Source: Thermophilibacter provencensis
Lineage (GTDB): Bacteria; Actinomycetota; Coriobacteriia; Coriobacteriales; Atopobiaceae
Direction of reading: 5' to 3'
Length of the DNA: 64,000 bases
NCBI RefSeq assembly: GCF_900128445.1
Contig: NZ_LT671417.1
Span: 124,001-188,000 of the forward strand
The notes beneath the pieces are model-generated. The model was not told the DNA's origin, searched no databases, and saw only the letters and a program-made list of their open reading frames with translations. Shown piece after piece: positions 1 to 64,000 of this stretch; the stretch's first letter is position 1, and each line of letters starts with the position of its first letter. The position numbers were made by a program, and so were the translations under genes.

Positions 1-1
1 G

Positions 2-1405
2 CTCGCGCGCCGCCCCGAGGCCCGGTCGTGGTCCGAGGCGCGCCTCTTCGTGGAGCAGGCCCGCCTCATGGCGGACTACGTGGACGACTGCCCCTTTGCC
101 GGAACGTTCTCGAGCTACTTTCCCACCTACGACGCGATGGACGACCGGCAGCTCAGGGGCTACTTCACCTGGCGCGCACACGTGCGCGAGGGCGACATCC
201 AGCAGACCTCGACATCGTTTGCCTATGTGTACCTCTACGAGCTCATTAACGGCATCGGCGTCGAGCCCGGAGAGCAGGGGTTCCGCGCCATCGAGGCGTA
301 CTGGAAGGCATACCGAGAGCTTGACTCGAGCCTCGACCGCTACGTCCGTCCCTGGCTCGTCGACTACGCCGCCTACCATGCGCTTGACCAGCGGCTTGCG
401 CTCCCCTACGCCAACTCGGAACACGACGAGGCGGTCATGGCGCTCATGGGCGCCGAGGCCGACGTCTTGTCCCAGGCGCCCGAGACCCCTCGCAAACGGC
501 ACCGCTCCCCCGCGAGCTTCCCCGTCAATCCCAGCGATGACCAGGTGCTCTTCTCCGCCCTCGACCAGCTCTCGACCTATCGCCCCGCTGGCTCGCGCCT
601 CTATCACGACAGCCCGGATGAGCTTCGCGCCGTTAGCTGTGCCGTCTTTCGGCGGCTCGTACGCTACTATCACACGAACCGCAAGCAGGGCCTCGTGGAG
701 TCGCTCTTCGGCACGCGGCAGACCTTGCCTCACCTCATGTTCGCCTCGGCGGTGTTCTATCCTGCCGGACGGCATGAAGACTGCACCTACGACCTTGGCA
801 GGACCAGGCGCTACGAGTGCAGAAACGGTCTTTGGACCTGCACGGCCCTGCATGACGGAGGCGGGAGGAGCGCCAAGCTCGGCCAGATCCTCAGGGCCGT
901 CGACCGGCAGCTCCGCGTCGCGCTCGACTACCCCCACCCCCTCAAGGAGCACGGGGACCCCAAGTACCTCACGCAGATGATCGAGCGCGTGATCGCAGAG
1001 TACCTTGCATGGAGGCGCGACCATGAGCCCCGACGCGTGGAGATAGACCTCTCAAAGCTCGCGGGCATCCGCTCCGCCGCCGCAGAGACCCGCGAGGCAC
1101 TGCTGATCGACGAGGAGCGCGAGGCGGAGGCCGCGACACGGAGTGGGACCGCAGCGGCGCCCGAGCCCGCCACTGAGCAGGCCGAGAAGGGCGAGGAACT
1201 TGGCCTCACCATCGAGGAGCTGGCCCTTCTCGAGGCCCTCCTCGCCGGACAGGCCCCGAAGGCGGCATCTGCCGACCTGCTTGCCGACGACATCAACGAG
1301 AAGCTCCTCGACCTCGTGGGAGACGTCGTGATCGAGTTTGACGAGACGGGAGCGCCCCGCCTCGTCGAGGACTACGTCGAGGACGTGCGCAAAGCGCTCG
1401 GCTAG
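2..1405 (+). CDS. TerB-N/TerB-C domain protein (5' end outside window)
   Basis: The reading frame is open from base 2, so the true start lies upstream; the first in-window start codon (GTG at 50) falls inside a conserved block and is not the start. The N-terminal part shows the TerB-N pattern (MADYVDDCPFAGTFSSYFP, then YFTWRAHVREG and a YVYLYELINGIG block). The C-terminus (LTIEELALLEALL ... DDINEKLLDLVGD ... EDYVEDVRKAL) fits TerB-C. These domains are known from Ter-associated gene neighbourhoods linked to stress response and DNA processing; no enzymatic activity is established. It is followed after 203 bp by a BrxD-like ATPase and further on by an Lhr-like helicase, which fits a DNA-processing or phage-defence role. 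No catalytic residues can be named. Confidence 0.8.
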   Translation, partial: LARRPEARSWSEARLFVEQARLMADYVDDCPFAGTFSSYFPTYDAMDDRQLRGYFTWRAHVREGDIQQTSTSFAYVYLYELINGIGVEPGEQGFRAIEAYWKAYRELDSSLDRYVRPWLVDYAAYHALDQRLALPYANSEHDEAVMALMGAEADVLSQAPETPRKRHRSPASFPVNPSDDQVLFSALDQLSTYRPAGSRLYHDSPDELRAVSCAVFRRLVRYYHTNRKQGLVESLFGTRQTLPHLMFASAVFYPAGRHEDCTYDLGRTRRYECRNGLWTCTALHDGGGRSAKLGQILRAVDRQLRVALDYPHPLKEHGDPKYLTQMIERVIAEYLAWRRDHEPRRVEIDLSKLAGIRSAAAETREALLIDEEREAEAATRSGTAAAPEPATEQAEKGEELGLTIEELALLEALLAGQAPKAASADLLADDINEKLLDLVGDVVIEFDETGAPRLVEDYVEDVRKALG

Positions 1406-1574
1406 CAGCGGCCCACGAGAACCTCGGACCCATCGGCGAAGCCATAGCCACCGCGCGAGCCTTTGCGTGGGCAATCGCGACCGCCCCCTCGAAAGGCGCA
1501 GCAGCCGCGCAGGAGGCCTGCGACTGCGCACTTCCGCGCAACCCTACGGGAGCCCTTCCATAACCGAACACGTG

Positions 1575-1583
1575 TGCTAGAAT
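1575..1583 (+). promoter_or_regulatory. Extended -10 promoter for the BrxD-like gene
   Basis: TGCTAGAAT at 1575-1583 is a good extended -10 (TGnTANNNT). A weak -35 (TTCCAT, 1556-1561) lies 16 bp upstream. Transcription would start near 1590, before the RBS GGGAGGAG and ATG 1609. It suggests the ATPase can be transcribed separately from the TerB gene. Inference from motif only. Confidence 0.4.
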
Positions 1584-1608
1584 GATTCTTCCACCGGGAG
1601 GAGGGCAC

Positions 1609-2904
1609 ATGACAGACGCACCGAGGGTCCCCAAGCGCATAGCAGCGGTCATCATCAACTCGCTCAAAGGCGGCGTCGTGCCGCGCATCGGTCTGCCCTA
1701 CATCACGGTGGGGCGCGAACGGGAGATCCAGGCGCTCCTGCATGACCTCGACCTCGTGGCGGACGGCGGAGCCAGCTTCCGCTTCCTCGTAGGCCGGTAT
1801 GGCGCGGGCAAGAGCTTCCTCCTGCAGACCATCCGCACGCATGCGATGGGCAACGACTTCGTGGTTGCGGACGCCGACCTCTCCCCCGAGCGGCGCCTCC
1901 AGGGCGGCCAGGGCCAGGGCCTTGCCACCTACCGCGAGCTCATCCGCAACCTCTCCACCAAGACGCGCCCCGAGGGCGGTGCTCTGGCGCTCGTGCTGGA
2001 CCGCTGGGTCGCGGCGCTGCGCGAGCAGCCGGATGCCGAGGCCGCGCTCGCGGCGCAGCTCTCCCCCATCCAGGAACTCGTCTGCGGCTTCGACTTCACG
2101 CAGGTCCTGCGCCTCTACTATCGCGCGAGCCTCGAAGGGAACGATGAGGCGCGCGCGGGCGTGGTCAAGTGGCTGCGCGGCGAGTTTCGCACCAAGACCG
2201 AGGCGCGGGGCGAGCTGGGCGTCAACGCCTGCATCACCGACGACACCTGGTACGAGTACCTCAAGCTCTTCGCGCAGTTCCTCGTGGGAGCCGGCTACAG
2301 GGGCCTCGTCGTTCTCATCGACGAGCTCGTAAACCTCTACAAGATCCCAAACGCCACCTCGCGCCAGTACAACTACGAGAAGATCCTCACCATGTACAAC
2401 GACACGCTCCAGGGCAAGGCGCACCACCTGGGCATCATCATGGGCGGCACGCCGCAGTCCATCGAGGACCGTCGCCGGGGGGTCTTCTCCTACGAGGCGC
2501 TTCGCAGCCGCCTCACGCAGGGACGCTTCGCCAGCGCGGGCCTGGCGGACATGCTCGCGCCGGTCATCCACTTGGAGCCCCTCACCTACGAGGAGCTGCT
2601 CGTCCTCATCGAGAAGCTCGCGGACATCCACGCCGGCTACTTTGGCTACGAGCGCACGCTCACCGAGACGCAGCTCGTAGGCTTCCTCAAAGTGGAGTTC
2701 GGCCGCGTGGGCGCGGACACCCATCTCACGCCGCGCGAGGTCATCCGCGACTTCATCGAGCTTCTCGACATCGTGTGCCAGAACCCCGGGGCGGACGTCG
2801 ACGCGCTTCTCAAGACGGATGAGTTCTCCGGTGCCGTAGCCGCCCCCGTGGCCGCCGCAGGCGAGAAGGACGTCGACGCCGCCTTCGCCGAGTTCACGAT
2901 CTAG
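1609..2904 (+). CDS. BrxD-like (DUF2791) P-loop ATPase
   Basis: A 431-residue protein resembling BrxD, the AAA-type ATPase of BREX type 2 and related defence loci. Visible are the N-terminal GGVVPRIGLPYITVGRERE block, a Walker A (GRYGAGKSF, near residue 60), the family motif FVVADADLSPERR, and a Walker B-like hydrophobic stretch ending in IDELVNLYK. I chose ATG 1609 over the ATG at 1582 because 1609 has a strong RBS (GGGAGGAG) at proper spacing and 1582 precedes the likely transcription start. Its partners are the TerB-N/C gene upstream and the helicase at 3920. Its stop codon overlaps the stop of the convergent lipoprotein gene (TAG 2902-2904 against CTA 2901-2903). Role in loading the helicase or sensing DNA is inference. 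Confidence 0.8.
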   Translation: MTDAPRVPKRIAAVIINSLKGGVVPRIGLPYITVGREREIQALLHDLDLVADGGASFRFLVGRYGAGKSFLLQTIRTHAMGNDFVVADADLSPERRLQGGQGQGLATYRELIRNLSTKTRPEGGALALVLDRWVAALREQPDAEAALAAQLSPIQELVCGFDFTQVLRLYYRASLEGNDEARAGVVKWLRGEFRTKTEARGELGVNACITDDTWYEYLKLFAQFLVGAGYRGLVVLIDELVNLYKIPNATSRQYNYEKILTMYNDTLQGKAHHLGIIMGGTPQSIEDRRRGVFSYEALRSRLTQGRFASAGLADMLAPVIHLEPLTYEELLVLIEKLADIHAGYFGYERTLTETQLVGFLKVEFGRVGADTHLTPREVIRDFIELLDIVCQNPGADVDALLKTDEFSGAVAAPVAAAGEKDVDAAFAEFTI

Positions 2905-3818
2905 GCGCCGCCGTCCACGTCCCACACCTTCTCGATGGCACCGCGCTCGCCCATCACGTATGCCGAATAAACCGGCTCGTCCGGAGCCGTCGCGTTCACC
3001 TCGAGATAGCGAGGCCCCTCCGCATCGTCAGCAAGCTCGTAATAGACACGGCCGTCGCTCGACCATGACACGCAGCAGGGCCGCCCAAAACGCTCCTCGA
3101 AGTCTCTGATGGTCTTCTCGCCCTCGTCGAGAAACGCTGCGGCCTCGCCCGTGTCGGAGATGGCGTCTCCGGCCTCGTAGCGCAGAGGATCGTCGTTCAC
3201 GAGGCGCGTCTCCCACTCCAGGGGATAGCTCAGCCGAAGGTGCAGCCCCGGGCCCTCGGGCCAGTCCGTCTCCCGCGCGTCGTAGAGCATCGCCGAGTAC
3301 GCGTCCTCGGACCACACGATGATCGTGGAGACTCCCTCCCTGGCACTGTTGAAGTCGTCCTCGGTCACGAGCGTCATGAAGCACCAGTAGTTCTTGCCTC
3401 CGAGGGCAATCGAAAAGGTGGTAGAGAGCTCGACGCGACGCTTGCCGTCATCGACCTTCTCGGACTCCATGGGGCGCGTCACTGAGTGAGTATCCAGATA
3501 CTCGACGTGGCCAGAGCAGCCCTCCACGAGCTCTCTGGCCCGCTCGTCAAGATCATCGGCACCTGCACGGGCCTCGGGCGAGAAGAGCCCGACGACCGCG
3601 TCCCGATCGCCCGCCTCAAGGGCGCCGAGAAGCCCCTCCGCCGCATCGAGGCATGCCTGCCCCCGCGGGCTCACGTACTCCTCGCCCGTCACGCGACTTC
3701 CGACATAGCGGACGAGGGAGTCGACGCCCTCCGAGCATCCCCCGCACACGACGGCAGCGAACACGACAAGCAGACAGGCAGCCAGACGTCTGATGCGACC
3801 CGGCCCTCTTCCGAACAT
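2901..3818 (-). CDS. Putative lipoprotein (DUF5104-like)
   Basis: A 305-residue exported protein with a positively charged start, hydrophobic core and lipobox CGGC at residues near 27, so it is probably a lipid-anchored surface protein. ATG 3818 is preceded by a GGAGG RBS; an ATG eight codons upstream has none. The body (DDLDERARELVEG, GKNYWCFMTLVTEDDFN) resembles the DUF5104 family of uncharacterised Gram-positive lipoproteins. It lies on the opposite strand inside the TerB/BrxD/helicase cluster and shares stop-codon bases with the ATPase gene, so it looks like an inserted cargo gene rather than a member of that system. No function can be assigned. Confidence 0.65.
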   Translation of the reverse strand: MFGRGPGRIRRLAACLLVVFAAVVCGGCSEGVDSLVRYVGSRVTGEEYVSPRGQACLDAAEGLLGALEAGDRDAVVGLFSPEARAGADDLDERARELVEGCSGHVEYLDTHSVTRPMESEKVDDGKRRVELSTTFSIALGGKNYWCFMTLVTEDDFNSAREGVSTIIVWSEDAYSAMLYDARETDWPEGPGLHLRLSYPLEWETRLVNDDPLRYEAGDAISDTGEAAAFLDEGEKTIRDFEERFGRPCCVSWSSDGRVYYELADDAEGPRYLEVNATAPDEPVYSAYVMGERGAIEKVWDVDGGA

Positions 3819-3892
3819 GATCGGCCTCCAAAGCTCGGTCAACGGGTTTTCATTTTATCAATCCAACCAAGACCTTCTATCTGGTAACATGA

Positions 3893-3902
3893 AACATATG
3901 TT
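3893..3902. promoter_or_regulatory. Palindrome AACATATGTT in divergent promoter region
   Basis: A perfect 10-bp palindrome lies 17 bp upstream of the helicase ATG, in the AT-rich 100-bp region between the divergent lipoprotein and helicase genes. It could be an operator; no cognate regulator is visible. Confidence 0.25.
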
Positions 3903-3919
3903 CTATTTAGGGGAGGATC

Positions 3920-6280
3920 ATGGGAGTCTTCGATCGATACGCACCGTTTGTGCAGGACTTCATCTACGCGCACGAGTGGGAGAGCCTGCGCGGCATCCAG
4001 GTGGCTGCGGGCGAGGCAATCTTCGACACGGACGACCACGTGCTGCTGTGCGCGTCCACGGCGTCAGGCAAGACCGAGGCAGCCTTCTTCCCCATCCTCT
4101 CGGAGTTCTGGGAGGACCCGCCGGCCTCCGTGGGCGCGCTCTACATAGGGCCCACCAAGGCCCTCATCAACGATCAGTTCTATCGCCTCGAGGAGCTGTG
4201 CGAGGAGGCGGACATCCCCGTCTGGCACTGGCATGGGGACGTCTCCTCCTCGCATAAAGCCAGGCTCATGAAGCGGCCGTCGGGCATCCTGCAGATCACG
4301 CCGGAGTCCCTCGAGGCGCTTCTCATGCGCCGTCACGCCGCCGTTGCCAAGCTCTTCTGCGACCTGCGCTACATCGTCATCGACGAGGTGCACGCGCTGC
4401 TGCGCCAGGACCGCGGAGGACAGTGTCTCTGCCTCATAGAGCGGCTGGCGAGGATCGCGAACGTGCAGCCGCGCCGCATCGGGCTCTCCGCCACCATCGG
4501 CGACCCCGAGGCCGTGGGCGCGTTTCTCGCCACCGGGACCGGCCGCAACTGCGTGATACCTCGCGTGGAGGAGCTGCCACGCGCCTGGCGCATCTCGATG
4601 GAGCACTTCTTCCAAAGTGGCCCCCAAGCCGACGAGTCCCAACCCCAAACCTCAGGCGGATGCGTCGAGGCCGACGTCCTGTCTGTTGAGTCATCGGAGA
4701 CGAGGGCGCTGTCCCCGCACTCGGGCGGCATCGGCGCAGAGGGCGCGCCTGCAGAGCTGCGCGCGGGGATTGTGCCCTCGCCTGACGAGGCCCCTACTGA
4801 CGTGGCGCCCGCCCACGCCGACCCCGGCATGGGCTACATCTTCGAGCACACGCGCGGGCGCAAGTGCCTGATCTTCTCCAATTCCCGCGAGGAGGCCGAG
4901 GAGGTCTGCACCACGCTGCGCGCGTACTGCGAGTTCAACGGGGAGCCAGACCGCTTCCTCATCCATCATGGCAACCTCTCCGCCGCCATCCGCGAGTCGG
5001 CCGAGGAGCAGATGCGTGATGACGCCTCAGACGTCAGCATCGTGGCTACGTCCACGCTTGAGCTGGGGGTGGACATCGGACGGCTTGAGCGGGCGTTTCA
5101 GATTGACGCCCCCTTCACCGTTTCCAGCTTTCTGCAGCGCATGGGGCGCACGGGGCGCCGAGAGCGGCCGCCCGAGATGTGGTTCGTCATGCGGGAGGAC
5201 CAGCCCGAGCCCCGCACGCTCCTGCCCGAAACCCTTCCCTGGAAGCTCCTCCAGGGCATAGCGCTCGTGCAGCTCTACCGGGAAGAGCGCTGGGTAGAGC
5301 CCCCGCGCCTCGATCGGCTGCCCTACAGCCTGCTCTGCCACCAGACGCTCGCCACCCTCGCCTCGGAGGGCGAGCTCTCTCCCGCGCAGCTCGCGAGCCG
5401 CGTGCTCACGCTCACCTACTTCCATCGCGTCACCACCGATGACTTCCGCGAGCTTCTCCGCCACCTCATCCGAAACGACTACGTCGAGCAGACCGAGGGG
5501 GGCGGCCTCATCGTTGGCCTCGCCGGGGAGCGCGTCACGAGCTCCTACAAGTTCTTCGCGGTCTTCCAGGAGAACGTCGAGTACACGGTGCGGTGCGACT
5601 CGACGGAGATCGGAACCCTCTGCGCCCCGCCGCCGCCCGGCGAGAAGGTCGCCATCGCGGGACACGTGTGGGTCGTCGACGAGGTGGACCACGAGCGCCA
5701 TCTGCTCTATGTGACCCAGGTCAAGGGCAAGGTCCCCGCGTACTTTGGCGAAGTCGCCGGGGACGTGAACACGCGCGTGCTCGAGCGGATGAGACGCGTC
5801 CTTGAGGAGCACGCGACCTATCCCTACCTCATGCCACATGCCCGCGCCCGCCTGCGCCAGGCGCGCCACGTTGCGGAGGCCTCCCGCCTCACCGCGAGCC
5901 CTCTCGTCTGTCTGGGCGAGAACGACAAGGAGCAGACCATGTGGTGCCTGCTCCCCTGGCTGGGGAGCTACGCGTTTCTGGCGCTCGAGCGCCTTATCAA
6001 GATCAGGTGTGCCGAGGAGCTGGGCATCAAGGCCTTCAGCTCGTCGCGCCCCTACTTCATCACGTTTGTGATGAAGGCGGACGCGCACGCGTTCTTCTCG
6101 GTGGTGAAGGACGCGGCGGAGCGCCTCACGGACCCGATGGAGCTCCTCTACCCCGCTGAAGTCCCCTACTTCGAGAAGTACGACGAGCTCGTGCCCGAGG
6201 GCCTCATCCGGAAGGGCTTTGCCGAGGGCGTGCTCGACGTGGAGGGCATGAGGGCCCGCGTTGCGCGGTGGCCCCTTTGA
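3920..6280 (+). CDS. Lhr/BrxHI-like superfamily 2 DEAD/DEAH helicase
   Basis: A 786-residue ATP-dependent helicase. Domain 1 has motif I (STASGKTEA, residues about 50-58), motif II as DEVH (IDEVHALL) and motif III SAT (LSATIGDP). Domain 2 has a C-terminal helicase core (IFSNSREEAEEV, STLELGVDIG, QRMGRTGRR). A low-complexity linker of about 75 residues separates the domains. A large C-terminal region after the core fits Lhr-type helicases such as BrxHI of BREX type 2. RBS GGGGAGG precedes ATG 3920. It pairs by context with the BrxD-like ATPase and TerB protein upstream, although the lipoprotein gene on the other strand intervenes. Likely substrate is DNA or DNA/RNA duplex; a defence role is inference. 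Confidence 0.85.
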   Translation: MGVFDRYAPFVQDFIYAHEWESLRGIQVAAGEAIFDTDDHVLLCASTASGKTEAAFFPILSEFWEDPPASVGALYIGPTKALINDQFYRLEELCEEADIPVWHWHGDVSSSHKARLMKRPSGILQITPESLEALLMRRHAAVAKLFCDLRYIVIDEVHALLRQDRGGQCLCLIERLARIANVQPRRIGLSATIGDPEAVGAFLATGTGRNCVIPRVEELPRAWRISMEHFFQSGPQADESQPQTSGGCVEADVLSVESSETRALSPHSGGIGAEGAPAELRAGIVPSPDEAPTDVAPAHADPGMGYIFEHTRGRKCLIFSNSREEAEEVCTTLRAYCEFNGEPDRFLIHHGNLSAAIRESAEEQMRDDASDVSIVATSTLELGVDIGRLERAFQIDAPFTVSSFLQRMGRTGRRERPPEMWFVMREDQPEPRTLLPETLPWKLLQGIALVQLYREERWVEPPRLDRLPYSLLCHQTLATLASEGELSPAQLASRVLTLTYFHRVTTDDFRELLRHLIRNDYVEQTEGGGLIVGLAGERVTSSYKFFAVFQENVEYTVRCDSTEIGTLCAPPPPGEKVAIAGHVWVVDEVDHERHLLYVTQVKGKVPAYFGEVAGDVNTRVLERMRRVLEEHATYPYLMPHARARLRQARHVAEASRLTASPLVCLGENDKEQTMWCLLPWLGSYAFLALERLIKIRCAEELGIKAFSSSRPYFITFVMKADAHAFFSVVKDAAERLTDPMELLYPAEVPYFEKYDELVPEGLIRKGFAEGVLDVEGMRARVARWPL

Positions 6281-6299
6281 GTCGCCAGCGCATAAAAGA

Positions 6300-6333
6300 G
6301 GGCCCGAGCCGCGGGGGTAGACGGCTCGGGCCC
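6300..6333. terminator. 12-bp GC-rich hairpin, terminator of the hydrogenase operon
   Basis: GGGCCCGAGCCG (6300-6311) pairs perfectly with 6322-6333. On the minus strand it is followed by CTCTTTTATG, giving an intrinsic terminator for the hydrogenase operon; it may also serve the convergent helicase gene. Confidence 0.6.
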
Positions 6334-6336
6334 AGA

Positions 6337-6365
6337 CGTGGAAAAGGGACAGTCCCTTTTCCACG
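6337..6365. repeat. REP-like palindrome, copy a
   Basis: 14-bp perfect arms around a single central A, core GGGACAGTCCC with arm CGTGGAAAA. It abuts the stop codon (6366-6368) of the hydrogenase gene. One of a family of at least eight sites in this window. Confidence 0.8.
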
Positions 6366-8090
6366 CTAATGCATAGACCAGGCGTGGTGGTCTGTGTGGA
6401 GGAGCTCCTCCGCGAGCTCGGAGTTGGGCTCGCCCAGGAAGTCCTTGTAGATGGCCTGAATCGCGGGATTCTCGTAGGAGTTGCGGAGCTTGGCCCTGCG
6501 GTCGAGGCCCCAGAGGACGTCGCCACGGACCCCCGCGAGCTCCTCGCCATCGTGGATGGGCTGGCCGCCGCCGCCCGCACAGCCGCCGGGGCAGGCCATG
6601 ACCTCAACGAAGTCGTACTCAACGGCGCCCTCGGCGATGGCATCGAGAAGGAACGCGGTGTTGGCGAGGCCGTGGACGACCGCCACGCGCACCGGCGTGC
6701 CTGCGAGGTCGAACGTGGCCTCCTTCCAGCCATCGAGACCGCGAACCTCGGAGAACGCGTCCGGGCGCGGGGTCTCGCCGGTCACCACGTGATACGCAGT
6801 GCGCAGCGCGGCCTCCATGACGCCGCCGGTGGCGCCGAAGATGACGCCCGCGCCGGTGGCCGTGCCAAGCGGCTGGTCGAACTCCTCCTCGGGCAGCGTG
6901 GTGGCGTCGATGTGCTCGGCGCGAATCATGCGATCAACCTCGCGCGTGGTGAGGGAGACGTCAACGTCCGGGTCCCCGCAGGCGTCGTTCATGACGGGGA
7001 TGGCGACCTCGTGCTTCTTGGCCGTGCACGGCATGATCTCCACGCAGAAGATCTTGTGCGGATCGATTCCCTTGAGCTCGGCGAAGTAGCTCTTGGTCAC
7101 GGCACCGAACATCTGGCCCGGCGACTTGGCGGTTGAGAGCTGGTCGGTGAGCTCGGGGCGGACGGCCTTGACATAGCGCACCCAGCCCGGGCAGCAGGAG
7201 GTGAACATCGGGAACGTGTTCTCCTCGCGATGCGCGAGCTTGTGCAGGAGCTCGGTGCCCTCCTCCATGATGGTGAGGTCGGCCGAGAAGTCCGTGTCGA
7301 AGACGTAGTCAACGCCCATCTGGCGCAGCGCCGCCACAAGACGGCCGACGGTGGCCTCCTCGCGCGGAAGGCCGAGGCTCTCGCCCCAGGCGGCGCGCAC
7401 GGCCGGAGCGATCTGCACCACGACGACCTTCTCCGGGTCGGCGAGGGCGTCGAAGACCTTCTGGGTATCGTCTCGCTCGCGGAGGGCCCCCGTCGGGCAG
7501 TGCGTGATGCACTGCCCGCAGAGGGTGCAGTCGGACTCCTGGATGGTCATGCCCCCGCGGACGTTCACGCTCGTGTGCGTGGCGCGGTTGGCGAGGTCCC
7601 AGACGCCGAGGCCCTGGATCTTCTCGCACACCTGGATGCATCGCAGGCAGTTAATGCACTTGTCGTTGTTGCGGATGAGCGGGAAGCCCTTGTCCCACGG
7701 GTCGTGCATGAGACGCTTCTCGTAGGGAAGCTCGGAGACGCCGAGGTCGGCGGCAAGAGACTGCAGGGAGCAGTTTCCCGAGCGCACGCAGCTCGTGCAC
7801 TCCGAGTCGTGCGTGGCGAGCAGGAGCTCGAGGTTCATGCGGCGCGCGACGCGCACCTTGGGGCTGTTGGTGCGCACGACCATGCCCTCGAGCACGGTGT
7901 TGTTGCAGGCGGCGACGAGCTGGTCGATGCCCTCAATCTCAACCACGCAGACACGGCAGGCGCCGATCTCGTTGAGGTCCTTGAGGTAGCAGAGCGTGGG
8001 GATCTTGATGCCCACGGTGGCGGCGGCGTCGAGGATGGACGTGCCCTCGGCCACGCTCACGGCGCGGCCGTCGATGGTGAGGTTTACCAC
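6366..8090 (-). CDS. [FeFe]-hydrogenase catalytic subunit
   Basis: A 574-residue iron-only hydrogenase that reversibly makes or oxidises H2. All cofactor motifs are present in order: N-terminal [2Fe-2S] cysteines (C34, C45, C48, C62), His-Cys3 [4Fe-4S] site (H94, C98, C101, C107), two ferredoxin clusters (C145/148/151/155 and C188/191/194/198), and the three H-cluster signatures TSCCPGW (297-303), MPCTAKKHE (353-361) and MACPGGCAGGGGQP (from 498). The start is GTG 8090, whose bases overlap the stop of the upstream gene (GTGGTAA), so translation is probably coupled. Partner is the GltD/NuoF-like flavoprotein, which suggests NAD(P)-linked hydrogen metabolism as in the glutamate-synthase-linked group A2 hydrogenases. 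Cytoplasmic; no signal peptide. Confidence 0.93.
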   Translation of the reverse strand: MVNLTIDGRAVSVAEGTSILDAAATVGIKIPTLCYLKDLNEIGACRVCVVEIEGIDQLVAACNNTVLEGMVVRTNSPKVRVARRMNLELLLATHDSECTSCVRSGNCSLQSLAADLGVSELPYEKRLMHDPWDKGFPLIRNNDKCINCLRCIQVCEKIQGLGVWDLANRATHTSVNVRGGMTIQESDCTLCGQCITHCPTGALRERDDTQKVFDALADPEKVVVVQIAPAVRAAWGESLGLPREEATVGRLVAALRQMGVDYVFDTDFSADLTIMEEGTELLHKLAHREENTFPMFTSCCPGWVRYVKAVRPELTDQLSTAKSPGQMFGAVTKSYFAELKGIDPHKIFCVEIMPCTAKKHEVAIPVMNDACGDPDVDVSLTTREVDRMIRAEHIDATTLPEEEFDQPLGTATGAGVIFGATGGVMEAALRTAYHVVTGETPRPDAFSEVRGLDGWKEATFDLAGTPVRVAVVHGLANTAFLLDAIAEGAVEYDFVEVMACPGGCAGGGGQPIHDGEELAGVRGDVLWGLDRRAKLRNSYENPAIQAIYKDFLGEPNSELAEELLHTDHHAWSMH

Positions 8091-9910
8091 TGCTCGATCC
8101 TCCCCCCGCGGAACGCGCCAAAGCCGAAGTGGTCGCAGCGCAGGCAGCGGGACGCCTCCTGACGCGCCTCCTCGTCGGTGAGGCCGTTCTCGACGATGTC
8201 GAAGTCGTTGATGCGCTCGGCAGCCTCGCGCTCCCGCATCTCGCAGCGGGCGCAGGAGATCTTGCCCTTGAACTGCACGGGCGGCAGCTCCACGTCGAGC
8301 TCGATCTGGTGGTTGTAGCCGAGGTAGTTGTCGATGTTGCCAGCAGCGACCTTGCCCGCGTTGATGGCGCGGATGACGGTGGCCGGGCCGCTCTGGCAGT
8401 CGCCGCCGGAGAAGAGGCCGTCCTGGCCGGGCACGGCACCGTCGGAGTCAGTGACGATGCGACCCCACTTGCAGGGCACGCCCTGCTCCTCGAAGGTCGC
8501 GGAGTCGATGTCCTGGCCAATGGCAACGATCACGCGGTCGCACGGAACGACGACGTCGCCGCCCTCGGCCGCGCGCGGCGCGGGACGCCCGCGCTTGAGG
8601 CCGCCGATGATCTGCGGCTCGACCCTGAGGCCGATGACGTGGTTGTTCTCGTCGACGACGACCTCCTTGGGGGCGTTGAGGTCCATGACCTCGCAGCCCT
8701 CGGCCTCGGCGCCGGCGATCTCCTCGTCCTGGGCCGTCATGTCGGCCACGCGGCGACGGTACGCGATGATGACCTTCTCGGCGCCCAGGCGCACGGAGGT
8801 GCGGGCCACGTCCATGGCCACGTTGCCGCCGCCGACGACGGTGACCGTGAGGCCCTTGAAGTCGGGCGGGTTGTTGTCACCCATGTCACGCAGGAGCTTG
8901 ACCGCGGACATGACGCCCTCGGCGTCCTCGCCCGGAAGGCCGAGCTTCTTGTCCGCATGAGCTCCGATGGCCAGGTAGACGGCGTCGAACTCCTCGCGAA
9001 GGCGGCTCATCTCCTCGCCGTCCACGCTGTGATTGAGCTCGACGTCGATGCCGCAGTCGAGAATCCACTGGATCTCGGAGTCAAGCTGCTCGCGCGGCAG
9101 GCGGTAGTTGGGGATGCCATAGCGCAGCATGCCGCCGAGGTGCGCGCGCTGCTCGAAGATCTTGACCTTGTGGCCCATGAGGGTCAGGTAGTAGGCGCAG
9201 GAGATGCCCGCCGGGCCGCCGCCGATGACCGCGACGGTCTTCTTGGTGGGAGCCTTGATGATGGGGCGGTAGTCCCCCGCGTGGTCCACGGCGTAGCGCT
9301 TGAGGCCGCGGATGTTCATCGGGTCGTCCACCATGCCGCGGCGGCAGTGCATCTCGCAGGGGTGCTCGCAGACGAGGCCGCAGACCAGCGGCAGCGGGTT
9401 GTCCTTGCGGATGAGGCGCACGGCCTCGGTGTAGCGGCCGGCCTCGACGAGCGCGATGTAGCCGGGGATGTCCACGCCGGCGGGGCAGCCGGAGACGCAC
9501 GGCACCGTCTGGTGCTGCGAGAAGCCGCAGGCGTGCTTCTGCACGTGGTGCTCGAAGTCGTCGCGGAAGCCGCGGATGGCCATGAGGGCCACCTCGCCGG
9601 CCTCGTAGCCGATCGCGCAGTCGCTCGAGAGGTACACCGTGCGGGCGGTGGACTCGATGAGGTCGAGCGTCTCCATCGTAGCGCGGTTGTTCAGGACGTC
9701 GTTGAACAGGTGGCGCAGCATGCGCAGACCGTTCCTGCACGGCGTGCACTTACCGCAGCTCTGCGTCGCGCACATGGCCACGTACGAGGCCGTGAACTCA
9801 ACGGGGCACGGAGCGAGCGAGCTCACCGAGAGGCGCTTCTCGAGCATCTCGTGCATGCTCGACATGATCGCCTGGGTCTCGCTCTGCTCCATGACGTGCA
9901 TTCTTGCCAT
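8084..9910 (-). CDS. NuoF-like/GltD-like fused NAD(P)H flavoprotein, hydrogenase partner
   Basis: A 608-residue protein. Residues about 30-110 match the C-terminal iron-sulfur part of NuoF (SCGKCTPCR at 51-59). The rest is a glutamate-synthase small-subunit/NfnB-like module: Cys-rich entry (CVSGCPAGVDIPGYI, CGLVCEHPCEMHCRRG), FAD-binding GGGPAGISCAYYL, NAD(P)-binding VVGGGNVAMDVAR and a late GGDCQSGPATVI motif. A further Cys pair set lies near the C-terminus (CARCEMRE, CLRCDHFG). It probably carries electrons between NAD(P)H and the hydrogenase encoded directly downstream, with which it overlaps by 7 bases. ATG 9910 has an AAGGAGAG RBS. Whether NADH or NADPH is used cannot be read from sequence. 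Confidence 0.88.
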   Translation of the reverse strand: MARMHVMEQSETQAIMSSMHEMLEKRLSVSSLAPCPVEFTASYVAMCATQSCGKCTPCRNGLRMLRHLFNDVLNNRATMETLDLIESTARTVYLSSDCAIGYEAGEVALMAIRGFRDDFEHHVQKHACGFSQHQTVPCVSGCPAGVDIPGYIALVEAGRYTEAVRLIRKDNPLPLVCGLVCEHPCEMHCRRGMVDDPMNIRGLKRYAVDHAGDYRPIIKAPTKKTVAVIGGGPAGISCAYYLTLMGHKVKIFEQRAHLGGMLRYGIPNYRLPREQLDSEIQWILDCGIDVELNHSVDGEEMSRLREEFDAVYLAIGAHADKKLGLPGEDAEGVMSAVKLLRDMGDNNPPDFKGLTVTVVGGGNVAMDVARTSVRLGAEKVIIAYRRRVADMTAQDEEIAGAEAEGCEVMDLNAPKEVVVDENNHVIGLRVEPQIIGGLKRGRPAPRAAEGGDVVVPCDRVIVAIGQDIDSATFEEQGVPCKWGRIVTDSDGAVPGQDGLFSGGDCQSGPATVIRAINAGKVAAGNIDNYLGYNHQIELDVELPPVQFKGKISCARCEMREREAAERINDFDIVENGLTDEEARQEASRCLRCDHFGFGAFRGGRIEQW

Positions 9911-10000
9911 AGGCCCTCTCCTTGCACATCGGGGAGTCGTACGCGCCGGGTCCCCTCGACCTCGGCACAGTATGAGAAATGTTAATCAACGCCCCGGTTC

Positions 10001-10015
10001 ATTACGCAACGTAAT
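10001..10015. promoter_or_regulatory. Inverted repeat ATTACG-CAA-CGTAAT upstream of hydrogenase operon
   Basis: Perfect 6-bp inverted repeat 90 bp upstream of the flavoprotein start, within a 230-bp intergenic region. A TTGATTAACA sequence also lies at 9989-9980 on the minus strand. Possible redox or anaerobiosis regulator site; it does not fit the Rex consensus well. Confidence 0.25.
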
Positions 10016-10104
10016 CGGTGAGATGTCCGTTTGGTTACGCGGGCGGCAGCTCGCCGAGCCATTTCCCCCGCCTGTCGCATGCAGGGCCGTAGCTGAAAGA
10101 AAGC

Positions 10105-10113
10105 TGATACACT
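10105..10113 (+). promoter_or_regulatory. Extended -10 for lipoprotein gene
   Basis: TGATACACT is an extended -10 located 31 bp before ATG 10144, with GAAGGGAG as RBS in between. No clear -35. Confidence 0.35.
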
Positions 10114-10143
10114 CCCGCTAGGGAAGGCAACGAAGGGAGCGTC

Positions 10144-10725
10144 ATGATGAACCGAGTCCTAAAGGTACTGACCTGCTCGATCACCGCTGTGCTCGCCCTG
10201 AGCGTAGGCCTTGTGCTGGGGGCATGCTCCGGTCCCAGCCCCGAGGAGGCCATCCGCGAAGACCTCGCGGCAAACCTCGACCGCGTCAAGGAGCTTGATG
10301 ACGCCACAGTCGAGGAGCTCGTCGGCAGCATGGGCACACTCGGCCTCGAGACCTACGGCATCGAGGCGTCGGACGTCGTCAGGTCCCTGCTCGACGGCTT
10401 CGACTACACGATCGATGACATAACGGTCGACGACGAGGGCACGAGCGCCGTCGCCTCGGTAAGCGTGACCTGCAAGTCCGCGTCCGACTTTACCGAGCGA
10501 ATCAATCAGGCGGCAACCGACCTCGCAACCGAGCTGATGAACGACCCGTCCGGCCTCGAGCTGCTCAGCGACGAGGATGCCCTCAACGCCCGCATCGGCG
10601 AAGTCGTCATGGAGACGCTCGACGAGGTCGAGCTCCAGCAGACCTCAATCGAGATCGACTACTCCAAGACCGACGACGGCTGGACCGCAAGCGACGCCTC
10701 TGAGCTTGCCCAGATCTTCTCGTAG
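10144..10725 (+). CDS. Putative lipoprotein (DUF5105-like)
   Basis: A 193-residue protein with a hydrophobic N-terminus ending in lipobox LGAC (Cys at about residue 28), so a lipid-anchored exported protein. The mature part is acidic and helical, with the pattern seen in Coriobacteriia lipoproteins (EEAIREDLAANLDRVK, DGFDYTIDDITVDDEGTSA) and resembles DUF5105. Two in-frame ATGs (10144, 10147) fit the GGGAG RBS. Convergent with the degV gene across a REP-like palindrome. Function unknown. Confidence 0.65.
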   Translation: MMNRVLKVLTCSITAVLALSVGLVLGACSGPSPEEAIREDLAANLDRVKELDDATVEELVGSMGTLGLETYGIEASDVVRSLLDGFDYTIDDITVDDEGTSAVASVSVTCKSASDFTERINQAATDLATELMNDPSGLELLSDEDALNARIGEVVMETLDEVELQQTSIEIDYSKTDDGWTASDASELAQIFS

Positions 10726-10750
10726 CCGCCTCGCACCATCTTCTGCGTAC

Positions 10751-10805
10751 AAAGGCGTGCAAAAGCATGCAAAGGTGACTGTCCCCTTTGCACGCCTTGC
10801 ACGCC
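10751..10805. repeat. REP-like palindrome, copy b, with duplicated arm
   Basis: Core GCAAAGGTGACTGTCCCCTTTGC (10769-10791) lies inside a longer inverted arm AAGGCGTGCAA / TTGCACGCCTT, and the right arm is repeated in tandem. It runs up to the stop codon of degV (10806-10808). Confidence 0.75.
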
Positions 10806-11651
10806 TTAGTTCGTGCGGAAGAACGCAAGCGCGATGGCGTTGGGGCCGACGTGCGTGCCGATGGTGGCGCCGACGGAGGTGATGGGCAGGTCCTCCTCAG
10901 CGACCTTGCCCTCCCAGATGGCGCGGTTGTCCTCGAGGTACTTCCTCAGCAGCTTCTGGGAGAGGCCCGTGTAGCCCAGCAGAACCGGCATCGTGAAGTC
11001 GATGCCGTACTTCTCGACCTGCTGGTGCAGCTGGTTGCGGCCGTTCTTGGAGCCGCGCGCCTTGCCGAGCATCACGACCTCGCCGTCCTCGACGCCCACC
11101 ACGGGCTTGATGGAGAGCAGCTCGCCGATGGTGCCCACGCTCTTGGGGATGCGGCCGCCGCGCTTGAGGTACTCGAGCGTGTCCAGGAGCGCGAGCAGGC
11201 AGACGCGGTCGGCGGCTGCGGTCAGCTCGTCGGCGATCTGCGCGGCCGAGCGGCCCTCGTCGAGAAGCCTGAGCGCATAGAGCACGAGCAGGCTCTGCCC
11301 GATGGTGACGTTCTTGCCGTCGACCACGCGGACCTCGGGATAGTCCGCCGCAGCAGTGACGGCGCTCTGATAGGTGCCGGAGAGCTTCGAGGAGAGCGTG
11401 ACCACCACGGCCTCGTCGCCGGCGGCGCGAACGTCCTCGAAGATCTGCTGATAGGCGAAGGGCGTCGCCTGGCTCGTCTTGGGCAGCTCGTCGCTCTCGA
11501 TGAGCAGCTCGTAGAAGCGGTCGTTGGTGAGGTCGACGCCGTCCGCGTAGGTGGTGGTCCCAAAGGTGATGCCCAGGGGCACCACGGTGACGCGAGGGTC
11601 GACCTCGCCGGGAAGGTCAATGCCGGAGTCGGTGATGATGCGAACGGCCAT
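10806..11651 (-). CDS. DegV family fatty-acid-binding protein
   Basis: A 281-residue DegV protein: starts VRIITDSGIDLP, with DGVDLTNDRFYELL and TSQATPFAYQQIF, matching the family in which a bound fatty acid is presented to FakA kinase. Length is typical. Start ATG 11651 has an AGAAAGGA RBS. It sits 52 bp downstream of a MarR regulator on the same strand, so the pair is probably one transcript and the MarR may respond to fatty acids or membrane stress; that link is inference. No fakA homologue is in the window. Confidence 0.88.
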   Translation of the reverse strand: MAVRIITDSGIDLPGEVDPRVTVVPLGITFGTTTYADGVDLTNDRFYELLIESDELPKTSQATPFAYQQIFEDVRAAGDEAVVVTLSSKLSGTYQSAVTAAADYPEVRVVDGKNVTIGQSLLVLYALRLLDEGRSAAQIADELTAAADRVCLLALLDTLEYLKRGGRIPKSVGTIGELLSIKPVVGVEDGEVVMLGKARGSKNGRNQLHQQVEKYGIDFTMPVLLGYTGLSQKLLRKYLEDNRAIWEGKVAEEDLPITSVGATIGTHVGPNAIALAFFRTN

Positions 11652-11703
11652 GGTCGTTCCTTTCTCTGCCCCTGGCGAGCCGTGCCCGATCTTGCCCTCG
11701 CGG

Positions 11704-12153
11704 CTAGTCGCGCGCGAAGGTCCTCAGGCGCTCGAGGATGTGGTTGAGAGAATCGTACATCTGCAGGCGCTCCCGAAAGGCCAGCTCCCCGCCAGCCTCG
11801 TCGAGCACTCGGTGAATGATGTCGTCGAGCGGGCGCGCGGCCTCGCGGCCCTTCTCGGTGAGCGTGATGGCGGCGCGGTATCGGGACGCCTCCTCGTCGG
11901 AGCCCCCCACCTCGACGAAGCCGTCCTCGGCAAGGTGCGCCACGGTGCGCGACATCGCCGCGCGGCTTACGTCAACCATGCGGGCGAGCTCTGAGGCGGT
12001 GAGTCCCTCGGGGTGCTTGACCAGATAGTAGAGGCACATCACGTCCGACCCGCGGAAGCCGAGCCGCCTGGCCTCGGCCGTCTTGATGCGCTGTATCTCC
12101 TTGTTGAGGGCGCTGATGATTCCCACGAAGTCCTCGAAGCGCTGCTCGGTCAC
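11704..12153 (-). CDS. MarR family transcriptional regulator
   Basis: A 149-residue winged-helix repressor: DVMCLYYLVKHPEGLTASELARMVDVSRAAMSRTV is the recognition region, followed by the wing and LTEKGREAA. Start is GTG 12153 with RBS GGGGGAG. A palindrome ATGTT-N8-AACAT 42-59 bp upstream overlaps the predicted promoter, which suggests autoregulation and control of degV. Confidence 0.85.
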   Translation of the reverse strand: MTEQRFEDFVGIISALNKEIQRIKTAEARRLGFRGSDVMCLYYLVKHPEGLTASELARMVDVSRAAMSRTVAHLAEDGFVEVGGSDEEASRYRAAITLTEKGREAARPLDDIIHRVLDEAGGELAFRERLQMYDSLNHILERLRTFARD

Positions 12154-12194
12154 GCCAACTCTCCCCCGTCAGGTCCGCCTGGCCCATGCCGACG

Positions 12195-12238
12195 ATGTTA
12201 ACCAATCAACATTATGGGCGAGGGGGACGGGGCATCAA
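12195..12238 (-). promoter_or_regulatory. Promoter and MarR-type operator
   Basis: On the minus strand TTGATG (12238-12233) and CATAAT (12216-12211) are 16 bp apart. The palindrome ATGTTAACCAATCAACAT (12195-12212) overlaps the -10 and start site. The position fits repression of the marR-degV unit by its own product. Confidence 0.5.
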
Positions 12239-12293
12239 CCGAGGTCACGCGATATCCACATGCAGGGCAAATGTTACGTCCGAGAAAACACCC

Positions 12294-12322
12294 TTGCGCG
12301 CGGGACGGCGGGCGCGTATTGT
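12294..12322 (+). promoter_or_regulatory. Promoter of the trp-attenuated ECF operon
   Basis: TTGCGC (12294-12299) and TATTGT (12317-12322) are separated by exactly 17 bp. Transcription would begin near 12329, about 45 nt before the leader peptide start. Confidence 0.5.
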
Positions 12323-12374
12323 GACGCCAAGCACAGGGACGCCTTCGGGCCGAGCAGAGAGAGGAGCGCCAGAC

Positions 12375-12443
12375 ATGAGTCGCATCGCACGCACGTCCAT
12401 GAACTGGTGGTGGCGCAGCCTCTCCGCGGTCGGTCGATCGTGA
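12375..12443 (+). CDS. Trp leader peptide (attenuator), 22 residues
   Basis: A short reading frame starting ATG 12375, with a GAGGAG RBS 8 bp upstream, encodes MSRIARTSMNWWWRSLSAV followed by GRS and a TGA at 12441-12443. Codons 11-13 (12405-12413) are three consecutive TGG Trp codons, which by chance is very unlikely in a 22-codon frame. It is followed 27 nt later by a strong intrinsic terminator, and then by an ECF transporter operon. This is the classical layout of transcription attenuation by ribosome stalling: when charged tRNA-Trp is scarce the ribosome stalls and the terminator fails. It strongly suggests that the downstream transporter is under tryptophan control. The leader peptide has no function of its own. 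Confidence 0.88.
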   Translation: MSRIARTSMNWWWRSLSAVGRS

Positions 12444-12455
12444 GTCTTCTGCGCC
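12412..12455 (+). promoter_or_regulatory. Attenuator 1:2 stem overlapping the Trp codons
   Basis: GGCGCAG (12412-12418), starting in the third Trp codon, pairs with CTGCGCC (12449-12455). A stalled ribosome would mask the first arm. The second arm can alternatively pair with 12463-12472 (CTTC/GAAG and GCGC/GCGC), reaching only the first two bases of the terminator stem; the exact antiterminator is not resolved. Confidence 0.5.
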
Positions 12456-12470
12456 GAAAATAGCGCTTGA

Positions 12471-12501
12471 AGGGCTCCCGGGAGACCGGGGGCCCTTTTT
12501 T
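12471..12501 (+). terminator. Attenuator terminator
   Basis: Arm 12471-12481 pairs with 12486-12496 over 11 bp (one G-T wobble), loop GAGA, followed by six T. It lies between the leader peptide and the ECF S-component, 80 nt before its ATG. Confidence 0.85.
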
Positions 12502-12581
12502 CGTGGCCACGAGAGGGCCCACGCCGCCCGGGCGCCGGAAGCGCCCCACCCGAGAAGAACCTCCTCCAGAAAGGAACCGCC

Positions 12582-13166
12582 ATGTCCCAGAACGACTCCA
12601 GCCGGAACGCCCAGCCCGTCGCCCGCACCGTCGCCGCCGCCGACCACGGCAGGCTCGACATCCAGGCCCTCGTCCTTCTCGCCGTCCTTCTCGCCGCCGG
12701 CTTCATCCTCAACTTCACCGTCGGCAAGGCGATCTCGGGCATCTCGGGCGGCCTCATTAGCCCCGAGTTCATCATCTCCGCCTTCTGCCTCACCATCCTC
12801 GTGGTACGTCCCAACGTGGGCCAGGCCCTCGTGATCGGCCTCATCTCCGCCGCCGTCATCCAGATCACCACCACCTCGCCCTTCATCGACTTCGCCGCCG
12901 AGGGCGTCGCCGCCATGCTTATGGCCCTCATCGTCCGCGTCGGCATGGGAAGCGGCGCCAAGAAGGTCGTCCCTCTCATCGGCTCCTTCGTCACCACGGC
13001 GGTCTCCGGCGTGATCTTCATGCTCATCAAGATCGCCATGGTGGGCGCCGCCGGCGAGCTCGCCGCCGCCATGCTGCCCGTGGTCCTGCTCACCGCCGTG
13101 TTCAACGCCGTTCTGGTGCAGGCCCTCTACCTTCCCATCAGGAAGGCCCTCAAGCTCGCCGACTAG
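12582..13166 (+). CDS. ECF transporter substrate-binding S component, probably tryptophan-specific (TrpP-like)
   Basis: A 194-residue membrane protein with about five or six hydrophobic segments, the usual size of an ECF S component. The family signature is a cluster of small membrane helices (LVLLAVLLAAGFILNF, ISPEFIISAFCLTILVVRP, ALVIGLISAAVIQITT), resembling TrpP-type S components. RBS AGAAAGGA precedes ATG 12582. It heads an operon with a double ATPase and EcfT. Tryptophan as substrate is inferred from the upstream leader peptide with three Trp codons and from the TrpP-like pattern; no substrate-contact residue was verified. Confidence 0.8.
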   Translation: MSQNDSSRNAQPVARTVAAADHGRLDIQALVLLAVLLAAGFILNFTVGKAISGISGGLISPEFIISAFCLTILVVRPNVGQALVIGLISAAVIQITTTSPFIDFAAEGVAAMLMALIVRVGMGSGAKKVVPLIGSFVTTAVSGVIFMLIKIAMVGAAGELAAAMLPVVLLTAVFNAVLVQALYLPIRKALKLAD

Positions 13167-13223
13167 TGTGACAATGTCATGGCAAACGACCCTGTCACCT
13201 TTGTCAGTAACTGAAAGGCTCTC

Positions 13224-14993
13224 ATGACCGAGGATGCGCCCACGATAATCCGGCTCGACGACGTCTCGTTCAAGTACGCGGACGCCGTCGAGCCGGCGCT
13301 CGACCACGTCTCCCTCGAAATTCCCGAGGGAGGCTTCGTCGGCGTCATCGGCCCCTCCGGCGCCGGCAAGTCCACGCTCGCCGCCCTGCTCTCGGGGGCC
13401 ATACCCCATCACTACCGGGGGACCCTCTTTGGCTCCACGCTCGTGGACGGCCGCGACACCTGCGAGGTCACGCTCACGGACATATCCCGCGTGGTGGGCA
13501 GCGTGGCCCAGGACATCGACTCCCAGATGGTCGCCTCCGCCGTGGAGGACGAGATGCTCTTCGGCCTTGAGAACTTCGGCGTGCCGCACGATGAGATCGA
13601 GGCGCGCGTCACAGGCGCGCTCGAGGCGTGCGGCGTGCTCGATCTGCGCGGCCGCGAGATCGCCACGCTCTCTGGCGGCCAGAAGCAGAAGGTTGCCATC
13701 GCCGCCATCCTTGCCCTTCGGCCGCGCGTCCTCGTGCTCGACGAGCCGACGGCAGCGCTCGACCCCGCTTCATCCACGGCCGTCTTCGAGACGCTCCGAG
13801 ACCTCAACGCAGAGGGCGTGACCGTCATCGTGGTCGAGCAGAAGGTGGCGCTGCTCACCGCCTACTGCGACAGCGTGGTGGTCCTGAGCGAGGGGCGCGT
13901 CGCCTTTGACGGAACGCCGCGCGAGGTCTTCTCGCATGCCGACGAGCTGCGCGCCCTCGGCGTGGACAGCCCGCGCGTGGCGCGCGTCTCCAACAGCCTG
14001 GCGCAGCACGGCGTCATGCCGCCTGCGCCCCCCTGCCTGAGCGTCGAGGAGGCGGAGGCGCTCGTGGCCGACCTCGTGCGCGGCCGCACCGGGCGCGGCG
14101 CCGACATCGCCCCCTTCCGCGCGGGCTCGCGCCACATCCCTGCCGCGGCGGCGCGCACGCCCGGGGCCGAGCCCGTCGTGAGCTTCCGCGACGTCTGCTT
14201 TGCCTACCCGGGAAGCGGCGCGTGCGTGACCGACCTCAGCTTCGACGTCTACCCCGGCGAGCTCGTGGGCGTCATCGGCCAGAACGGCGCCGGCAAGACC
14301 ACGCTCACCAAGCTCCTGAACGGCCTATTGCGCCCCTCGTCAGGCTCCATCCGCGTGGCCGGGCTCGACATGCGCGACACGCCCACGAGCACCGTGGCCG
14401 CGCACGTCTCGACGCTGTTCCAGAACCCGGACCGCCAGATCTGCAAGGACACCGTCCTCGAGGAGGTCGCCTTCGGCCTCGAGCTCACGGGCACGCCGGC
14501 CGACGAGGCGCGCGAGCGCGCCCGCGCGGTGGCGGAGCGCTTTGGCCTGCCGCTCGACGAGGCGCCCTTCTCGCTCTCCCGCGGGCAGCGCCAGATGGTC
14601 GCGCTCGCCTCCGTCGTGGTGATGGAGCCCGAGGTCATCCTCCTCGACGAGCCCACGAGCGGCCTCGACTACCGCGAGTGCATGACCGTCATGGAGACGG
14701 TGCGCGAGATGGCCGACCGCGGCTGCGCCGTCGTCATGGTCTGCCACGACATGGAGGTCGTCTCCGACTTCGCGGAGCGGCTCGTCGTCATGGCGGACGG
14801 GCGCATCCTCGGGCAGGGTGAGACCCCGGAGGTCTTCGCGGACGTGGAGCTCATGGGTCGCGCTCGCGTGGAGCCGCCGCAGATCATCGCCCTCTCGACC
14901 GTGCTCGCGCGCGACGTCTCGCGCGAGTTCGCGGGCGTGAGCCAGGTCTCGGGCATCGTCGACCTCGTGAAGGAGCTGGTCAGCCATGATTAA
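13224..14993 (+). CDS. ECF transporter ATPase with two fused ABC domains (EcfA-EcfA')
   Basis: A 589-residue protein with two complete nucleotide-binding domains in one chain. The first has Walker A GPSGAGKST, signature LSGGQKQK and Walker B VLVLDEPTAALD; the second, from about residue 318, has GQNGAGKTT, a variant signature LSRGQRQM and VILLDEPTSGLD. It replaces the separate EcfA1 and EcfA2 of other bacteria and powers the adjacent S component through EcfT. The stop codon overlaps the EcfT start by 8 bp, so translation is coupled. The short gap after the S gene (57 bp) carries no terminator. Confidence 0.92.
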   Translation: MTEDAPTIIRLDDVSFKYADAVEPALDHVSLEIPEGGFVGVIGPSGAGKSTLAALLSGAIPHHYRGTLFGSTLVDGRDTCEVTLTDISRVVGSVAQDIDSQMVASAVEDEMLFGLENFGVPHDEIEARVTGALEACGVLDLRGREIATLSGGQKQKVAIAAILALRPRVLVLDEPTAALDPASSTAVFETLRDLNAEGVTVIVVEQKVALLTAYCDSVVVLSEGRVAFDGTPREVFSHADELRALGVDSPRVARVSNSLAQHGVMPPAPPCLSVEEAEALVADLVRGRTGRGADIAPFRAGSRHIPAAAARTPGAEPVVSFRDVCFAYPGSGACVTDLSFDVYPGELVGVIGQNGAGKTTLTKLLNGLLRPSSGSIRVAGLDMRDTPTSTVAAHVSTLFQNPDRQICKDTVLEEVAFGLELTGTPADEARERARAVAERFGLPLDEAPFSLSRGQRQMVALASVVVMEPEVILLDEPTSGLDYRECMTVMETVREMADRGCAVVMVCHDMEVVSDFAERLVVMADGRILGQGETPEVFADVELMGRARVEPPQIIALSTVLARDVSREFAGVSQVSGIVDLVKELVSHD

Positions 14994-15732
14994 CATCATC
15001 GACTACGTTCCCGGGCAGACGCTCCTCCACCGCCTCAACCCCGTGAGCAAGCTCGCGCTGGCCGCCGCCATCATTGCGGCCACCTTCCTTGCGGACTCCT
15101 ACGCCATGCTCCTCGGCCTTCTCGCCCTCACGTTTGCGCTCGCGGCGTACGCCGGGGTGGCCGGGAGGCTTGCCCCCCTGCTCAAGGTGCTCGTCCCGCT
15201 TGCCGTGGTCATGCTCGCGCTGCAGCTCGTCTTCGTGCGCACCGGCGCGCCCATCTGGGGAATCGTCACCACCGACGGCCTGGTCACGGGGTCCAAGGTC
15301 TGCCTGCGCCTGCTCGGCGTGGCGCTGCCGCTCGTGCTCGTGCTCATGGTGACCAAGCTCACCGACCTCGCCAACGCGTGCGTGGAGGTGCTCCACGTGC
15401 CGTACCGCTACGCGTTCACCTTCACCACCGCGCTGCGCTTCGTCCCCGTGTTCTCTCAGGAGATGAACGCCATCATGGAGGCGCAGACGGCGCGCGGCGT
15501 GCAGTACGACACCAAGAACCCCTTCAAGAAGCTGCAGCTCATGCTGCCCCTCTGCGTGCCCCTGCTCGTGAGCTCCGTCGGCAGGACCGACGCCACGGCG
15601 CTCGCCGCAGAGCAGCGCGGCTTCTACCTGCGCACGCGCGAGAGCAGCTACAAGCGCTACCCGCTCGCAGCGCGCGACTGGCTCGCGCTCGCATGCTGCG
15701 TGGCGCTCATCGCGCTCGGCGTGGCGTTCTAG
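14986..15732 (+). CDS. ECF transporter transmembrane component EcfT
   Basis: A 248-residue integral membrane protein. It begins INIIDYVPGQTLLHRLNPVSKLALA, typical of EcfT, has four to five hydrophobic segments, and carries a coupling-helix type motif in the cytoplasmic part (AQTARGVQYD) and later AEQRGFYLR; these Ala-Arg-Gly motifs couple EcfT to the ATPases. It completes the S-ATPase-T operon that begins behind the Trp attenuator. The gene ends convergent to the lipoprotein gene at 16041. Confidence 0.9.
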   Translation: MINIIDYVPGQTLLHRLNPVSKLALAAAIIAATFLADSYAMLLGLLALTFALAAYAGVAGRLAPLLKVLVPLAVVMLALQLVFVRTGAPIWGIVTTDGLVTGSKVCLRLLGVALPLVLVLMVTKLTDLANACVEVLHVPYRYAFTFTTALRFVPVFSQEMNAIMEAQTARGVQYDTKNPFKKLQLMLPLCVPLLVSSVGRTDATALAAEQRGFYLRTRESSYKRYPLAARDWLALACCVALIALGVAF

Positions 15733-15776
15733 GCGCGGAAGGCCGGTTCGAAAGCCCCGGTGCCGCCTTGCTCGTT

Positions 15777-15898
15777 TGCAGTGTACTCATTTGCCGCTAT
15801 GCAAAGTACACTACATTCGAACAGCGAAAAAGCCGCAGGTAAGGAAATGGCACCCGTCAGGCCGTACTTGAGCGGGTCCCAAAAAAGTACACTACTTC
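15777..15898. repeat. MITE-like intergenic element, copy A
   Basis: About 120 bp with terminal inverted sequences (CAGTGTACTCATTTG on the left, AAAAAAGTACACTACTTC on the right) and an interior GCAGGTAAGGAAATGGCAC...GTACTTG. The interior and right end align closely with copy B at 32824-32945. The internal hairpin (ACCCG/CGGGT) is imperfect in this copy. It lies between convergent genes. Confidence 0.7.
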
Positions 15899-15938
15899 TG
15901 AACGGAAGCCCCCGGGACGTCTCAGAGGGCCTAACGGG

Positions 15939-16018
15939 GGCGCCCGCCCGCGTGATATGCGCGGGCGGGCGCCAATCGCAAGGCGCGACATGAGGCGGGC
16001 GCCCCGAGAGGCGCCCGC
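15939..16018. terminator. Two GC-rich hairpins between convergent operons
   Basis: Hairpin one pairs 15939-15952 with 15960-15973 over 14 bp. Hairpin two pairs 15995-16003 with 16010-16018 over 9 bp. Neither has a T-tract. They probably end transcripts of the ECF operon and the SigI-associated lipoprotein gene. The rest of this 308-bp gap is the MITE-like element. Confidence 0.45.
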
Positions 16019-16040
16019 ACGCATCCGAAGCCGTCAGCGA

Positions 16041-17027
16041 CTAGTCGTCGTAGCGATCGTCCAGGTCGTCGTCCCAGTCGTCGCGGTCGTCATGGTCGTC
16101 GTCCCAGTCGTCGCGATCGTCGTCCCAGTCGTCGCGATCGTCGTCCCAGTCGTCGCGATCATCGTCCCAGTCGTCGCGATCATCGTCCCAGTCGTCGCGA
16201 TCGTCGTCCCAGTCGTCGCGATCGTCGTCCCAGTCGTCGCGATCGTCGTCCCAATCGTCATCGCGGTCGTAGCGATCATCGTGCCAGTCGTCCCAGTCGT
16301 CGCGGTCGTCCCAGTCGTCGTTGCCGTCGATGTCGGCCTCGAGGACCTTGCCCGTACGGGCGTCGACCTCGTACTCGTACTCAACGCCGCCGGAGGTGAA
16401 CTCCATCTCGTAGACGCCGTCATCGAGCTCGTACTCGTGGTCGTTGAAGGAGGCCTCGGAAAGCCCCAGCTGAGAGAGCACGATGTCCTTCGCCGCGTCC
16501 AGGCCGATGTAGCCGCGGTCGTCCAGCTGCTCGGGGGCCACGGCGAGCGCGTCGGACTCAAGCCCGAAGCCTCCCACCGTGCTGCGGACGTCGTCCTCTA
16601 TTCCGCGCAGGAAGTCGTCTCCCGGATAGCCCGACCCCTGCTCGAGCTTGACCACCACGTTGCGGTCGTGCCCGTCGACGGTCTGGTTGAAGTGACCCGC
16701 CTCGTAGATCTCCCCCACAAGTTCGGAGACGACGGTGCGGCACTCCTTGCCCCGATAGTCCGAGTAGCCGCCCACGATGCCCCTGCCCTCGTCGTTCACG
16801 CCCTCGATCTCGGTGACGAGCCCGGCGTCGTCGTACTCGATCTCGATCTCGGGGTTGACGCTCAGGAGCAGGGTTCCCGCGGCCTGGGCGACCGGGGTCT
16901 CCCCCGCGTCGCCCGACGCCTGGCCGGAGGGGGTGGCGGGGGTCGTTCCGCATCCGGCGAGAACTGCCGCAAGGGCGGCGCCCATCGTGGCGGTGGCGAG
17001 GATGCGCTTCAGGCTCGTGGTCTTCAT
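16041..17027 (-). CDS. Lipoprotein with RsgI-like domain and Asp/Trp repeat tail
   Basis: A 328-residue exported lipoprotein. A signal peptide ends in lipobox LAGC (Cys near 26). Residues about 50-80 hold the RsgI middle-domain pattern (LLLSVNPEIEIEYDDAGLVTEIEGVNDEG). A PepSY-like segment follows (GLDAAKDIVLSQLG ... VEYEYEVDARTGKVLEADIDG). The last 90 or so residues are tandem DDWDDDR heptads. ATG 17027 with AGGAGG RBS was chosen over a frame extension to 17150. It follows the sigma/anti-sigma pair on the same strand, after a terminator-like hairpin. The acidic tail could bind Ca2+ or another cation, or act as a cell-wall spacer; that is inference. Confidence 0.75.
   Translation of the reverse strand: MKTTSLKRILATATMGAALAAVLAGCGTTPATPSGQASGDAGETPVAQAAGTLLLSVNPEIEIEYDDAGLVTEIEGVNDEGRGIVGGYSDYRGKECRTVVSELVGEIYEAGHFNQTVDGHDRNVVVKLEQGSGYPGDDFLRGIEDDVRSTVGGFGLESDALAVAPEQLDDRGYIGLDAAKDIVLSQLGLSEASFNDHEYELDDGVYEMEFTSGGVEYEYEVDARTGKVLEADIDGNDDWDDRDDWDDWHDDRYDRDDDWDDDRDDWDDDRDDWDDDRDDWDDDRDDWDDDRDDWDDDRDDWDDDRDDWDDDHDDRDDWDDDLDDRYDD
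16075..16260 (-). repeat. 21-bp tandem repeat encoding DDWDDDR heptads
   Basis: About eight nearly identical 21-bp units, plus degenerate flanking units, within the tail of the lipoprotein gene. Units differ mainly at one synonymous Asp codon (GAC/GAT), so the array is recent and likely length-variable between strains. Confidence 0.85.
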
Positions 17028-17100
17028 GGTGTCCTCCTTGGGTGTCGGGGAGCCTCTTCTTTGCCTTGCAGTGAGAGGTTGCGTGGGCACCTTCTCAAAA

Positions 17101-17137
17101 CCGGGGTCGCCAGAAAAATTTTTTTCGGCGACCCCGG
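17101..17137 (-). terminator. Hairpin between rsgI-like gene and downstream lipoprotein
   Basis: CCGGGGTCGCC pairs perfectly with GGCGACCCCGG (11 bp) and the loop itself contains AAAAA/TTTTT. On the minus strand it is followed by TTTTGAG. It would end or reduce transcription after the anti-sigma gene. Confidence 0.6.
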
Positions 17138-17159
17138 GCGAGAAGAACATCAGGCGGGA

Positions 17160-17965
<806 letters not shown>

Positions 17966-17969
<4 letters not shown>

Positions 17970-18706
17970 CGAACGTCACCTCCCGTCGGACCCACGATCT
18001 TGTGGAGGTGTCCGCGGATGATGTCGTATCCGTTGGTGTAGGCCACGAGCAGCGCCACGAGGTAGCGCCGGTGCCGCTCGAGCGTCTTGCGCTCGACGCC
18101 CGCCCCGCGCGCAAGCTCCGCGATGGGCAGCTTGCCCGTCTCGGCGACCCTGTCGAGCAGCTCCTGGCGGCCACGCGCGTACGCGAGGGCACCCCGGCAC
18201 GCCTCAAGGGTCCGCTGCTGGCGGGGGCTGTTCTCGGCCACGTCCGCGAGGCTCACCCCAAGGCGCTCGAGCTGGCGGGCAAACTCGGCGATCTCCGCCC
18301 GGCTGGCGCGGCGCGTCTCGCGCTCCCCGATCTCGTCGCGCTCCGACGCCAGCCGCTCCACGAGCGGGCGGTCGTCCTCGTCGTCCGCCCCGCCGCGCCG
18401 CTCGTCCAGCGAGGTCACCTCGGCATGGCGACGCTCCCGGCGCCGGAAGTCGATCAGCCGGTTCCTCACGCTCGTGGACGCGAGGGGCAGAAACGCGCCT
18501 CGCGCCTCGTCGTATGCAAGCACCGCCTCGTGAAATGCGAACATGGCGATCCCCAGCTCGTCGTCTCCCTCCCGTGCGGGCCGACCGGTGAAGCGGGCCG
18601 TCTCCGCCTTGATGAACGGAAGGTAGTCGCGCACCAGGCCGTCCGCTGCCCGCGAGTCGCCCTTCGCGGCCCGGACGCGGGCGGCCAGGTCCTTGTCCCG
18701 TCTCAT
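17966..18706 (-). CDS. sigI: SigI-family RNA polymerase sigma factor
   Basis: A 246-residue sigma-70-family protein of the SigI type: region 2 (FHEAVLAYDEARGAFLPLASTSVRNRLIDFRRRE reading across residues about 70-105) and a C-terminal HTH (PIAELARGAGVERKTLERHRRYLVALLVAYTNGYDIIRGHL, the typical SigI C-terminus). ATG 18706 has a GAGGGGGG RBS; an upstream in-frame ATG at 18763 lacks one. It is the first gene of a sigma/anti-sigma pair. No confident SigI-type promoter was found upstream. Confidence 0.85.
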
Positions 18707-18887
18707 CGTCCCCCCTCGGCGATAGAGTGCGCACGGGGCATCCCGTTTTCGGGGTCGCGCCATGAATTCGTCTGAACTTTTTCAGGTTACCGGGGTTGTC
18801 CGCCTGCTATGTAAGCGCCGCGTAAGGGGTTGCGGACGGTCGCCCGGCGCCCCCCGCGATTGACGCGCGCGTCGCGCGGCGGACGCA

Positions 18888-18962
18888 TAGCGCGCACCCC
18901 ACGCAGTCCCCTCGCGCATCCGCCCGGGATGGCAAGAGGGACTTTGCGCGGGGTGCGCGCTA
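18888..18962. repeat. Long imperfect inverted repeat downstream of 7beta-HSDH gene
   Basis: TAGCGCGCACCCC and the following GCAGTCCC (18888-18910) pair with 18938-18962 (GGGACTTTGCGCGGGGTGCGCGCTA) over more than 20 bp, with a 27-nt spacer. It lies 28 bp beyond the stop of the dehydrogenase and may act as terminator. The remaining sequence from 18707 to 18987 shows no gene. Confidence 0.6.
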
Positions 18963-18989
18963 CGAACGACCCGATTTGTCGCGCGTCCG

Positions 18990-19781
18990 CTACTCCGAGT
19001 AGAACGACCCCATGTAGCGGATGTACTCGTCCTCGGTGTGGTTGGCCTTCCAGTCGTGGACGGAGGCCTTGTTGCGCTCGCCCGCGATCACGGAGAGCTC
19101 GTGGCCGAGCTTCTCGAAGGCCTCGTCGACGACCTCCTCGGGCGTCTGGGCGATCTTCATGACGGCCTCGCCCTGGGGACCGCCCGGCAGGTTGGAGAGC
19201 AGGCTCGGGGTGAGCGTAGTGCCCAGCGTGATGACCTCCACGTCAACGCCGGTCTTCTCGCACTCGCAGGCCACGGCCTCGGTCATCTTGAGGATGTAGG
19301 CCTTGCCGGCGCCGTACTGGCCGTTCCACGGGGAGCTGGAGATGCCGGTCATGGAGGAGACGTTAATGACCGCGCCGCGGTCCTGGGCGGCGAAGATCTG
19401 CATGTAGTGATAGAAGCACTTCATGAACGTGACCACGTTGACGTTGATCATGGCCTGGTGCTTCTCCCAGGGGGTGTCCTGGATCTTGCCGAAGGAGTGC
19501 AGGCAGGCCACGTAGCTCATGAAGCCCATGTCGAGGCCCTCGGTCGCGGCGAAGACGGTCTCGGCGGCCCCCTCCTCGGAGAAGTCGGCGCGCACCACCT
19601 TGGTCGCGACGCCGTAGTCGGACTCGATCTGCGCGGCGAGCTCGCGGAGCTTCTCCTCGCGGCGGCCCACCATGACGACGCTCATGCCGCCGGCGGCGAC
19701 CTTCTCGCAGAACGCCTTGCCCACGCCCTCGGTAGCACCGAGGATGACCGCCCACTCGCCGTACTTCTCGCGCAAGTTCAT
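18990..19781 (-). CDS. 7beta-hydroxysteroid dehydrogenase (SDR family, NADPH-dependent)
   Basis: A 263-residue short-chain dehydrogenase that I recognise as near-identical in long stretches to the Collinsella aerofaciens 7beta-HSDH (start MNLREKYGEW, GATEGVGKAFCEK, MGSFYSE end; same length). Motifs: Gly-rich cofactor loop at 15-21, R40/R41 after beta-2 favouring NADP, and the catalytic Ser143-Tyr156-Lys160. The enzyme oxidises or reduces the 7beta-hydroxyl of bile acids, the second half of chenodeoxycholate to ursodeoxycholate epimerisation. ATG 19781 with AAAGGA RBS; an upstream in-frame extension is not needed. Monocistronic; no 7alpha-HSDH is in the window. A different natural substrate remains possible. 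Confidence 0.85.
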   Translation of the reverse strand: MNLREKYGEWAVILGATEGVGKAFCEKVAAGGMSVVMVGRREEKLRELAAQIESDYGVATKVVRADFSEEGAAETVFAATEGLDMGFMSYVACLHSFGKIQDTPWEKHQAMINVNVVTFMKCFYHYMQIFAAQDRGAVINVSSMTGISSSPWNGQYGAGKAYILKMTEAVACECEKTGVDVEVITLGTTLTPSLLSNLPGGPQGEAVMKIAQTPEEVVDEAFEKLGHELSVIAGERNKASVHDWKANHTEDEYIRYMGSFYSE

Positions 19782-19967
19782 GATCGTCCTTTCGTCGGGT
19801 TCGCTGGATGCGCCGCCATGATGGGGCATCGCCGGGCGGGCGCGGCCCCCCAATCCGCGGGCGGTAGCAAATGAGGCCGCGGTCAGACGCCGTAGGCGCG
19901 TGCGCGCGAAGCGCTATAGTGTCACACAGGTGCCACTCGGGCGGCACTCGTCCGGCGTCGCGCGATT

Positions 19968-20040
19968 AACGCGCACTCGTGCACGGGTTCTTAAATGCCA
20001 ACTGGGAAAACGCGAGAAGAACCGTGCACGAGTGCGCGTT
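19968..20040. repeat. 24-bp inverted repeat upstream of recQ
   Basis: Left arm 19968-19992 and right arm 20017-20040 are complementary over 24 bp with one bulged G, spacer 24 nt. It lies in the 345-bp gap between divergent 7beta-HSDH and recQ genes, 87 bp before recQ. The rest of the gap contains no recognisable gene; TATAGT at 19915-19920 is a possible -10. Confidence 0.7.
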
Positions 20041-20126
20041 ATTTCTCGTCCCGGGAGTCGACCGCCCGGCACGTCTGTCCGGCACGAGGCGTACCATGGC
20101 GCTAGACACGCGTCGTGAGGAGACCC

Positions 20127-22016
20127 ATGGCCACACCGCCCACCGTCCTGGACATTCTGCGAGAGACCTTCGGCTACCAGAGCTTCCGCCCGCACCAGGC
20201 GGAGATCGTCGACGCCGCGCTCTCCGGGCGCGATGTGCTGGCGGTCATGCCCACCTCGGCCGGCAAGTCCATCTGCTACCAGGTGCCGGCGCTCGTCCTC
20301 GCCGCGCGGTCGGGAGGGCTCACCCTCGTGGTTTCGCCGCTCATTTCGCTCATGGCGGACCAGGTGGGGGCGCTGCGTCAGGCGGGCGTTGCCGCGTCCT
20401 ACCTCAACTCCACCCTCTCCGCCGCCGCGCGCGCGAGCGTGCTCCACGGCATCGCCTCCGGCGCGCTCACGCTCGTCTACGTGGCGCCGGAACGCCTCGA
20501 CGATCCGGCCTTCGCGGAGACGGTCGCCGCACGCGGCGTGGCGCTCGTCGCCGTGGACGAGGCGCACTGCATCTCGCAGTGGGGGAACGACTTTCGCCCC
20601 AGCTACCAGCGGATCATTGAGTTTCTTGGGGCGCTTCCCGCACGTCCGCCCGTGATGGCGCTCACGGCAACCGCCACGCGCGCCGTGCGCAAGGACATCG
20701 TGGGCGCGCTGGGCCTTGTGGACCCCTTCGTGGTCATAGCGAGCTTCGATCGGCCCAACCTCTCCTTCGCCGTCTCCCGCCCCCGCGGTCGCGCCGAGAA
20801 GGACCGCATGCTCGTCGCCTTCTGTCGACAGCGCGTCGAGCGCTCCGGCATCGTCTACTGCTCGAGCCGGCGCGCCGTCGAGGAGGTCTGCGATGAGCTG
20901 TGCGAGGAGGGGCTTCTCGCCACTCGCTACCATGCCGGGCTCACGCCCGAGGAGCGCGACCGCAACCAGGACGACTTCCTCTATGACCGCGCCCGCGTGA
21001 TGGTGGCGACCAACGCCTTTGGCATGGGCATCGACAAGTCCAACGTGAGCTACGTGGTCCACTACAACCTGCCCCTCAGCCTGGAGAACTACTACCAGGA
21101 GGCGGGGCGCGCCGGGCGAGACGGGACCAAGGCGGAATGCCTCCTGCTCTACTCCCCCGGCGACGTGCATACGGCCGAGTTCCTGCTCTCTCGGGGAGAG
21201 CCGCGCGAGGGGCTCACCCCGGAGCAGGTCGAGGCGCTCGCGGAGCGCGACGCCGAGCGCCTGCGCCAGATGGTCTTCTACGCCACCACCACCGAGTGCC
21301 TGCGCGCCCACATCCTGCGCTACTTCGGCGAGGAGGCGCCGGCCTTCTGCGGCAATTGCGGAAACTGCCTCACGGACTTCGAGGAGGTGGACGCCACCAC
21401 CGACGCCCTCAAGGTGGTGAGCTGCGTTGCGCGCGTCGCGCAGCGCGGGCGCAGCGCGGGCGCGTCGATGATCGCGGACGTCCTGCGCGGGTCGCGCGGC
21501 GAGAAGGTCCTGCGGCGCGGGTTCGACACGCTCTCCACGTACGGCATCATGGCCGACGTCCCCGCCGGCCGCGTGCGCGAGCTGATTGACGAGCTGGTCT
21601 TCCGCGGCGTGCTCGCGCGGACGGGAGGGGACTACCCCACGATCGCGCTCACGGGCGCCTCCGGCGCGTTCCTGCGTCGGGAGGCGCCTTGGGACGGGCC
21701 CTTCGTCCTCAAGGTGGCGCGAGGAGCTCCCAGGGCGGCGCGCGTGCCGGCGGCGCCCGAGAAGACCCGGGCAGCCACAGACGTCTCCGAGCTGGATGAG
21801 ATCGGCCAGATCCTCTATGCCGAGCTCACGGAGCTGCGCGGCGAGCTCGCGCGCGAGCAGGGCGTGCCGTCCTACTTCATCTTCTCCAACGCGACGCTGG
21901 TGGACATGTGCGCCAAGCGGCCGCGCACGCGCGAGGAGTTCCTCGGCGTCTCTGGCGTAGGCGCCAAGAAGGCCGAGCGCTACGGCGATCTTTTCCTCGC
22001 ACGCATCAACAGCTGA
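20127..22016 (+). CDS. recQ: RecQ ATP-dependent DNA helicase
   Basis: A 629-residue 3'-5' DNA helicase for recombination and fork repair. Helicase motifs: MPTSAGKSICYQ (I), VDEAHCISQWG (II, DEAH), TATATRAV (III), then VATNAFGMGIDKSNV and YYQEAGRAGRDG. The RecQ zinc site follows (CLRAHILRYF ... FCGNCGNC), then a winged-helix RQC segment and an HRDC domain at the end (SNATLVDMCAKRPRTREEFLGVSGVG). ATG 20127 with GAGGAGA RBS. Single gene, no close partner. Confidence 0.93.
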   Translation: MATPPTVLDILRETFGYQSFRPHQAEIVDAALSGRDVLAVMPTSAGKSICYQVPALVLAARSGGLTLVVSPLISLMADQVGALRQAGVAASYLNSTLSAAARASVLHGIASGALTLVYVAPERLDDPAFAETVAARGVALVAVDEAHCISQWGNDFRPSYQRIIEFLGALPARPPVMALTATATRAVRKDIVGALGLVDPFVVIASFDRPNLSFAVSRPRGRAEKDRMLVAFCRQRVERSGIVYCSSRRAVEEVCDELCEEGLLATRYHAGLTPEERDRNQDDFLYDRARVMVATNAFGMGIDKSNVSYVVHYNLPLSLENYYQEAGRAGRDGTKAECLLLYSPGDVHTAEFLLSRGEPREGLTPEQVEALAERDAERLRQMVFYATTTECLRAHILRYFGEEAPAFCGNCGNCLTDFEEVDATTDALKVVSCVARVAQRGRSAGASMIADVLRGSRGEKVLRRGFDTLSTYGIMADVPAGRVRELIDELVFRGVLARTGGDYPTIALTGASGAFLRREAPWDGPFVLKVARGAPRAARVPAAPEKTRAATDVSELDEIGQILYAELTELRGELAREQGVPSYFIFSNATLVDMCAKRPRTREEFLGVSGVGAKKAERYGDLFLARINS

Positions 22017-22020
22017 ACGC

Positions 22021-22095
22021 GGGCCGTGCGAAGGGGACAGTCACTTTTGCACGCGTTTCCAGTGTGCAAAAGTGACTGTCCCCTTCGCACGGCCC
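22021..22095. repeat. REP-like palindrome, copy c: two cores as a 32-bp perfect inverted repeat
   Basis: Arms 22021-22052 and 22064-22095 are perfectly complementary with an 11-nt loop. Each arm is itself a REP unit (GTGCGAAGGGGACAGTCACTTTTGCAC), so two units face each other, like a bacterial interspersed mosaic element. It lies between convergent recQ and thpR. Confidence 0.85.
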
Positions 22096-22125
22096 CCTTC
22101 GCACGCCCCTCGCACGTCCTCCCGC

Positions 22126-22650
22126 TCAGAGCCCCACCGTGTAGAGCGGCTTGTAGCGGGCGCCGGACGGCCCGAGGATGCTTCGGAAGAGCGTGACGTC
22201 GCGGGCCTCGTCGGGCAGCGGAAACGCCAGGTCGCCGAGGTTGCCCCGGGGCATGCGGGCGCGCCGCGCAAGCGTGACGTGCGGTAGGAAGTCCTTCTCG
22301 TCATATGCGAGCCCGCGGGCGGCAAGCTCTGCCCGCACACGCCCGGCGAGGCCTTCGAGCTCGTCGTTCTTCTCGACGCCCAGCCAGAGCGTGGCATCAC
22401 GCCCCCGCCCAAACGTCCCGAGCCCGGCCGCGACGAGCGGGATCGGCCCTGCGCCCGCGCAGGCCGCGTCGATCGCCAGCATGGCAAGCCGCGCGTCAGC
22501 CTCTCCCCCCTCTCCGAGAAACGCCAGCGTGAGATGGCGGTTCTCGGCCGGAACGAACCGGCCCGCGCACGTGGCCTCGAGGCGCCTCGCGAGCTCCTCC
22601 GTCTCGTCCGCAAACGGCCCCGGCAGCTCAAGCGCAATGAACATCCTCAT
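22126..22650 (-). CDS. thpR: RNA 2',3'-cyclic phosphodiesterase (LigT/ThpR, 2H family)
   Basis: A 174-residue 2H phosphoesterase. Both signature motifs HxTx are present: RHLTLAFLG near residue 40 and PHVTLARR near 123. It hydrolyses RNA 2',3'-cyclic phosphate ends; the physiological role is uncertain. ATG 22650 with GGAGG RBS. Length is typical. Confidence 0.88.
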   Translation of the reverse strand: MRMFIALELPGPFADETEELARRLEATCAGRFVPAENRHLTLAFLGEGGEADARLAMLAIDAACAGAGPIPLVAAGLGTFGRGRDATLWLGVEKNDELEGLAGRVRAELAARGLAYDEKDFLPHVTLARRARMPRGNLGDLAFPLPDEARDVTLFRSILGPSGARYKPLYTVGL

Positions 22651-22793
22651 GTCAGCCTCCTCACCAAGGGCCGGACCGGCATTCCGAGGGTATCATGTCG
22701 GGCGTGCCTCTCCTCGCTACCCAAAATGTCACCGATTTACTATCATTAACGGCCACAAGACGGCGGGTGCCACAGCGACAGACGGGAGACCCC

Positions 22794-25325
22794 GTGGACA
22801 TAGTGAAGAGGGACGGACGCGTGGAGCGCTATGACGGCGAGAAGATCGTCTCGGCCGTGACCAGGGCCTTTGCGGACGGGGGTACCATCGCCGCGCGCGA
22901 GGAGCTTGCGGCGATCCTCGCTGACGTGGAGGCTCGCCTCGAGGACGGAGCGCGCGTCGAGGAGATCCAGGACCTCGTGGAGCAGGCCCTCATGCGCCGC
23001 GGCCACTTCGACGTGGCAAAGCGCTACATCCTCTACCGCCACCGACGCTCCGAGCTGCGCGCCGCGCGCGACGAGGTGGTGCGCGAGGTCGCGGGGGACG
23101 ATGCCGCGCTCGCCTCCGAGCTCTCGGCCGTCCTCTCCCGCGCTCGGCGAGACTATCCCGACGAGGCCTACTCGCTCTCCGCCCTTCTCGCCCGCCTGCG
23201 CGGCTTCCTCAAGGGCGGCATGCGCCCCGACGAGCGGCTCTCCGCGCTCGTCCGGGCCGCCGTCGAGCTCACGAGCCAGGAGGCGCCCCGCTGGGAGATG
23301 ATCGCCGGGCGGCTGCTCTCGCTCTCCGCCCGCCGCTCCATCGCGGACGCCTGCGCGCGCCGCGGGATCTCCGGCTTTGCCGACAAGGTCCGCCACCTCA
23401 CGGACGAGGGCCTCTACGGCGCCTACGTCCTCGAGCGCTACGCCCCCGAGGAGCTTGAGCGCGCGGCCGCGCTCATCCGCCCGGAGCGCGACGACCTGCT
23501 CACCTACGCCGGGCTCGACCTCCTGCTCAAGCGCTACGTCATCCGCTCCCACGACCACGTGGCGCTGGAGAGCCCCCAGGAGATGTTCCTCGGCATCGCC
23601 CTGCACCTCGCCATGGGGGAGCCCGAAGACGTCCGAATGACCTGGGTCGGCCGCTTCTACGACGCGCTCTCCACCCTGCGCCTCACCATGGCCACGCCCA
23701 CGATGGGCAACGCCCGCAAGCCCCAGCATCAGCTCTCCAGCTGCTTCATCGACACCGTCCCCGACAGCCTCACGGGCATCTACCGCAGCATCGACAACTT
23801 CGCCCAGGTCTCCAAGTACGGCGGCGGCATGGGCATGTACCTCGGCAAGGTCCGCGCGCAGGGCGGCTCCATCCGCGGCTTTGCCGGCGTCGCGGGCGGC
23901 ACCACCCGCTGGATCCGCGTGATCAACGACACCGCCGTGGCCGTCGACCAGCTCGGCATGCGCCAGGGAGCCGTGGCCGTCTACCTGGACGCCTGGCACC
24001 GCGACCTCCCGGAGTTCCTGCAGCTGCGCACCAACAACGGCGACGAGCGCATGAAGGCGCACGACGTCTTCCCAGCCGTCTGCTGGCCCGACCTCTTCTG
24101 GAGGATGGCCGAGGAGGACCTGGATCAGGACTGGTATCTCATGTGCCCGCACGACATCCTCGTCGCGAAGGGCTATGCGCTCGAGGACAGCTTTGGCGAG
24201 GAGTGGGAGCGCCGCTACTGGGACTGCGTTGCCGACCCGCGCATCAAGAAGCGCGTCATCTCCGTCAAGGACCTCGTGCGCCTGGTGCTGAGGAGCGCCG
24301 TCGAGACGGGCACGCCCTTCGCCTTCATGCGCGACGCCGTGAACCGGGCCAATCCCAACCCGCACGCCGGCGTCATCTACTGCTCCAACCTCTGCACGGA
24401 GATCGCGCAGAACACCTCGGCGATCGAGGAGGTGAGCCGCGAGGTCGTGAGCGAGGACGGCGACACCGTGGTGGTCACCACCACGCGCCCCGGGGACTTC
24501 GTGGTCTGCAACCTCGCGAGCCTCACCCTGGGCCGCATCCCCGTGGAAGACGACGACGCTCTCGCCGAGGTGGTGGAGACCGCCGTGCGTGCGCTCGACA
24601 ACGTGATCGGCCTCAACTTCTACGCCCTTCCCTACGCCCGGCTCACCAACCGGCGCTACCGCTCGGTGGGGCTCGGCGTCTCCGGCTACCACCACCTGCT
24701 TGCCCGCCGCGGCATCTCCTGGGAGAGCGACGAGCACCTCGCCTTCGCGGACGAGCTCTTCGAGCGCGTCGCCTACCATGCCATCAACGCCTCTGAGCGC
24801 CTCGCCGAGGAGCGCGGCGCCTACCCGCTCTTCCCCGGCAGCGACTGGGCGACGGGCGCCTTCTTCGAGAAGCGCGGCTACGTGTCGGGCCGCTGGCGCG
24901 AGCTCGCGGCGCGCGTGGCGGAGCACGGCATGCGCAACGCGTACCTGCTCGCCGTTGCCCCCACGAGCTCGACCTCCATCATCTCCGGCACCACCGCGGG
25001 CGTGGACCCCGTCATGCGACGCTTCTTCCTCGAGGAGAAGAAGGGGTCCATGCTGCCGCGCGTGGCGCCCGACCTCTCGCCCGAGACCTACTGGTACTAC
25101 AAGCCCGCCCATCTCGTCGACCAGCGCTGGAGCGTGCGCGCCGCCGGCGTGCGCCAGCGGCATATCGACCAGGCGCAGTCGGTGAACCTCTACATAACCA
25201 ACGACCACACCATGCGGCAGGTGCTCGAGCTCTACCTCGAGGCGTGGCGCTCCGGCGTCAAGACGATCTACTACGTGCGGAGCAAGTCGCTCGAGGTCGA
25301 GGAGTGCGAGAGCTGCAGCAGCTAG
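22794..25325 (+). CDS. nrdA: Ribonucleotide reductase class Ia alpha subunit
   Basis: An 843-residue catalytic subunit reducing NDPs to dNDPs. An N-terminal ATP-cone (VKRDGRVERYDGEKIVSAV) is the allosteric activity site. Catalytic residues are visible: SSCFIDTV (active-site Cys), NLCTEIAQNT (Asn-Cys-Glu triad), VVCNLASL (second redox Cys), and the radical-transfer Tyr pair in KTIYYVRSK. The C-terminus ends ECESCSS, the reducible Cys pair. Start is GTG 22794 with GGGAG RBS at 22784-22788; an in-frame extension to 22695 lacks one. The beta subunit follows 58 bp downstream. No NrdR box was recognised. Confidence 0.93.
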   Translation: MDIVKRDGRVERYDGEKIVSAVTRAFADGGTIAAREELAAILADVEARLEDGARVEEIQDLVEQALMRRGHFDVAKRYILYRHRRSELRAARDEVVREVAGDDAALASELSAVLSRARRDYPDEAYSLSALLARLRGFLKGGMRPDERLSALVRAAVELTSQEAPRWEMIAGRLLSLSARRSIADACARRGISGFADKVRHLTDEGLYGAYVLERYAPEELERAAALIRPERDDLLTYAGLDLLLKRYVIRSHDHVALESPQEMFLGIALHLAMGEPEDVRMTWVGRFYDALSTLRLTMATPTMGNARKPQHQLSSCFIDTVPDSLTGIYRSIDNFAQVSKYGGGMGMYLGKVRAQGGSIRGFAGVAGGTTRWIRVINDTAVAVDQLGMRQGAVAVYLDAWHRDLPEFLQLRTNNGDERMKAHDVFPAVCWPDLFWRMAEEDLDQDWYLMCPHDILVAKGYALEDSFGEEWERRYWDCVADPRIKKRVISVKDLVRLVLRSAVETGTPFAFMRDAVNRANPNPHAGVIYCSNLCTEIAQNTSAIEEVSREVVSEDGDTVVVTTTRPGDFVVCNLASLTLGRIPVEDDDALAEVVETAVRALDNVIGLNFYALPYARLTNRRYRSVGLGVSGYHHLLARRGISWESDEHLAFADELFERVAYHAINASERLAEERGAYPLFPGSDWATGAFFEKRGYVSGRWRELAARVAEHGMRNAYLLAVAPTSSTSIISGTTAGVDPVMRRFFLEEKKGSMLPRVAPDLSPETYWYYKPAHLVDQRWSVRAAGVRQRHIDQAQSVNLYITNDHTMRQVLELYLEAWRSGVKTIYYVRSKSLEVEECESCSS

Positions 25326-25383
25326 GGGCCAGCTCCCCGCCACAGGCAGATCTACCAACCAGGCTTTAAAAGAGGAGGCCATC

Positions 25384-26430
25384 GTGACCGAAAGGCTTAC
25401 AAGGACGCCGCTGTTCAACCCGGGCGGCGACACGGACGTGAGGCTGCGGAGGATGATCGGGGGCAACACCACCAACCTCAACGACTTCAACAACCTCAGA
25501 TACCCATGGGTATCCGACTGGTACCGCCAGGCGATGAACAACTTCTGGATCCCCGAGGAGATCAGCCTCTCCCAGGACGTGAAGGACTACCCGCGGCTCT
25601 CTGAGGCGGAGCGCACGGCCTACGACAAGATTCTCTCGTTTCTCGTGTTCCTCGACTCGCTGCAGTCCGCGAACCTCCCCAACGTGGGCGAGTACGTCAC
25701 GGCCAACGAGGTCAACCTGTGCCTGCACATCCAGGCCTTCCAGGAGTGCGTCCACTCGCAGAGCTACTCCTACATGCTCGACACGATCTGCTCCCCCGAG
25801 AAGCGCGACGACATCCTCTACCAGTGGCGGACCGACGAGCGCCTGCTGGCGAGAAACACCTTCATCGGCGAGCAGTACAACGAGTTCCTCGAGCGTCAGG
25901 ACGCCTTCACGCTGCTCAAGGTCATGATGGCCAACGTCATCCTTGAGGGGGTGTACTTCTACTCGGGCTTCATGTTCTTCTACAACCTCGCGCGCAACGG
26001 CAAGATGCCCGGGAGCGCCCAGGAGATCCGCTACATCAACCGCGACGAGAACACGCACCTCTGGCTCTTCCGCAACATGATCGTGGAGCTCCAGCACGAG
26101 GAGCCCCAGCTCTTCACGCCCGAACGCGTCGAGGTGCTGCGCGGCATGCTCGAGGAGGGCGTGCGCCAGGAGATCGCCTGGGGGCGCTACGTAATCGGCG
26201 AGAACATCGACGGCCTCACGGGGCAGATGGTCGAGGACTACATCCGCTACCTCGGCAACCTCCGCTGGCACTCGCTCGGCTTCGGCACGCTCTTCGAGGG
26301 ATGCGACCGCGAGCCGCCTGACATGGCATGGGTCTCCCAGTACAGCAACGCCAACATGGTCAAGACCGACTTCTTCGAGGCCAAGAGCACCGCCTACGCC
26401 AAGTCCACCGCCCTCGTCGACGACCTGTAG
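25384..26430 (+). CDS. nrdB: Ribonucleotide reductase class Ia beta subunit
   Basis: A 348-residue ferritin-like radical protein. Metal ligands are visible: D in FLVFLDSLQ, E and H in QECVHSQSYSY, then the later EGVYFYSG and INRDENTHLW. The radical tyrosine is retained (E-x-x-H-S-Q-S-Y), unlike the Phe variants. It generates the tyrosyl radical for the alpha subunit encoded upstream. Start is GTG 25384 after a GAGGAGG RBS. Ends beside a REP-like palindrome. Confidence 0.93.
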   Translation: MTERLTRTPLFNPGGDTDVRLRRMIGGNTTNLNDFNNLRYPWVSDWYRQAMNNFWIPEEISLSQDVKDYPRLSEAERTAYDKILSFLVFLDSLQSANLPNVGEYVTANEVNLCLHIQAFQECVHSQSYSYMLDTICSPEKRDDILYQWRTDERLLARNTFIGEQYNEFLERQDAFTLLKVMMANVILEGVYFYSGFMFFYNLARNGKMPGSAQEIRYINRDENTHLWLFRNMIVELQHEEPQLFTPERVEVLRGMLEEGVRQEIAWGRYVIGENIDGLTGQMVEDYIRYLGNLRWHSLGFGTLFEGCDREPPDMAWVSQYSNANMVKTDFFEAKSTAYAKSTALVDDL

Positions 26431-26447
26431 GCCCGAAGCCGTACGAG

Positions 26448-26486
26448 GGGGGCGTGCAAAAGTGCCTGTCCCCTTCGCACGCCCCC
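26448..26486. repeat. REP-like palindrome, copy d
   Basis: GGGGGCGTGC pairs with GCACGCCCCC around the core AAAAGTGCCTGTCCCCTT. It lies between convergent nrdB and the PTS IIA gene and may work as a terminator. A partial repeat of the right arm (CCCCTTCGCACGC) follows. Confidence 0.7.
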
Positions 26487-26571
26487 GCCCCCTTCGCACG
26501 CTGAGAGGCCGTCCCGCACCCCGTCCGGCCAACGGGATGCGGGACGCCATCGCATGCCCCGGAGGCAGAGG

Positions 26572-27033
26572 CTATGCCAGCTTGTCTGCCACGAGCGAGA
26601 AGACCTCGCCGGGCGTCTCCGCCGCCACCACGCGAGCGACAAGCTCCTGGTCCTGCACCAGACCAATGACCTTGCGCAGGGTCTCCAAGTGGTCCTTGGG
26701 GTCGGTGAGCGCGAGCATCACCACGAGGCTCACCTCGCACGTCTGGGTCTTGTCCTCCATACGGCCCCACGTGGCGGGATGACGCAGCACGCCCACGCAC
26801 ATCGCACCCTCGTTCACGTTCTCAACGTCGCAGTGCGGGATGGCCACGTTGACATCGCCCGCAAAGAGACCCGTGGGGAAGCTCGCCTCGCGGTCGAGAA
26901 TCGCCTGCCGGTAGGAGTCCTTCACGTAGCCCGCCTCGTGCAGGACGTCCGCGAGCGCGCCCTCGGCCTGCTCGCGCGTCAGGGGCTCCTCTATAATCAT
27001 GACCAGCGACTCATTGAACGTCAGTGCCGCCAT
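26572..27033 (-). CDS. PTS system EIIA component (fructose/galactitol type)
   Basis: A 153-residue cytoplasmic phosphocarrier. The phosphorylated His is in the motif NVAIPHCD (near residue 60), typical of GatA/FruA-type EIIA. It receives phosphate from HPr and passes it to the EIIB encoded at 27676. ATG 27033 with GGGAG RBS is preferred to the in-frame ATG at 27048. Last gene of a five-gene operon reading rpiB-like, EIIC, EIIB, SIS isomerase, EIIA. Confidence 0.87.
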   Translation of the reverse strand: MAALTFNESLVMIIEEPLTREQAEGALADVLHEAGYVKDSYRQAILDREASFPTGLFAGDVNVAIPHCDVENVNEGAMCVGVLRHPATWGRMEDKTQTCEVSLVVMLALTDPKDHLETLRKVIGLVQDQELVARVVAAETPGEVFSLVADKLA

Positions 27034-27081
27034 TTTCACTCCCTTCAAATCCTGTCCGCGCCCTGCGGCGCGCGGCAGGGC

Positions 27082-27618
27082 CTACTCGATGTTCGCGTGA
27101 CGCGCCGCCAGCTCCGCCGAGTCCTGCCCCGTTCGCTCCATGAGCTCAAGCACCAGCGCATCGTAGATGAGAAGCGATGCCTCCTCGAACGTTGACGCCA
27201 TCGGCTGCGCCGAGCCCGCGCCGCCCTTCGCCTGCGCGGGAATGACCACGGTGACGTCTGCCAGTCCGCCTATGGTTGAGAGCGGGCTTGCCGTGACCAG
27301 TGCCAGGCGCATCTCGCAGGACTTTGCCTGAGCGGCCTGGTTGGCGAGAGACGCCGTCTCGCCGGAGCCCGACCCCACCACCAAAAGGTCTCCTGCCTTG
27401 GTGTGCGGCGCCGTGACCTCGCCAACCACGCTCACCGAGAGGCCCAGGTGCATGAGGCGGTTTGCCAGCGCCCGAACCATGAGCCCCGAGCGGCCAGCGC
27501 CCGTCACGTAGATGTGCCCGGCCCGCAGCACCTCATCGGCAAAGGCCGCAATCTGCGCAGAGTCCACCCCCTCGACGGCCCTCGAGAGCTCGTCGAGGAC
27601 AACACGTGTCCGTACCAT
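27082..27618 (-). CDS. SIS-domain sugar-phosphate isomerase (6-phospho-3-hexuloisomerase-like)
   Basis: A 178-residue SIS protein like HxlB: GAGRSGLMVRALANRLMHLG and VVGSGSGETASLANQA bind sugar phosphate, and the C-terminal FEEASLLIYDALVLELM is family-typical. HxlB converts 3-hexulose-6-phosphate to fructose-6-phosphate. No hexulose-phosphate synthase (HxlA) is nearby, so the true substrate is probably the phosphosugar delivered by this operon's PTS. ATG 27618 with AGAAAGG RBS. Confidence 0.8.
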   Translation of the reverse strand: MVRTRVVLDELSRAVEGVDSAQIAAFADEVLRAGHIYVTGAGRSGLMVRALANRLMHLGLSVSVVGEVTAPHTKAGDLLVVGSGSGETASLANQAAQAKSCEMRLALVTASPLSTIGGLADVTVVIPAQAKGGAGSAQPMASTFEEASLLIYDALVLELMERTGQDSAELAARHANIE

Positions 27619-27675
27619 CAAAGTGCCTTTCTCGTAACGGGGCCGGGCCCGCACAGGGGACCGGCCTCGACACGT

Positions 27676-27960
27676 CTACTCCGCCAGCGCGGCGTCAATC
27701 TCCGCGAAGGTCTCCTCCTCGCCGATGCCGGTGAGCAGGCCCACGCCCACGATCACGCGCGTGGTCACGCCCGGCTGGTCGATGGCCGTGGACGAGACGA
27801 TGAGGTCCTTGCTGTTGAACTTCTCGGTGGTGCAGTCCATGAGCGAGGCCTTCTCGATGTCGGCCGCAAGGCCCACCTCGTCGAGGTGATCCTGCAGCGC
27901 CGCCACCATGATTGAGGAGGACGCGATGCCGTTGCCGCACACAACCAGAACCTTCTTCAT
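27676..27960 (-). CDS. PTS system EIIB component (galactitol type)
   Basis: A 94-residue EIIB with the phosphocysteine in VLVVCGNGIASS near the N-terminus, matching GatB. It takes phosphate from EIIA and phosphorylates the sugar bound by EIIC. 87 bp from the EIIC start. Substrate not readable. Confidence 0.87.
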   Translation of the reverse strand: MKKVLVVCGNGIASSSIMVAALQDHLDEVGLAADIEKASLMDCTTEKFNSKDLIVSSTAIDQPGVTTRVIVGVGLLTGIGEEETFAEIDAALAE

Positions 27961-28047
27961 GTCAGTGCCTTTCTCTCTGCAGGCGCTCGCCCGCGGTTAC
28001 CAAACGACAAGCGATGGAATCCGGCGCCATGGGGCGCCTTTCCCGCG

Positions 28048-29445
28048 CTACTTCGACACAGCCTCGGCCTTCGCGGCGGCGATGCTTGCGGAGCGCCTGC
28101 GGTGCACGAGCACCGCCACGCCAACGAGGATGCCGCCGATGAGGATGAACGCCGGCAGGCCGACCTGGCTTGCCCAGGCAAAGAGCCCGGTGAAGGGGTT
28201 TGCGGAGGGGTTCAGCGAGGAGTACACCACGCCCTCGGCCGCGTTAGCGCCAAACTGCTGGAACACGGCGTTGGTGGCGTCGGTCATCCAGGTGGCAATG
28301 TAGAGGCCGCCGCCAAACAGGACGATCGAGCTGATCCAGGTGCGGAAGATGTTGCCCTTGAACACGGGCACCATGCAGGCGATGAAGAACACGAACTGCG
28401 AGAGGTCGCCCATGGGCATGACGCGGTTGCCGGGCAGAACGACGGCGAGAAGAACGATCACGGGGATGAGCAGCAGGGCGGGCGCGATGACGGCGGGGTT
28501 GCCTACGATGAGCGCGGTGTCCATGCCCACGGTGATGTCGCGGTCGGGGAAGCGCTTGACGAGTGTCTTGCGGACCGCGTTGGACAGCGGCACCAGGCCC
28601 TCCATCATGATGGAGGTCATCTTGGGGATGAGCAGCATGACGGCCGCCATGTACATGCCCAGCTGCACGGTCGAGATGCCCGCGGTGTAGGGGTCGGACC
28701 AGTCAAAACCAAGGACTCCGAGCAGGATGCCCAGGATGAAGCCGATGATGGTGGGGTCGCCGAGGATGCCCAGGCGCTTCTGGACGCTCTCGGGGGTGAT
28801 GTTAATGTTGCGAATGCCCGGGATGTGGTCAAACAGCCAGTTGAACGGATACGCAAAGATTAGGTACGTGTTGGCAACGGGGTGGGAGATCGAGACGCCC
28901 TTGGGGAGATGGAAGAACTTCTCGTTCTGATCAGCGCCGAGATCGGCAGCGACGAGCGCCCACACGTGGAAGAGACCCGCCGTAAGCACGCCATAGAGGA
29001 AGTTGCCCGAGAAGGCGTAGACGATGGCGCCCATTGATGCGTTCTGATGCAGGTTGAACACGTCCACGTTCACGCAGTCGGTCAGCTTGAGCACGAGCAT
29101 GAGGATGTTGATGCCCACGCACAACGGGATGATTATCGCCCCCATCGAGGAGCCAAACCCCATGACCGCCGTTGCCGCGCCGCCCACGTCAATAGCATCG
29201 AGCGAGGAGCCGAAGCGCTCAGTGAGGCCCGTAATTGCCGGGGACACCTGATCGATCATGAGATTCACCGCCATGGAGAGCGCGATGAAGCCAATGCCCA
29301 CCTTCATGGCGCACTGGATGGACTCGCCCCAGCTGCGGCCAACTATCTTCATGAGGATGAGAAAGATGATGGGAATGAATACGTAGTTTCCTAGGTCGTT
29401 GATGAACGTTGCGAAAAAGTCGAGGAGCGCGGTTATCGACTCCAT
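28048..29445 (-). CDS. PTS system EIIC component (galactitol/GatC type)
   Basis: A 465-residue polytopic membrane transporter with about ten hydrophobic segments. The block LCVGINILMLVLKLTDCVNVDVFNLHQ and later PVANTYLIFAYP fit the GatC family. It translocates and, with EIIA/B, phosphorylates a hexitol, pentitol or sugar. RBS GGGAGGG precedes ATG 29445. Most likely substrate class: galactitol or pentitol; exact sugar unknown. Confidence 0.87.
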   Translation of the reverse strand: MESITALLDFFATFINDLGNYVFIPIIFLILMKIVGRSWGESIQCAMKVGIGFIALSMAVNLMIDQVSPAITGLTERFGSSLDAIDVGGAATAVMGFGSSMGAIIIPLCVGINILMLVLKLTDCVNVDVFNLHQNASMGAIVYAFSGNFLYGVLTAGLFHVWALVAADLGADQNEKFFHLPKGVSISHPVANTYLIFAYPFNWLFDHIPGIRNINITPESVQKRLGILGDPTIIGFILGILLGVLGFDWSDPYTAGISTVQLGMYMAAVMLLIPKMTSIMMEGLVPLSNAVRKTLVKRFPDRDITVGMDTALIVGNPAVIAPALLLIPVIVLLAVVLPGNRVMPMGDLSQFVFFIACMVPVFKGNIFRTWISSIVLFGGGLYIATWMTDATNAVFQQFGANAAEGVVYSSLNPSANPFTGLFAWASQVGLPAFILIGGILVGVAVLVHRRRSASIAAAKAEAVSK

Positions 29446-29459
29446 GTTCCCTCCCCTGT

Positions 29460-29984
29460 CTATGCCTCGTCGGGCTCAAAGCCCATGTTCCATGCAACAT
29501 AGTCCGGCTTCACGAGATTGCGCTCGTCGCTCGCCTTGGCCTCGAGCAGGTTCCTCTTTGAGTTCTCCCGCGCCGTGGCAAAGTCAAACGGCTCGTCGAG
29601 CCACGCGTCCACGATCATCTCCATGGCCGGCAGTCCGTTCACGCGCATCCCAAGACCGATCACCTGGGCGTTGTTCGAGAGACGGGCACGCTTCGCCGAG
29701 TACGGGTCACTCACCTGAACAGCACGAATACCCCAATGCTTGTTGATTTGACAAGTAAAGCCAATTCCCGTTCCGCAAACGTAGATTCCCAGGCGACAAA
29801 CGTCACGCTGGATGACCTCAGCCATGTCGTCAGCCAGGCGGGCGAAGGTGTTGACGCCCTCCTCCGGACACGTGACCGGATCAAACACGATCTCCGCGCC
29901 TTTCTCCTCAACGAGATAGCGCTTGAGCTCCTCCTTTCTCTCAAAGCCGATGTCATCGCACGCAATGGCGATTCTTGTTGGCAT
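29460..29984 (-). CDS. RpiB/LacA/LacB-family sugar-phosphate isomerase
   Basis: A 174-residue isomerase with the family active site CGTGIGFTCQINK and the NNAQVIGLG motif. RpiB itself is about 150 residues, so this is a slightly long member; relatives isomerise ribose-, allose- or galactose-6-phosphate. ATG 29984 with AAGGAAGGAG RBS is preferred to an upstream ATG at 30044. First gene of the PTS operon, so it most likely acts on the PTS product. Confidence 0.82.
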   Translation of the reverse strand: MPTRIAIACDDIGFERKEELKRYLVEEKGAEIVFDPVTCPEEGVNTFARLADDMAEVIQRDVCRLGIYVCGTGIGFTCQINKHWGIRAVQVSDPYSAKRARLSNNAQVIGLGMRVNGLPAMEMIVDAWLDEPFDFATARENSKRNLLEAKASDERNLVKPDYVAWNMGFEPDEA

Positions 29985-30025
29985 GTCTCCTTCCTTTCTC
30001 TCCCACATTCTCTCCTTTTTAAAAG

Positions 30026-30158
30026 ACCAATCTATACCAATCAATTTAATTGGTCTTTCTTGCTAATATGTATCCTAAAATTGGTATTGATTGGTTTTCT
30101 AGGGCATTCCGGTGAACGGCACAATATTCAATGCCAACGGTTACCAATTAAGACCAAT
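30026..30158. promoter_or_regulatory. DeoR operator array in divergent promoter region
   Basis: Three pairs of the hexamer ACCAAT spaced 10 bp apart: 30026/30036, 30080/30090 (reverse, ATTGGT), 30143/30153, plus a single ATTGGT at 30049 that makes the first pair also an inverted repeat. A -10 (TACAAT, 30170-30175) for the regulator gene lies just after the third pair. The helical-turn spacing fits DeoR-family direct-repeat operators. Confidence 0.7.
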
Positions 30159-30237
30159 CTGAAACAAAGTACAATCGCCTTGGTCCCTGGCGAGTCAGCC
30201 ATAGATGACAAGAGCCTAGAAAGAGGGAGGTGCCCGT

Positions 30238-30993
30238 ATGCTACTCATGGACGAGCGCCGCGAGCGCATTTTGGAAAAGCTCGTGTCTACTGGATCCGTG
30301 CACGTGAGCGAGCTCGCGAAGGAGTTCTCCGTCACATACGAAACCATCCGAAAGGACCTCGCGCACCTCGAGGAGCAGGGTTACCTTGTCAAGAGCCATG
30401 GAGGGGCGACCCTCAAGCAGAACGCAATCGAGAACCCCTTCACCGTGCGCGAGCGCGAGAACATCGATGACAAGCAGGCCGTGGCACGACGCGCCATCGA
30501 GCTCATCCCGGAGGGGAGCTCGCTCATCATCGCCACGGGCAGCACGATTCTCGAGCTGGCAAAGCTCCTCTCGCTCAAGAGCGGCCTCAAGATCTTCACC
30601 GACTCGCTGCCCGTCGCCGTGGCGCTCATAAAATCCGACAATCAAGTCTTCTTCTTCGGAGGGGAGCTGCGCGACCAGAGCTCGTCGGTCTGCGGAGGCT
30701 GGACGGTCTCCCAGATCAGGCAGGTCAAGGTTGACCTGTGCTTCATAGGCACCGACGGCTTCGCAAACCTCGACGGCCCCACAAGCCCCTCGTCATCCGA
30801 CGCCTTTATCGACCAGGTAATCATCGAGCACTCGGAGCGTCGCTACGTTCTGGCGGACCGCTCGAAGTTCAGGCGCAAGAGCCTCTACCGCATTTGCGGA
30901 TGGGACCAGATTGACACGCTTGTTACCAACGAGGGGGTTGACGCGCAAGACCTCGAGGCCCTGCGCGGCAAGACGGAGGTCAGCTTGGTCTAG
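30238..30993 (+). CDS. DeoR/GlpR family sugar regulator
   Basis: A 251-residue repressor. The N-terminal winged HTH is clear (RRERILEKLVSTGSVHVSELAKEFSVTYETIRKDL; next LEEQGYLVKSHGGA). The C-terminal sugar-phosphate-sensing domain has TGSTILELAKLL, FFGGELRD and CFIGTDGF. It is divergent from the PTS operon and flanked by the ACCAAT operator array, so it most likely represses the operon and itself until a phosphosugar binds. ATG 30238 with GGGAGG RBS; ATG 30247 is an alternative. Confidence 0.9.
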   Translation: MLLMDERRERILEKLVSTGSVHVSELAKEFSVTYETIRKDLAHLEEQGYLVKSHGGATLKQNAIENPFTVRERENIDDKQAVARRAIELIPEGSSLIIATGSTILELAKLLSLKSGLKIFTDSLPVAVALIKSDNQVFFFGGELRDQSSSVCGGWTVSQIRQVKVDLCFIGTDGFANLDGPTSPSSSDAFIDQVIIEHSERRYVLADRSKFRRKSLYRICGWDQIDTLVTNEGVDAQDLEALRGKTEVSLV

Positions 30994-31122
30994 GTGCCAG
31001 ACGAGCCGCAATCGGCACATGGCTGCCCCCTCGCACCCAACAGAACAAGTGTTGCAGAAATCATGAGCAGCCCGGGCATGATGATTTGTGTCCGGGGCAC
31101 GTTGCATCATGGTCTCACGATA

Positions 31123-31136
31123 AGAACGTCTGTTTG
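31123..31136 (+). promoter_or_regulatory. Candidate SOS (LexA) box
   Basis: AGAACGTCTGTTTG matches the Gram-positive LexA site CGAACnnnnGTTCG except at the last GTTC base and the outer C. It sits 10 bp before the polymerase ATG. Confidence 0.45.
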
Positions 31137-31145
31137 GGAGCAACC

Positions 31146-32465
31146 ATGGGGCACGCGTATCTCTGCATAGACCTCAAGTGCTTCTACGCCTCCGTGGAGT
31201 GCGTGGACCGCGGGTACGACCCGTTCGAGCGACGCCTCGTGGTGGCGGACCCGACGCGCGGGCCCAAGACCATCTGCCTTGCCGTATCCCCGGCCATGAA
31301 GGCGGCGGGGGTGCGCAACCGCTGCCGCGTCTTCGAGATACCGGATGGGATCTCCTACGAGATGGCCCCGCCGCGAATGCGGCGCTACATGGAGGTCTCG
31401 GCCAACATCTACGGCCTCTACCTCAGGTACTTCTCGCCTGAGGACATCCACGTCTACTCGGTCGACGAGGTCTTCATCGACGTTGGGCCCTACCTGGCAC
31501 TCTACGGCAAGGGACCGCGCGAGCTCGCCGTAGAGCTCATCGAGCTCGTTCGCCGCGAGACGGGCATCTGCGCCACGGCCGGCATCGGGACCAACCTCTT
31601 CCTCGCCAAGGTCGCCCTCGACGTCACGGCCAAGCACGCTCCGGACAACATAGGGGAGCTCGACGAGGAGCGCTTCAAGTGCCTCATCTGGCCCCACCGG
31701 CCGATCACGGACATCTGGGGCATCGGCCCCGGCATCGCGCGCCGGCTCGCCGCGATGGGGGCGCATGACCTCGGGGGCGTCGCCCTCCTTCCCGAGAAGG
31801 CGCTCTACGACGAGTTCGGCATCAACGCCGAGCTGCTCATCGACCATGCCTGGGGCGTCGAGCCCTGCACCATGGCAGAGATTCACGCCTATCGGCCCAA
31901 GGCAACGTCCACATGCAACGGCCAGGTGCTCGCCCGCGACTACGACTTCGACGAGGCGCGCGTCGTCTTGCGAGAGATGGTGGACGCCTCCGTTCTCGAC
32001 CTCGTGGAGAAGGGCGTGGTCTGCGGGCACATCTCGCTCTCCGTGGGGCATGCCGTCGAGCGCAGCTGGGACGACGCGCCGACGCGGACCTTCACGGGCG
32101 AGCACGGTACACGGCGCATCAGCCGAGACGTGCCGCGCTCATCCGCGTCACGCAAGCTCGGGGAGCTCACCAACTCGCGCTCGCGCCTCTCGCGGTACTT
32201 CCTTAGCCTCTATGACGAGGTCGTCGACCCCAACCGCCCGATCAGGCGCCTGAGCATCGGCATGGGAGGGCTCCTGCCGGAGGAGCTGTCCTCGATCACG
32301 CTCTTCACGGACCCGCAGGCCGAAGGGGCCGAGCACCGGCTCGCCGAGGCCACCATAGCGGTGAAGCGGCGCTTTGGGAAAAATGCCCTCGTCCGCGGCA
32401 TCAGCTACCGGCGCGGCGCCACCGGGCTCGAGCGGAACGTGCAGGTCGGAGGCCATCATGAGTAG
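31146..32465 (+). CDS. Y-family DNA polymerase (UmuC/DinB-like)
   Basis: A 439-residue translesion polymerase. Motifs: IDLKCFYASVECVDRG at the start (catalytic Asp, steric gate YAS), VYSVDEVFIDVGPY (catalytic Asp-Glu), TAGIGTNLFLAKVA and DIWGIGPGIARRLAAMG (HhH). The C-terminal little-finger region is present (SVGHAVERSW). ATG 31146 was chosen for its GGGAGCAACC RBS. A putative LexA box precedes it. It overlaps the YolD-like gene by 8 bases, a known pairing in Firmicutes. Confidence 0.9.
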   Translation: MGHAYLCIDLKCFYASVECVDRGYDPFERRLVVADPTRGPKTICLAVSPAMKAAGVRNRCRVFEIPDGISYEMAPPRMRRYMEVSANIYGLYLRYFSPEDIHVYSVDEVFIDVGPYLALYGKGPRELAVELIELVRRETGICATAGIGTNLFLAKVALDVTAKHAPDNIGELDEERFKCLIWPHRPITDIWGIGPGIARRLAAMGAHDLGGVALLPEKALYDEFGINAELLIDHAWGVEPCTMAEIHAYRPKATSTCNGQVLARDYDFDEARVVLREMVDASVLDLVEKGVVCGHISLSVGHAVERSWDDAPTRTFTGEHGTRRISRDVPRSSASRKLGELTNSRSRLSRYFLSLYDEVVDPNRPIRRLSIGMGGLLPEELSSITLFTDPQAEGAEHRLAEATIAVKRRFGKNALVRGISYRRGATGLERNVQVGGHHE

Positions 32466-32829
32466 AGCCGGGGAACCGCGCCGCCATGCCGACCGAGCAG
32501 CTCAGTTCATGCCCTTCGCCGCGCTCACCGGCTACTACGACCTCGTGCGGGAGCGCGAGCGCGTGACCGAGCCGCGCCGCGAGCCCTCGGAGGAGGACGC
32601 GGAGCGCATCTCATCAGAGCTCGCCGGCACGCGGCCGCGCGAGCTCGTCCGCGTGACGTACTATGCCGACGGCGCCTATGTCACGCGGGAGGGCATGGTC
32701 GCGCGCATGGACCTCGCGGCACGCGAGCTCACGGTCGTACGCACCCGCATCCCCTTCGACGACGTGTGGCGCGTGGAGCGGCTCTCAAGCCAAACCTCGC
32801 CCCACAGCGAGAGGCCCGAGCAAATGTAG
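32458..32829 (+). CDS. YolD-like protein, partner of Y-family polymerase
   Basis: A 123-residue small protein with the family core RADRAAQFMPFAALTGYYDLVRERER-type segment (residues about 10-35) and a YolD-like beta region (VRVTYYADGAYVTREGMV). ATG 32458 overlaps the polymerase stop and has GGAGG upstream, so the two are co-translated. YolD proteins are presumed regulators or accessory factors of UvrX-type polymerases; no biochemical function is proven. Confidence 0.8.
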   Translation: MSRAGEPRRHADRAAQFMPFAALTGYYDLVRERERVTEPRREPSEEDAERISSELAGTRPRELVRVTYYADGAYVTREGMVARMDLAARELTVVRTRIPFDDVWRVERLSSQTSPHSERPEQM

Positions 32830-32945
32830 TGCACTTTTTTGCGCCCCCTCAGAGTGAACGGGCGCGTTTGCCCCAAGAAAGCGCAGGTAGAGAAATGGCA
32901 CCTCCCAAGCAGTACTTGGGAGGTGCCCGAAAAAACACACTACAT
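32824..32945. repeat. MITE-like intergenic element, copy B
   Basis: Terminal inverted repeats ATGTAGTGCACTTTTTT (32824-32840) and GAAAAAACACACTACAT (32929-32945). Inside is a perfect 13-bp hairpin: 32897-32909 pairs with 32915-32927. The segment GCAGGTAGAGAAATGGCAC...GTACTTG aligns with copy A (15777-15898). It lies between convergent genes. Confidence 0.8.
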
Positions 32946-32959
32946 TCGGGGGTGACCCA

Positions 32960-34483
32960 CTAGTCCTGGCGATAGTGGGCAAAGAAGTCGGCAAGGTCGC
33001 CCATGGCCTCGCGCAGGACTTCCATACGCGGCAGGTAGACGATGCGGAAGTGGTCGGGCTCCGGCCAGTTGAACCCACCGCCGCGCGTGATGAGGATGCG
33101 CTTCTCGTGCAGCAGGTCAAGGGCGAACTGCTCGTCATCGGTGATGTTGAACTTCTTCACGTCGATCTTGGGGAAGATGTAGAACGCGGCCTTGGGCTTG
33201 ACGGCCGTAATGCCGTCGATGGCGTTGAGCGCCTCGTAGACGAAGTTGCGCTGCTCATAGACGCGACCGCCCGGCTCAACGTAGCGCTCCACGCTCTGGT
33301 AGCCGCCAAGCGCCGTCTGCACGACCGACTGGGCGGGCACGTTGGAGCACAGGCGCATGTTGGAGAGCATGTTGATGCCGTAGACGAAGTCGCGCATGCA
33401 GCGCCGGTTGCCCGAGAGGACCATCCAGCCGATGCGGTAGCCCGCGATCATGTGGGACTTGGAGAGGCCGGAGAACGTGACGCACGGGAGGTCGGGCGCG
33501 AGCGCGGCAATGGAGACGTGCTCGTGGCCGTCCATGCACAGGCGGTCGTAGATCTCGTCGGAGAAGATCATGAGCTGGTGGCGTCGGGCGATCTCCACGA
33601 TCTGCTCGAGCACCTCGCGCGGGTAGACCGCGCCCGTGGGGTTGTTGGGGTTGATGATGACGATCGCCTTGGTGTTGCTCGTGACCTTGGACTCGATGTC
33701 CTGGAGGTCGGGGTTCCACTCGGCCTGCTCGTCGCAGAGGTAGTGCACCGGGGTGCCGCCGGCGAGCGTGGCGCACGCGGTCCAGAGCGGGTAGTCGGGG
33801 CTCGGGATGAGAATCTCGTCCCCGGTGTCCAGGAGGGCGTTCATGCAGAGCTGGATGAGCTCGGAGACGCCGTTGCCCGTGTAGATGCCGTCCATGCTCA
33901 CGTTGGGCAGGTGCTTGAGCTGCGCGTACTGCATGATCGCCTTGCGCGCCGAGAAGAGCCCCCGCGAGTCAGAGTACCCCTCGCAGTCGGGGAGCTGCTG
34001 ACGCATGTCGTGCACGACCTCGTCGGGAGTCCGGAAGCCGAAGGGGGCGGGGTTGCCGATGTTCAGCTTGAGGATGCGAAGGCCCTCGTCCTCCATGCGG
34101 GCGGCCTCGTCGGCCACGGGACCGCGGACGTCATAGAGGACGTTCTCGAGCTTTGAGGACTTCTTGAACTCTCGCATGGAGGCGCTCCTTTTGGTGGTGG
34201 GGATGGGTGCGGGCTGGAAGGCGGTCTCAGGCCGCGCGGCAGCTCGTGCCGCACCGGGAGCCCCCTCCCCCGTGGCGAGCCAGGACGCGTCGACGCCCAG
34301 GAGGTCGGCAAGGAGCGCGCAGGTGTCCGCACGCGGCTCGACCTTGCCGCTCGCATACTGGCTGACCTGGCTCTTTCCGAGTTTGTCACCGCGCTCGGAG
34401 GCAAGGCGGATGAGGTCCGCCTGCTTGAGGGAGCGCTCCGACATGGCGGTGCGCAGCCGGTCGGCAAAGGTCTCCCGGGACAT
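32960..34483 (-). CDS. XRE HTH - AlaT-like aminotransferase fusion
   Basis: A 507-residue fusion. Residues about 5-70 form an XRE HTH (LKQADLIRLA..., KLGKSQVSQYASGKVEPR). A linker follows, then from about 100 a class I/II PLP aminotransferase resembling AlaT (NIGNPAPFGF, PNNPTGAVYP, SDEIYDRL, PLP Lys342 in GLSKSHMIAGYRIG). AlaT makes alanine from pyruvate with glutamate as donor. MocR proteins are GntR-aminotransferase fusions; an XRE version is a different architecture. The protein is probably both enzyme and autoregulator: its start is followed upstream by four alternating GTTCAAT/ATTGAAC sites. ATG 34483 with GGAGGG RBS. Confidence 0.88.
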   Translation of the reverse strand: MSRETFADRLRTAMSERSLKQADLIRLASERGDKLGKSQVSQYASGKVEPRADTCALLADLLGVDASWLATGEGAPGAARAAARPETAFQPAPIPTTKRSASMREFKKSSKLENVLYDVRGPVADEAARMEDEGLRILKLNIGNPAPFGFRTPDEVVHDMRQQLPDCEGYSDSRGLFSARKAIMQYAQLKHLPNVSMDGIYTGNGVSELIQLCMNALLDTGDEILIPSPDYPLWTACATLAGGTPVHYLCDEQAEWNPDLQDIESKVTSNTKAIVIINPNNPTGAVYPREVLEQIVEIARRHQLMIFSDEIYDRLCMDGHEHVSIAALAPDLPCVTFSGLSKSHMIAGYRIGWMVLSGNRRCMRDFVYGINMLSNMRLCSNVPAQSVVQTALGGYQSVERYVEPGGRVYEQRNFVYEALNAIDGITAVKPKAAFYIFPKIDVKKFNITDDEQFALDLLHEKRILITRGGGFNWPEPDHFRIVYLPRMEVLREAMGDLADFFAHYRQD

Positions 34484-34497
34484 CGTCCCTCCTCTGA

Positions 34498-34587
34498 GTT
34501 CAATTTATGTCTGACTCGGGTCCCTATATTGAACTACTTGTTTCAAGAAAGTTCAATAAGAAACTTCTGATCACACATGAATTGAAC
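34498..34587. promoter_or_regulatory. GTTCAAT/ATTGAAC operator array
   Basis: GTTCAAT at 34498 and 34551, ATTGAAC at 34528 and 34581. Each pair GTTCAAT-N23-ATTGAAC has identical 30-bp start-to-start spacing. All are within 110 bp upstream of the XRE-aminotransferase start. Likely operator for its HTH domain. Confidence 0.7.
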
Positions 34588-34633
34588 TTCAGGGCTGACA
34601 GGAGGTCTCGGCCCGGGGTCGGCGGCGGGCACG

Positions 34634-35168
34634 CTACGCGACCCTCGCGGCACGCATGCGCAGGCGCACGTAGTCGGCGTACCAGGCGCCGTCCCGCAGC
34701 AGATTCGAATCCGCGCGCAGATCGTCCACCGCGGCGGCGATCAGCTCGTCCGCAAGCCCCGCACCCATGGCCCCCGCACTCGAAGACGAACTGGCCGCCC
34801 ATGCGCAGCGCCGCCGCCACGCACGCGAGCGCCGACGGCTGGAGCCGCGCGTCGATCCAGTGGAGCATCGCGTTAGAAAACACCACGTCAACGAGCACGT
34901 CCAGCGAGAAGGAGGTGGCGTCGCCCACGCAGAAGCGCAGCTCGGGATGGCGCTCCCGCGCCAGCGCGACCATCTCGGGGGAGGCGTCCATGCCGGAAGC
35001 GTCGAGCCCGCGCGCCGCAAGCTCCGCCGTGAGCGTCCCGTTGCCACACCCCAGGTCCAGGCACTTCTCGCCGGGGCGTACGTCGATGAGGTCGATCACG
35101 CCGGCCCCGTAGGCCGGAACGAAGGAGAAGCCTCTCTCGTAGCCCTCGGCGTCCCAGCTGATGTTCAT
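34634..35168 (-). pseudogene. Frameshifted, truncated SAM-dependent methyltransferase
   Basis: Starts MNISWDAEGYERGFSFV, has the SAM motif LDLGCGNGTLT, and continues to QFVFECGGHG, where a one-base shift near 34768 is needed to continue as AGLADELIAAAVDDLR. The protein then ends after about 177 residues, whereas relatives have about 250. It is most similar to small-molecule methyltransferases of the trans-aconitate type. The loss of the C-terminal region and the frame change together point to a decayed gene. ATG 35168 is a plausible start; a single sequencing error would explain the shift but not the truncation. Confidence 0.7.
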
Positions 35169-35372
35169 GGAGGCCCCCGGGTTCTTCTCGCCATTCACGC
35201 AGATCCAAGTATGGCACGACCCGACGCGGTCGCGAGGCCGAGCACGCAATCGAATCCCGCAGGCAGGAAAGACGCGCGGGCCGGAGACGGACGAGAAGAG
35301 CGCAACCAGAAGACGAACCTCGCCGCTGAGTGAACGATGTGCCATCATCGTAGCAGCAAGAGAGGAGTCCCC

Positions 35373-36035
35373 ATGCCACGAGAGACCAAGCAGGCCAAGG
35401 TCGAGCGCGCCGTTGAGGTGTGCCGACGCCTCGACGAGAAGTACGGGCCCGTCGAGTGCTTTCTCGACCACGCCAGCCCGTTTCGCCTGACCATCGCCGT
35501 GCTGCTCTCCGCACAGACCACGGACGCGCAGGTCAACAAGGTGACGCCGGCGCTCTTCGAGCGCTTCCCCACCCCCGAGGCGATGGCCTCCGCCACGCCC
35601 GAGGAGGTGGCCGAGCACATCCATAGCCTCGGCTTCTACAAGTCCAAGGCACGTCACTGCGTGGAGTGCGCACAGATGATCGTCTCCGAGTTCGGCGGCG
35701 AGGTGCCGCACACGATGGACGAGCTCACGCGCCTGCCCGGGGTCGGCCGCAAGACGGCCAACATCGTGATGAACGTGGGCTTTGGCATCGTGGAGGGCAT
35801 CGCGGTGGACACGCACGTCAACCGCATCGCGCACCGCCTTGCGCTCTCGCCCAAGACGCACGAGAAGGAGCCGCTCAAGACCGAGCAGGACCTGCTGAGG
35901 CTGCTGCCGCGCGAGCTCTGGGGGCCGGTCAACCACCAGTGGATCAAGCACGGGCGCGACACCTGCACCGCTCGCGGGCCCAAGTGCGACGGCTGCGTCC
36001 TCGAGGACATCTGCCCAAGCGCCCACCGCTGCTAG
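35373..36035 (+). CDS. nth: Endonuclease III (DNA glycosylase/AP lyase)
   Basis: A 220-residue repair enzyme for oxidised pyrimidines. It has the HhH with catalytic Lys (LPGVGRKTANIV), catalytic Asp in VDTHVNRIAHR, and four Cys of the [4Fe-4S] cluster spaced C-x6-C-x2-C-x5-C at the end (CTARGPKCDGCVLEDIC). ATG 35373 with GGAG RBS. It is divergent from the decayed methyltransferase and convergent with the uvrA-like gene. Confidence 0.94.
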   Translation: MPRETKQAKVERAVEVCRRLDEKYGPVECFLDHASPFRLTIAVLLSAQTTDAQVNKVTPALFERFPTPEAMASATPEEVAEHIHSLGFYKSKARHCVECAQMIVSEFGGEVPHTMDELTRLPGVGRKTANIVMNVGFGIVEGIAVDTHVNRIAHRLALSPKTHEKEPLKTEQDLLRLLPRELWGPVNHQWIKHGRDTCTARGPKCDGCVLEDICPSAHRC

Positions 36036-36079
36036 CCCGCGCGCGATCGCGGCCCGCCGCGCCCGGGCAAACGCCAAGT

Positions 36080-36104
36080 CTGTAAATTGGGGACTGTCCC
36101 CAAT

Positions 36105-36110
<6 letters not shown>
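36080..36110. repeat. REP-like palindrome, copy e
   Basis: Perfect 15-bp arms CTGTAAATTGGGGAC / GTCCCCAATTTACAG around a central T. It contains the stop codon of the UvrA-like gene (36105-36107). The outer arm differs from the other copies but still pairs. Confidence 0.8.
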
Positions 36111-38618
<2,508 letters not shown>

Positions 38619-38619
38619 G

Positions 38620-39039
38620 CTAGACCAGCTTTCCCTTGCAGTGGTCGACCATGTGCTGGATCATCTGGGCGGTCCAGCCGACGTAGTCGCGGCGACGGGG
38701 CCTGAGCGCGCCGTCGACCAGCTCGTCGAAGGACACCTTGATCTTGGCGAACCGCGTCACGCGCACGGGCTCCTCGTGCGTGAGGCAGCTCTCCTCGACC
38801 TTGGCCCCGCCCAGGGCCATGAGAATCTTGGGGTTGTACATGACGTGGGCGTTTCCGTCATCGTCCTGATAGGCGATCACGGCCTTGGTCACGCCAATCT
38901 GGTTGGCGGCGAGGCAGACCGCGTCATCGATGGAGGCGAGCGTGTCGACGAGGTCCTGCGCCACGGGGGCGTCCTCTGCGGTGGCGGGCTCGCACGGCGT
39001 GGAGAGGACGGCCTCGTCCTGCACCAGGTCCTTAATCAT
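38620..39039 (-). CDS. Peptide deformylase-like protein, altered HExxH motif
   Basis: A 139-residue protein of the short PDF family found with ESCLT-type motif 2. Motif 1 is VCLAANQIG, motif 2 EESCLTHEE (metal Cys85) and motif 3 IQHMVDH (H129, M130, H133). In active PDFs the third motif is QHExDH; here the catalytic Glu is Met, which should impair deformylation. ATG 39039 is preferred over ATG 39045 because the GAAAGG sequence is 6 bp away. Operon with the UvrA-like gene downstream. Possibly a non-catalytic homologue or one using a different general base. Confidence 0.75.
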   Translation of the reverse strand: MIKDLVQDEAVLSTPCEPATAEDAPVAQDLVDTLASIDDAVCLAANQIGVTKAVIAYQDDDGNAHVMYNPKILMALGGAKVEESCLTHEEPVRVTRFAKIKVSFDELVDGALRPRRRDYVGWTAQMIQHMVDHCKGKLV

Positions 39040-39294
39040 GGGCATCCTTTCAGTCCCGACTATCGTGCAGAGAACAGTATACCGGGCCTCTGGCGCGACC
39101 GACGAAGGCGATGGGGCGGCTCGCGCGAAAACGAGCGGCCCGCTTCGTCGACGCCGCCTTGCCAGGGCCTTACGCCTCCCTGTCCCGCGGCGCGCGTGAG
39201 ACGCGTGCCGTCGCTGGGCAGATTGCGCAGCGCGGCGCACCGCGTCACACTGGGGCAGACCGCACAAGCCAAGCGTCTCGAGAGGGCCGACAGA

Positions 39295-39888
39295 ATGCTC
39301 AACATCGTGCTCGTTGCTCCGGAGATCCCGGCGAACACCGGAAACATCGGCCGAACCTGCGTGGTCACGGGATCGAGGCTCCATCTCGTGGAACCGCTTG
39401 GGTTCTCCCTCGACGAGAGGCCGCTGCGCCGGGCGGGGCTCGGGTACTGGGAGAGCCTCGACGTCACCCGCTACCGGGACTGGGGCGACTTCGTCGAGCG
39501 AAACGCGATCGCGGTCAACGACGAGCGTCTCCACCTGCTCACGAAGAAGGCGCGTCACACCTACGCCGAGGCCCGCTACCATGACGGCGACTACCTCGTC
39601 TTCGGCTGCGAGAGCGCAGGGCTTCCGGAGAGCCTGCTCGCGGCGAACGCGAGGCGCTGCGAGCGCATCCCGATGCTGCCCGACGCGGCCTCGCTCGAGA
39701 ACGCCGACCGCTGGCGCGCGCGGGACGAGCGGGGCGAGAAGGACGGGCACGCCGACCTTCTCGCCCAGGACGTCTGCGGCAACTTCGTGAATCCCGACGA
39801 CTATCGCATCAGCGCGCTCAACCTCTCGAACGCAGCCGCGATCGTGCTGTACGAGGCGCTTCGCCAGGAGGGGTTCCCCGGCATGTAG
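39295..39888 (+). CDS. trmL: tRNA (cytidine(34)-2'-O)-methyltransferase TrmL (SPOUT)
   Basis: A 197-residue knotted methyltransferase for wobble-position tRNA. Family motifs: NIVLVAPEIPANTGNIGRTC at the start, DYLVFGCESAGLPESLL in the middle and NLSNAAAIVLYEALRQ at the C-terminal knot. It carries an acidic/basic insertion (RARDERGEKDGHADLLAQDV) between conserved blocks. ATG 39295; the RBS is weak (AGAGGG). Convergent with the MerR gene, 5 bp apart. Confidence 0.88.
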   Translation: MLNIVLVAPEIPANTGNIGRTCVVTGSRLHLVEPLGFSLDERPLRRAGLGYWESLDVTRYRDWGDFVERNAIAVNDERLHLLTKKARHTYAEARYHDGDYLVFGCESAGLPESLLAANARRCERIPMLPDAASLENADRWRARDERGEKDGHADLLAQDVCGNFVNPDDYRISALNLSNAAAIVLYEALRQEGFPGM

Positions 39889-39893
39889 GCCGC

Positions 39894-40652
39894 TCAGGCG
39901 CCCACCGTCGCCGGGTTCCTCGGAAGGTCGGGGGGCAGCGTCGGGACCTCGGCGCCCGCAAGGATGAGATACTCGTCGATGGAGTGCCGCAGCTCGTCGA
40001 GGGACTCGCGGTCCGCCGTCGCCGACGAGCCGTCGAGCGGGATGAACTCGCTCGGGAGATGGCTGCCGAGCTGATCGCAGAGACGCGTGTAGCGAAGCGC
40101 GACCTCCCGGGCCCACGGGTCATCCGGCGAGACCCCGGCGGCCATGAGGCCGAGCGCCGCGACGATGAGGTCCTGCCACCGGGCGATCTCCGCCCGCTCG
40201 GCCCCGGCCTGCAGGGGCGCGTCCTCGTGCATCGAGTGACGGAGCACCGGGGGGTTGGCCCCGGACTCGTCGATGAGCCCCGCGATCCCCTCCCAGTCCG
40301 GGGACTCGCCGTCACCCACCTGCTTCCTCAGGGCGCGCAGGGCGGCCATGCGGTGCATGAGACGAACGAGGTCGCGGCCGAGAAGCTCCACCTGGCGGTC
40401 GATGAGCTCGGTGAGCTCCCCGCCCTCCAGCTTGTGCGCGAGCACCTTGCGGATGTCCGAGAGCGAGTTGCCCAGGAACTTGAGGACGAGGATTCTCTGC
40501 AGCTCCCGCTCGTCCTCCTTCGAGTAGAGACGCCTGTTCTGCGGCCCCTTCGCAGAGGGGGCGAGCAGCTTCTGCTGGTCATAGAACTGCACGGTCCGCA
40601 CCGTCACTCCCGCGCGGCGCGCGAACTCACCAACGGTCCAGTACTCCGACAT
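39894..40652 (-). CDS. MerR family transcriptional regulator
   Basis: A 252-residue regulator. The N-terminal winged HTH is standard (YWTVGEFARRAGVTVRTVQFYDQQKLLAP, then KEDERELQRI), followed by a coiled coil and a C-terminal domain of about 130 residues with an unknown ligand. ATG 40652. No adjacent target gene on either side; the ligand cannot be predicted. Confidence 0.85.
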   Translation of the reverse strand: MSEYWTVGEFARRAGVTVRTVQFYDQQKLLAPSAKGPQNRRLYSKEDERELQRILVLKFLGNSLSDIRKVLAHKLEGGELTELIDRQVELLGRDLVRLMHRMAALRALRKQVGDGESPDWEGIAGLIDESGANPPVLRHSMHEDAPLQAGAERAEIARWQDLIVAALGLMAAGVSPDDPWAREVALRYTRLCDQLGSHLPSEFIPLDGSSATADRESLDELRHSIDEYLILAGAEVPTLPPDLPRNPATVGA

Positions 40653-41093
40653 GCCGAATCATCTCCTCGGCTAGCTTGCTCAACGATGCGTAACACGTAC
40701 CCAATTTGTTATTTCTCAGACGAGTCTTTTTTCAAAAGTGATGGATTTGTGATAAGTCAAGTGACATTTCATCAGACGCCGACGCGCGGCTGGGATCCCG
40801 TGAGCCGCCAAAAGGCCCTCGGGATACAACAGGCAAAACGTTTTCGAGCGCACGACGGGCGGGGCACCGACGGCAACAGGGATGTGATGCGTTTCATGCG
40901 CGGCCTCAATTCTCGAAAGGTGCCCTTCGACGCGTTGCTCGTGCTCCACGACTACGCTACGAGACGACGCAAGGTAGTTGTCAATCGATAGGAACGTGAC
41001 CGTCGACCATGCCCCAGCCGAGCGAGAGCGTCTGCGCGCGAATCGACACGCATGACGTATCATTGAGCCGTTAAGCTGCTTCGAGGAGGTCCC
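40653..41093. other. 441-bp region without recognisable gene
   Basis: No frame with convincing coding features on either strand. It contains the promoter region of the merR gene, an AT-rich stretch near 40700-40770, and the upstream region of the small membrane protein gene. A degenerate open frame on the minus strand is not gene-like. Confidence 0.5.
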
Positions 41094-41351
41094 ATGGACA
41101 TCGTGTCCATCGTGCTCGGCGTCACAGCCCTCGCCACCGCGTTCACGCCGTTCATCTGGCTCCAGGTGGTGGGCGGCTTCGCAGGCATCGCCGGCATCGT
41201 GCTCGCCCGCAAGGCCAAGAAGGCCGACTACCGCAAGAGCCTCACCACCGCCATCGGCATGCTCTGCTCGATCACGGGGACGCTGCTGTGCTTCCTGGCA
41301 CCCGTGCTCTCGCTCCTGAGCAACATCGCCCTCTTCTTCATGACTCGATAG
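41094..41351 (+). CDS. Small membrane protein (DUF4190-like)
   Basis: An 85-residue protein made of two to three hydrophobic segments (IVSIVLGVTALATAF, FAGIAGIVLARKAKK, IGMLCSITGTLLCFL). RBS GAGGAGG precedes ATG 41094. It resembles small DUF4190-type membrane proteins. Monocistronic; function unknown. Confidence 0.6.
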   Translation: MDIVSIVLGVTALATAFTPFIWLQVVGGFAGIAGIVLARKAKKADYRKSLTTAIGMLCSITGTLLCFLAPVLSLLSNIALFFMTR

Positions 41352-41452
41352 CCCGCGAGTCGGGAACGGGGGCCCAGGCCCGCAGACCACATAGTCTTCA
41401 AAATTGTTTGTATACTCACTATTTGCATCGCAACGATCAATCGGGAGTGACC

Positions 41453-41890
41453 ATGGCGCCTGACACGATCCACCATCTGCTCCTTGTGGCGTTCGGGTGC
41501 TCCAACCACGCCATGGTCTCGCGCACGCGAGGCTTTGGCCTCATGCCCGGCCAGCCCAAGGTGCTCGAGTTCGTTGCCAAGAACGAGGGGTGCCTCCAGC
41601 GTGACATCGCCCGCGCGTGCGCGATGGACCGCGCCACGGTCACCGGGGTACTCGCGCGCATGGAGGGCGCAGGGCTCATCGAGCGGCATCCGAGGGAGGG
41701 AGACCGGCGGGCGCTCGAGGTGCGCCTCACTGATGATGGTCGAATCGCCGCGGGGCGCGTCGCACGCTGCGGCTCCGAGGTCGACGAGCTGGCGTGCGCG
41801 GGCATGACCAGCGACGAGCGAGAGGCGCTCCGCGCACTGCTCGCGCGCGTCATCGCCAACTTTGAGAGAGAGGGAGAGCGACGAGCATGA
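41453..41890 (+). CDS. MarR family transcriptional regulator
   Basis: A 145-residue winged-helix repressor with CLQRDIARACAMDRATVTGVLARMEGAGLIERHP and LTDDGRIAAG. ATG 41453 with GGGAG RBS. A TATACT -10 like element lies at 41411-41416. Its stop overlaps the next start (ATGA), so it is co-translated with the membrane protein gene, whose expression it may control. Confidence 0.85.
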   Translation: MAPDTIHHLLLVAFGCSNHAMVSRTRGFGLMPGQPKVLEFVAKNEGCLQRDIARACAMDRATVTGVLARMEGAGLIERHPREGDRRALEVRLTDDGRIAAGRVARCGSEVDELACAGMTSDEREALRALLARVIANFEREGERRA

Positions 41891-42567
41891 GTGAGCTGAC
41901 CGTCAAGTCCGATGCGTCCCGCGCGGAAGTGGGGAGGGTCGTCCTTCGCTGTCTCTGCTTCACGGCTGGCCTGCTCGTCAATTCGTTCGGCGTGGCCCTC
42001 ATCACCAAGGCGGCGCTCGGGACCTCCCCCATCTCGAGCATCCCCTACGTGCTCGACCTTCGTTTTGCGCCAACGTTCGGCCAGTTCACCTTCGTGCTCA
42101 ACATGGCCTACATCGCAGCCCAGGCGGCCCTGCTGCGCCGCGACTTCAGGCCAGTCCAGCTGCTGCAGGTCGTGGCGAACGTAATCTTCAGCGCTTTCAT
42201 CGACGTGAGCATGGGGCTGCTGTGGTGGCTCAGCCCGCAGGGCATTCCCGCCGAGGTCGCCTCTCTCGCGCTCGGCTGCGCCGTCCTTGCCTTCGGCATC
42301 TCCGTCGAGGTGGCGCCAAACGTGATCGTGGTTCCTGGGGAGGGCATCGTGCGCGCGATCTCCTCCACGCTGGGCAGGCCCTTCGGAACCTGCAAGCTTT
42401 GCTTTGACATCACGCTCGTGCTCATCGCGTGCGGGCTGTCATTCGCCTTCTTCGGGGGTCTCAACGGCCTAGGGGTGGGCACCATCGCTTCCGCGCTCGC
42501 CGTGGGGCCCATCGTAAACGCCATCGACCGGCGCGTGCCGCTCATCTCCGCCATCCGCTCTCTCTAG
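41887..42567 (+). CDS. YczE/YitT-like integral membrane protein (DUF6198)
   Basis: A 226-residue membrane protein with five to six hydrophobic segments: LLVNSFGVALITKAALGTSP is the characteristic family start, with GISVEVAPNVIVVPGEGIVRAI later. YczE relatives in Firmicutes are needed for exported lipopeptide production, but no function is general. It is translationally coupled to the MarR gene upstream. Confidence 0.8.
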   Translation: MSELTVKSDASRAEVGRVVLRCLCFTAGLLVNSFGVALITKAALGTSPISSIPYVLDLRFAPTFGQFTFVLNMAYIAAQAALLRRDFRPVQLLQVVANVIFSAFIDVSMGLLWWLSPQGIPAEVASLALGCAVLAFGISVEVAPNVIVVPGEGIVRAISSTLGRPFGTCKLCFDITLVLIACGLSFAFFGGLNGLGVGTIASALAVGPIVNAIDRRVPLISAIRSL

Positions 42568-42723
42568 CAGCGGCGACAGGCCGCGCGGCAGGAGAGTCGG
42601 TCGCCCCGTGAGCGCCGGGCGCGCACCCACGCTGCCAGGATGGCGGGTCGGCACCTCGCCTCCCCGTTCCGCGCCGCGACAACCCTGCGCGCCCGTTCGG
42701 GCGCCCTATGGCCTCGGCGCGCG

Positions 42724-43776
42724 CTACCAGATGCCCAGCACGTGCTGCATGCCCAGGCTCACGACGGCAATGGCCACCCAGCAGGCAAGGCCCATGACGA
42801 TCGGCTTGCCGCCCGTACGCACGAGCCTGACGATGTTGGTGTTGAAGCCTATGGCGGCCATAGCCATGATGATGAGGAACTTGGAGAGCTCCTTGATCGG
42901 CGCAGTGATGGCCGCGGGAAGCGAGAAGACCGTGGTCACAACGCTTGCCAGCACGAAGAACACAATAAAGAACGGGAATATCCTCTTGAGGTCGAACGTG
43001 CCGGCGGCCGTGGCCGAGCCCTCTCCCGCCGCAGTGGCGCGCCTGGCCTGATGAACCTGCCAGAACGCGAGCGCCAGCGTGATGGGGATGATGGCCAGCG
43101 TGCGCGTGAGCTTCACGATCGTTGCCGAGTCGAGCGTGTTGGCGCCTGGGTGCATGCCGTCCCACGCCGCAGCGGCGGCCGTGACGGAGGAGGTGTCGTT
43201 CACCGCCGTGCCCGCAAAGAGCCCGAAGCCCTCGTTGGTAAGGCCGAGCACGCCTCCGAGCGTGGGGAACACGAGCGCGGCTATCACGTTGAAGAGGAAG
43301 ATAACACTGATGGCCTGGGCGATCTCCTCGTCATCCGCGTCGATTACGGGCGCGGTGGCCGCGATGGCCGAGCCTCCGCAGATGGAGGAGCCCACGCCGA
43401 TGAGCGTTGAGATCTTCCCTGGGATGTTGAGCGCGCGGCAGAGCAGGAAGGACACCGCGAGCGAGGTGGCGATCGTGGAGACGATGATCGGCAGCGAGGT
43501 GGCGCCCACCTGAGCGATCTGCGAGAGGTTGAGCCCAAAGCCAAGGAGGATCACGGCCCACTGGAGCACCTTCTTGGACGTGAACCTCACGCCGGCCTGA
43601 AGCGGCTCGCCCTTCTCGGCAGGCACCAGCAGGGCAAGCACCATGCCAATGAGGATGGCGAAGACCGGGCCTCCCACGACCTCGAACCTCCTGCCAAGAA
43701 GCCACGCCGGCACAGCGACGACCAGCGCAAACAGCACGCCCTTCCACAGCCTACCAAAGTCCTTGATGAGTTCCAC
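42724..43776 (-). CDS. yeiH: YeiH-family putative sulfate/sulfonate exporter (UPF0324)
   Basis: A 350-residue transporter with about ten helices: [13 protein letters not shown]-like [48 protein letters not shown] and [16 protein letters not shown] are the family hallmarks. Relatives are often regulated by a divergent LysR protein, as here (43889). Whether it moves sulfite, sulfate or another anion is not determinable. Confidence 0.85.
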
Positions 43777-43829
43777 CCGTCTGCCCCTCTCGCCTCGGTC
43801 TTATCTGAGAAGAGCCTACTACCGGCGGT

Positions 43830-43880
43830 TATAATGAAATATATGGCATTGCTTATAGTCTCATAAGTATTTATCGATAA
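43830..43880. promoter_or_regulatory. Divergent yeiH/lysR control region
   Basis: TATAAT at 43830-43835, inverted repeat CTTAT-N6-ATAAG (43852-43867, a T-N11-A LysR box) and the palindrome TTATCGATAA (43871-43880), between the yeiH and lysR starts. Confidence 0.5.
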
Positions 43881-43888
43881 GGACGGGC

Positions 43889-44764
43889 ATGCTCGACTAT
43901 CGCACGCACACGTTCCTGGCCGTCTGCCGAGCGGGGAGCCTCACGCGCGCCGCCGCGGAGCTCCACGTCACCCAACCCGCGGTCTCTCAGCACATACGCC
44001 AGCTCGAGCGACACTACGGGCAGCCCCTCCTCGTCAAGTCAGGCCGCGGGGTGGAGCCCACCCCTGCCGGAAGGCTTCTCTACCAGGCACTTGACGCGAT
44101 GGAGGCCGACGAGGGACGCCTGCGATCGGAGCTCGCCGCTCTGGGGGAGGAAGGGTGCTCGCGACCTCCGCTGCGCCTGGGCTGCACGCGCACCGTGGCG
44201 GACTTCGTGGCGCCGCGGCTCCTTGCCAGCCACCTCTGCCGCCACCCCGACGAGCGACTTCTCATGCGCACCGGCAACACGGCGGAGCTCGTGACCCTGC
44301 TCGATCGTGGAGAGATAGACTTTGCCCTGGTCGAGGGGTCGTTTGACCGATCGTCATTTGAGAGCGAGACGTTCTCGCGCGAGTCGTTCGTGGCGGTGGC
44401 CGCGGGGGGCATGGGGCCCATGAGCACTGCCGACCTGCTCGGGATGCGGCTGGTCCTGCGCGAGGAGGGGTCGGGGACGCGCGAGATCCTCGAGCGCCAC
44501 CTCGCGGCGCGAGACCTTGCCGTCGGGGACTTCGCCGGGGTCATCGAGCTCGCGAGCATCCCGGCGATCAAGGCGTGCGTGGCGGCGGGGGCCGGAGTGA
44601 GCTTCCTCTATCGCGTGGCCGTGGAGGATGAGCTGGGCGCTGGCACGCTGACCGACGTCACTCCGACGGACTTTGCCGTGGAGCACGACTTCTCCCTCAT
44701 CTGGCAGCGCGGCAGCCAGTACGGCCGACGCTGGCGCGCCCTGCTGCGAGAGTGGCGCCCCTGA
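43889..44764 (+). CDS. LysR family regulator, divergent from yeiH
   Basis: A 291-residue LTTR. The N-terminal HTH (FLAVCRAGSLTRAAAELHVTQPAVSQHIRQLE) is complete, followed by a periplasmic-binding-like effector domain (LRLGCTRTVADFVAP ... IPAIKACVAAGAGVSFLYR). It resembles YeiE/CysB-type regulators and likely controls yeiH through the boxes in the 112-bp intergenic region. ATG 43889. Confidence 0.87.
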   Translation: MLDYRTHTFLAVCRAGSLTRAAAELHVTQPAVSQHIRQLERHYGQPLLVKSGRGVEPTPAGRLLYQALDAMEADEGRLRSELAALGEEGCSRPPLRLGCTRTVADFVAPRLLASHLCRHPDERLLMRTGNTAELVTLLDRGEIDFALVEGSFDRSSFESETFSRESFVAVAAGGMGPMSTADLLGMRLVLREEGSGTREILERHLAARDLAVGDFAGVIELASIPAIKACVAAGAGVSFLYRVAVEDELGAGTLTDVTPTDFAVEHDFSLIWQRGSQYGRRWRALLREWRP

Positions 44765-44780
44765 CAAGACGAATCAGCCT

Positions 44781-44851
44781 CCCATCTCCGGGACGTCGCT
44801 ATCCGGTCCAGGAGATGGGAGGCTGTTCAAAAGTGCCTGTCCCTTTTGAAC
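44781..44851. repeat. 71-bp direct repeat with REP-like palindrome, copy f
   Basis: An inverted repeat CCTCCCATCTCC...GGAGATGGGAGG with 21-nt loop is followed by the REP-like palindrome GTTCAAAAG...CTTTTGAAC (44825-44851). It matches 47363-47433 with three mismatches in 71 bp. It ends three bases before the stop codon of the SGNH protein gene. Confidence 0.85.
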
Positions 44852-44854
44852 GGT

Positions 44855-47212
44855 CTACCCGCGGCGGCGCAGGAGGATGCCGGTCGCCAAGGCGGACGCG
44901 CCAGCGAGGGCCGGGACGAGCGCAGCGAGAGACCCCGCGTCGCCTGCGGCGGGAAGAGCGGATTCGTCCTTTACGGGGTCGCTCTTCTTGGGTTCGTCCT
45001 TCTCGGGCTCGTCGGGGGTCACGAAGCTGGGGTCCTTCTCGCCGCACGCCGCGCAGGCGCCGTCGACGAAGTCGTGCCCAGTCGCCGCGATCTCGCGAGA
45101 CTCGGTCGCCCCGCAGGATGCGCACGTGCGCCCCTCAACGCCAGGCTCCGTGCAGGTGGCGGGCGTCACGACCTCCCACTCGCCCCAGCTATGACCAAGC
45201 GCGCTGCCAGCCGAGAACGTGTCAGTCCCCGCCGCGCCACACTCGCAGGAAAGGTAATAGGCTGCCGGATTGGTGCAGGTGGCCATGCTCGCAAGGTACG
45301 CGTCATCCTCAACACGCTCGGTGAACGCATGGACGTGCGGAGCGCTGTGGAAGAACTTGCTGGCTATCTCCAGCGTCGCGCTCTGCGACAGCGGAGAATC
45401 GGCCATCTTGCTTGCGTTCTCCTCAGAGCTCCCCTCCCAGACGTCGACGAGTCCACCCTTGGGATCGATCGTGATGGAGTCATCCGGGGCAAATGCAGCA
45501 TAGGGGGAGCTCACCGTGACATCCGAAGCTCCGCTTATGGTGATGTCTCCGTTCACATACATCGCATTATGCCCCGACGAGGTTGCCACAACCTTGCTGT
45601 CCTCGATTACGACATCGCCTACCATCGTGTGCACGGCAATCCCTGAAGCAGCGCTTACCGTCACCTGGCTGTTGTTCTTGATGGTGATAGTTCCCTCGCT
45701 GGGAATCAGGTCGTTGCCTGCCAGGATTCCGAAGTTGTACGTATCGTCCGCAGTCGCTTCGACGATGGAGTTGTCGATGGTGATGTCGTGGTCGGAGAGG
45801 ATCATGCTGTTGGCATACTGCCCCTCGGCATCGACCCATGCGTGAACTTCAGAATCGACGATGGAGACGCCCCCGTTGCCGATCACAGGATGCGTATCGG
45901 CTCCCGTGCCGGTAACCTCCGCGACGGTCCCATCGGTGATCAGCAGCTGGCCGCCTGCCTGGATCCCAACGCCGATAAAGGGACTTCTCCTATCGACGTC
46001 GACGTCCAGGTCCACCCCTGAAATGGTGACGTTGCGCGAGGCATTGGCGCTGCCGATGCCGTAGTACACCGCGTCGACGGTCAGCGCGCCGCCTGTTATG
46101 ACGAGGTCACCCGCGCCATTGGCGTAAATGCCACTCGTGACGGAGGTGATGACGTTCTTACCCACGAGCTTGACGTTCAGGTCGCCGTTGAACAGGATGG
46201 CACCCTTTGTGTTGTCGCCCTGGTTCTCCTGATAGTCGATTATCGCGTTGTTCAGCGTGAGCGTATTGCTTGCGGGGTCGTAGGACACCGTGCCATCGCC
46301 CAGCACGTCACCCGCGTTATCGTCGCTCACCTGCGTGCCGGCGACCCAAACGTCGTAGGTCTGCGCGGGGTCGGGCTCGGGGAGCGCCTGCTCGACCGCC
46401 TCGGCAATCAGCTGGTGGCCGAGCGCGTTGGGGTGGAAGTCGAGGTTGAAGTCTTTTATGGCCGTGAAATGGGCGTTGCAGGGATCGTCAGTCGACGCGG
46501 CAAAGGCTTCGTACACGTCCACCACTATGACGCCCTGAGTCTGCGCGACTCCCGCGAGCGTCGTGTTCAGGGCCCGCACGCCCGTATCGAACGTCTGGAC
46601 GATGCCTGCGGCCGCCTCCCCCTCGATGTGCCCGTAGGGGTTGTACTGGTTGGCGATGATGCACGTCACGTCGGGGTTCATGACCTTGATCTGCTCGAGC
46701 GCGCTCGACAGGTTGGTGCTCAGGGTTTTCAGCGCGTCCTCTGCGTGGGACGAGCTTGGGAAACCGCTGAGGCTATTCATAAGAGTCAGAAGCACAAGCG
46801 GATCCTTGATGGTCCCGTTCACGAGACCGTCGCGAATCTGGTCCGCCGTCATCGACACGCCCGGCGCATCCGCCAGGTACTCGTAGAGCGCGTTCATGAG
46901 GTCGTTGCCACCAACGGTGATGGTGATGACGTCAGCGTCCTGAACTGCGGCGATCACCTCGGATTTATTCAGCGTCTCAAGCAGGTCCTCAGACGTCACC
47001 CCGTCGTTCGAGGAGAAGTCGGTGAGCACATACCCCGTATCCCGTTCCAGCATCTCGGGAAACGAGAGCTCACCTCCCTCCAAGCCGTAGCCCGCCGAGA
47101 TGCTGTCTCCCAGCGCGACGTAGGAGCCTGTTCCCGCCGCCGAGGCGCTTGCGGGCACCATGCCGCAGCAAAGCAGCAGCATGCAGAGCAGCCCGATGAT
47201 TCGTCTTATCAC
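44855..47212 (-). CDS. Secreted SGNH hydrolase with pectate-lyase-like repeats and C-terminal membrane anchor
   Basis: A 785-residue exported protein. GTG 47212, with AAGGGGG RBS, begins a signal peptide. The next region is an SGNH/GDSL esterase domain: YVALGDSISAGYG (block I), GGND block, and DFHPNALGHQ block V (Asp-x-x-His). Then comes a beta-helix-like region with repeated TLTLNNA / DLVITGG / NVTISGV strands, a Cys/His-containing region (ASCGATESREIAATGH, CAACGEKDP), a Pro/Asp/Lys linker and a C-terminal hydrophobic helix with RRRG. It is likely displayed on the cell surface and may deacylate a glycan or lipid. It is the only gene between the two 71-bp direct repeats. No obvious LPXTG was seen. 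Confidence 0.8.
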   Translation of the reverse strand: MIRRIIGLLCMLLLCCGMVPASASAAGTGSYVALGDSISAGYGLEGGELSFPEMLERDTGYVLTDFSSNDGVTSEDLLETLNKSEVIAAVQDADVITITVGGNDLMNALYEYLADAPGVSMTADQIRDGLVNGTIKDPLVLLTLMNSLSGFPSSSHAEDALKTLSTNLSSALEQIKVMNPDVTCIIANQYNPYGHIEGEAAAGIVQTFDTGVRALNTTLAGVAQTQGVIVVDVYEAFAASTDDPCNAHFTAIKDFNLDFHPNALGHQLIAEAVEQALPEPDPAQTYDVWVAGTQVSDDNAGDVLGDGTVSYDPASNTLTLNNAIIDYQENQGDNTKGAILFNGDLNVKLVGKNVITSVTSGIYANGAGDLVITGGALTVDAVYYGIGSANASRNVTISGVDLDVDVDRRSPFIGVGIQAGGQLLITDGTVAEVTGTGADTHPVIGNGGVSIVDSEVHAWVDAEGQYANSMILSDHDITIDNSIVEATADDTYNFGILAGNDLIPSEGTITIKNNSQVTVSAASGIAVHTMVGDVVIEDSKVVATSSGHNAMYVNGDITISGASDVTVSSPYAAFAPDDSITIDPKGGLVDVWEGSSEENASKMADSPLSQSATLEIASKFFHSAPHVHAFTERVEDDAYLASMATCTNPAAYYLSCECGAAGTDTFSAGSALGHSWGEWEVVTPATCTEPGVEGRTCASCGATESREIAATGHDFVDGACAACGEKDPSFVTPDEPEKDEPKKSDPVKDESALPAAGDAGSLAALVPALAGASALATGILLRRRG

Positions 47213-47230
47213 GATACAACCCCCTTGAAC

Positions 47231-47248
47231 TTGACCGTGTTCGGTCAA
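47231..47248. promoter_or_regulatory. Palindrome TTGACCG-N4-CGGTCAA upstream of SGNH gene
   Basis: A perfect 7-bp inverted repeat lies 18-35 bp upstream of the GTG start. It may be an operator for the LuxR-type regulator encoded upstream on the same strand, or a leader hairpin. Confidence 0.4.
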
Positions 47249-47362
47249 TAGGACACCTCGAGCCATTGTCGAGGAGATTGGGCGCCGGCACATCACTCAT
47301 CCGCTGGGGCAGAACGGGTGATGCCCCTGTCGGCCTGTCAAAGACCGCCATGTAAAGGCCCC

Positions 47363-47433
47363 CCCATCTCCGGGACGTTGCTTTCCAGTCCAGGAGATGG
47401 GAGGCTGTTCAAAAGTGCCTGTCCCTTTTGAAC
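47363..47433. repeat. 71-bp direct repeat with REP-like palindrome, copy g
   Basis: Same layout as copy f with three mismatches: inverted repeat CCCATCTCC...GGAGATGGG followed by GTTCAAAAG...CTTTTGAAC. It lies 18 bp from the stop of the luxR gene and 151 bp upstream of the SGNH gene start. Confidence 0.85.
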
Positions 47434-47451
47434 TAATAATCCCTGCGGAAA

Positions 47452-48654
47452 CTATGACAGCATGAACCTGCCTAGGTCCTGACGTCGCGTGATGCCGAGC
47501 TTCTGGAGCGAGGACGAGATATAGGTCTTCACCGTGTTCGACGAGATTCCCATGTGCTGGGCGATCTCCTGGTTGGTCCAGCCGCGCGCGGCGAGCATCG
47601 AGGCGGAGAACTCCGTGGTGGTGAGGTTGTCCGCCACGTCATGCCCCGTCGCGGGGTTGTGCACGCGCCGCCAGCCCGAGGAGAATCGGTACGTGATGTC
47701 GATGATGCGGCGGAAGTCGTCCGGCCATCCGGGCTTGATCACCGCCTCCAGCATGCCCCCGAGCAGCCCGTGATGCTCCCCAAAGCCCTCGATGAGGTCG
47801 TCCGGCCGGGCGATCTCCCATGCCGAGAGCAGGTGCGTGCGCGCCTCTTCCGCACGCCGCAGGCTCACGAGGTCCATGACGGCAATGAGGTGCAGGTAGA
47901 TGGCTGGGATCGGATAGACCTCCTCCATGCCCATGAGGGCCGTCTCCGCGATGCCGAGGCTGCGAGCGTAGTCCCCTGCAAGGTAGACGGCATGCGCCTG
48001 CACGTAGAACGCGAAGGCGCGAAGCCCCGCCGGCAGGAGCGGCACCACGTCCCCCGCGTCCGGTGAGCCCTCCGGCGCGGGCAGGTGCAGAAGCGTGCTC
48101 GCAGCCTGCGCGATGAAGCCCTCCGCGGCACGGAGCTTGGGGTCGTCGACCGACGCGCGCGCCAGCGCGCCCCGAGCCGCGTCCAGCGCGCGGCGCGCGT
48201 GGTCGATGCGCCCCAGCGGCAGGTTGGCATAGGCGCAGATGAGGCAGGCGGACAGGCGGGTATCGAGATCCTCGCTCCCGAGGCGCGCCCCCGCCAGCGC
48301 CACGGCCTCGTCCGCATGGCCGCTGAAGTAGGCATACTCGGCCCGGGCGATGTCCCCGCGCGGACCCGACCCGAGCGACTCCACGAACTCCCAGCAGCGC
48401 CCCGGGACGAACGCGGCATTCATGAGCGGCATGAGACCGGCGTGATCTCCGGGCCTGCGACGAGGACGCCTTGGTCCGGAGGGGGACTCGGGCGCGCGTC
48501 GCGGGTCCTCGGGCTTACGCGTGCTCGCGGGAATGCCCCACGAACGGCCAAACTTGACCGCACCATCAATGCGCCCCTCGGCGCACAGCCGCTGCACCAG
48601 GCGCTCGGTCACGTTCCAGCGCCGGGCCGCCTCACCCACGGTCATGTACTCCAC
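47452..48654 (-). CDS. LuxR-type regulator with two HTH domains
   Basis: A 400-residue regulator. An N-terminal excisionase/MerR-like HTH (MTVGEAARRWNVTERLVQRLCAEGRI) precedes a central helical region of about 280 residues that looks TPR-like. A LuxR/NarL HTH lies at the C-terminus (LAARGWTNQEIAQHMGISSNTVKTYISSSLQKLGI). Two DNA-binding domains in one chain is unusual. Start is GTG 48654 or ATG 48645; the former has a GGGGGG RBS. It is upstream of, and on the same strand as, the SGNH gene, which it may regulate. Confidence 0.8.
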   Translation of the reverse strand: MEYMTVGEAARRWNVTERLVQRLCAEGRIDGAVKFGRSWGIPASTRKPEDPRRAPESPSGPRRPRRRPGDHAGLMPLMNAAFVPGRCWEFVESLGSGPRGDIARAEYAYFSGHADEAVALAGARLGSEDLDTRLSACLICAYANLPLGRIDHARRALDAARGALARASVDDPKLRAAEGFIAQAASTLLHLPAPEGSPDAGDVVPLLPAGLRAFAFYVQAHAVYLAGDYARSLGIAETALMGMEEVYPIPAIYLHLIAVMDLVSLRRAEEARTHLLSAWEIARPDDLIEGFGEHHGLLGGMLEAVIKPGWPDDFRRIIDITYRFSSGWRRVHNPATGHDVADNLTTTEFSASMLAARGWTNQEIAQHMGISSNTVKTYISSSLQKLGITRRQDLGRFMLS

Positions 48655-48825
48655 GAATGCCCCCCGTGCCGCCCGCGGGGCGGCGCCGTCGTATGCTCAC
48701 CACCCAAACATACCACGGTGCGAGGGGCGGGGGTACTTCTATTCGCGCACGCGAACAGTTTGGTGGGAGGGGCCATGGCCGATAACCCGCGGCGGAACGC
48801 CGTGCGCAAGGGCACGCCACCATGC

Positions 48826-48866
48826 GACGGGCCTCCCCGGTGGCGAGAGCCATGGGGAGGCCCGTC
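48826..48866. terminator. 13-bp GC-rich hairpin
   Basis: GACGGGCCTCCCC (48826-48838) pairs perfectly with 48854-48866. It follows the truncated alcohol dehydrogenase on the minus strand; there is no T-tract. Confidence 0.45.
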
Positions 48867-48890
48867 TCGCGGAGCGCTGAGGGTCGTTCG

Positions 48891-49514
48891 CTACTTGCAC
48901 TCCTCCAGAATCTCGTACACCTCGTCGGCGTCCAGAACGCGCGGGCAGGTGGGGATGATGATCGTGGAGTCGGCCACGGCGCGCAGTATCTCGTCAACGC
49001 CCTCGCCCTCGATGCCCATATCGGAGAGCTTCGCGGGCAGGCCGATCTCGGCGATGAAGGCCTCGAGCGCATCGATGCCCGCGGCGGCGAGCTCCTCCGT
49101 CGTGCGTCCGTCGGCGTCGATACCCCAGACCGCAGCCGCGAAGCGCGCGAACTTCTCGGGCACCCCGGACATCATGTGGCGGTACATCGTGGGGTGGATG
49201 ACGGCGAGGCCGAAGCCGTGGTTGCAGTCCGTGTAGGCGCCGAGCTGGTGCTCGATCATGTGCGCCTGGAACGCCGTCTGCTTGCCGATCTTGAGGATGC
49301 CGTTCTCGGCCATGGCGCTCGCCCAGAAGAGCTCGCTGCGCGGGGCGAGGTCCTCGGGAGCGGCGATCATCTTGCGCGTGTTGTCGATGATGCAGCGCAT
49401 GTTGGCCTCGGCGATGAGGTCGGAGAGGTTGTTGTCGTGCGGCGCGCCGAAGTAGGTCTCCATGCTGTGGCTGAGCATATCGGAGGCGCCGGAGAGCGCT
49501 TGCTTCATGGGCGT
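48891..49514 (-). pseudogene. Iron-containing alcohol dehydrogenase, 5' half missing
   Basis: About 205 residues matching only the C-terminal metal-binding half of Fe-ADH: SGASDMLSHSME (metal Asp and His), MIEHQLGAYTDCNHGFGLA (two more His). The N-terminal Rossmann domain, about 190 residues, is absent and the family homology begins abruptly near 49514. There is no RBS at the in-frame ATGs, and 5' of the junction nothing homologous remains. It is most likely a deletion pseudogene. Confidence 0.8.
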
Positions 49515-49681
49515 GGGTGGGCGACAGGGCATGAATCGCCGCGCGCATCTCATCCCTGCAGCAGGCGAGAAGGACGCTCAGGGCCCGGCGGCACAGAAGC
49601 GGAGGGCGACTTTTTTTCATCGGCCCTTACGCCGGCCTTTTCGTCACGCACGCTCGACTCCCGCCCCACCGCTCGGCGACG

Positions 49682-50638
49682 TCACTTGTCCCGAGCCCGC
49701 GAGCTCGCCTCGGCCCACGAGGAGTAGGAGCCGTCGCCGCGGTGGTCGGGGGTGCCGTAGCGCTCGGCGAGCAACGCGCCCACCGCGGTGCTGACCTTAC
49801 GGGCGCCGGAGGCGTTGAGGTGGTCGCCCGCGTCGTAGCTGTCCTTCGCCCAGTCAACCCCCACGCGGTCCTCGCCCACGTTGAGGTCGATGTAGTCCAG
49901 CCCCAGCTCCGAGGCGACCCGCTCCACGCCGTTGTGCCTCGCCATGTTCCAGTTCTTCGTGCTCGGCGTGCTCAGCAGCACCAGGCGCGCCCCGGCGCGC
50001 TCGCACATCCTCTCGATCTCCTCGAGATAGAGGCGGTTGAGGAGGGGCATCTCGGCCACCTCGTCGCTCGGGGCCATGTACCCCGAGGCATCGGCGGCGC
50101 GTGTCCCCCGCTTCGCCACGAAGCCCTTGCCCTCATCCGTCCACGTGGCGCGCACGGGAGCGATAAAGTCCTCCACGGTCAGGCTCTTCCATCGGTCGTG
50201 GTACTCGACCGCCGGAAGCACGTCCTTGCCCACGCGCAGGATCGCCTCCCCCACCGTGAAGGGGCGAAAGAGGCAGTTGGTCTCCAGCACCACGACCCGC
50301 GGGCTCTGCTTCCTGAGCGCGAGCGCGAGCAGGGAACGCGTGTAGATGAGCTTCTGCCCGTTCGTGCCGAGGGAATACGACGTGATGCCCCGCTCGTCCC
50401 AGAGCTGCAGCGGGGACACCGACGTGAAGATCTCGGAGTCGCCCATGAGGAGCACGTCAATGCTGCCCGCCGGCTCGCCGGCGATGCCATGGACGCGCTC
50501 GTCGCGCTGACCGAACGCGGCCTGGTTGTTCTTGGGCGTAAGCACGTACGAGACCGCCGCGAGAACCGCGACGGTCGCCGCCGCGGAGAGCGCGACCCTC
50601 AGCAGCCCCGACAGCACGCGCGTCATGCGCTTCATCAT
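49682..50638 (-). CDS. DltD/AlgJ-like SGNH-family protein of the Dlt-like operon
   Basis: A 318-residue protein with an N-terminal membrane segment (about 10-30) and a periplasmic SGNH domain: LLMGDSEIFTSVSP (GDS block) and the late GDHLNASGARKVS (catalytic Asp-x-x-His). Such proteins partner MBOAT O-acyltransferases (DltD, AlgX/J, PatB) in exporting acyl groups onto cell-wall polymers. It follows the MBOAT gene by 33 bp and closes the operon. ATG 50638 or the overlapping ATG 50635. Sequence is diverged from classical DltD, and the transferred group is inferred only from context. Confidence 0.8.
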   Translation of the reverse strand: MMKRMTRVLSGLLRVALSAAATVAVLAAVSYVLTPKNNQAAFGQRDERVHGIAGEPAGSIDVLLMGDSEIFTSVSPLQLWDERGITSYSLGTNGQKLIYTRSLLALALRKQSPRVVVLETNCLFRPFTVGEAILRVGKDVLPAVEYHDRWKSLTVEDFIAPVRATWTDEGKGFVAKRGTRAADASGYMAPSDEVAEMPLLNRLYLEEIERMCERAGARLVLLSTPSTKNWNMARHNGVERVASELGLDYIDLNVGEDRVGVDWAKDSYDAGDHLNASGARKVSTAVGALLAERYGTPDHRGDGSYSSWAEASSRARDK

Positions 50639-50671
50639 GAGACCCCAATCGACAAGGCCGCCCCGGCGACC

Positions 50672-52246
50672 CTAGAACGACGCGTACATGGGGTCCACCG
50701 GGACGTAGCCCGCCCCATAGGCCCCAAAGACCACCGTGGTCACGATCAGCGCGCAGCACACCGCCCAGCGAGCGACCGCCCCGCGACGCCAGACGGCCTC
50801 GAGCGGACACGCGCCGCGCTCCCGCAGCACCCCGACGACGAGCAGCGCGACCACGAACGCCCCCGTCACGACAAAGTCTGCCGCGTCCATCCCCGCGGAG
50901 AGGGCCGTGCCGTCCACGAGGGAGGACGCCCTGAAGCCGAGGGTCGCGCGCACGAGCAGCCCCAGGCCCTCGACGGCGCTCGAAGAGCGGAACAGCAGCT
51001 CGCCGGCAACCACCACCAGCAGCGTCCTGACATGCTGGAACGCGTGCCAGAGGGCGCCGTCGCGCGCGACGCCCATCCGGGCGCAGACGGCCTCCGAGGC
51101 GGGCGCGAGAAGGCCCCCCGCCCAGATGAGAACGAAGTAGTACAGGCCGAAGAGCAGGTACTGCGTGCCAGCGCCGTGCCAGAGGCCGTTCCCCAGCCAC
51201 ACGCACAGCAGCGCCACCCCGCTCGCAGCCGCCGGTCCGACGCGGTTGCCGAGCCCCCTGCGCGCGGACGAGGTGAGCCGCTTGACGGGGCCGCTCAGGG
51301 ACACGGGGTAGAACACATAGTCCCTGAACCACGCGCCGAGCGTGATATGCCAGCGCTGCCAGAACTCCGAGGCGGTGCGTGAGAAGAACGGCTGGCGGAA
51401 GTTCTCGGGCAGGCTCACCCCGAAGACGCGCCCCATCCCGCACGCGACGTCCATCGTGCCCGAGAAGTCGCAGTAGAGCTGCAGGGTGTAGAGCGCCGCC
51501 GCGAGCGCGACCATGCCCCCGTCATAGGAGCCGGGGTCTCCGAAGACCGTCTGGACGAACAGGTTGAGGCGGTTGGCCACCACCATGCGTTTGGTCACGC
51601 CCCAGAGCATGCGTGCGCCGCCCGAGAAGAGGCCCTGCGCCGTGACGGGCTCGCCGGCCCAGAGGGCCGACGCCGTCTGGTCGTAGCGGCAGATGGGACC
51701 CTCCATGATCTGAGGGAAGAACGCGAGGTAGAGTGCGAGCCGAGCCAGGTTGCGGTCCGCGCGGGAGCTCCCCCGGTAGACGTCCGCCACATAGGAGACG
51801 GCCTGCAGCGTATAGAACGAGATGCCGATGGGAAGCCCGATCGAGGGGGCCGGAGGAAGCGCGCAGCCCAGCGGCGCCAGAAGCTCGCAGACAAACCCCG
51901 CGTACTTGAGCACGCCGAGGATGCCCAGATTGACCCCCACTCCAACCACGAGAGCGAGGCGCATCCGACGCCCCCAGAGGCGACGGGCGCGACGGCGGTC
52001 GACCCCCTGTCGCGCGAGGTCCGCCGCCCGGCGGCTCGCCAGGGCGTCGAGCGCGAGGCCCGCCGCCCAGATCGAGACCGTCGAGGCGATCACGAAGACC
52101 ACGAGGGGGCCGCTCAGCACCCAGAAGAAGGCGTAGCTCGCCGCCAGGAGCACCGCCCAGCGCGCCCGTCTCGGCGCGAGCTGATAGCAGACGACCGTCG
52201 CGGGTAGGAAGGCGAGCAGGAACGCCGCCGAGAAGTACGAGGTCAT
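50672..52246 (-). CDS. MBOAT family O-acyltransferase (DltB-like)
   Basis: A 524-residue polytopic membrane protein. Conserved MBOAT residues are present: GISFYTLQAVSYV, FWQRWHITLGAWFRDYVFYP (His300) and GNGLWHGAGTQYLLFG (catalytic His357). DltB moves D-alanine from the carrier DltC across the membrane toward teichoic acid; this homologue probably does so with a related acyl group. It follows the carrier protein by 16 bp and precedes the SGNH partner. Confidence 0.9.
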   Translation of the reverse strand: MTSYFSAAFLLAFLPATVVCYQLAPRRARWAVLLAASYAFFWVLSGPLVVFVIASTVSIWAAGLALDALASRRAADLARQGVDRRRARRLWGRRMRLALVVGVGVNLGILGVLKYAGFVCELLAPLGCALPPAPSIGLPIGISFYTLQAVSYVADVYRGSSRADRNLARLALYLAFFPQIMEGPICRYDQTASALWAGEPVTAQGLFSGGARMLWGVTKRMVVANRLNLFVQTVFGDPGSYDGGMVALAAALYTLQLYCDFSGTMDVACGMGRVFGVSLPENFRQPFFSRTASEFWQRWHITLGAWFRDYVFYPVSLSGPVKRLTSSARRGLGNRVGPAAASGVALLCVWLGNGLWHGAGTQYLLFGLYYFVLIWAGGLLAPASEAVCARMGVARDGALWHAFQHVRTLLVVVAGELLFRSSSAVEGLGLLVRATLGFRASSLVDGTALSAGMDAADFVVTGAFVVALLVVGVLRERGACPLEAVWRRGAVARWAVCCALIVTTVVFGAYGAGYVPVDPMYASF

Positions 52247-52262
52247 GTCCGACCCCCGAGCG

Positions 52263-52496
52263 CTAGAGGCCCTGCTCGCGCAGCCGTCGCACGAGCGCCC
52301 AGATGCCCTCGAGCGAGTTGAAGTTCTCGGGCACGATCTCCACGGCGGGAACGACGACGTCGAAGGCGTCCTCGAGCTCAGCGATCAGCGAGATGATGGT
52401 CAGCGAGTCAAGCTCGCGACCGTCCACGAGGTCGGTGCGCCCGCGCCAGTCGACGCCCGGCTTGAGCTCGTCGAGAATGTCCAGAATGGTGTCCAT
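52263..52496 (-). CDS. Acyl/aminoacyl carrier protein (DltC-like)
   Basis: A 77-residue carrier protein with the phosphopantetheine Ser31 in GRELDSLTII and the four-helix ACP size. RBS GAGGAG precedes ATG 52496. It sits between the decarboxylase and the MBOAT genes, so it is the likely site where the activated amino acid is loaded, modified and handed to the membrane transferase. Confidence 0.9.
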   Translation of the reverse strand: MDTILDILDELKPGVDWRGRTDLVDGRELDSLTIISLIAELEDAFDVVVPAVEIVPENFNSLEGIWALVRRLREQGL

Positions 52497-52512
52497 GCGT
52501 ACTCCTCTCTCC

Positions 52513-52531
52513 CCCGGGCCTCCGGCCCGGG
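52513..52531. terminator. Hairpin between decarboxylase and carrier genes
   Basis: CCCGGGCC-TCC-GGCCCGGG, an 8-bp stem, in the 63-bp intra-operon gap. It may attenuate or process the mRNA; no T-tract. Confidence 0.4.
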
Positions 52532-52559
52532 CTCATCTTGCTCGGTCGCGCGAGGCTCC

Positions 52560-53753
52560 TCAGCGCGCTCTTGTTGACGGGGTGTTGAGCGGGTCGGTGC
52601 GAAGCCCCTCGCGAACGAGCTCTAGGGCTCCATCCGCGCCGACGAGCGCCACCCGCGGGAGGTCGCGGCTCAGGAAGAGCGCGATGCCCTCGGTCGCGCA
52701 GTAGGCTCCGGCGCGGGAGAAGGCGAGCAGCGACCCCTCCCCGAGCCCGGCGAGCGGAAGCCGCTTGACCAGGATGTCATTCGTCGTGCAGAGGGACCCG
52801 CACACGTTCCAGGGAAGCTCCTCGGGGCCTTCGGGCGGCGCGGCCCCCAACAGCCTCACCGGCGGACGGCGCATGGCCATGGACTGCCCGTAGTACACGA
52901 GCTGGTGCATGCCCCCGTCGACGATGGCGTAGCGCTGGCCGGCGACCTCCTTGGCGTCCACCACGCGCGTGAGGTAGGTCCCGCACGAGGCCACGAGGCT
53001 GCGCCCCAGCTCGATGGTCACGCGAGCGGCGCGGGACAGCCCGCCGACCGCCTCGGCGAGGCCGTCAAGCAGCGCGTCCTCGTCCGTCTCGTCACCCTCG
53101 AAGTACGCCACGGGCAGGCCCGGGCCATACTCTATCTCCGCCACCTCCCAGCCGCACGAGTCGCGCAGCCCGCGGGCAAGATCGCCGAGACGCCCCACCT
53201 CCCTGCGCAGCCGCCTGACCGAGTCCTTCTGAGTTCCCGAGAAGAACTGAACGCCCCGCAGATCGAGGTGTCGGTCGCCCATGGCCTCGCGCGCGGCGCG
53301 CTCGAGGTCGGCACGATCGAGGCCGAACTGGTTTCCGCTCGAGAGTCGCAGCAGAACGGGCACGCGCAGGCCGCGCGACCGCGCGACGCGCCGAACGAGG
53401 GCGAGCTGCGCGAGGGACTCCACCGTGACGATCGACGGCGCCCCGGAGGCGCCCGCGTCCTCGACGGTCGACTCGTCCTTGTTGACCCCCGAGAGGACGA
53501 TCTTCTCGCCAGGCACGCCGAGCGCCCGGCAGATGCGGTGCTCCCCGGGCGAGCACGCCTCGAGACGGTCCACGAGCGGCTCGAGCGCGGCGAGTACGAA
53601 GGTGTTCGCCTTCACGGCGTAGCAGAGGCCGACGCCGGGAGGCAGGGCGGAGCGCAGCCGCTTTGCGCGGGCGGCCAGCTCTCGCGTGTCGAACACGTAG
53701 AGGGGCGTTCCGTAGTCGCCCGCCACGCGCAGGAGCTCCTCGTCACTCAACAT
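52560..53753 (-). CDS. Fold-type III PLP decarboxylase (LysA/BtrK-like) in Dlt-like operon
   Basis: A 397-residue member of the ornithine/diaminopimelate decarboxylase fold: PLP Lys48 in CYAVKANTF, phosphate-binding Gly-rich motif EYGPGLP (208-214), ELGR (248-251), and CGSLCTTNDIL (318-328) with a Cys at 322. The last motif is closest in type to GPLCTPLD of decarboxylases acting on carrier-bound substrates (BtrK of butirosin, exosortase-associated decarboxylase), rather than free diaminopimelate; that reading is from memory. Its start overlaps the end of the adenylation gene by 11 bases. It likely decarboxylates an amino acid loaded on the operon's carrier. Free-amino-acid decarboxylation remains possible. 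Confidence 0.85.
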   Translation of the reverse strand: MLSDEELLRVAGDYGTPLYVFDTRELAARAKRLRSALPPGVGLCYAVKANTFVLAALEPLVDRLEACSPGEHRICRALGVPGEKIVLSGVNKDESTVEDAGASGAPSIVTVESLAQLALVRRVARSRGLRVPVLLRLSSGNQFGLDRADLERAAREAMGDRHLDLRGVQFFSGTQKDSVRRLRREVGRLGDLARGLRDSCGWEVAEIEYGPGLPVAYFEGDETDEDALLDGLAEAVGGLSRAARVTIELGRSLVASCGTYLTRVVDAKEVAGQRYAIVDGGMHQLVYYGQSMAMRRPPVRLLGAAPPEGPEELPWNVCGSLCTTNDILVKRLPLAGLGEGSLLAFSRAGAYCATEGIALFLSRDLPRVALVGADGALELVREGLRTDPLNTPSTRAR

Positions 53754-55359
53754 GATCGCCCCCTCCTTTCCGTGCGCCGCGAACGCGCTCGAGGTACCCC
53801 CCGAGCAGCGCGGCGCGATCGACCTTCCCGTTGCGCGTCAGGGGCATCGAGCCCACCCGCTCGATGACCGCCGGCACCGCCGGGCCCGGGACGAGGTCCG
53901 CCACGGCAGACCTGAGCCCGGCGGGATCTGCCGCCCCCTCGAAGAAGGCGCAGATGCGGCGGCGGGGCGCGTCGTACGCGCAGCGACAGCGCTCGACGCC
54001 CGGCTGCGCCTCCAGCGCCGCGTCGACCTCCTCGAGCTCGATGCGATGGCCCTGGAGCTTGACCTGGCTGTCCACGCGACCGCAGAAGTAGAGCTCGCCG
54101 CCCGCCCCCAGCCGCGCAAGGTCGCCGGTGCGATACATCGTCTCGGGCAGCGCGGCGAACAGCGGGTTCTGCACGAAGGACCGCGCGGTGCGCTCGGGGT
54201 CGGCGTAGTAGCCACGCGCCAGGGCCGATCCCCCCACGCAGATCTCCCCGACCGAGCCCTCCCGCGTCACCGGCGACTCCCCGTCGAGGAGCAGCACGCG
54301 CCTCCCCGGGAGGGGATCGCCGAGCGGAAGGCCCCCGTCGTATGCGCGCCCGCGCTCAACCACGTGGTAGAGGCAGTTGCAGGTGACCTCCGTGGGGCCG
54401 TAGAGGTTCACGAACGTGGCCCGGGGCAGCCGCTCCATCCAGCGTCGCAGGTGCTCTGCCGGCATGACCTCCCCGCTGAACATCACCAGTCGCACGCGGG
54501 GGAGCCGCACGCCGTCCAGCGCGCGCAGGCCGCTCACCAGGCACAGCGCCGCCACGGCCCACACGAGCACCGTGACCCCGCGCTCCTCGAGCTCCGCAAC
54601 GAGCCGCGCGGGTGCCGAGAAGAGCCTGCGCGGCAGCAGCGCCACCGTGGCGCCTGCGGCGAGCGCGCCGTAGACGTCCTTGACCGAAACGTCGAAGTCG
54701 AGCGGCGCCTGGCTCCCGAGCACGTCGTCGGGACGCAGCCCGAAGGTGTCCACGAAGGTCGAGACGAACTCGAGTATGGCCGCATGGCTCACGGCGACGC
54801 CCTTGGGCTCGCCCGTGGACCCCGAGGTGAAGAGCACGTAGGCGACGTCGGACGGGGCGATCCCCCGGGCGAGGCGGGCGAGCTCCCCCTCCGCGACGGG
54901 CGTCTGCCCCAGGGCGTCGACCGTGAGGACCGTCAGGTCGGCAAAGAGGCGCCTTGCCTCGGGGAGGCCGCGCTCGTCCGTCAGCACGACGGGCCGCCCG
55001 AGGCGCGCGGCACAGCGCGACGCCCTGCCCCTTGGCGCGCCCGGGTCGACGGGAACGTAGAAGCCTCCGGTCATGAGCACGCCGAAGAAGGCGGCGAGTG
55101 CCCCGACCCCCTTCTCCATGCATACGATTGCCGGCCGGCCGCCGACGCCATGGGCGAGAAGCCCGCTCGCGATCCTCTGGCCCCGCTCGAAGAGCCAGCC
55201 ATATTCGTACGACCCGCCCTCGTCCGTCACCGCCACGCGAGCGGGGTGCTCGAGCGCTCCCCGCTCGAGGAAGGCGAGCGCGGTGTGGGCGTACCTCGCC
55301 CGACGCGCCGGCCTCACGGGCGACGTAACGCCCACGGGCCTCGAAACGGCATCCCCCAT
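53743..55359 (-). CDS. DltA-like amino acid adenylation enzyme
   Basis: A 538-residue stand-alone adenylation domain. Core motifs: A3 FTSGSTGEPKG (177-187), A4 FDVSVKD (222-228), A5 NLYGPTE (318-324), A7 YRTGDLARL, A8 GRVDSQVKLQGHRIELEEVD and A10 Lys in RNGKVDR. Aligning by eye with GrsA the pocket reads D-V-K-A-V-F-L-C-N-K: Asp for the alpha-amino group, and a Lys where DltA has Met. A basic residue there suggests an acidic side chain (compare glutamate-activating domains with D-A-K). It loads the carrier protein of the same operon. The function as DltA for D-alanine is therefore less likely, but not excluded. ATG 55359. Confidence 0.87.
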   Translation of the reverse strand: MGDAVSRPVGVTSPVRPARRARYAHTALAFLERGALEHPARVAVTDEGGSYEYGWLFERGQRIASGLLAHGVGGRPAIVCMEKGVGALAAFFGVLMTGGFYVPVDPGAPRGRASRCAARLGRPVVLTDERGLPEARRLFADLTVLTVDALGQTPVAEGELARLARGIAPSDVAYVLFTSGSTGEPKGVAVSHAAILEFVSTFVDTFGLRPDDVLGSQAPLDFDVSVKDVYGALAAGATVALLPRRLFSAPARLVAELEERGVTVLVWAVAALCLVSGLRALDGVRLPRVRLVMFSGEVMPAEHLRRWMERLPRATFVNLYGPTEVTCNCLYHVVERGRAYDGGLPLGDPLPGRRVLLLDGESPVTREGSVGEICVGGSALARGYYADPERTARSFVQNPLFAALPETMYRTGDLARLGAGGELYFCGRVDSQVKLQGHRIELEEVDAALEAQPGVERCRCAYDAPRRRICAFFEGAADPAGLRSAVADLVPGPAVPAVIERVGSMPLTRNGKVDRAALLGGYLERVRGARKGGGDHVE

Positions 55360-55429
55360 CGCTTCCCCCTATCTTTCGCCTGACCAACCAAAGGCTAGCG
55401 GGCCACCCTAAGGGGGGCCTGAGGAGGGG

Positions 55430-57112
55430 CTAAAGGGTTCCTGAGCTCCTAAGGGTTTCTTTAGGGTCCGCGCCCCTGCCGGCGGCGAGGGGCAGCTCGA
55501 CCACAAACTCTGTCGCCCATGGGGCCTCGGGGCTGGGGGTGAGGCTCACGCGGCCCCCCATGAGCTCGGCGGCCCTCCGGGAAATCGCGAGGCCGAGGCC
55601 GGTGCCTTCCCCCGCCGTACGCGCCGCGTTCTCCGTGACGAAGGGCTCGAAGACGTGGGGCGCAAGGTCGGGTGCCACGCCGACGCCGGTGTCCGCGACC
55701 ACGATGCGCACGCTGGCGCCCTCGGGGCTCGTGGAGCAGCTCACGAGCACTCGTGTGCCGGAAGGGTTGTGCTCGACGGCGTTGCCCACCAGGTTGAGCA
55801 GCATCCGCCGAAAGAGGAGGGCGTCGACGAGCACCGGGGCCTCCCGCGGCCCGAGACTCCTCTCGAGCGGGCAGCCCCGCTGCTCGGCGAGGGCGCGGGC
55901 CTCGTCGACGGACTCTGCCACCAGGTCGCGTGCGTCGAGTCGCACGAGGTCGAGCGCGTGCTCGGGGTGCTCCATCCGAGCGTATGTGGAGAGCTCGTCG
56001 AGCAGCTCGGTCGCAACGAGGGCGCGCCCGAGGATGACGCGATGATAGGCGTCGACGCGCCCCGGCGGAACGCGCCCCTCGCAGAGGGCCTGCGCATATC
56101 CGCGAATCACGGTCAGAGGGGTCTTGAGGTCATGGGAGACGCTCGCGACCATGCGCCGCTGGCCGTCACGCGCCACACGGAGCCGGCCCATCAGGTCGCG
56201 GAAGTTGTCGTAGACGGGGGCCAGCTCGATCGGCACGCCGGCGACCGCCGGGCTCTCCACCACCTCTGAGCCGTCGTCCCCGCCGGCATCGCGGCAGGCG
56301 GCAATCGCCCGATCGAGCGGTCGGGCCGAGCGACGGACGAGGCGGCCCAGGACGAGGGCGGCGACCCCGGTCAGGACCAGCACCAGGGGGACCGCGAGCA
56401 GCCACAGGCGGCTCGCCATGCTCGCCACCCGGGAGTACCCCGCGTCGCTCACGATCGGCGCCGCGAGCACGAGGGTGCGCGGGTCGCCGCCCTCGCTCTC
56501 GTAGTCCAGGCGAGATATGCTCATGCGCCCGTCGTAGACGCCCTTGATGAGGCCGAACTCGCGCGGCGTGAGCGCGCCGCGCCCCGAGAACAGCGTCCCC
56601 TCGACCACCCTGAGGTCCTCGTCGAGCACGCACCACGCGCTCACGACCTTGGAGTCTCCGCCGTCCCCATAGGCGCAGAGCATGACGCGATGGCGCGGTC
56701 CCGCCTCCGCGGGCTCCTCGAAGACCTCGAAGAAGAGGCCGTCGCTCGCCTCGCCTATGACATCGAGGTCGGAGGCCCTGATCTTCTCGGCGGCCTCCTG
56801 GCTCGAGGCGTACAGGCGACGGCCGTCGGCGTCGAAGACCACGATGAGGCACCTGGAGAGGCCCCCTCCCGTCAGGGCCCCAAAGTCATCGCGCACGAGC
56901 GCGTCGCGCCGCTCGAGCACCGTGTCCATGGAGGGAAAGGCGCCCTCGAACACGACCTCGGAGAGCGCGCCCGATCCCATGAGCACGCCCACGAGCGCGA
57001 GCGCGTAGAGGGCGAGGACCACGAGGCACCGCGCAGCGAGGCTGCGGGTCAACCCGCCGAGGGCGGGGGGCGCCGAGCCGAGACGGGAGCGAAGCCCGTC
57101 ACGAGCCGTCAA
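55430..57112 (-). CDS. Sensor histidine kinase of the Dlt-like locus
   Basis: A 560-residue membrane kinase. Two hydrophobic segments (about 30-50 and 235-255) bracket an extracellular sensor domain of about 180 residues. The DHp (SVSHDLKTPLTVIRGYAQAL, phosphoaccepting His) and catalytic domain (NLVGNAVEHNP, DTGVGVAPD, FEPF, GTGLGL) are complete. Start is TTG 57112, overlapping the end of the response-regulator gene. It phosphorylates the adjacent regulator, and the pair probably senses envelope stress (as VanRS/BceRS do) and controls the operon that follows. The signal is unknown. Confidence 0.88.
   Translation of the reverse strand: MTARDGLRSRLGSAPPALGGLTRSLAARCLVVLALYALALVGVLMGSGALSEVVFEGAFPSMDTVLERRDALVRDDFGALTGGGLSRCLIVVFDADGRRLYASSQEAAEKIRASDLDVIGEASDGLFFEVFEEPAEAGPRHRVMLCAYGDGGDSKVVSAWCVLDEDLRVVEGTLFSGRGALTPREFGLIKGVYDGRMSISRLDYESEGGDPRTLVLAAPIVSDAGYSRVASMASRLWLLAVPLVLVLTGVAALVLGRLVRRSARPLDRAIAACRDAGGDDGSEVVESPAVAGVPIELAPVYDNFRDLMGRLRVARDGQRRMVASVSHDLKTPLTVIRGYAQALCEGRVPPGRVDAYHRVILGRALVATELLDELSTYARMEHPEHALDLVRLDARDLVAESVDEARALAEQRGCPLERSLGPREAPVLVDALLFRRMLLNLVGNAVEHNPSGTRVLVSCSTSPEGASVRIVVADTGVGVAPDLAPHVFEPFVTENAARTAGEGTGLGLAISRRAAELMGGRVSLTPSPEAPWATEFVVELPLAAGRGADPKETLRSSGTL
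55433..55467 (-). promoter_or_regulatory. Candidate response-regulator repeats upstream of the adenylation gene
   Basis: Three ACCCTWA-type repeats on the minus strand (forward AAGGGTT at 55433 and 55451, TTAGGGT at 55461), spaced 18 and about 11 bp. They lie at the end of the kinase gene and before the adenylation gene, within about 110 bp of its start. Possible site for the OmpR-type regulator of this locus. Confidence 0.35.
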
Positions 57113-57815
57113 GGGTGTACCCCAGGCCGCGGACGGTCTTGATGAAGCGCGGGCTCAGCGGGTCATCCTCGAGCTTGGCGCGGATGTTGGAGATGTGGAC
57201 CATCACGCTGCTCGCCCCTCCCGCGGCCGGCTCCCCGTTCACGCAGGCGTAGAGCTGGTCCTTGGAAAAGACCCTCCCGGGCGAGGACATGAGGGCCGCC
57301 ATGATTTTGAGCTCGGCGGCCGTGAGGGGGATGGGCTCGCCCGCCCTGGTGAGGGAGAGGCGCTCGGTGTCAAAGGCGAGCGCCCCCACGACGACGGAGC
57401 CTTCCGGGGACCGGGCAAGGGGGGCCTGCGCAACCGGGGCCTCCCTCGATGGCCCGACGCGACGGAGCACGGCGCGGATGTGGGCGGCAACCTCCAGCGG
57501 GTCGAACGGCTTGGCTATGAAGCCGTCGGCGCCCGCGTCGAGCCCCACGATCTTGTCGGCCGGCTGCGTGCGCGCCGATACGATGAGCACGGGCATCGAG
57601 CTCGTCCGACGCAGCTCCTTGATGAAGTCGTACCCGTTCATCCGCGGCATCATGATGTCGACGAGCACCACGTCGGCGGAGCGCTCGCGCAGCAGCTCGA
57701 GCGCCTCGACGCCATCACCCGCCGAGATCACGCTATATCCCCCGCCCGTAAGGTAGAGCTCGAGCAGGTCCACGATGTCGGCGTCGTCCTCGACGACAAG
57801 AACCGTCCCGCCCAT
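57099..57815 (-). CDS. OmpR-type response regulator
   Basis: A 238-residue regulator. Receiver domain: DDADIVDLLELYL, phospho-Asp in VVLVDIMMPRMNGYD and the AKPFDP Lys. The C-terminal winged HTH is PhoB-like (LTAAELKIMAALMSSPGRVFSKDQLYACVNG ... FIKTVRGLGYTL). ATG 57815 with GGGAGG RBS was chosen over upstream in-frame starts. It precedes and overlaps the kinase gene and is the best candidate regulator of the Dlt-like operon. Confidence 0.9.
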   Translation of the reverse strand: MGGTVLVVEDDADIVDLLELYLTGGGYSVISAGDGVEALELLRERSADVVLVDIMMPRMNGYDFIKELRRTSSMPVLIVSARTQPADKIVGLDAGADGFIAKPFDPLEVAAHIRAVLRRVGPSREAPVAQAPLARSPEGSVVVGALAFDTERLSLTRAGEPIPLTAAELKIMAALMSSPGRVFSKDQLYACVNGEPAAGGASSVMVHISNIRAKLEDDPLSPRFIKTVRGLGYTLDGS

Positions 57816-58025
57816 CGAACCACCTCCCGTCGCCATCCTACCGGCCCCCATGTGCCCCGTCACGTGACACTCCGGTCACCTTCGCTCCCGTGGCGGCGCG
57901 CCGTCACGGGCACGCCCCTCTCGTCGCCGTACAATCTTCGGGAAGGGCGCCCGCCGAGAAGGGCCCGTTGGTTGCATCGCGTTAACCTGCGGGTGCGGGG
58001 GGGATCGACGCGAGGGCGGCGCCCG

Positions 58026-58925
58026 TCAGGAAGCGAGAAGCGCGCGCAGTGCGGAGGCTATGTCGGCGTCCACGAGCACGCTGCGGCGCTCGATCGCCGA
58101 AGGCGCGACGGCCTCGCCGAGGTTGACGCAGGCGTAGGTGGCCCGCGGGTTCTTCTCGACCGCCTGCCAGAACGGGAACTTGACGATGACCGGCGTATTC
58201 CAGCCCACGCCGAGCTCCAGGTAGAGCACGCGCCCGCGCTGGTGGCGGCGAAGGAAGTCCTGGTAGCGCGCGGCGGCGGCATGCCAGCCCTCGTCCTCCA
58301 CGAAGGTGTCGTCCGATTGCAGGTTCATGGCCATGGGGCGCCCGCACACCGGGCAGTGCGGAACGAGCTCGGCGGGCACGTCCATGGCGGGGCGGGTGCC
58401 TGCGGGCAGCGTCAGCGCGCCGCTGGCGGAAATCTGCCAGCCCTGCGCCTCAATCATGTCTCTGACCGGCGGCTCGTTGTCGTAGGTCCTCTTGTGGCAC
58501 GGCTGGCTGCACTGCAGGAGGCCATAGTCTCCCTGGGTGTAGAAGAGTCGCCTGCGGTCGAAGCCGACCAACTGGAACTGGTGGTCAACGTTGGTGGTGA
58601 GCACAAAGTAATCTTTGTCGCCCACGAGGGAGAGCAGGTCGTCATAGGCGGTGCCCGGCGCCTTCACGTACCGGTTGCACCAGATGTAGCGGCTCCAGTA
58701 CGCCCAGCGCTCCTCGAAGGAGCCAAACGGGTGGAAGTCCCCGGAATACATGTCGGCGAAGCGGTACCTCTCGATGAAGTCGCCGAAGATCGCCTCGAAG
58801 CGCGGGCCCGCGTACGTGAGGCCCGCGGCCGTCGAGAGGCCGGCGCCCGCGCCGATGACGACCACGTCCGCCTCGTCGAGAGCGCGCGCCAGGCGCTCGC
58901 GCCGGTCGCCGCCAAATCCCCCCAC
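58026..58925 (-). CDS. SIR2-family NAD-dependent protein deacylase/ADP-ribosyltransferase-like
   Basis: A 299-residue sirtuin-like protein. GAGAGLSTAAGLTYAGPRFE binds NAD, TTNVDHQFQ carries the catalytic Asn-Asp-His, and a Cys pair sits at CPVCG with CSQPCH earlier (zinc site). No RBS precedes GTG 58925. An RBS and ATG (58959, MFDLGSLVTAPR) stand 34 bases upstream in a different frame, joined through a run of six G at 58918-58923, so either a short N-terminus or a homopolymer frameshift is possible. Substrate unknown; a macrodomain partner was not seen. Confidence 0.75.
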   Translation of the reverse strand: MGGFGGDRRERLARALDEADVVVIGAGAGLSTAAGLTYAGPRFEAIFGDFIERYRFADMYSGDFHPFGSFEERWAYWSRYIWCNRYVKAPGTAYDDLLSLVGDKDYFVLTTNVDHQFQLVGFDRRRLFYTQGDYGLLQCSQPCHKRTYDNEPPVRDMIEAQGWQISASGALTLPAGTRPAMDVPAELVPHCPVCGRPMAMNLQSDDTFVEDEGWHAAAARYQDFLRRHQRGRVLYLELGVGWNTPVIVKFPFWQAVEKNPRATYACVNLGEAVAPSAIERRSVLVDADIASALRALLAS

Positions 58926-59068
58926 GCGGGGCGGTCACCAGACTTCCCAGGTCAAACATGTCGCGTCCCCTTCGCCATCCGTTCTGCCGCATCGTAGCGC
59001 GCGTGACGGGAGCTGGGAAGAGCGCACTTTGTCGTGCCCTGGTCACCGGGTGGTAACCGGGGCGCTTC

Positions 59069-59899
59069 CTACGGGCGGGACGCGTAGGCGGGGTTGGCCT
59101 CGCGGACGAGCTCTGGAAACGCGGCGCGGAGGCGCTCCCAGGCAGCGCGGACGTCGGCGGGCACGTCCACGTGAGCGATGTAGCCGCGGCCGAGCGGGCC
59201 GTAGCCGCGCTCGTCGTCCGTGAGGCGCGGAACCTCGCCCATGAGCAGCGTCACGTAGCGCGGAAGGTCCCACATTCCCAGCGGAGGGTCAACGATCCGC
59301 AGGTCGTCAAGGGCAGCATCTGCAGTTGCGAGGCCCACGCCAGGCCGCGGCGCCACGCGCGCGGCATACGCGGCGAAGTTGACCACGCACACGCCCGGGG
59401 CCTCCCTGCGCACGCCGGCCTCCATGCGCCGCTGCATCGTGGCGTCCTGCGAGACGATGAGGCTCTCGCAGGCCACGCCCTTCTCGGCGAGAAGACCCAG
59501 CAGGTAGGTGACGTTGTTTCCGCAGTTGGTGGACGCGCGCTCCAGGAGGTCCGCCGTAAGGCCGTGACGCTGCGCGAGGTAGGCGGCGAAGACGTCCGCC
59601 TCCGGGGCGTCGTCGGCGAAGGCCACGTCCGGGCAGAGCTCGCGCACACGAGAGCGGAGGGCCTCGGTGGTGTGGCCCGCTCCGCCCGCGATCACGTACG
59701 TGCGCGCCACGCCCGCGCGCATGGCCTCGGCAAGCACGTCGCCGCCCGCCAGGATGCTCCCGCCAAAGAGGACCATAGCGTCCGCCTGCCGCGCGCCGAG
59801 GCGCCCCTCGATGGCCTCCGGCGTGAGCGCGGGCACATCGCGCGGCCCGAGAAACGCGGCGAGCTCATTGATGTCTTCGGCAAGCTGGCTGGCGGTCAT
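59069..59899 (-). CDS. YdcF family (DUF218) protein
   Basis: A 276-residue protein. The DUF218 core shows VLFGGSILAGGDVLAEAMRAGVA, VIAGGAGHTTEAL and LERASTNCGNNV. Relatives include YdcF (S-adenosylmethionine binding) and SanA-like envelope proteins; no signal peptide is seen here, so a cytosolic protein. ATG 59899 with GAGGAG RBS. Function unknown. Confidence 0.8.
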   Translation of the reverse strand: MTASQLAEDINELAAFLGPRDVPALTPEAIEGRLGARQADAMVLFGGSILAGGDVLAEAMRAGVARTYVIAGGAGHTTEALRSRVRELCPDVAFADDAPEADVFAAYLAQRHGLTADLLERASTNCGNNVTYLLGLLAEKGVACESLIVSQDATMQRRMEAGVRREAPGVCVVNFAAYAARVAPRPGVGLATADAALDDLRIVDPPLGMWDLPRYVTLLMGEVPRLTDDERGYGPLGRGYIAHVDVPADVRAAWERLRAAFPELVREANPAYASRP

Positions 59900-60153
59900 G
59901 GGGACTCCTCTGGGCGAGAGCGGGCGGGGCGGGCGGGCTTCCCGCCCATTATCGCGCGAACGCGAGGGGAAGAGGGGGTGTGCCGGTGGATTGCGCGCAG
60001 CCTGGACGGTTGCGAACGCTATTGAGAAATTGATGTACTTCTCGACAAGCCCCTGACCGGCGGATTCTCAAACCGGAGGGTACTATCTAAAATGAAACTG
60101 TGTACGTAACCCCCGACGGAGCGCACGCATCCGGCAAAACCCCGCGCGGCAGC

Positions 60154-60629
60154 CTACTCCGCACGGCGACGCCACACCACATGAAGGCCATCCCCCTCGA
60201 CGCGCTCCGCGCTCACGAGGTCCGGCGCCCGAGACCCGATGAAGCCCCTGGGCGTGGTAGCCCCGTACGCGACCGCATCGGCTTCGTAGCCCGCCGAGTG
60301 GAGCAGGCAGTAGTCGAAGTAGCCTGCCCGGTACGCTCGAGGCTCGTCTCGAACTGCCGCTTTGCGGACTTTGCCGTGGGAGACATCGCCGCGTAAAGCT
60401 TGGTCGCCAGCGTGTAGGACTCCCGCGGATGACGCTCCACGAGCGCCTTTCGGATGGCGTCCTCGGAGCCCGCGTAGACGTGCGCCGTGTCAAAGTAGGT
60501 GAAGCCCGCCTCGAGGAAGAGGTCCACCATGCGGCTCACCTGCGCCACGTCAATCCCCAGCCCCCGCCTGGGGAGCCTCATGAGCCCAAAGCCCAGTTTG
60601 GGCGTCTCCTACGCCACTTGCTCGTCCAT
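60154..60629 (-). pseudogene. Aldo/keto reductase remnant with stop and frameshift
   Basis: The start MDEQVA is followed by an in-frame TAG (60609-60611), then the AKR N-terminus ETPKLGFGLMRLPRRG, LFLEAGFTYFDTAHVYAGSEDAIRKALVERHPRE and the segment ending FETSLERTG. A frameshift then lets the frame continue as AGYFDYCLLHSAGYE, after which the sequence is no longer AKR-like and ends at 60154. The enzyme would need about 370 residues, so most is missing. It looks like a decayed relative of the intact AKR at 63346. Confidence 0.8.
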
Positions 60630-60883
60630 GTCTGACCCCGTCCGTCGACCTACGCGATTCCATTGTCGCGCGAGGGGCGAGGGGCGGCGCAGACGGTCTT
60701 GGCATGTCAGTATGTTCCCAGCGCACGGTCCAACAACGGGATAGTCCCTTTGCCAGCCAGCTAACAGCAATTACTGCGCAAGCATCCCCGCGTGTCACCC
60801 TTCATTGAAGACCCCGGGGGGTCATTCGTCTGTCCGCCTCACCGACGGGGTATCATGGTCATAGGCACGGCGGAGGAGGGGTC

Positions 60884-61177
60884 ATGGGTGACATTCTCAC
60901 ATATGGCGAGATTAGCGCCATTGTCAGACCACTGCTCGTGCAGTACGGCCTTCGCGGGGCCTCCGTGTTTGGCTCTTACGCGCGCGGCGAGGCAACCAGC
61001 TCGTCCGATATTGACCTGCTCATCGATGGAGGTCCTCGGTTCAGGCCGCTCTCAATCTACGCCCTCGGAGAGCGGGTGCGCGAGTCAACGGGCAAGGACG
61101 TCGACGTCTTTGAGCTGTCGGAGCTTGACGATGGGCCCTTCAAAGATACCGTTCTCGACGAGGCAGTAGCGCTGTGA
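60884..61177 (+). CDS. MNT-domain nucleotidyltransferase antitoxin (MntA-like)
   Basis: A 97-residue nucleotidyltransferase with the motif GSYARGEATSSSDIDLLID, with the GS and two catalytic Asp. It AMPylates or neutralises the partner HEPN toxin in HepT/MntA systems. ATG 60884 with GGAGGAGGGG RBS. Its stop overlaps the next start (GTGA), the usual HepT-MntA arrangement. Probably a stress or defence module. Confidence 0.88.
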   Translation: MGDILTYGEISAIVRPLLVQYGLRGASVFGSYARGEATSSSDIDLLIDGGPRFRPLSIYALGERVRESTGKDVDVFELSELDDGPFKDTVLDEAVAL

Positions 61178-61530
61178 GCAAAACCGATGCCTATCGTCTG
61201 AAGCGCGTCGCAGAAGTCGGGAGCCTCCTCCTGCGGACCGTTCGCGAGGAGAGGATCTCCAAAGAGTCGCTCCAAGATAACTATCGTCACCAGTGGCTTG
61301 TGACCACACCGCTCTACAACATCGGCGAGCAGGTCTACTGCCTGTCACGTGACTTCAAAGCTCTCCACCCTGATGTGGAGTGGGCGGGCATCTCCGGGCT
61401 GCGCCACCGGCATGTTCACGACTATGAGGGAACCAACTGGGAGATTGTCTCCTCAATTATCATGGATGTCCTACCCGTGTTCCTCGGTCAGGTCAGCGAT
61501 CTTCTTGACGAGACTAGCGAGACGGGCTGA
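61174..61530 (+). CDS. HepT-like HEPN-domain ribonuclease toxin
   Basis: A 118-residue HEPN protein. The catalytic R-x4-H motif lies in LRHRHVHDYEGTNW, followed by the conserved Tyr. Start is GTG 61174, overlapping the antitoxin stop. HEPN toxins cleave RNA and are held inactive by MNT proteins through AMPylation of the Tyr. Confidence 0.87.
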   Translation: MSKTDAYRLKRVAEVGSLLLRTVREERISKESLQDNYRHQWLVTTPLYNIGEQVYCLSRDFKALHPDVEWAGISGLRHRHVHDYEGTNWEIVSSIIMDVLPVFLGQVSDLLDETSETG

Positions 61531-61615
61531 CAAAGGAGTCTTCCTTTTGGCAATCCCCCTCTCGCCCTTCTACGGCGTGAGCTGCAGACGTGCGGCGAGA
61601 AGAACAGCGTGTCCG

Positions 61616-61816
61616 TCAGCCGCCGTCGTGCCGACCGTAGAACGAGTAGATCATCGCGTCGGCCGCGGCGTCCGGGGAGACGAGGTCGAGCCCGTCGGGC
61701 AACGTAGTCCGGGTCGAGCGCGTCGGGTATGTCCGCGCCGTCGCCGGGGCGCACCCGGCGAGAGACGCCGTCGCGCAAGCTCCCGTCAGCGAGAGGAAAG
61801 TTCTTCTCGAGATCAT
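61616..61816 (-). CDS. Short Tat-lipoprotein fragment
   Basis: A 66-residue protein: twin-Arg signal (ISRRTFLSLTG) with lipobox LAGC, then only about 40 residues. RBS GGGAGGG precedes ATG 61816. The signal peptide is well formed but the mature part is short and ends in YGRHDGG, so it is probably the 5' remnant of a larger lipoprotein gene in this decaying region. Confidence 0.5.
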   Translation of the reverse strand: MISRRTFLSLTGACATASLAGCAPATARTYPTRSTRTTLPDGLDLVSPDAAADAMIYSFYGRHDGG

Positions 61817-62018
61817 CGTCCCTCCCAGGACAGGGTCGTCCCCCTCAGCTTGGCACGCGCGTGCGACGATGAGAAGCCTCCTTTGGTGCTCCCGCGCACA
61901 CCGCGGAGTTATAGGAGCCCCACCCATGGAGACTTCTCTGGCATGCGTCCTCGGCATAGCGTGGTGTCGGGCGTCGCGGCACGGGCGCCCCAGACCCAAC
62001 CAAAGGGAGGAGAGGCAC

Positions 62019-62386
62019 ATGGCAGGCACGCGAACCCTCGGTACGGGCGCTTGGCGGCCGAGGGCTTCGACGCCGCGACCGACTACCGTGCCAGCATGCC
62101 GCAGTTCACGCAGGAGGTGTACGAGAAGAACGACGCGCTCTTCGAGTTCCTCCGCCGCATTGCCGCGGAGCACGGCGCCACGACCGGCCAGATCTCCCTG
62201 ACGTGGATGCTCGAGAAAAGGCCCTGGATCGTCCCCATCCCCGAGACTCGCAAGGTCGAGCGCATGCACGAGAACCTCGCCGCCGCGGACATCAGGCTCT
62301 CGCTCGCCGAGGTGGAGGCCATTGATGCCGAGCTCGACCGAATCCCGACCTCGGGCGTCTTCGGGGGCACGCGCATCGAGGCGTAG
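62019..62386 (+). pseudogene. Aldo/keto reductase with large internal deletion
   Basis: ATG 62019 (RBS GGGAGGAG) encodes AGTRTLGTG, a normal AKR start. Near 62045 the frame switches to GRLAAEGFDAATDYRASMPQFTQEVYEKN-type sequence, the AKR C-terminal part (ISLTWMLEKRPWIVPIPETRKVERMHENLAAADIRLSLAEVEAID). The central 220 or so residues, including the catalytic Tyr and Lys, are missing, so the remnant is a deletion product. Confidence 0.8.
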
Positions 62387-62474
62387 CGCGTGAGAGCGGC
62401 CCGCGGCAGCGGGCCGCTCTCGCCAAGCGCTAGACTAGTTGCAGGCAGGATACGCGATCGGCCAGGGAGCATCC

Positions 62475-63317
62475 ATGGAGTTTGTCCAGCTCAGACAGCT
62501 TGATGCCATTGCCCGAGCAGGGACCATCTCGGCGGCTGCCGACGAGCTGCACACCTCGCAGCCGAGCGTGAGCCGCTCGATGCGCGCGCTCGAGCGCGAG
62601 CTGGGATGCGAGCTCTTCGAAAGGACGCGAAACCACGTCGAGCTCAACGAGGCCGGGCGGCTGGCCCTGCGCCACGCGCGCGCCATCCTCGCCGAGGAGC
62701 GCCGCATGCGCGACGCCTTTGACGAGCTCACGCGCCGCAGCCGCACCATCGCGATCGCGTCGGTGGCGCCGGCGCCGGTCTGGCGGCTGACCGAGCGCGT
62801 GACCGAGCGCTTTCCGGGGACGATCCTCACCTCCGAGCTGCTCGACGACGAGCAGGAGGTCGAGCGCCGGCTCTTTGCCCGCTCGGCCGACCTCGCCATC
62901 ACGCGGCGGCCGATGGGGCTGCCCAACGTGACCTGCGCGCCGTTGATGGTCGAGAACCTCTCGGTCTTCGTGCCCAGGGACGACGAGCTGGCCGGCCGCA
63001 CGAGCGTTCGCTTCTCGGAGCTCGACGGGCGAACCTTCCTCATGAACGCCGAGGTGGGCTTCTGGGGCGACGTCGTGCGCGCCGCCATGCCCAGCGCGCG
63101 CTTCATCGAGCAGACCGACTCCTTGGTGCTCTCGCAGCTGATTCGCTCCTCCGACCTGCTCGGGTTCATCACAGACGTCACCGGGCCGCAGCACGCCGAC
63201 GAGAGGCGCGTCCGCGTCCCAATCCAGGACGCGGACGCGCACGCGACGTTCTATGTGGTGGCGCTTCTCGACGCGCCGGACGCCGTGGCACAGATCGTGG
63301 ACCTCGTCCGCAACTGA
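62475..63317 (+). CDS. LysR family transcriptional regulator
   Basis: A 280-residue LTTR with HTH (QLDAIARAGTISAAADELHTSQPSVSRSMRALEREL) and a full effector domain. ATG 62475 with GGGAG RBS; an upstream ATG at 62439 lacks one. Located between the deleted AKR and the intact AKR; it may control AKR expression, which is inference. Confidence 0.88.
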   Translation: MEFVQLRQLDAIARAGTISAAADELHTSQPSVSRSMRALERELGCELFERTRNHVELNEAGRLALRHARAILAEERRMRDAFDELTRRSRTIAIASVAPAPVWRLTERVTERFPGTILTSELLDDEQEVERRLFARSADLAITRRPMGLPNVTCAPLMVENLSVFVPRDDELAGRTSVRFSELDGRTFLMNAEVGFWGDVVRAAMPSARFIEQTDSLVLSQLIRSSDLLGFITDVTGPQHADERRVRVPIQDADAHATFYVVALLDAPDAVAQIVDLVRN

Positions 63318-63318
63318 C

Positions 63319-63345
63319 GTGGAAAAGGGACAGTCACTTTTCCAC
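63319..63345. repeat. REP-like palindrome, copy h
   Basis: GTGGAAAAG...CTTTTCCAC around GGACAGTCA, between the convergent lysR and aldo/keto reductase genes. It abuts the reductase stop codon (63346-63348). Confidence 0.8.
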
Positions 63346-64000
63346 CTACGCGATCTGACTCTTCACAAACTGCAGCAGCCCGCCAATGAGCTGCACGTCG
63401 CGGTGGTCGTAGCAGAGGGAGCGATCGCAGTCGAGCTCGGCGATCTTGACCTTGTCGTCATCGGTGAGGTCAAAGTCAAAGACGTCGAAGTTCTCCTCCA
63501 TGCGCTCCCTGTGCGTTGACTTGGGAATCACAATGACACCGAGGTCAAGCAGGTAGCGCAGCGCAACCTGGCCCACGGACTTGCCGTACTTCTCGCCGAC
63601 CTCGGAGAGCAGCGGGTTCTGGAAGAAGTTGTTGGCGCCCTCCGCGAACGGGCCCCACGCCATGTGCGCAACGCCGAGGCTCTCCATGTTCTGGTGCGCG
63701 TAGTGCTGCTGCCAGAAGACGTGGGTCTCCACCTGGTTGACCATCGGCGCCACCTTGGCGAAGACGCAAAGGTCAAGCAGACGCGTGGGGTCGAAGTTGC
63801 TGACGCCGACGGCACGGACGAGGCCCTCATCGTAGGCACGCTCCATGTCACGCCAGGCCGCGTGGTAGTCGTTGTACGCCTGGTGGAGCAGCATGAGGTC
63901 GATGCGGTCGGTGTCGAGCAGCTCCAGGGACCTCTTGATGGAGTCGTACGTCGTGCCCTCGCCGTAGTTGGAGACCCACACCTTGCTGACGATGAACAGG
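63346..64000 (-). CDS. Aldo/keto reductase (5' end outside window)
   Basis: The frame runs past base 64000, so at least 218 residues of the C-terminal part are seen. AKR signatures: DRIDLMLLHQAY, GVSNFDPTRLLDL, NQVETHVFWQQHY, and the cofactor segment VIVIPKSTHRERMEENFDVFDFDL. It is an NAD(P)H-dependent reductase of aldehydes or ketones; the catalytic Tyr/His region is before the window end. Intact relative of the two decayed AKR copies upstream. Confidence 0.87.
   Translation of the reverse strand, partial: LFIVSKVWVSNYGEGTTYDSIKRSLELLDTDRIDLMLLHQAYNDYHAAWRDMERAYDEGLVRAVGVSNFDPTRLLDLCVFAKVAPMVNQVETHVFWQQHYAHQNMESLGVAHMAWGPFAEGANNFFQNPLLSEVGEKYGKSVGQVALRYLLDLGVIVIPKSTHRERMEENFDVFDFDLTDDDKVKIAELDCDRSLCYDHRDVQLIGGLLQFVKSQIA

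Follow-up and report, generated by a model that had tools for sequence, protein, structure and literature searches.

Within the 64,000-nucleotide window of the Thermophilibacter provencensis genome that we analysed, five contiguous genes form a cassette that probably encodes a second Dlt-like envelope-acylation pathway, one in which an amino acid would be loaded onto a carrier protein through its side-chain carboxyl, lose its alpha-carboxyl while on the carrier, and be transferred by an MBOAT/SGNH pair as an omega-aminoacyl ester. The cassette is kept in hundreds of bacteria, mostly gut-dwelling; no paper describing this gene set was found in the open-access literature, and the system is apparently undescribed.

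The genes concerned all lie on the minus strand, in the order response regulator (RR), histidine kinase (HK), adenylation enzyme (A), decarboxylase (DEC), carrier protein (ACP), MBOAT and SGNH, with intergenic gaps, from RR to SGNH, of -14, 70, -11, 63, 16 and 33 bp. The OmpR-type RR (57099..57815; Response_reg 102 bits, Trans_reg_C 80 bits), whose start is better placed at the ATG at 57815 than at 57863, where the longest ORF begins, overlaps by 14 bp the sensor HK (55430..57112; HisKA 49 bits, HATPase_c 89 bits), and both read into the cassette from upstream, 70 bp before A. The five-gene cassette itself begins with a stand-alone amino acid adenylation enzyme (A, 53743..55359; AMP-binding 223 bits, TIGR01733 338 bits with a cut-off of 317), followed by a fold-III PLP decarboxylase that overlaps it by 11 bp (DEC, 52560..53753; Orn_Arg_deC_N 64 bits, Orn_DAP_Arg_deC 53 bits), an acyl/aminoacyl carrier protein (ACP, 52263..52496; PP-binding 23 bits, cut-off 20.8), an MBOAT acyltransferase (50672..52246; MBOAT PF03062 44.5 bits, cut-off 27) and an SGNH-fold protein with an N-terminal membrane anchor (49682..50638), recognised from its predicted structure and invariant catalytic residues. 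The gene cassette noticed in a first-pass annotation, contiguous and with a two-component pair reading into it, is thus confirmed.

The same annotation had proposed a search of other genomes for this neighbourhood, and of 80 homologous loci, drawn from two phyla (Coriobacteriia and Bacillota), 77 have all five genes within 9 kb while the remaining three lack only part of the set; the exact order A-DEC-ACP-MBOAT-SGNH was present in 65 of the 80. Since the five genes are kept together in so many loci and across two phyla, the arrangement is far beyond chance. Two-component genes were by far the commonest neighbours of the homologous cassettes, and 27 of the 70 testable loci have an HK and RR on the same strand immediately ahead of A (median gap 151 bp). 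Among these neighbours no acceptor-polymer gene was linked consistently, and no conserved NRPS, PKS, condensation enzyme or exporter was found. A new observation of this analysis is the existence of 13 sister cassettes that have the same A pocket (the K-code) and no DEC, which rules out a strict dependence of A on DEC; DEC thus behaves as a removable module, not an indispensable one. Hence the earlier description of the decarboxylase as part of the cassette holds as a conserved association, qualified by these sister cassettes in which the same loading enzyme does without it.

Canonical Dlt identity was ruled out by failed models, a different pocket and a separate operon. The DltA, DltB and DltC equivalog models reached 238 of 560, 137 of 375 and 28 of 68 bits on the cassette, A falling below the cut-off of the DltA models, and the DltD model gave no match; a separate dltABCD is present elsewhere in the genome, and there the DltB, DltC and DltD models pass. 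The pocket of the genome's own DltA reads DLYALCTVAK, versus DVKAMSLCNK in the cassette enzyme. The gaps of 16 and 33 bp flanking the MBOAT gene are too short to hold a DltX gene, and the MBOAT itself carries a Tyr tail as a fusion. Nor does the cassette swap for Dlt, since genomes with both the cassette and dltB numbered 11 when 11.1 were expected, a co-occurrence as expected by chance.

The pocket code of A in the window, obtained by alignment, is D V K A M S L C N K, and the form D-V-K-[SA]-x-S-L-C-N-K is nearly constant among 98 A sequences from loci with DEC, in all of which D235, K239, S301, C330 and N331 (GrsA numbering) are invariant. The invariance of Lys239 suggests that the substrate bears a further carboxylate. 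The code also resembles the NRPS Ser code, DVWHLSLIDK, with V236, S301 and L322 in common. In VinN, Asp230 (equivalent to D235) binds the amino group and Ser299 (equivalent to S301) takes part in alpha-carboxyl recognition (PMC7756342, PMC11253843), and the equivalents of both are present in the 98 A sequences. However, Lys330 and Arg331 of VinN are replaced by Cys and Asn, and an alignment of A to LgrA showed no deletion after the GPTE motif of the kind expected from the shortened beta13-beta14 loop of VinN, and these differences leave the likeness of the A pocket to that of VinN partial.

For DEC the best sequence match in the PDB was BtrK (25% identity), and a DEC profile run against the PDB also placed BtrK first, with 197 bits versus 168 bits for the best diaminopimelate (DAP) decarboxylase. 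The predicted structure aligned equally to DAP decarboxylases and to BtrK (Z 39 to 39.5), so the fold does not discriminate between them and gives no hint of the substrate. In DEC, as in BtrK, the DAP decarboxylase His of HIGSQ gives way to an aromatic residue and CE to CT; DEC also has no DAP decarboxylase substrate loop. LysA (diaminopimelate decarboxylase) identity was ruled out by the score with TIGR01048 (171 bits, cut-off 298) and by a tree position outside the LysA clade (support 100/99); the LysA-like gene elsewhere in the same genome also lies under that cut-off, with 265 bits. The cassette decarboxylases form a single clade (support 100/100) with no firm sister in the tree, and the catalytic residues are intact in the 16 sequences aligned, K48, E248, G250, R251, C322, D326 and Y351 being invariant. 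Annotated plasmid-borne relatives from Streptomyces and Sinorhizobium directly adjoin a carrier-protein gene, and two further relatives (Agrobacterium, Tritonibacter) sit in clusters containing carrier proteins. PanD was not found in the T. provencensis genome. DEC is predicted to be a BtrK-type enzyme acting on aminoacyl-ACP. The earlier proposal is supported in part: the cassette looks like a Dlt-type transfer apparatus that has gained a decarboxylase, whose nearest sequence relative of solved structure is BtrK, its association with the carrier, MBOAT and SGNH genes is conserved, and it is distinct from both Dlt and LysA.

The phosphopantetheine site of the ACP is Ser31, in an ELDSL motif, and is invariant in the 18 carriers aligned, including the genome's own DltC. 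The MBOAT has WHG at residues 356-358, His357 being the catalytic His, and ends in ...VDPMYASF, a Tyr tail preceded by two hydrophobic helices and found in nearly all homologues. Compared with the FXYXXF shuttle motif, the tail PMYASF retains the Tyr and the final Phe, both conserved, while the first Phe is a Pro in the window and in most homologues, and one Coriobacterial branch has F[ML]YANF. As a fused tail it resembles PatA, in contrast to the pairing of DltB with DltX. The SGNH protein matched no Pfam or NCBIfam model; its predicted structure (pLDDT 80, pTM 0.79) has an SGNH fold, aligning to E. coli TesA (1ivn) with Z 13.1 and to PatB (7tlv) with Z 12.3, and its catalytic residues, Ser68 in GDSE, Asp269 and Asp272-His273, are invariant. 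With Foldseek, DltD structures were matched more weakly and ranked under small esterases, and they were not among the 50 VIA matches listed for this model.

In the pathway that we favour, A would act on Asp or Glu, adenylating this dicarboxylic amino acid at its side-chain carboxyl and transferring it to the ACP thiol. By analogy with BtrK and VinO, DEC would then remove the free alpha-carboxyl from the carrier-bound group to yield beta-alanyl- or 4-aminobutyryl-ACP. The MBOAT, as in PatA and DltB/DltX, would acylate its own C-terminal tail at the Tyr, on the outer side of the membrane; from there Ser68 of the SGNH protein would accept the group and esterify an envelope acceptor, leaving a fixed positive charge; the upstream two-component system may regulate the operon in many hosts. 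The analysis establishes the genes and their retention as a unit, the catalytic residues, the folds and the separation from Dlt and LysA, whereas the choice of Asp or Glu, the nature of the acceptor and the enzyme activities are what we infer. The first-pass annotation had likewise proposed loading followed by decarboxylation, and that scheme lacked a step: a decarboxylase working on the carrier requires loading through the side-chain carboxyl. Counted for this pathway are the conservation of the cassette, the BtrK-first profile, the residues that DEC has in common with BtrK, its lack of the DAP decarboxylase loop, the carrier-adjacent relatives, the invariant pocket with its VinN equivalents, the BolN result from bolagladin biosynthesis (below) and the absence of PanD, together with the MBOAT Tyr tail and the SGNH fold, which match the acyl-shuttle mechanism of PatA/PatB (PMC12148441). 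The sister cassettes bear on it in two ways: the same pocket without DEC is as expected if decarboxylation comes after loading, and they also show that a cassette can load and transfer without decarboxylating, which we count against it. On the same side stand the Cys and Asn at the positions of VinN Lys330 and Arg331 with the unshortened loop, the resemblance to the Ser code, the tied alignments of the DEC fold and the failure to find a consistently linked acceptor-polymer gene.

DEC might instead act first, on free Asp, Glu, DAP, Orn or Lys, as a supply enzyme whose amine product A then loads. The occurrence of A with the same code in DEC-less loci would be expected if that product had other sources, a beta-alanine supplier would make sense in a genome without PanD, and the DEC fold matches free-amino-acid decarboxylases equally. 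We nevertheless regard this order of events as unlikely: DEC lacks the substrate features of DAP decarboxylases and scores best with BtrK, Lys239 would point to an additional substrate carboxylate, and the VinN/VinO and BolO/BolN precedents act on the carrier (PMC11284099, PMC7756342).

Less probable again is a variant Dlt operon, in which teichoic acid would receive an alpha-amino acid loaded by A, such as Ala, Gly or Ser, and the role of DEC would be unrelated or vestigial. Its Dlt-like gene logic, the sub-threshold matches to the canonical models and the residues in common with Ser codes (V236, S301, L322) speak for it, whereas the separate dltABCD, the pocket DVKxxSLCNK unlike that of the genome's own DltA, the retention of DEC with its catalytic residues intact and a distribution independent of dltB all argue the other way. 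We give still less weight, and little in absolute terms, to a soluble or secreted small molecule, with the carrier-bound amine destined for a natural product that MBOAT and SGNH would acylate; BtrK, VinO, BolN and the plasmid relatives do sit in natural-product clusters, but the neighbourhood lacks the conserved biosynthetic and export genes listed above, and the N-terminal membrane helix of the SGNH protein and the MBOAT Tyr tail are as in envelope acylation.

Gram-positive cells owe their charge to amino groups esterified to surface polymers; in the case of Dlt, these groups also determine resistance to host peptides. If a second route is real, common gut genera (the cassette occurs in Collinsella, Olsenella, Agathobaculum, Ruminococcus bromii and Pseudoflavonifractor) would carry a surface modification missed by standard D-alanine assays. 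Given the invariant pocket code, a handful of purified proteins would suffice for a direct test of what A loads. A bolder reading, to which we give somewhat less than an even chance, is that the cassette represents a widespread third kind of envelope acylation that depends on a carrier, distinct from both Dlt and the PatA/PatB type fed by acyl-CoA, in which the aminoacyl group is edited on the carrier, so that, with a two-component system in control, a surface polymer of gut Coriobacteriia and Clostridia would be coated with beta-alanyl or 4-aminobutyryl esters; the editing in the sister cassettes would then possibly be a GNAT modification or none.

Among known systems, Dlt (DltABCD plus DltX, teichoic acid D-alanylation) likewise combines an adenylating enzyme, a carrier, an MBOAT and an SGNH protein and moves an aminoacyl group across the membrane, whereas the cassette has DEC between A and ACP, another pocket code, and the Tyr tail as part of its MBOAT instead of a separate DltX. 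MBOAT-SGNH acyltransferases of the PatA/PatB type are acyl-CoA-fed and work without a carrier protein, a stated rule for all MBOAT-SGNH pathways except Dlt (PMC12148441), which the cassette breaks; it shares with them an SGNH partner of matching fold and has a C-terminal Tyr tail as a putative shuttle, with Pro for the first Phe of FXYXXF in the window, but puts a loading enzyme, DEC and carrier ahead of the MBOAT. As for carrier-bound decarboxylation, the first-pass annotation had cited butirosin and exosortase loci: the butirosin precedent stands, the exosortase enzyme is itself only predicted to work on a carrier ('hypoth_equivalog'), and the precedents that have been tested are those of BtrK and VinO. 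In the butirosin set BtrJ/BtrI/BtrK, BtrK, a glutamyl-carrier decarboxylase, is a fold-III PLP enzyme of the same broad clade that adjoins a carrier gene, but DEC falls in a separate monophyletic clade and would serve an MBOAT/SGNH pair where BtrK serves an antibiotic. The exosortase A-associated trio of ligase_PEP_1, dCO2ase_PEP1 and carrier has the gene order A-DEC-ACP, but is without MBOAT/SGNH and has a function that is itself predicted; membership was ruled out, both models being far below cut-off (TIGR03098 162 of 592 bits, TIGR03099 174 of 478 bits). VinN/VinL/VinO and BolO/BolC/BolN also unite a stand-alone A, an ACP and a PLP decarboxylase, with D235 and S301 conserved, and load an Asp-type substrate by its beta-carboxyl before decarboxylating it on the carrier; the VinN/VinO and BolO/BolN gene pairs work on the carrier (PMC11284099, PMC7756342), and in bolagladin biosynthesis the loss of the BtrK-like BolN is not rescued by beta-alanine (PMC7756342). 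They differ from the cassette, which has C/N for K330/R331 plus K239, and their products go to a polyketide or peptide, whereas that of the cassette would go to an envelope acyltransferase.

The first-pass annotation had described a Dlt-like operon at 49682-57815, and the claimed arrangement was borne out: all five cassette genes and a two-component pair lie on the minus strand, transcribed in the order response regulator, sensor kinase, adenylation enzyme (A), fold-III PLP decarboxylase (DEC), carrier protein (ACP), MBOAT and SGNH protein, with intergenic distances of -14, 70, -11, 63, 16 and 33 bp. Profile searches gave no support for the SGNH assignment, which comes from the predicted structure (pLDDT 80; Z 13.1 against TesA and 12.3 against PatB); the catalytic residues do not vary among aligned relatives. 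Next to the SGNH gene on the same strand is the C-terminal part (220 aa) of an iron alcohol dehydrogenase (48891-49553), probably a remnant because its N-terminal half would not fit ahead of the SGNH gene, and at 44855-47296, also on the minus strand, a large secreted protein begins with a GDSL/SGNH-like domain and ends in a sortase-like tail.

DEC scored above 200 bits in 36 of 140 genomes of the host's family and was present in 59 of 398 of its class, outside which the phylum sample gave only two strong matches (208-216 bits). Across 84,980 species scanned there were at least 563 relatives; the best 80 of these all belong to Coriobacteriia or Bacillota, including Ruminococcus bromii, Acetobacterium wieringae, Agathobaculum and one Streptococcus suis genome. 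Among these best 80, the full five-gene set was found at 77 loci, the remaining three missing only part of it and being taken as cut by contig ends, and the window's exact order at 65. A more distant Coriobacterial branch has the order MBOAT-SGNH-A-DEC-ACP, and transcription of a kinase-regulator pair runs into the cassette at 27 of 70 testable loci. At L100, and likewise at L086 and L145, a single MBOAT is followed by two to four tandem SGNH genes, which look as if they served several acceptors.

The cassette is not canonical Dlt, since its proteins fall under all Dlt equivalog cut-offs and the host also has a distinct dltA-B-C-D block. In that block B, C and D exceed their curated cut-offs and DltA stays below its own (458 against 560 bits). 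Cassette and dltB co-occurred in 11 genomes, with 11.1 expected by chance. Nor is DEC a LysA: cassette DECs form a single clade (support 100/100) separate from LysA, BtrK and the exosortase-type enzyme, and a LysA-like gene is found at another place in the genome. The LysA-like genes of the host's family (L053, G000:C3:1670982-1672214, and L181-L186) are themselves under the LysA cut-off, on a long branch set apart from the order's other LysA.

Against solved structures the DEC family profile ranked BtrK highest (197 bits; best DAP decarboxylase, 168), although structure comparison alone does not discriminate (Z 39 against both). DEC shares two replacements with BtrK, an aromatic residue for the His of HIGSQ and CT for CE, and lacks the substrate loop of DAP decarboxylase; its plasmid relatives (32-34% identity) adjoin a carrier-protein gene or sit in carrier-containing clusters. 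BtrK converts glutamyl-BtrI to 4-aminobutyryl-BtrI (PMC7857480). Because on-carrier decarboxylation needs a free alpha-carboxyl, the amino acid would have to be attached through its side chain, Asp then yielding a beta-alanyl and Glu a 4-aminobutyryl group. In bolagladin biosynthesis beta-alanine failed to bypass the proposed equivalent pair BolO and BolN (PMC7756342). PanD was not found in the host genome, so the usual enzyme does not make free beta-alanine there.

By alignment, the ten pocket residues of A (GrsA numbering) are D235, V236, K239, A278, M299, S301, L322, C330, N331 and K517, with D235, K239, S301, C330 and N331 constant over 98 DEC-bearing cassettes; V236, S301 and L322 are shared with Ser-type NRPS codes. 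The code of the host's DltA differs (DLYALCTVAK). VinN activates 3-methyl-aspartate at its beta-carboxyl and recognises the amino group by Asp230 and the alpha-carboxyl by Ser299/Arg331 (PMC7756342), Ser299 being position 301 (PMC11253843). The Asp and Ser are common to cassette A but the Arg is absent, and the role of holding the carboxylate could fall to the invariant Lys239. A loop shortened in VinN is full length in cassette A, so Asp in a VinN-like pose is only a candidate.

An A profile search found 85 of 398 genomes, more than the DEC search, and 13 of 20 extra loci fetched (L196-L206, L213 and L214; for example L202:4587-9500) had the same K239-S/T301-C330-N331 pocket and a nearby ACP without DEC, often as MBOAT-SGNH-A-ACP. 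MBOAT was detected near most of the 13, and the A tree places the majority of them among DEC-bearing cassettes. Two of them, and two loci with another pocket code, carry an extra gene between A and ACP, encoding a GNAT-family protein at DEC's place in both cases tested (L214:7649-8467; L208:10146-11051). The simplest reading is a slot for an enzyme editing the carrier-bound group, the loading step being unchanged. That DEC instead supplies A by acting on the free amino acid seems unlikely. As separate observations, genome G056 has one DEC-bearing and one DEC-less cassette, L204 has a gene between A and ACP that is comparable in size to the GNAT-family genes, and L199 and L200 have about 1.8 kb there without a recognised gene, one frame being Ser-rich and low-complexity.

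The MBOAT has 524 aa, against 393 for the host's DltB, and ends in two hydrophobic helices followed by DPMYASF (DP[IM]YAxF or F[ML]YANF in relatives). This tail resembles the acyl-shuttle motif FXYXXF, proven for PatA as well as for Dlt, where the microprotein DltX carries it (PMC12148441), except that the window's MBOAT has Pro for the first Phe. MBOAT/SGNH pathways other than Dlt are stated to have no carrier protein (PMC12148441), a rule to which the cassette is an exception.

Conservation and residue evidence favour the proposed on-carrier decarboxylation and envelope transfer, which stands as a good lead, an activity predicted from sequence. No description of this gene set was found in the open-access literature. 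By analogy the cassette appears to resemble Dlt in outline, PatA/PatB in its last steps and BtrK/VinO in its middle, and by the tests made here it is a full member of none of them.
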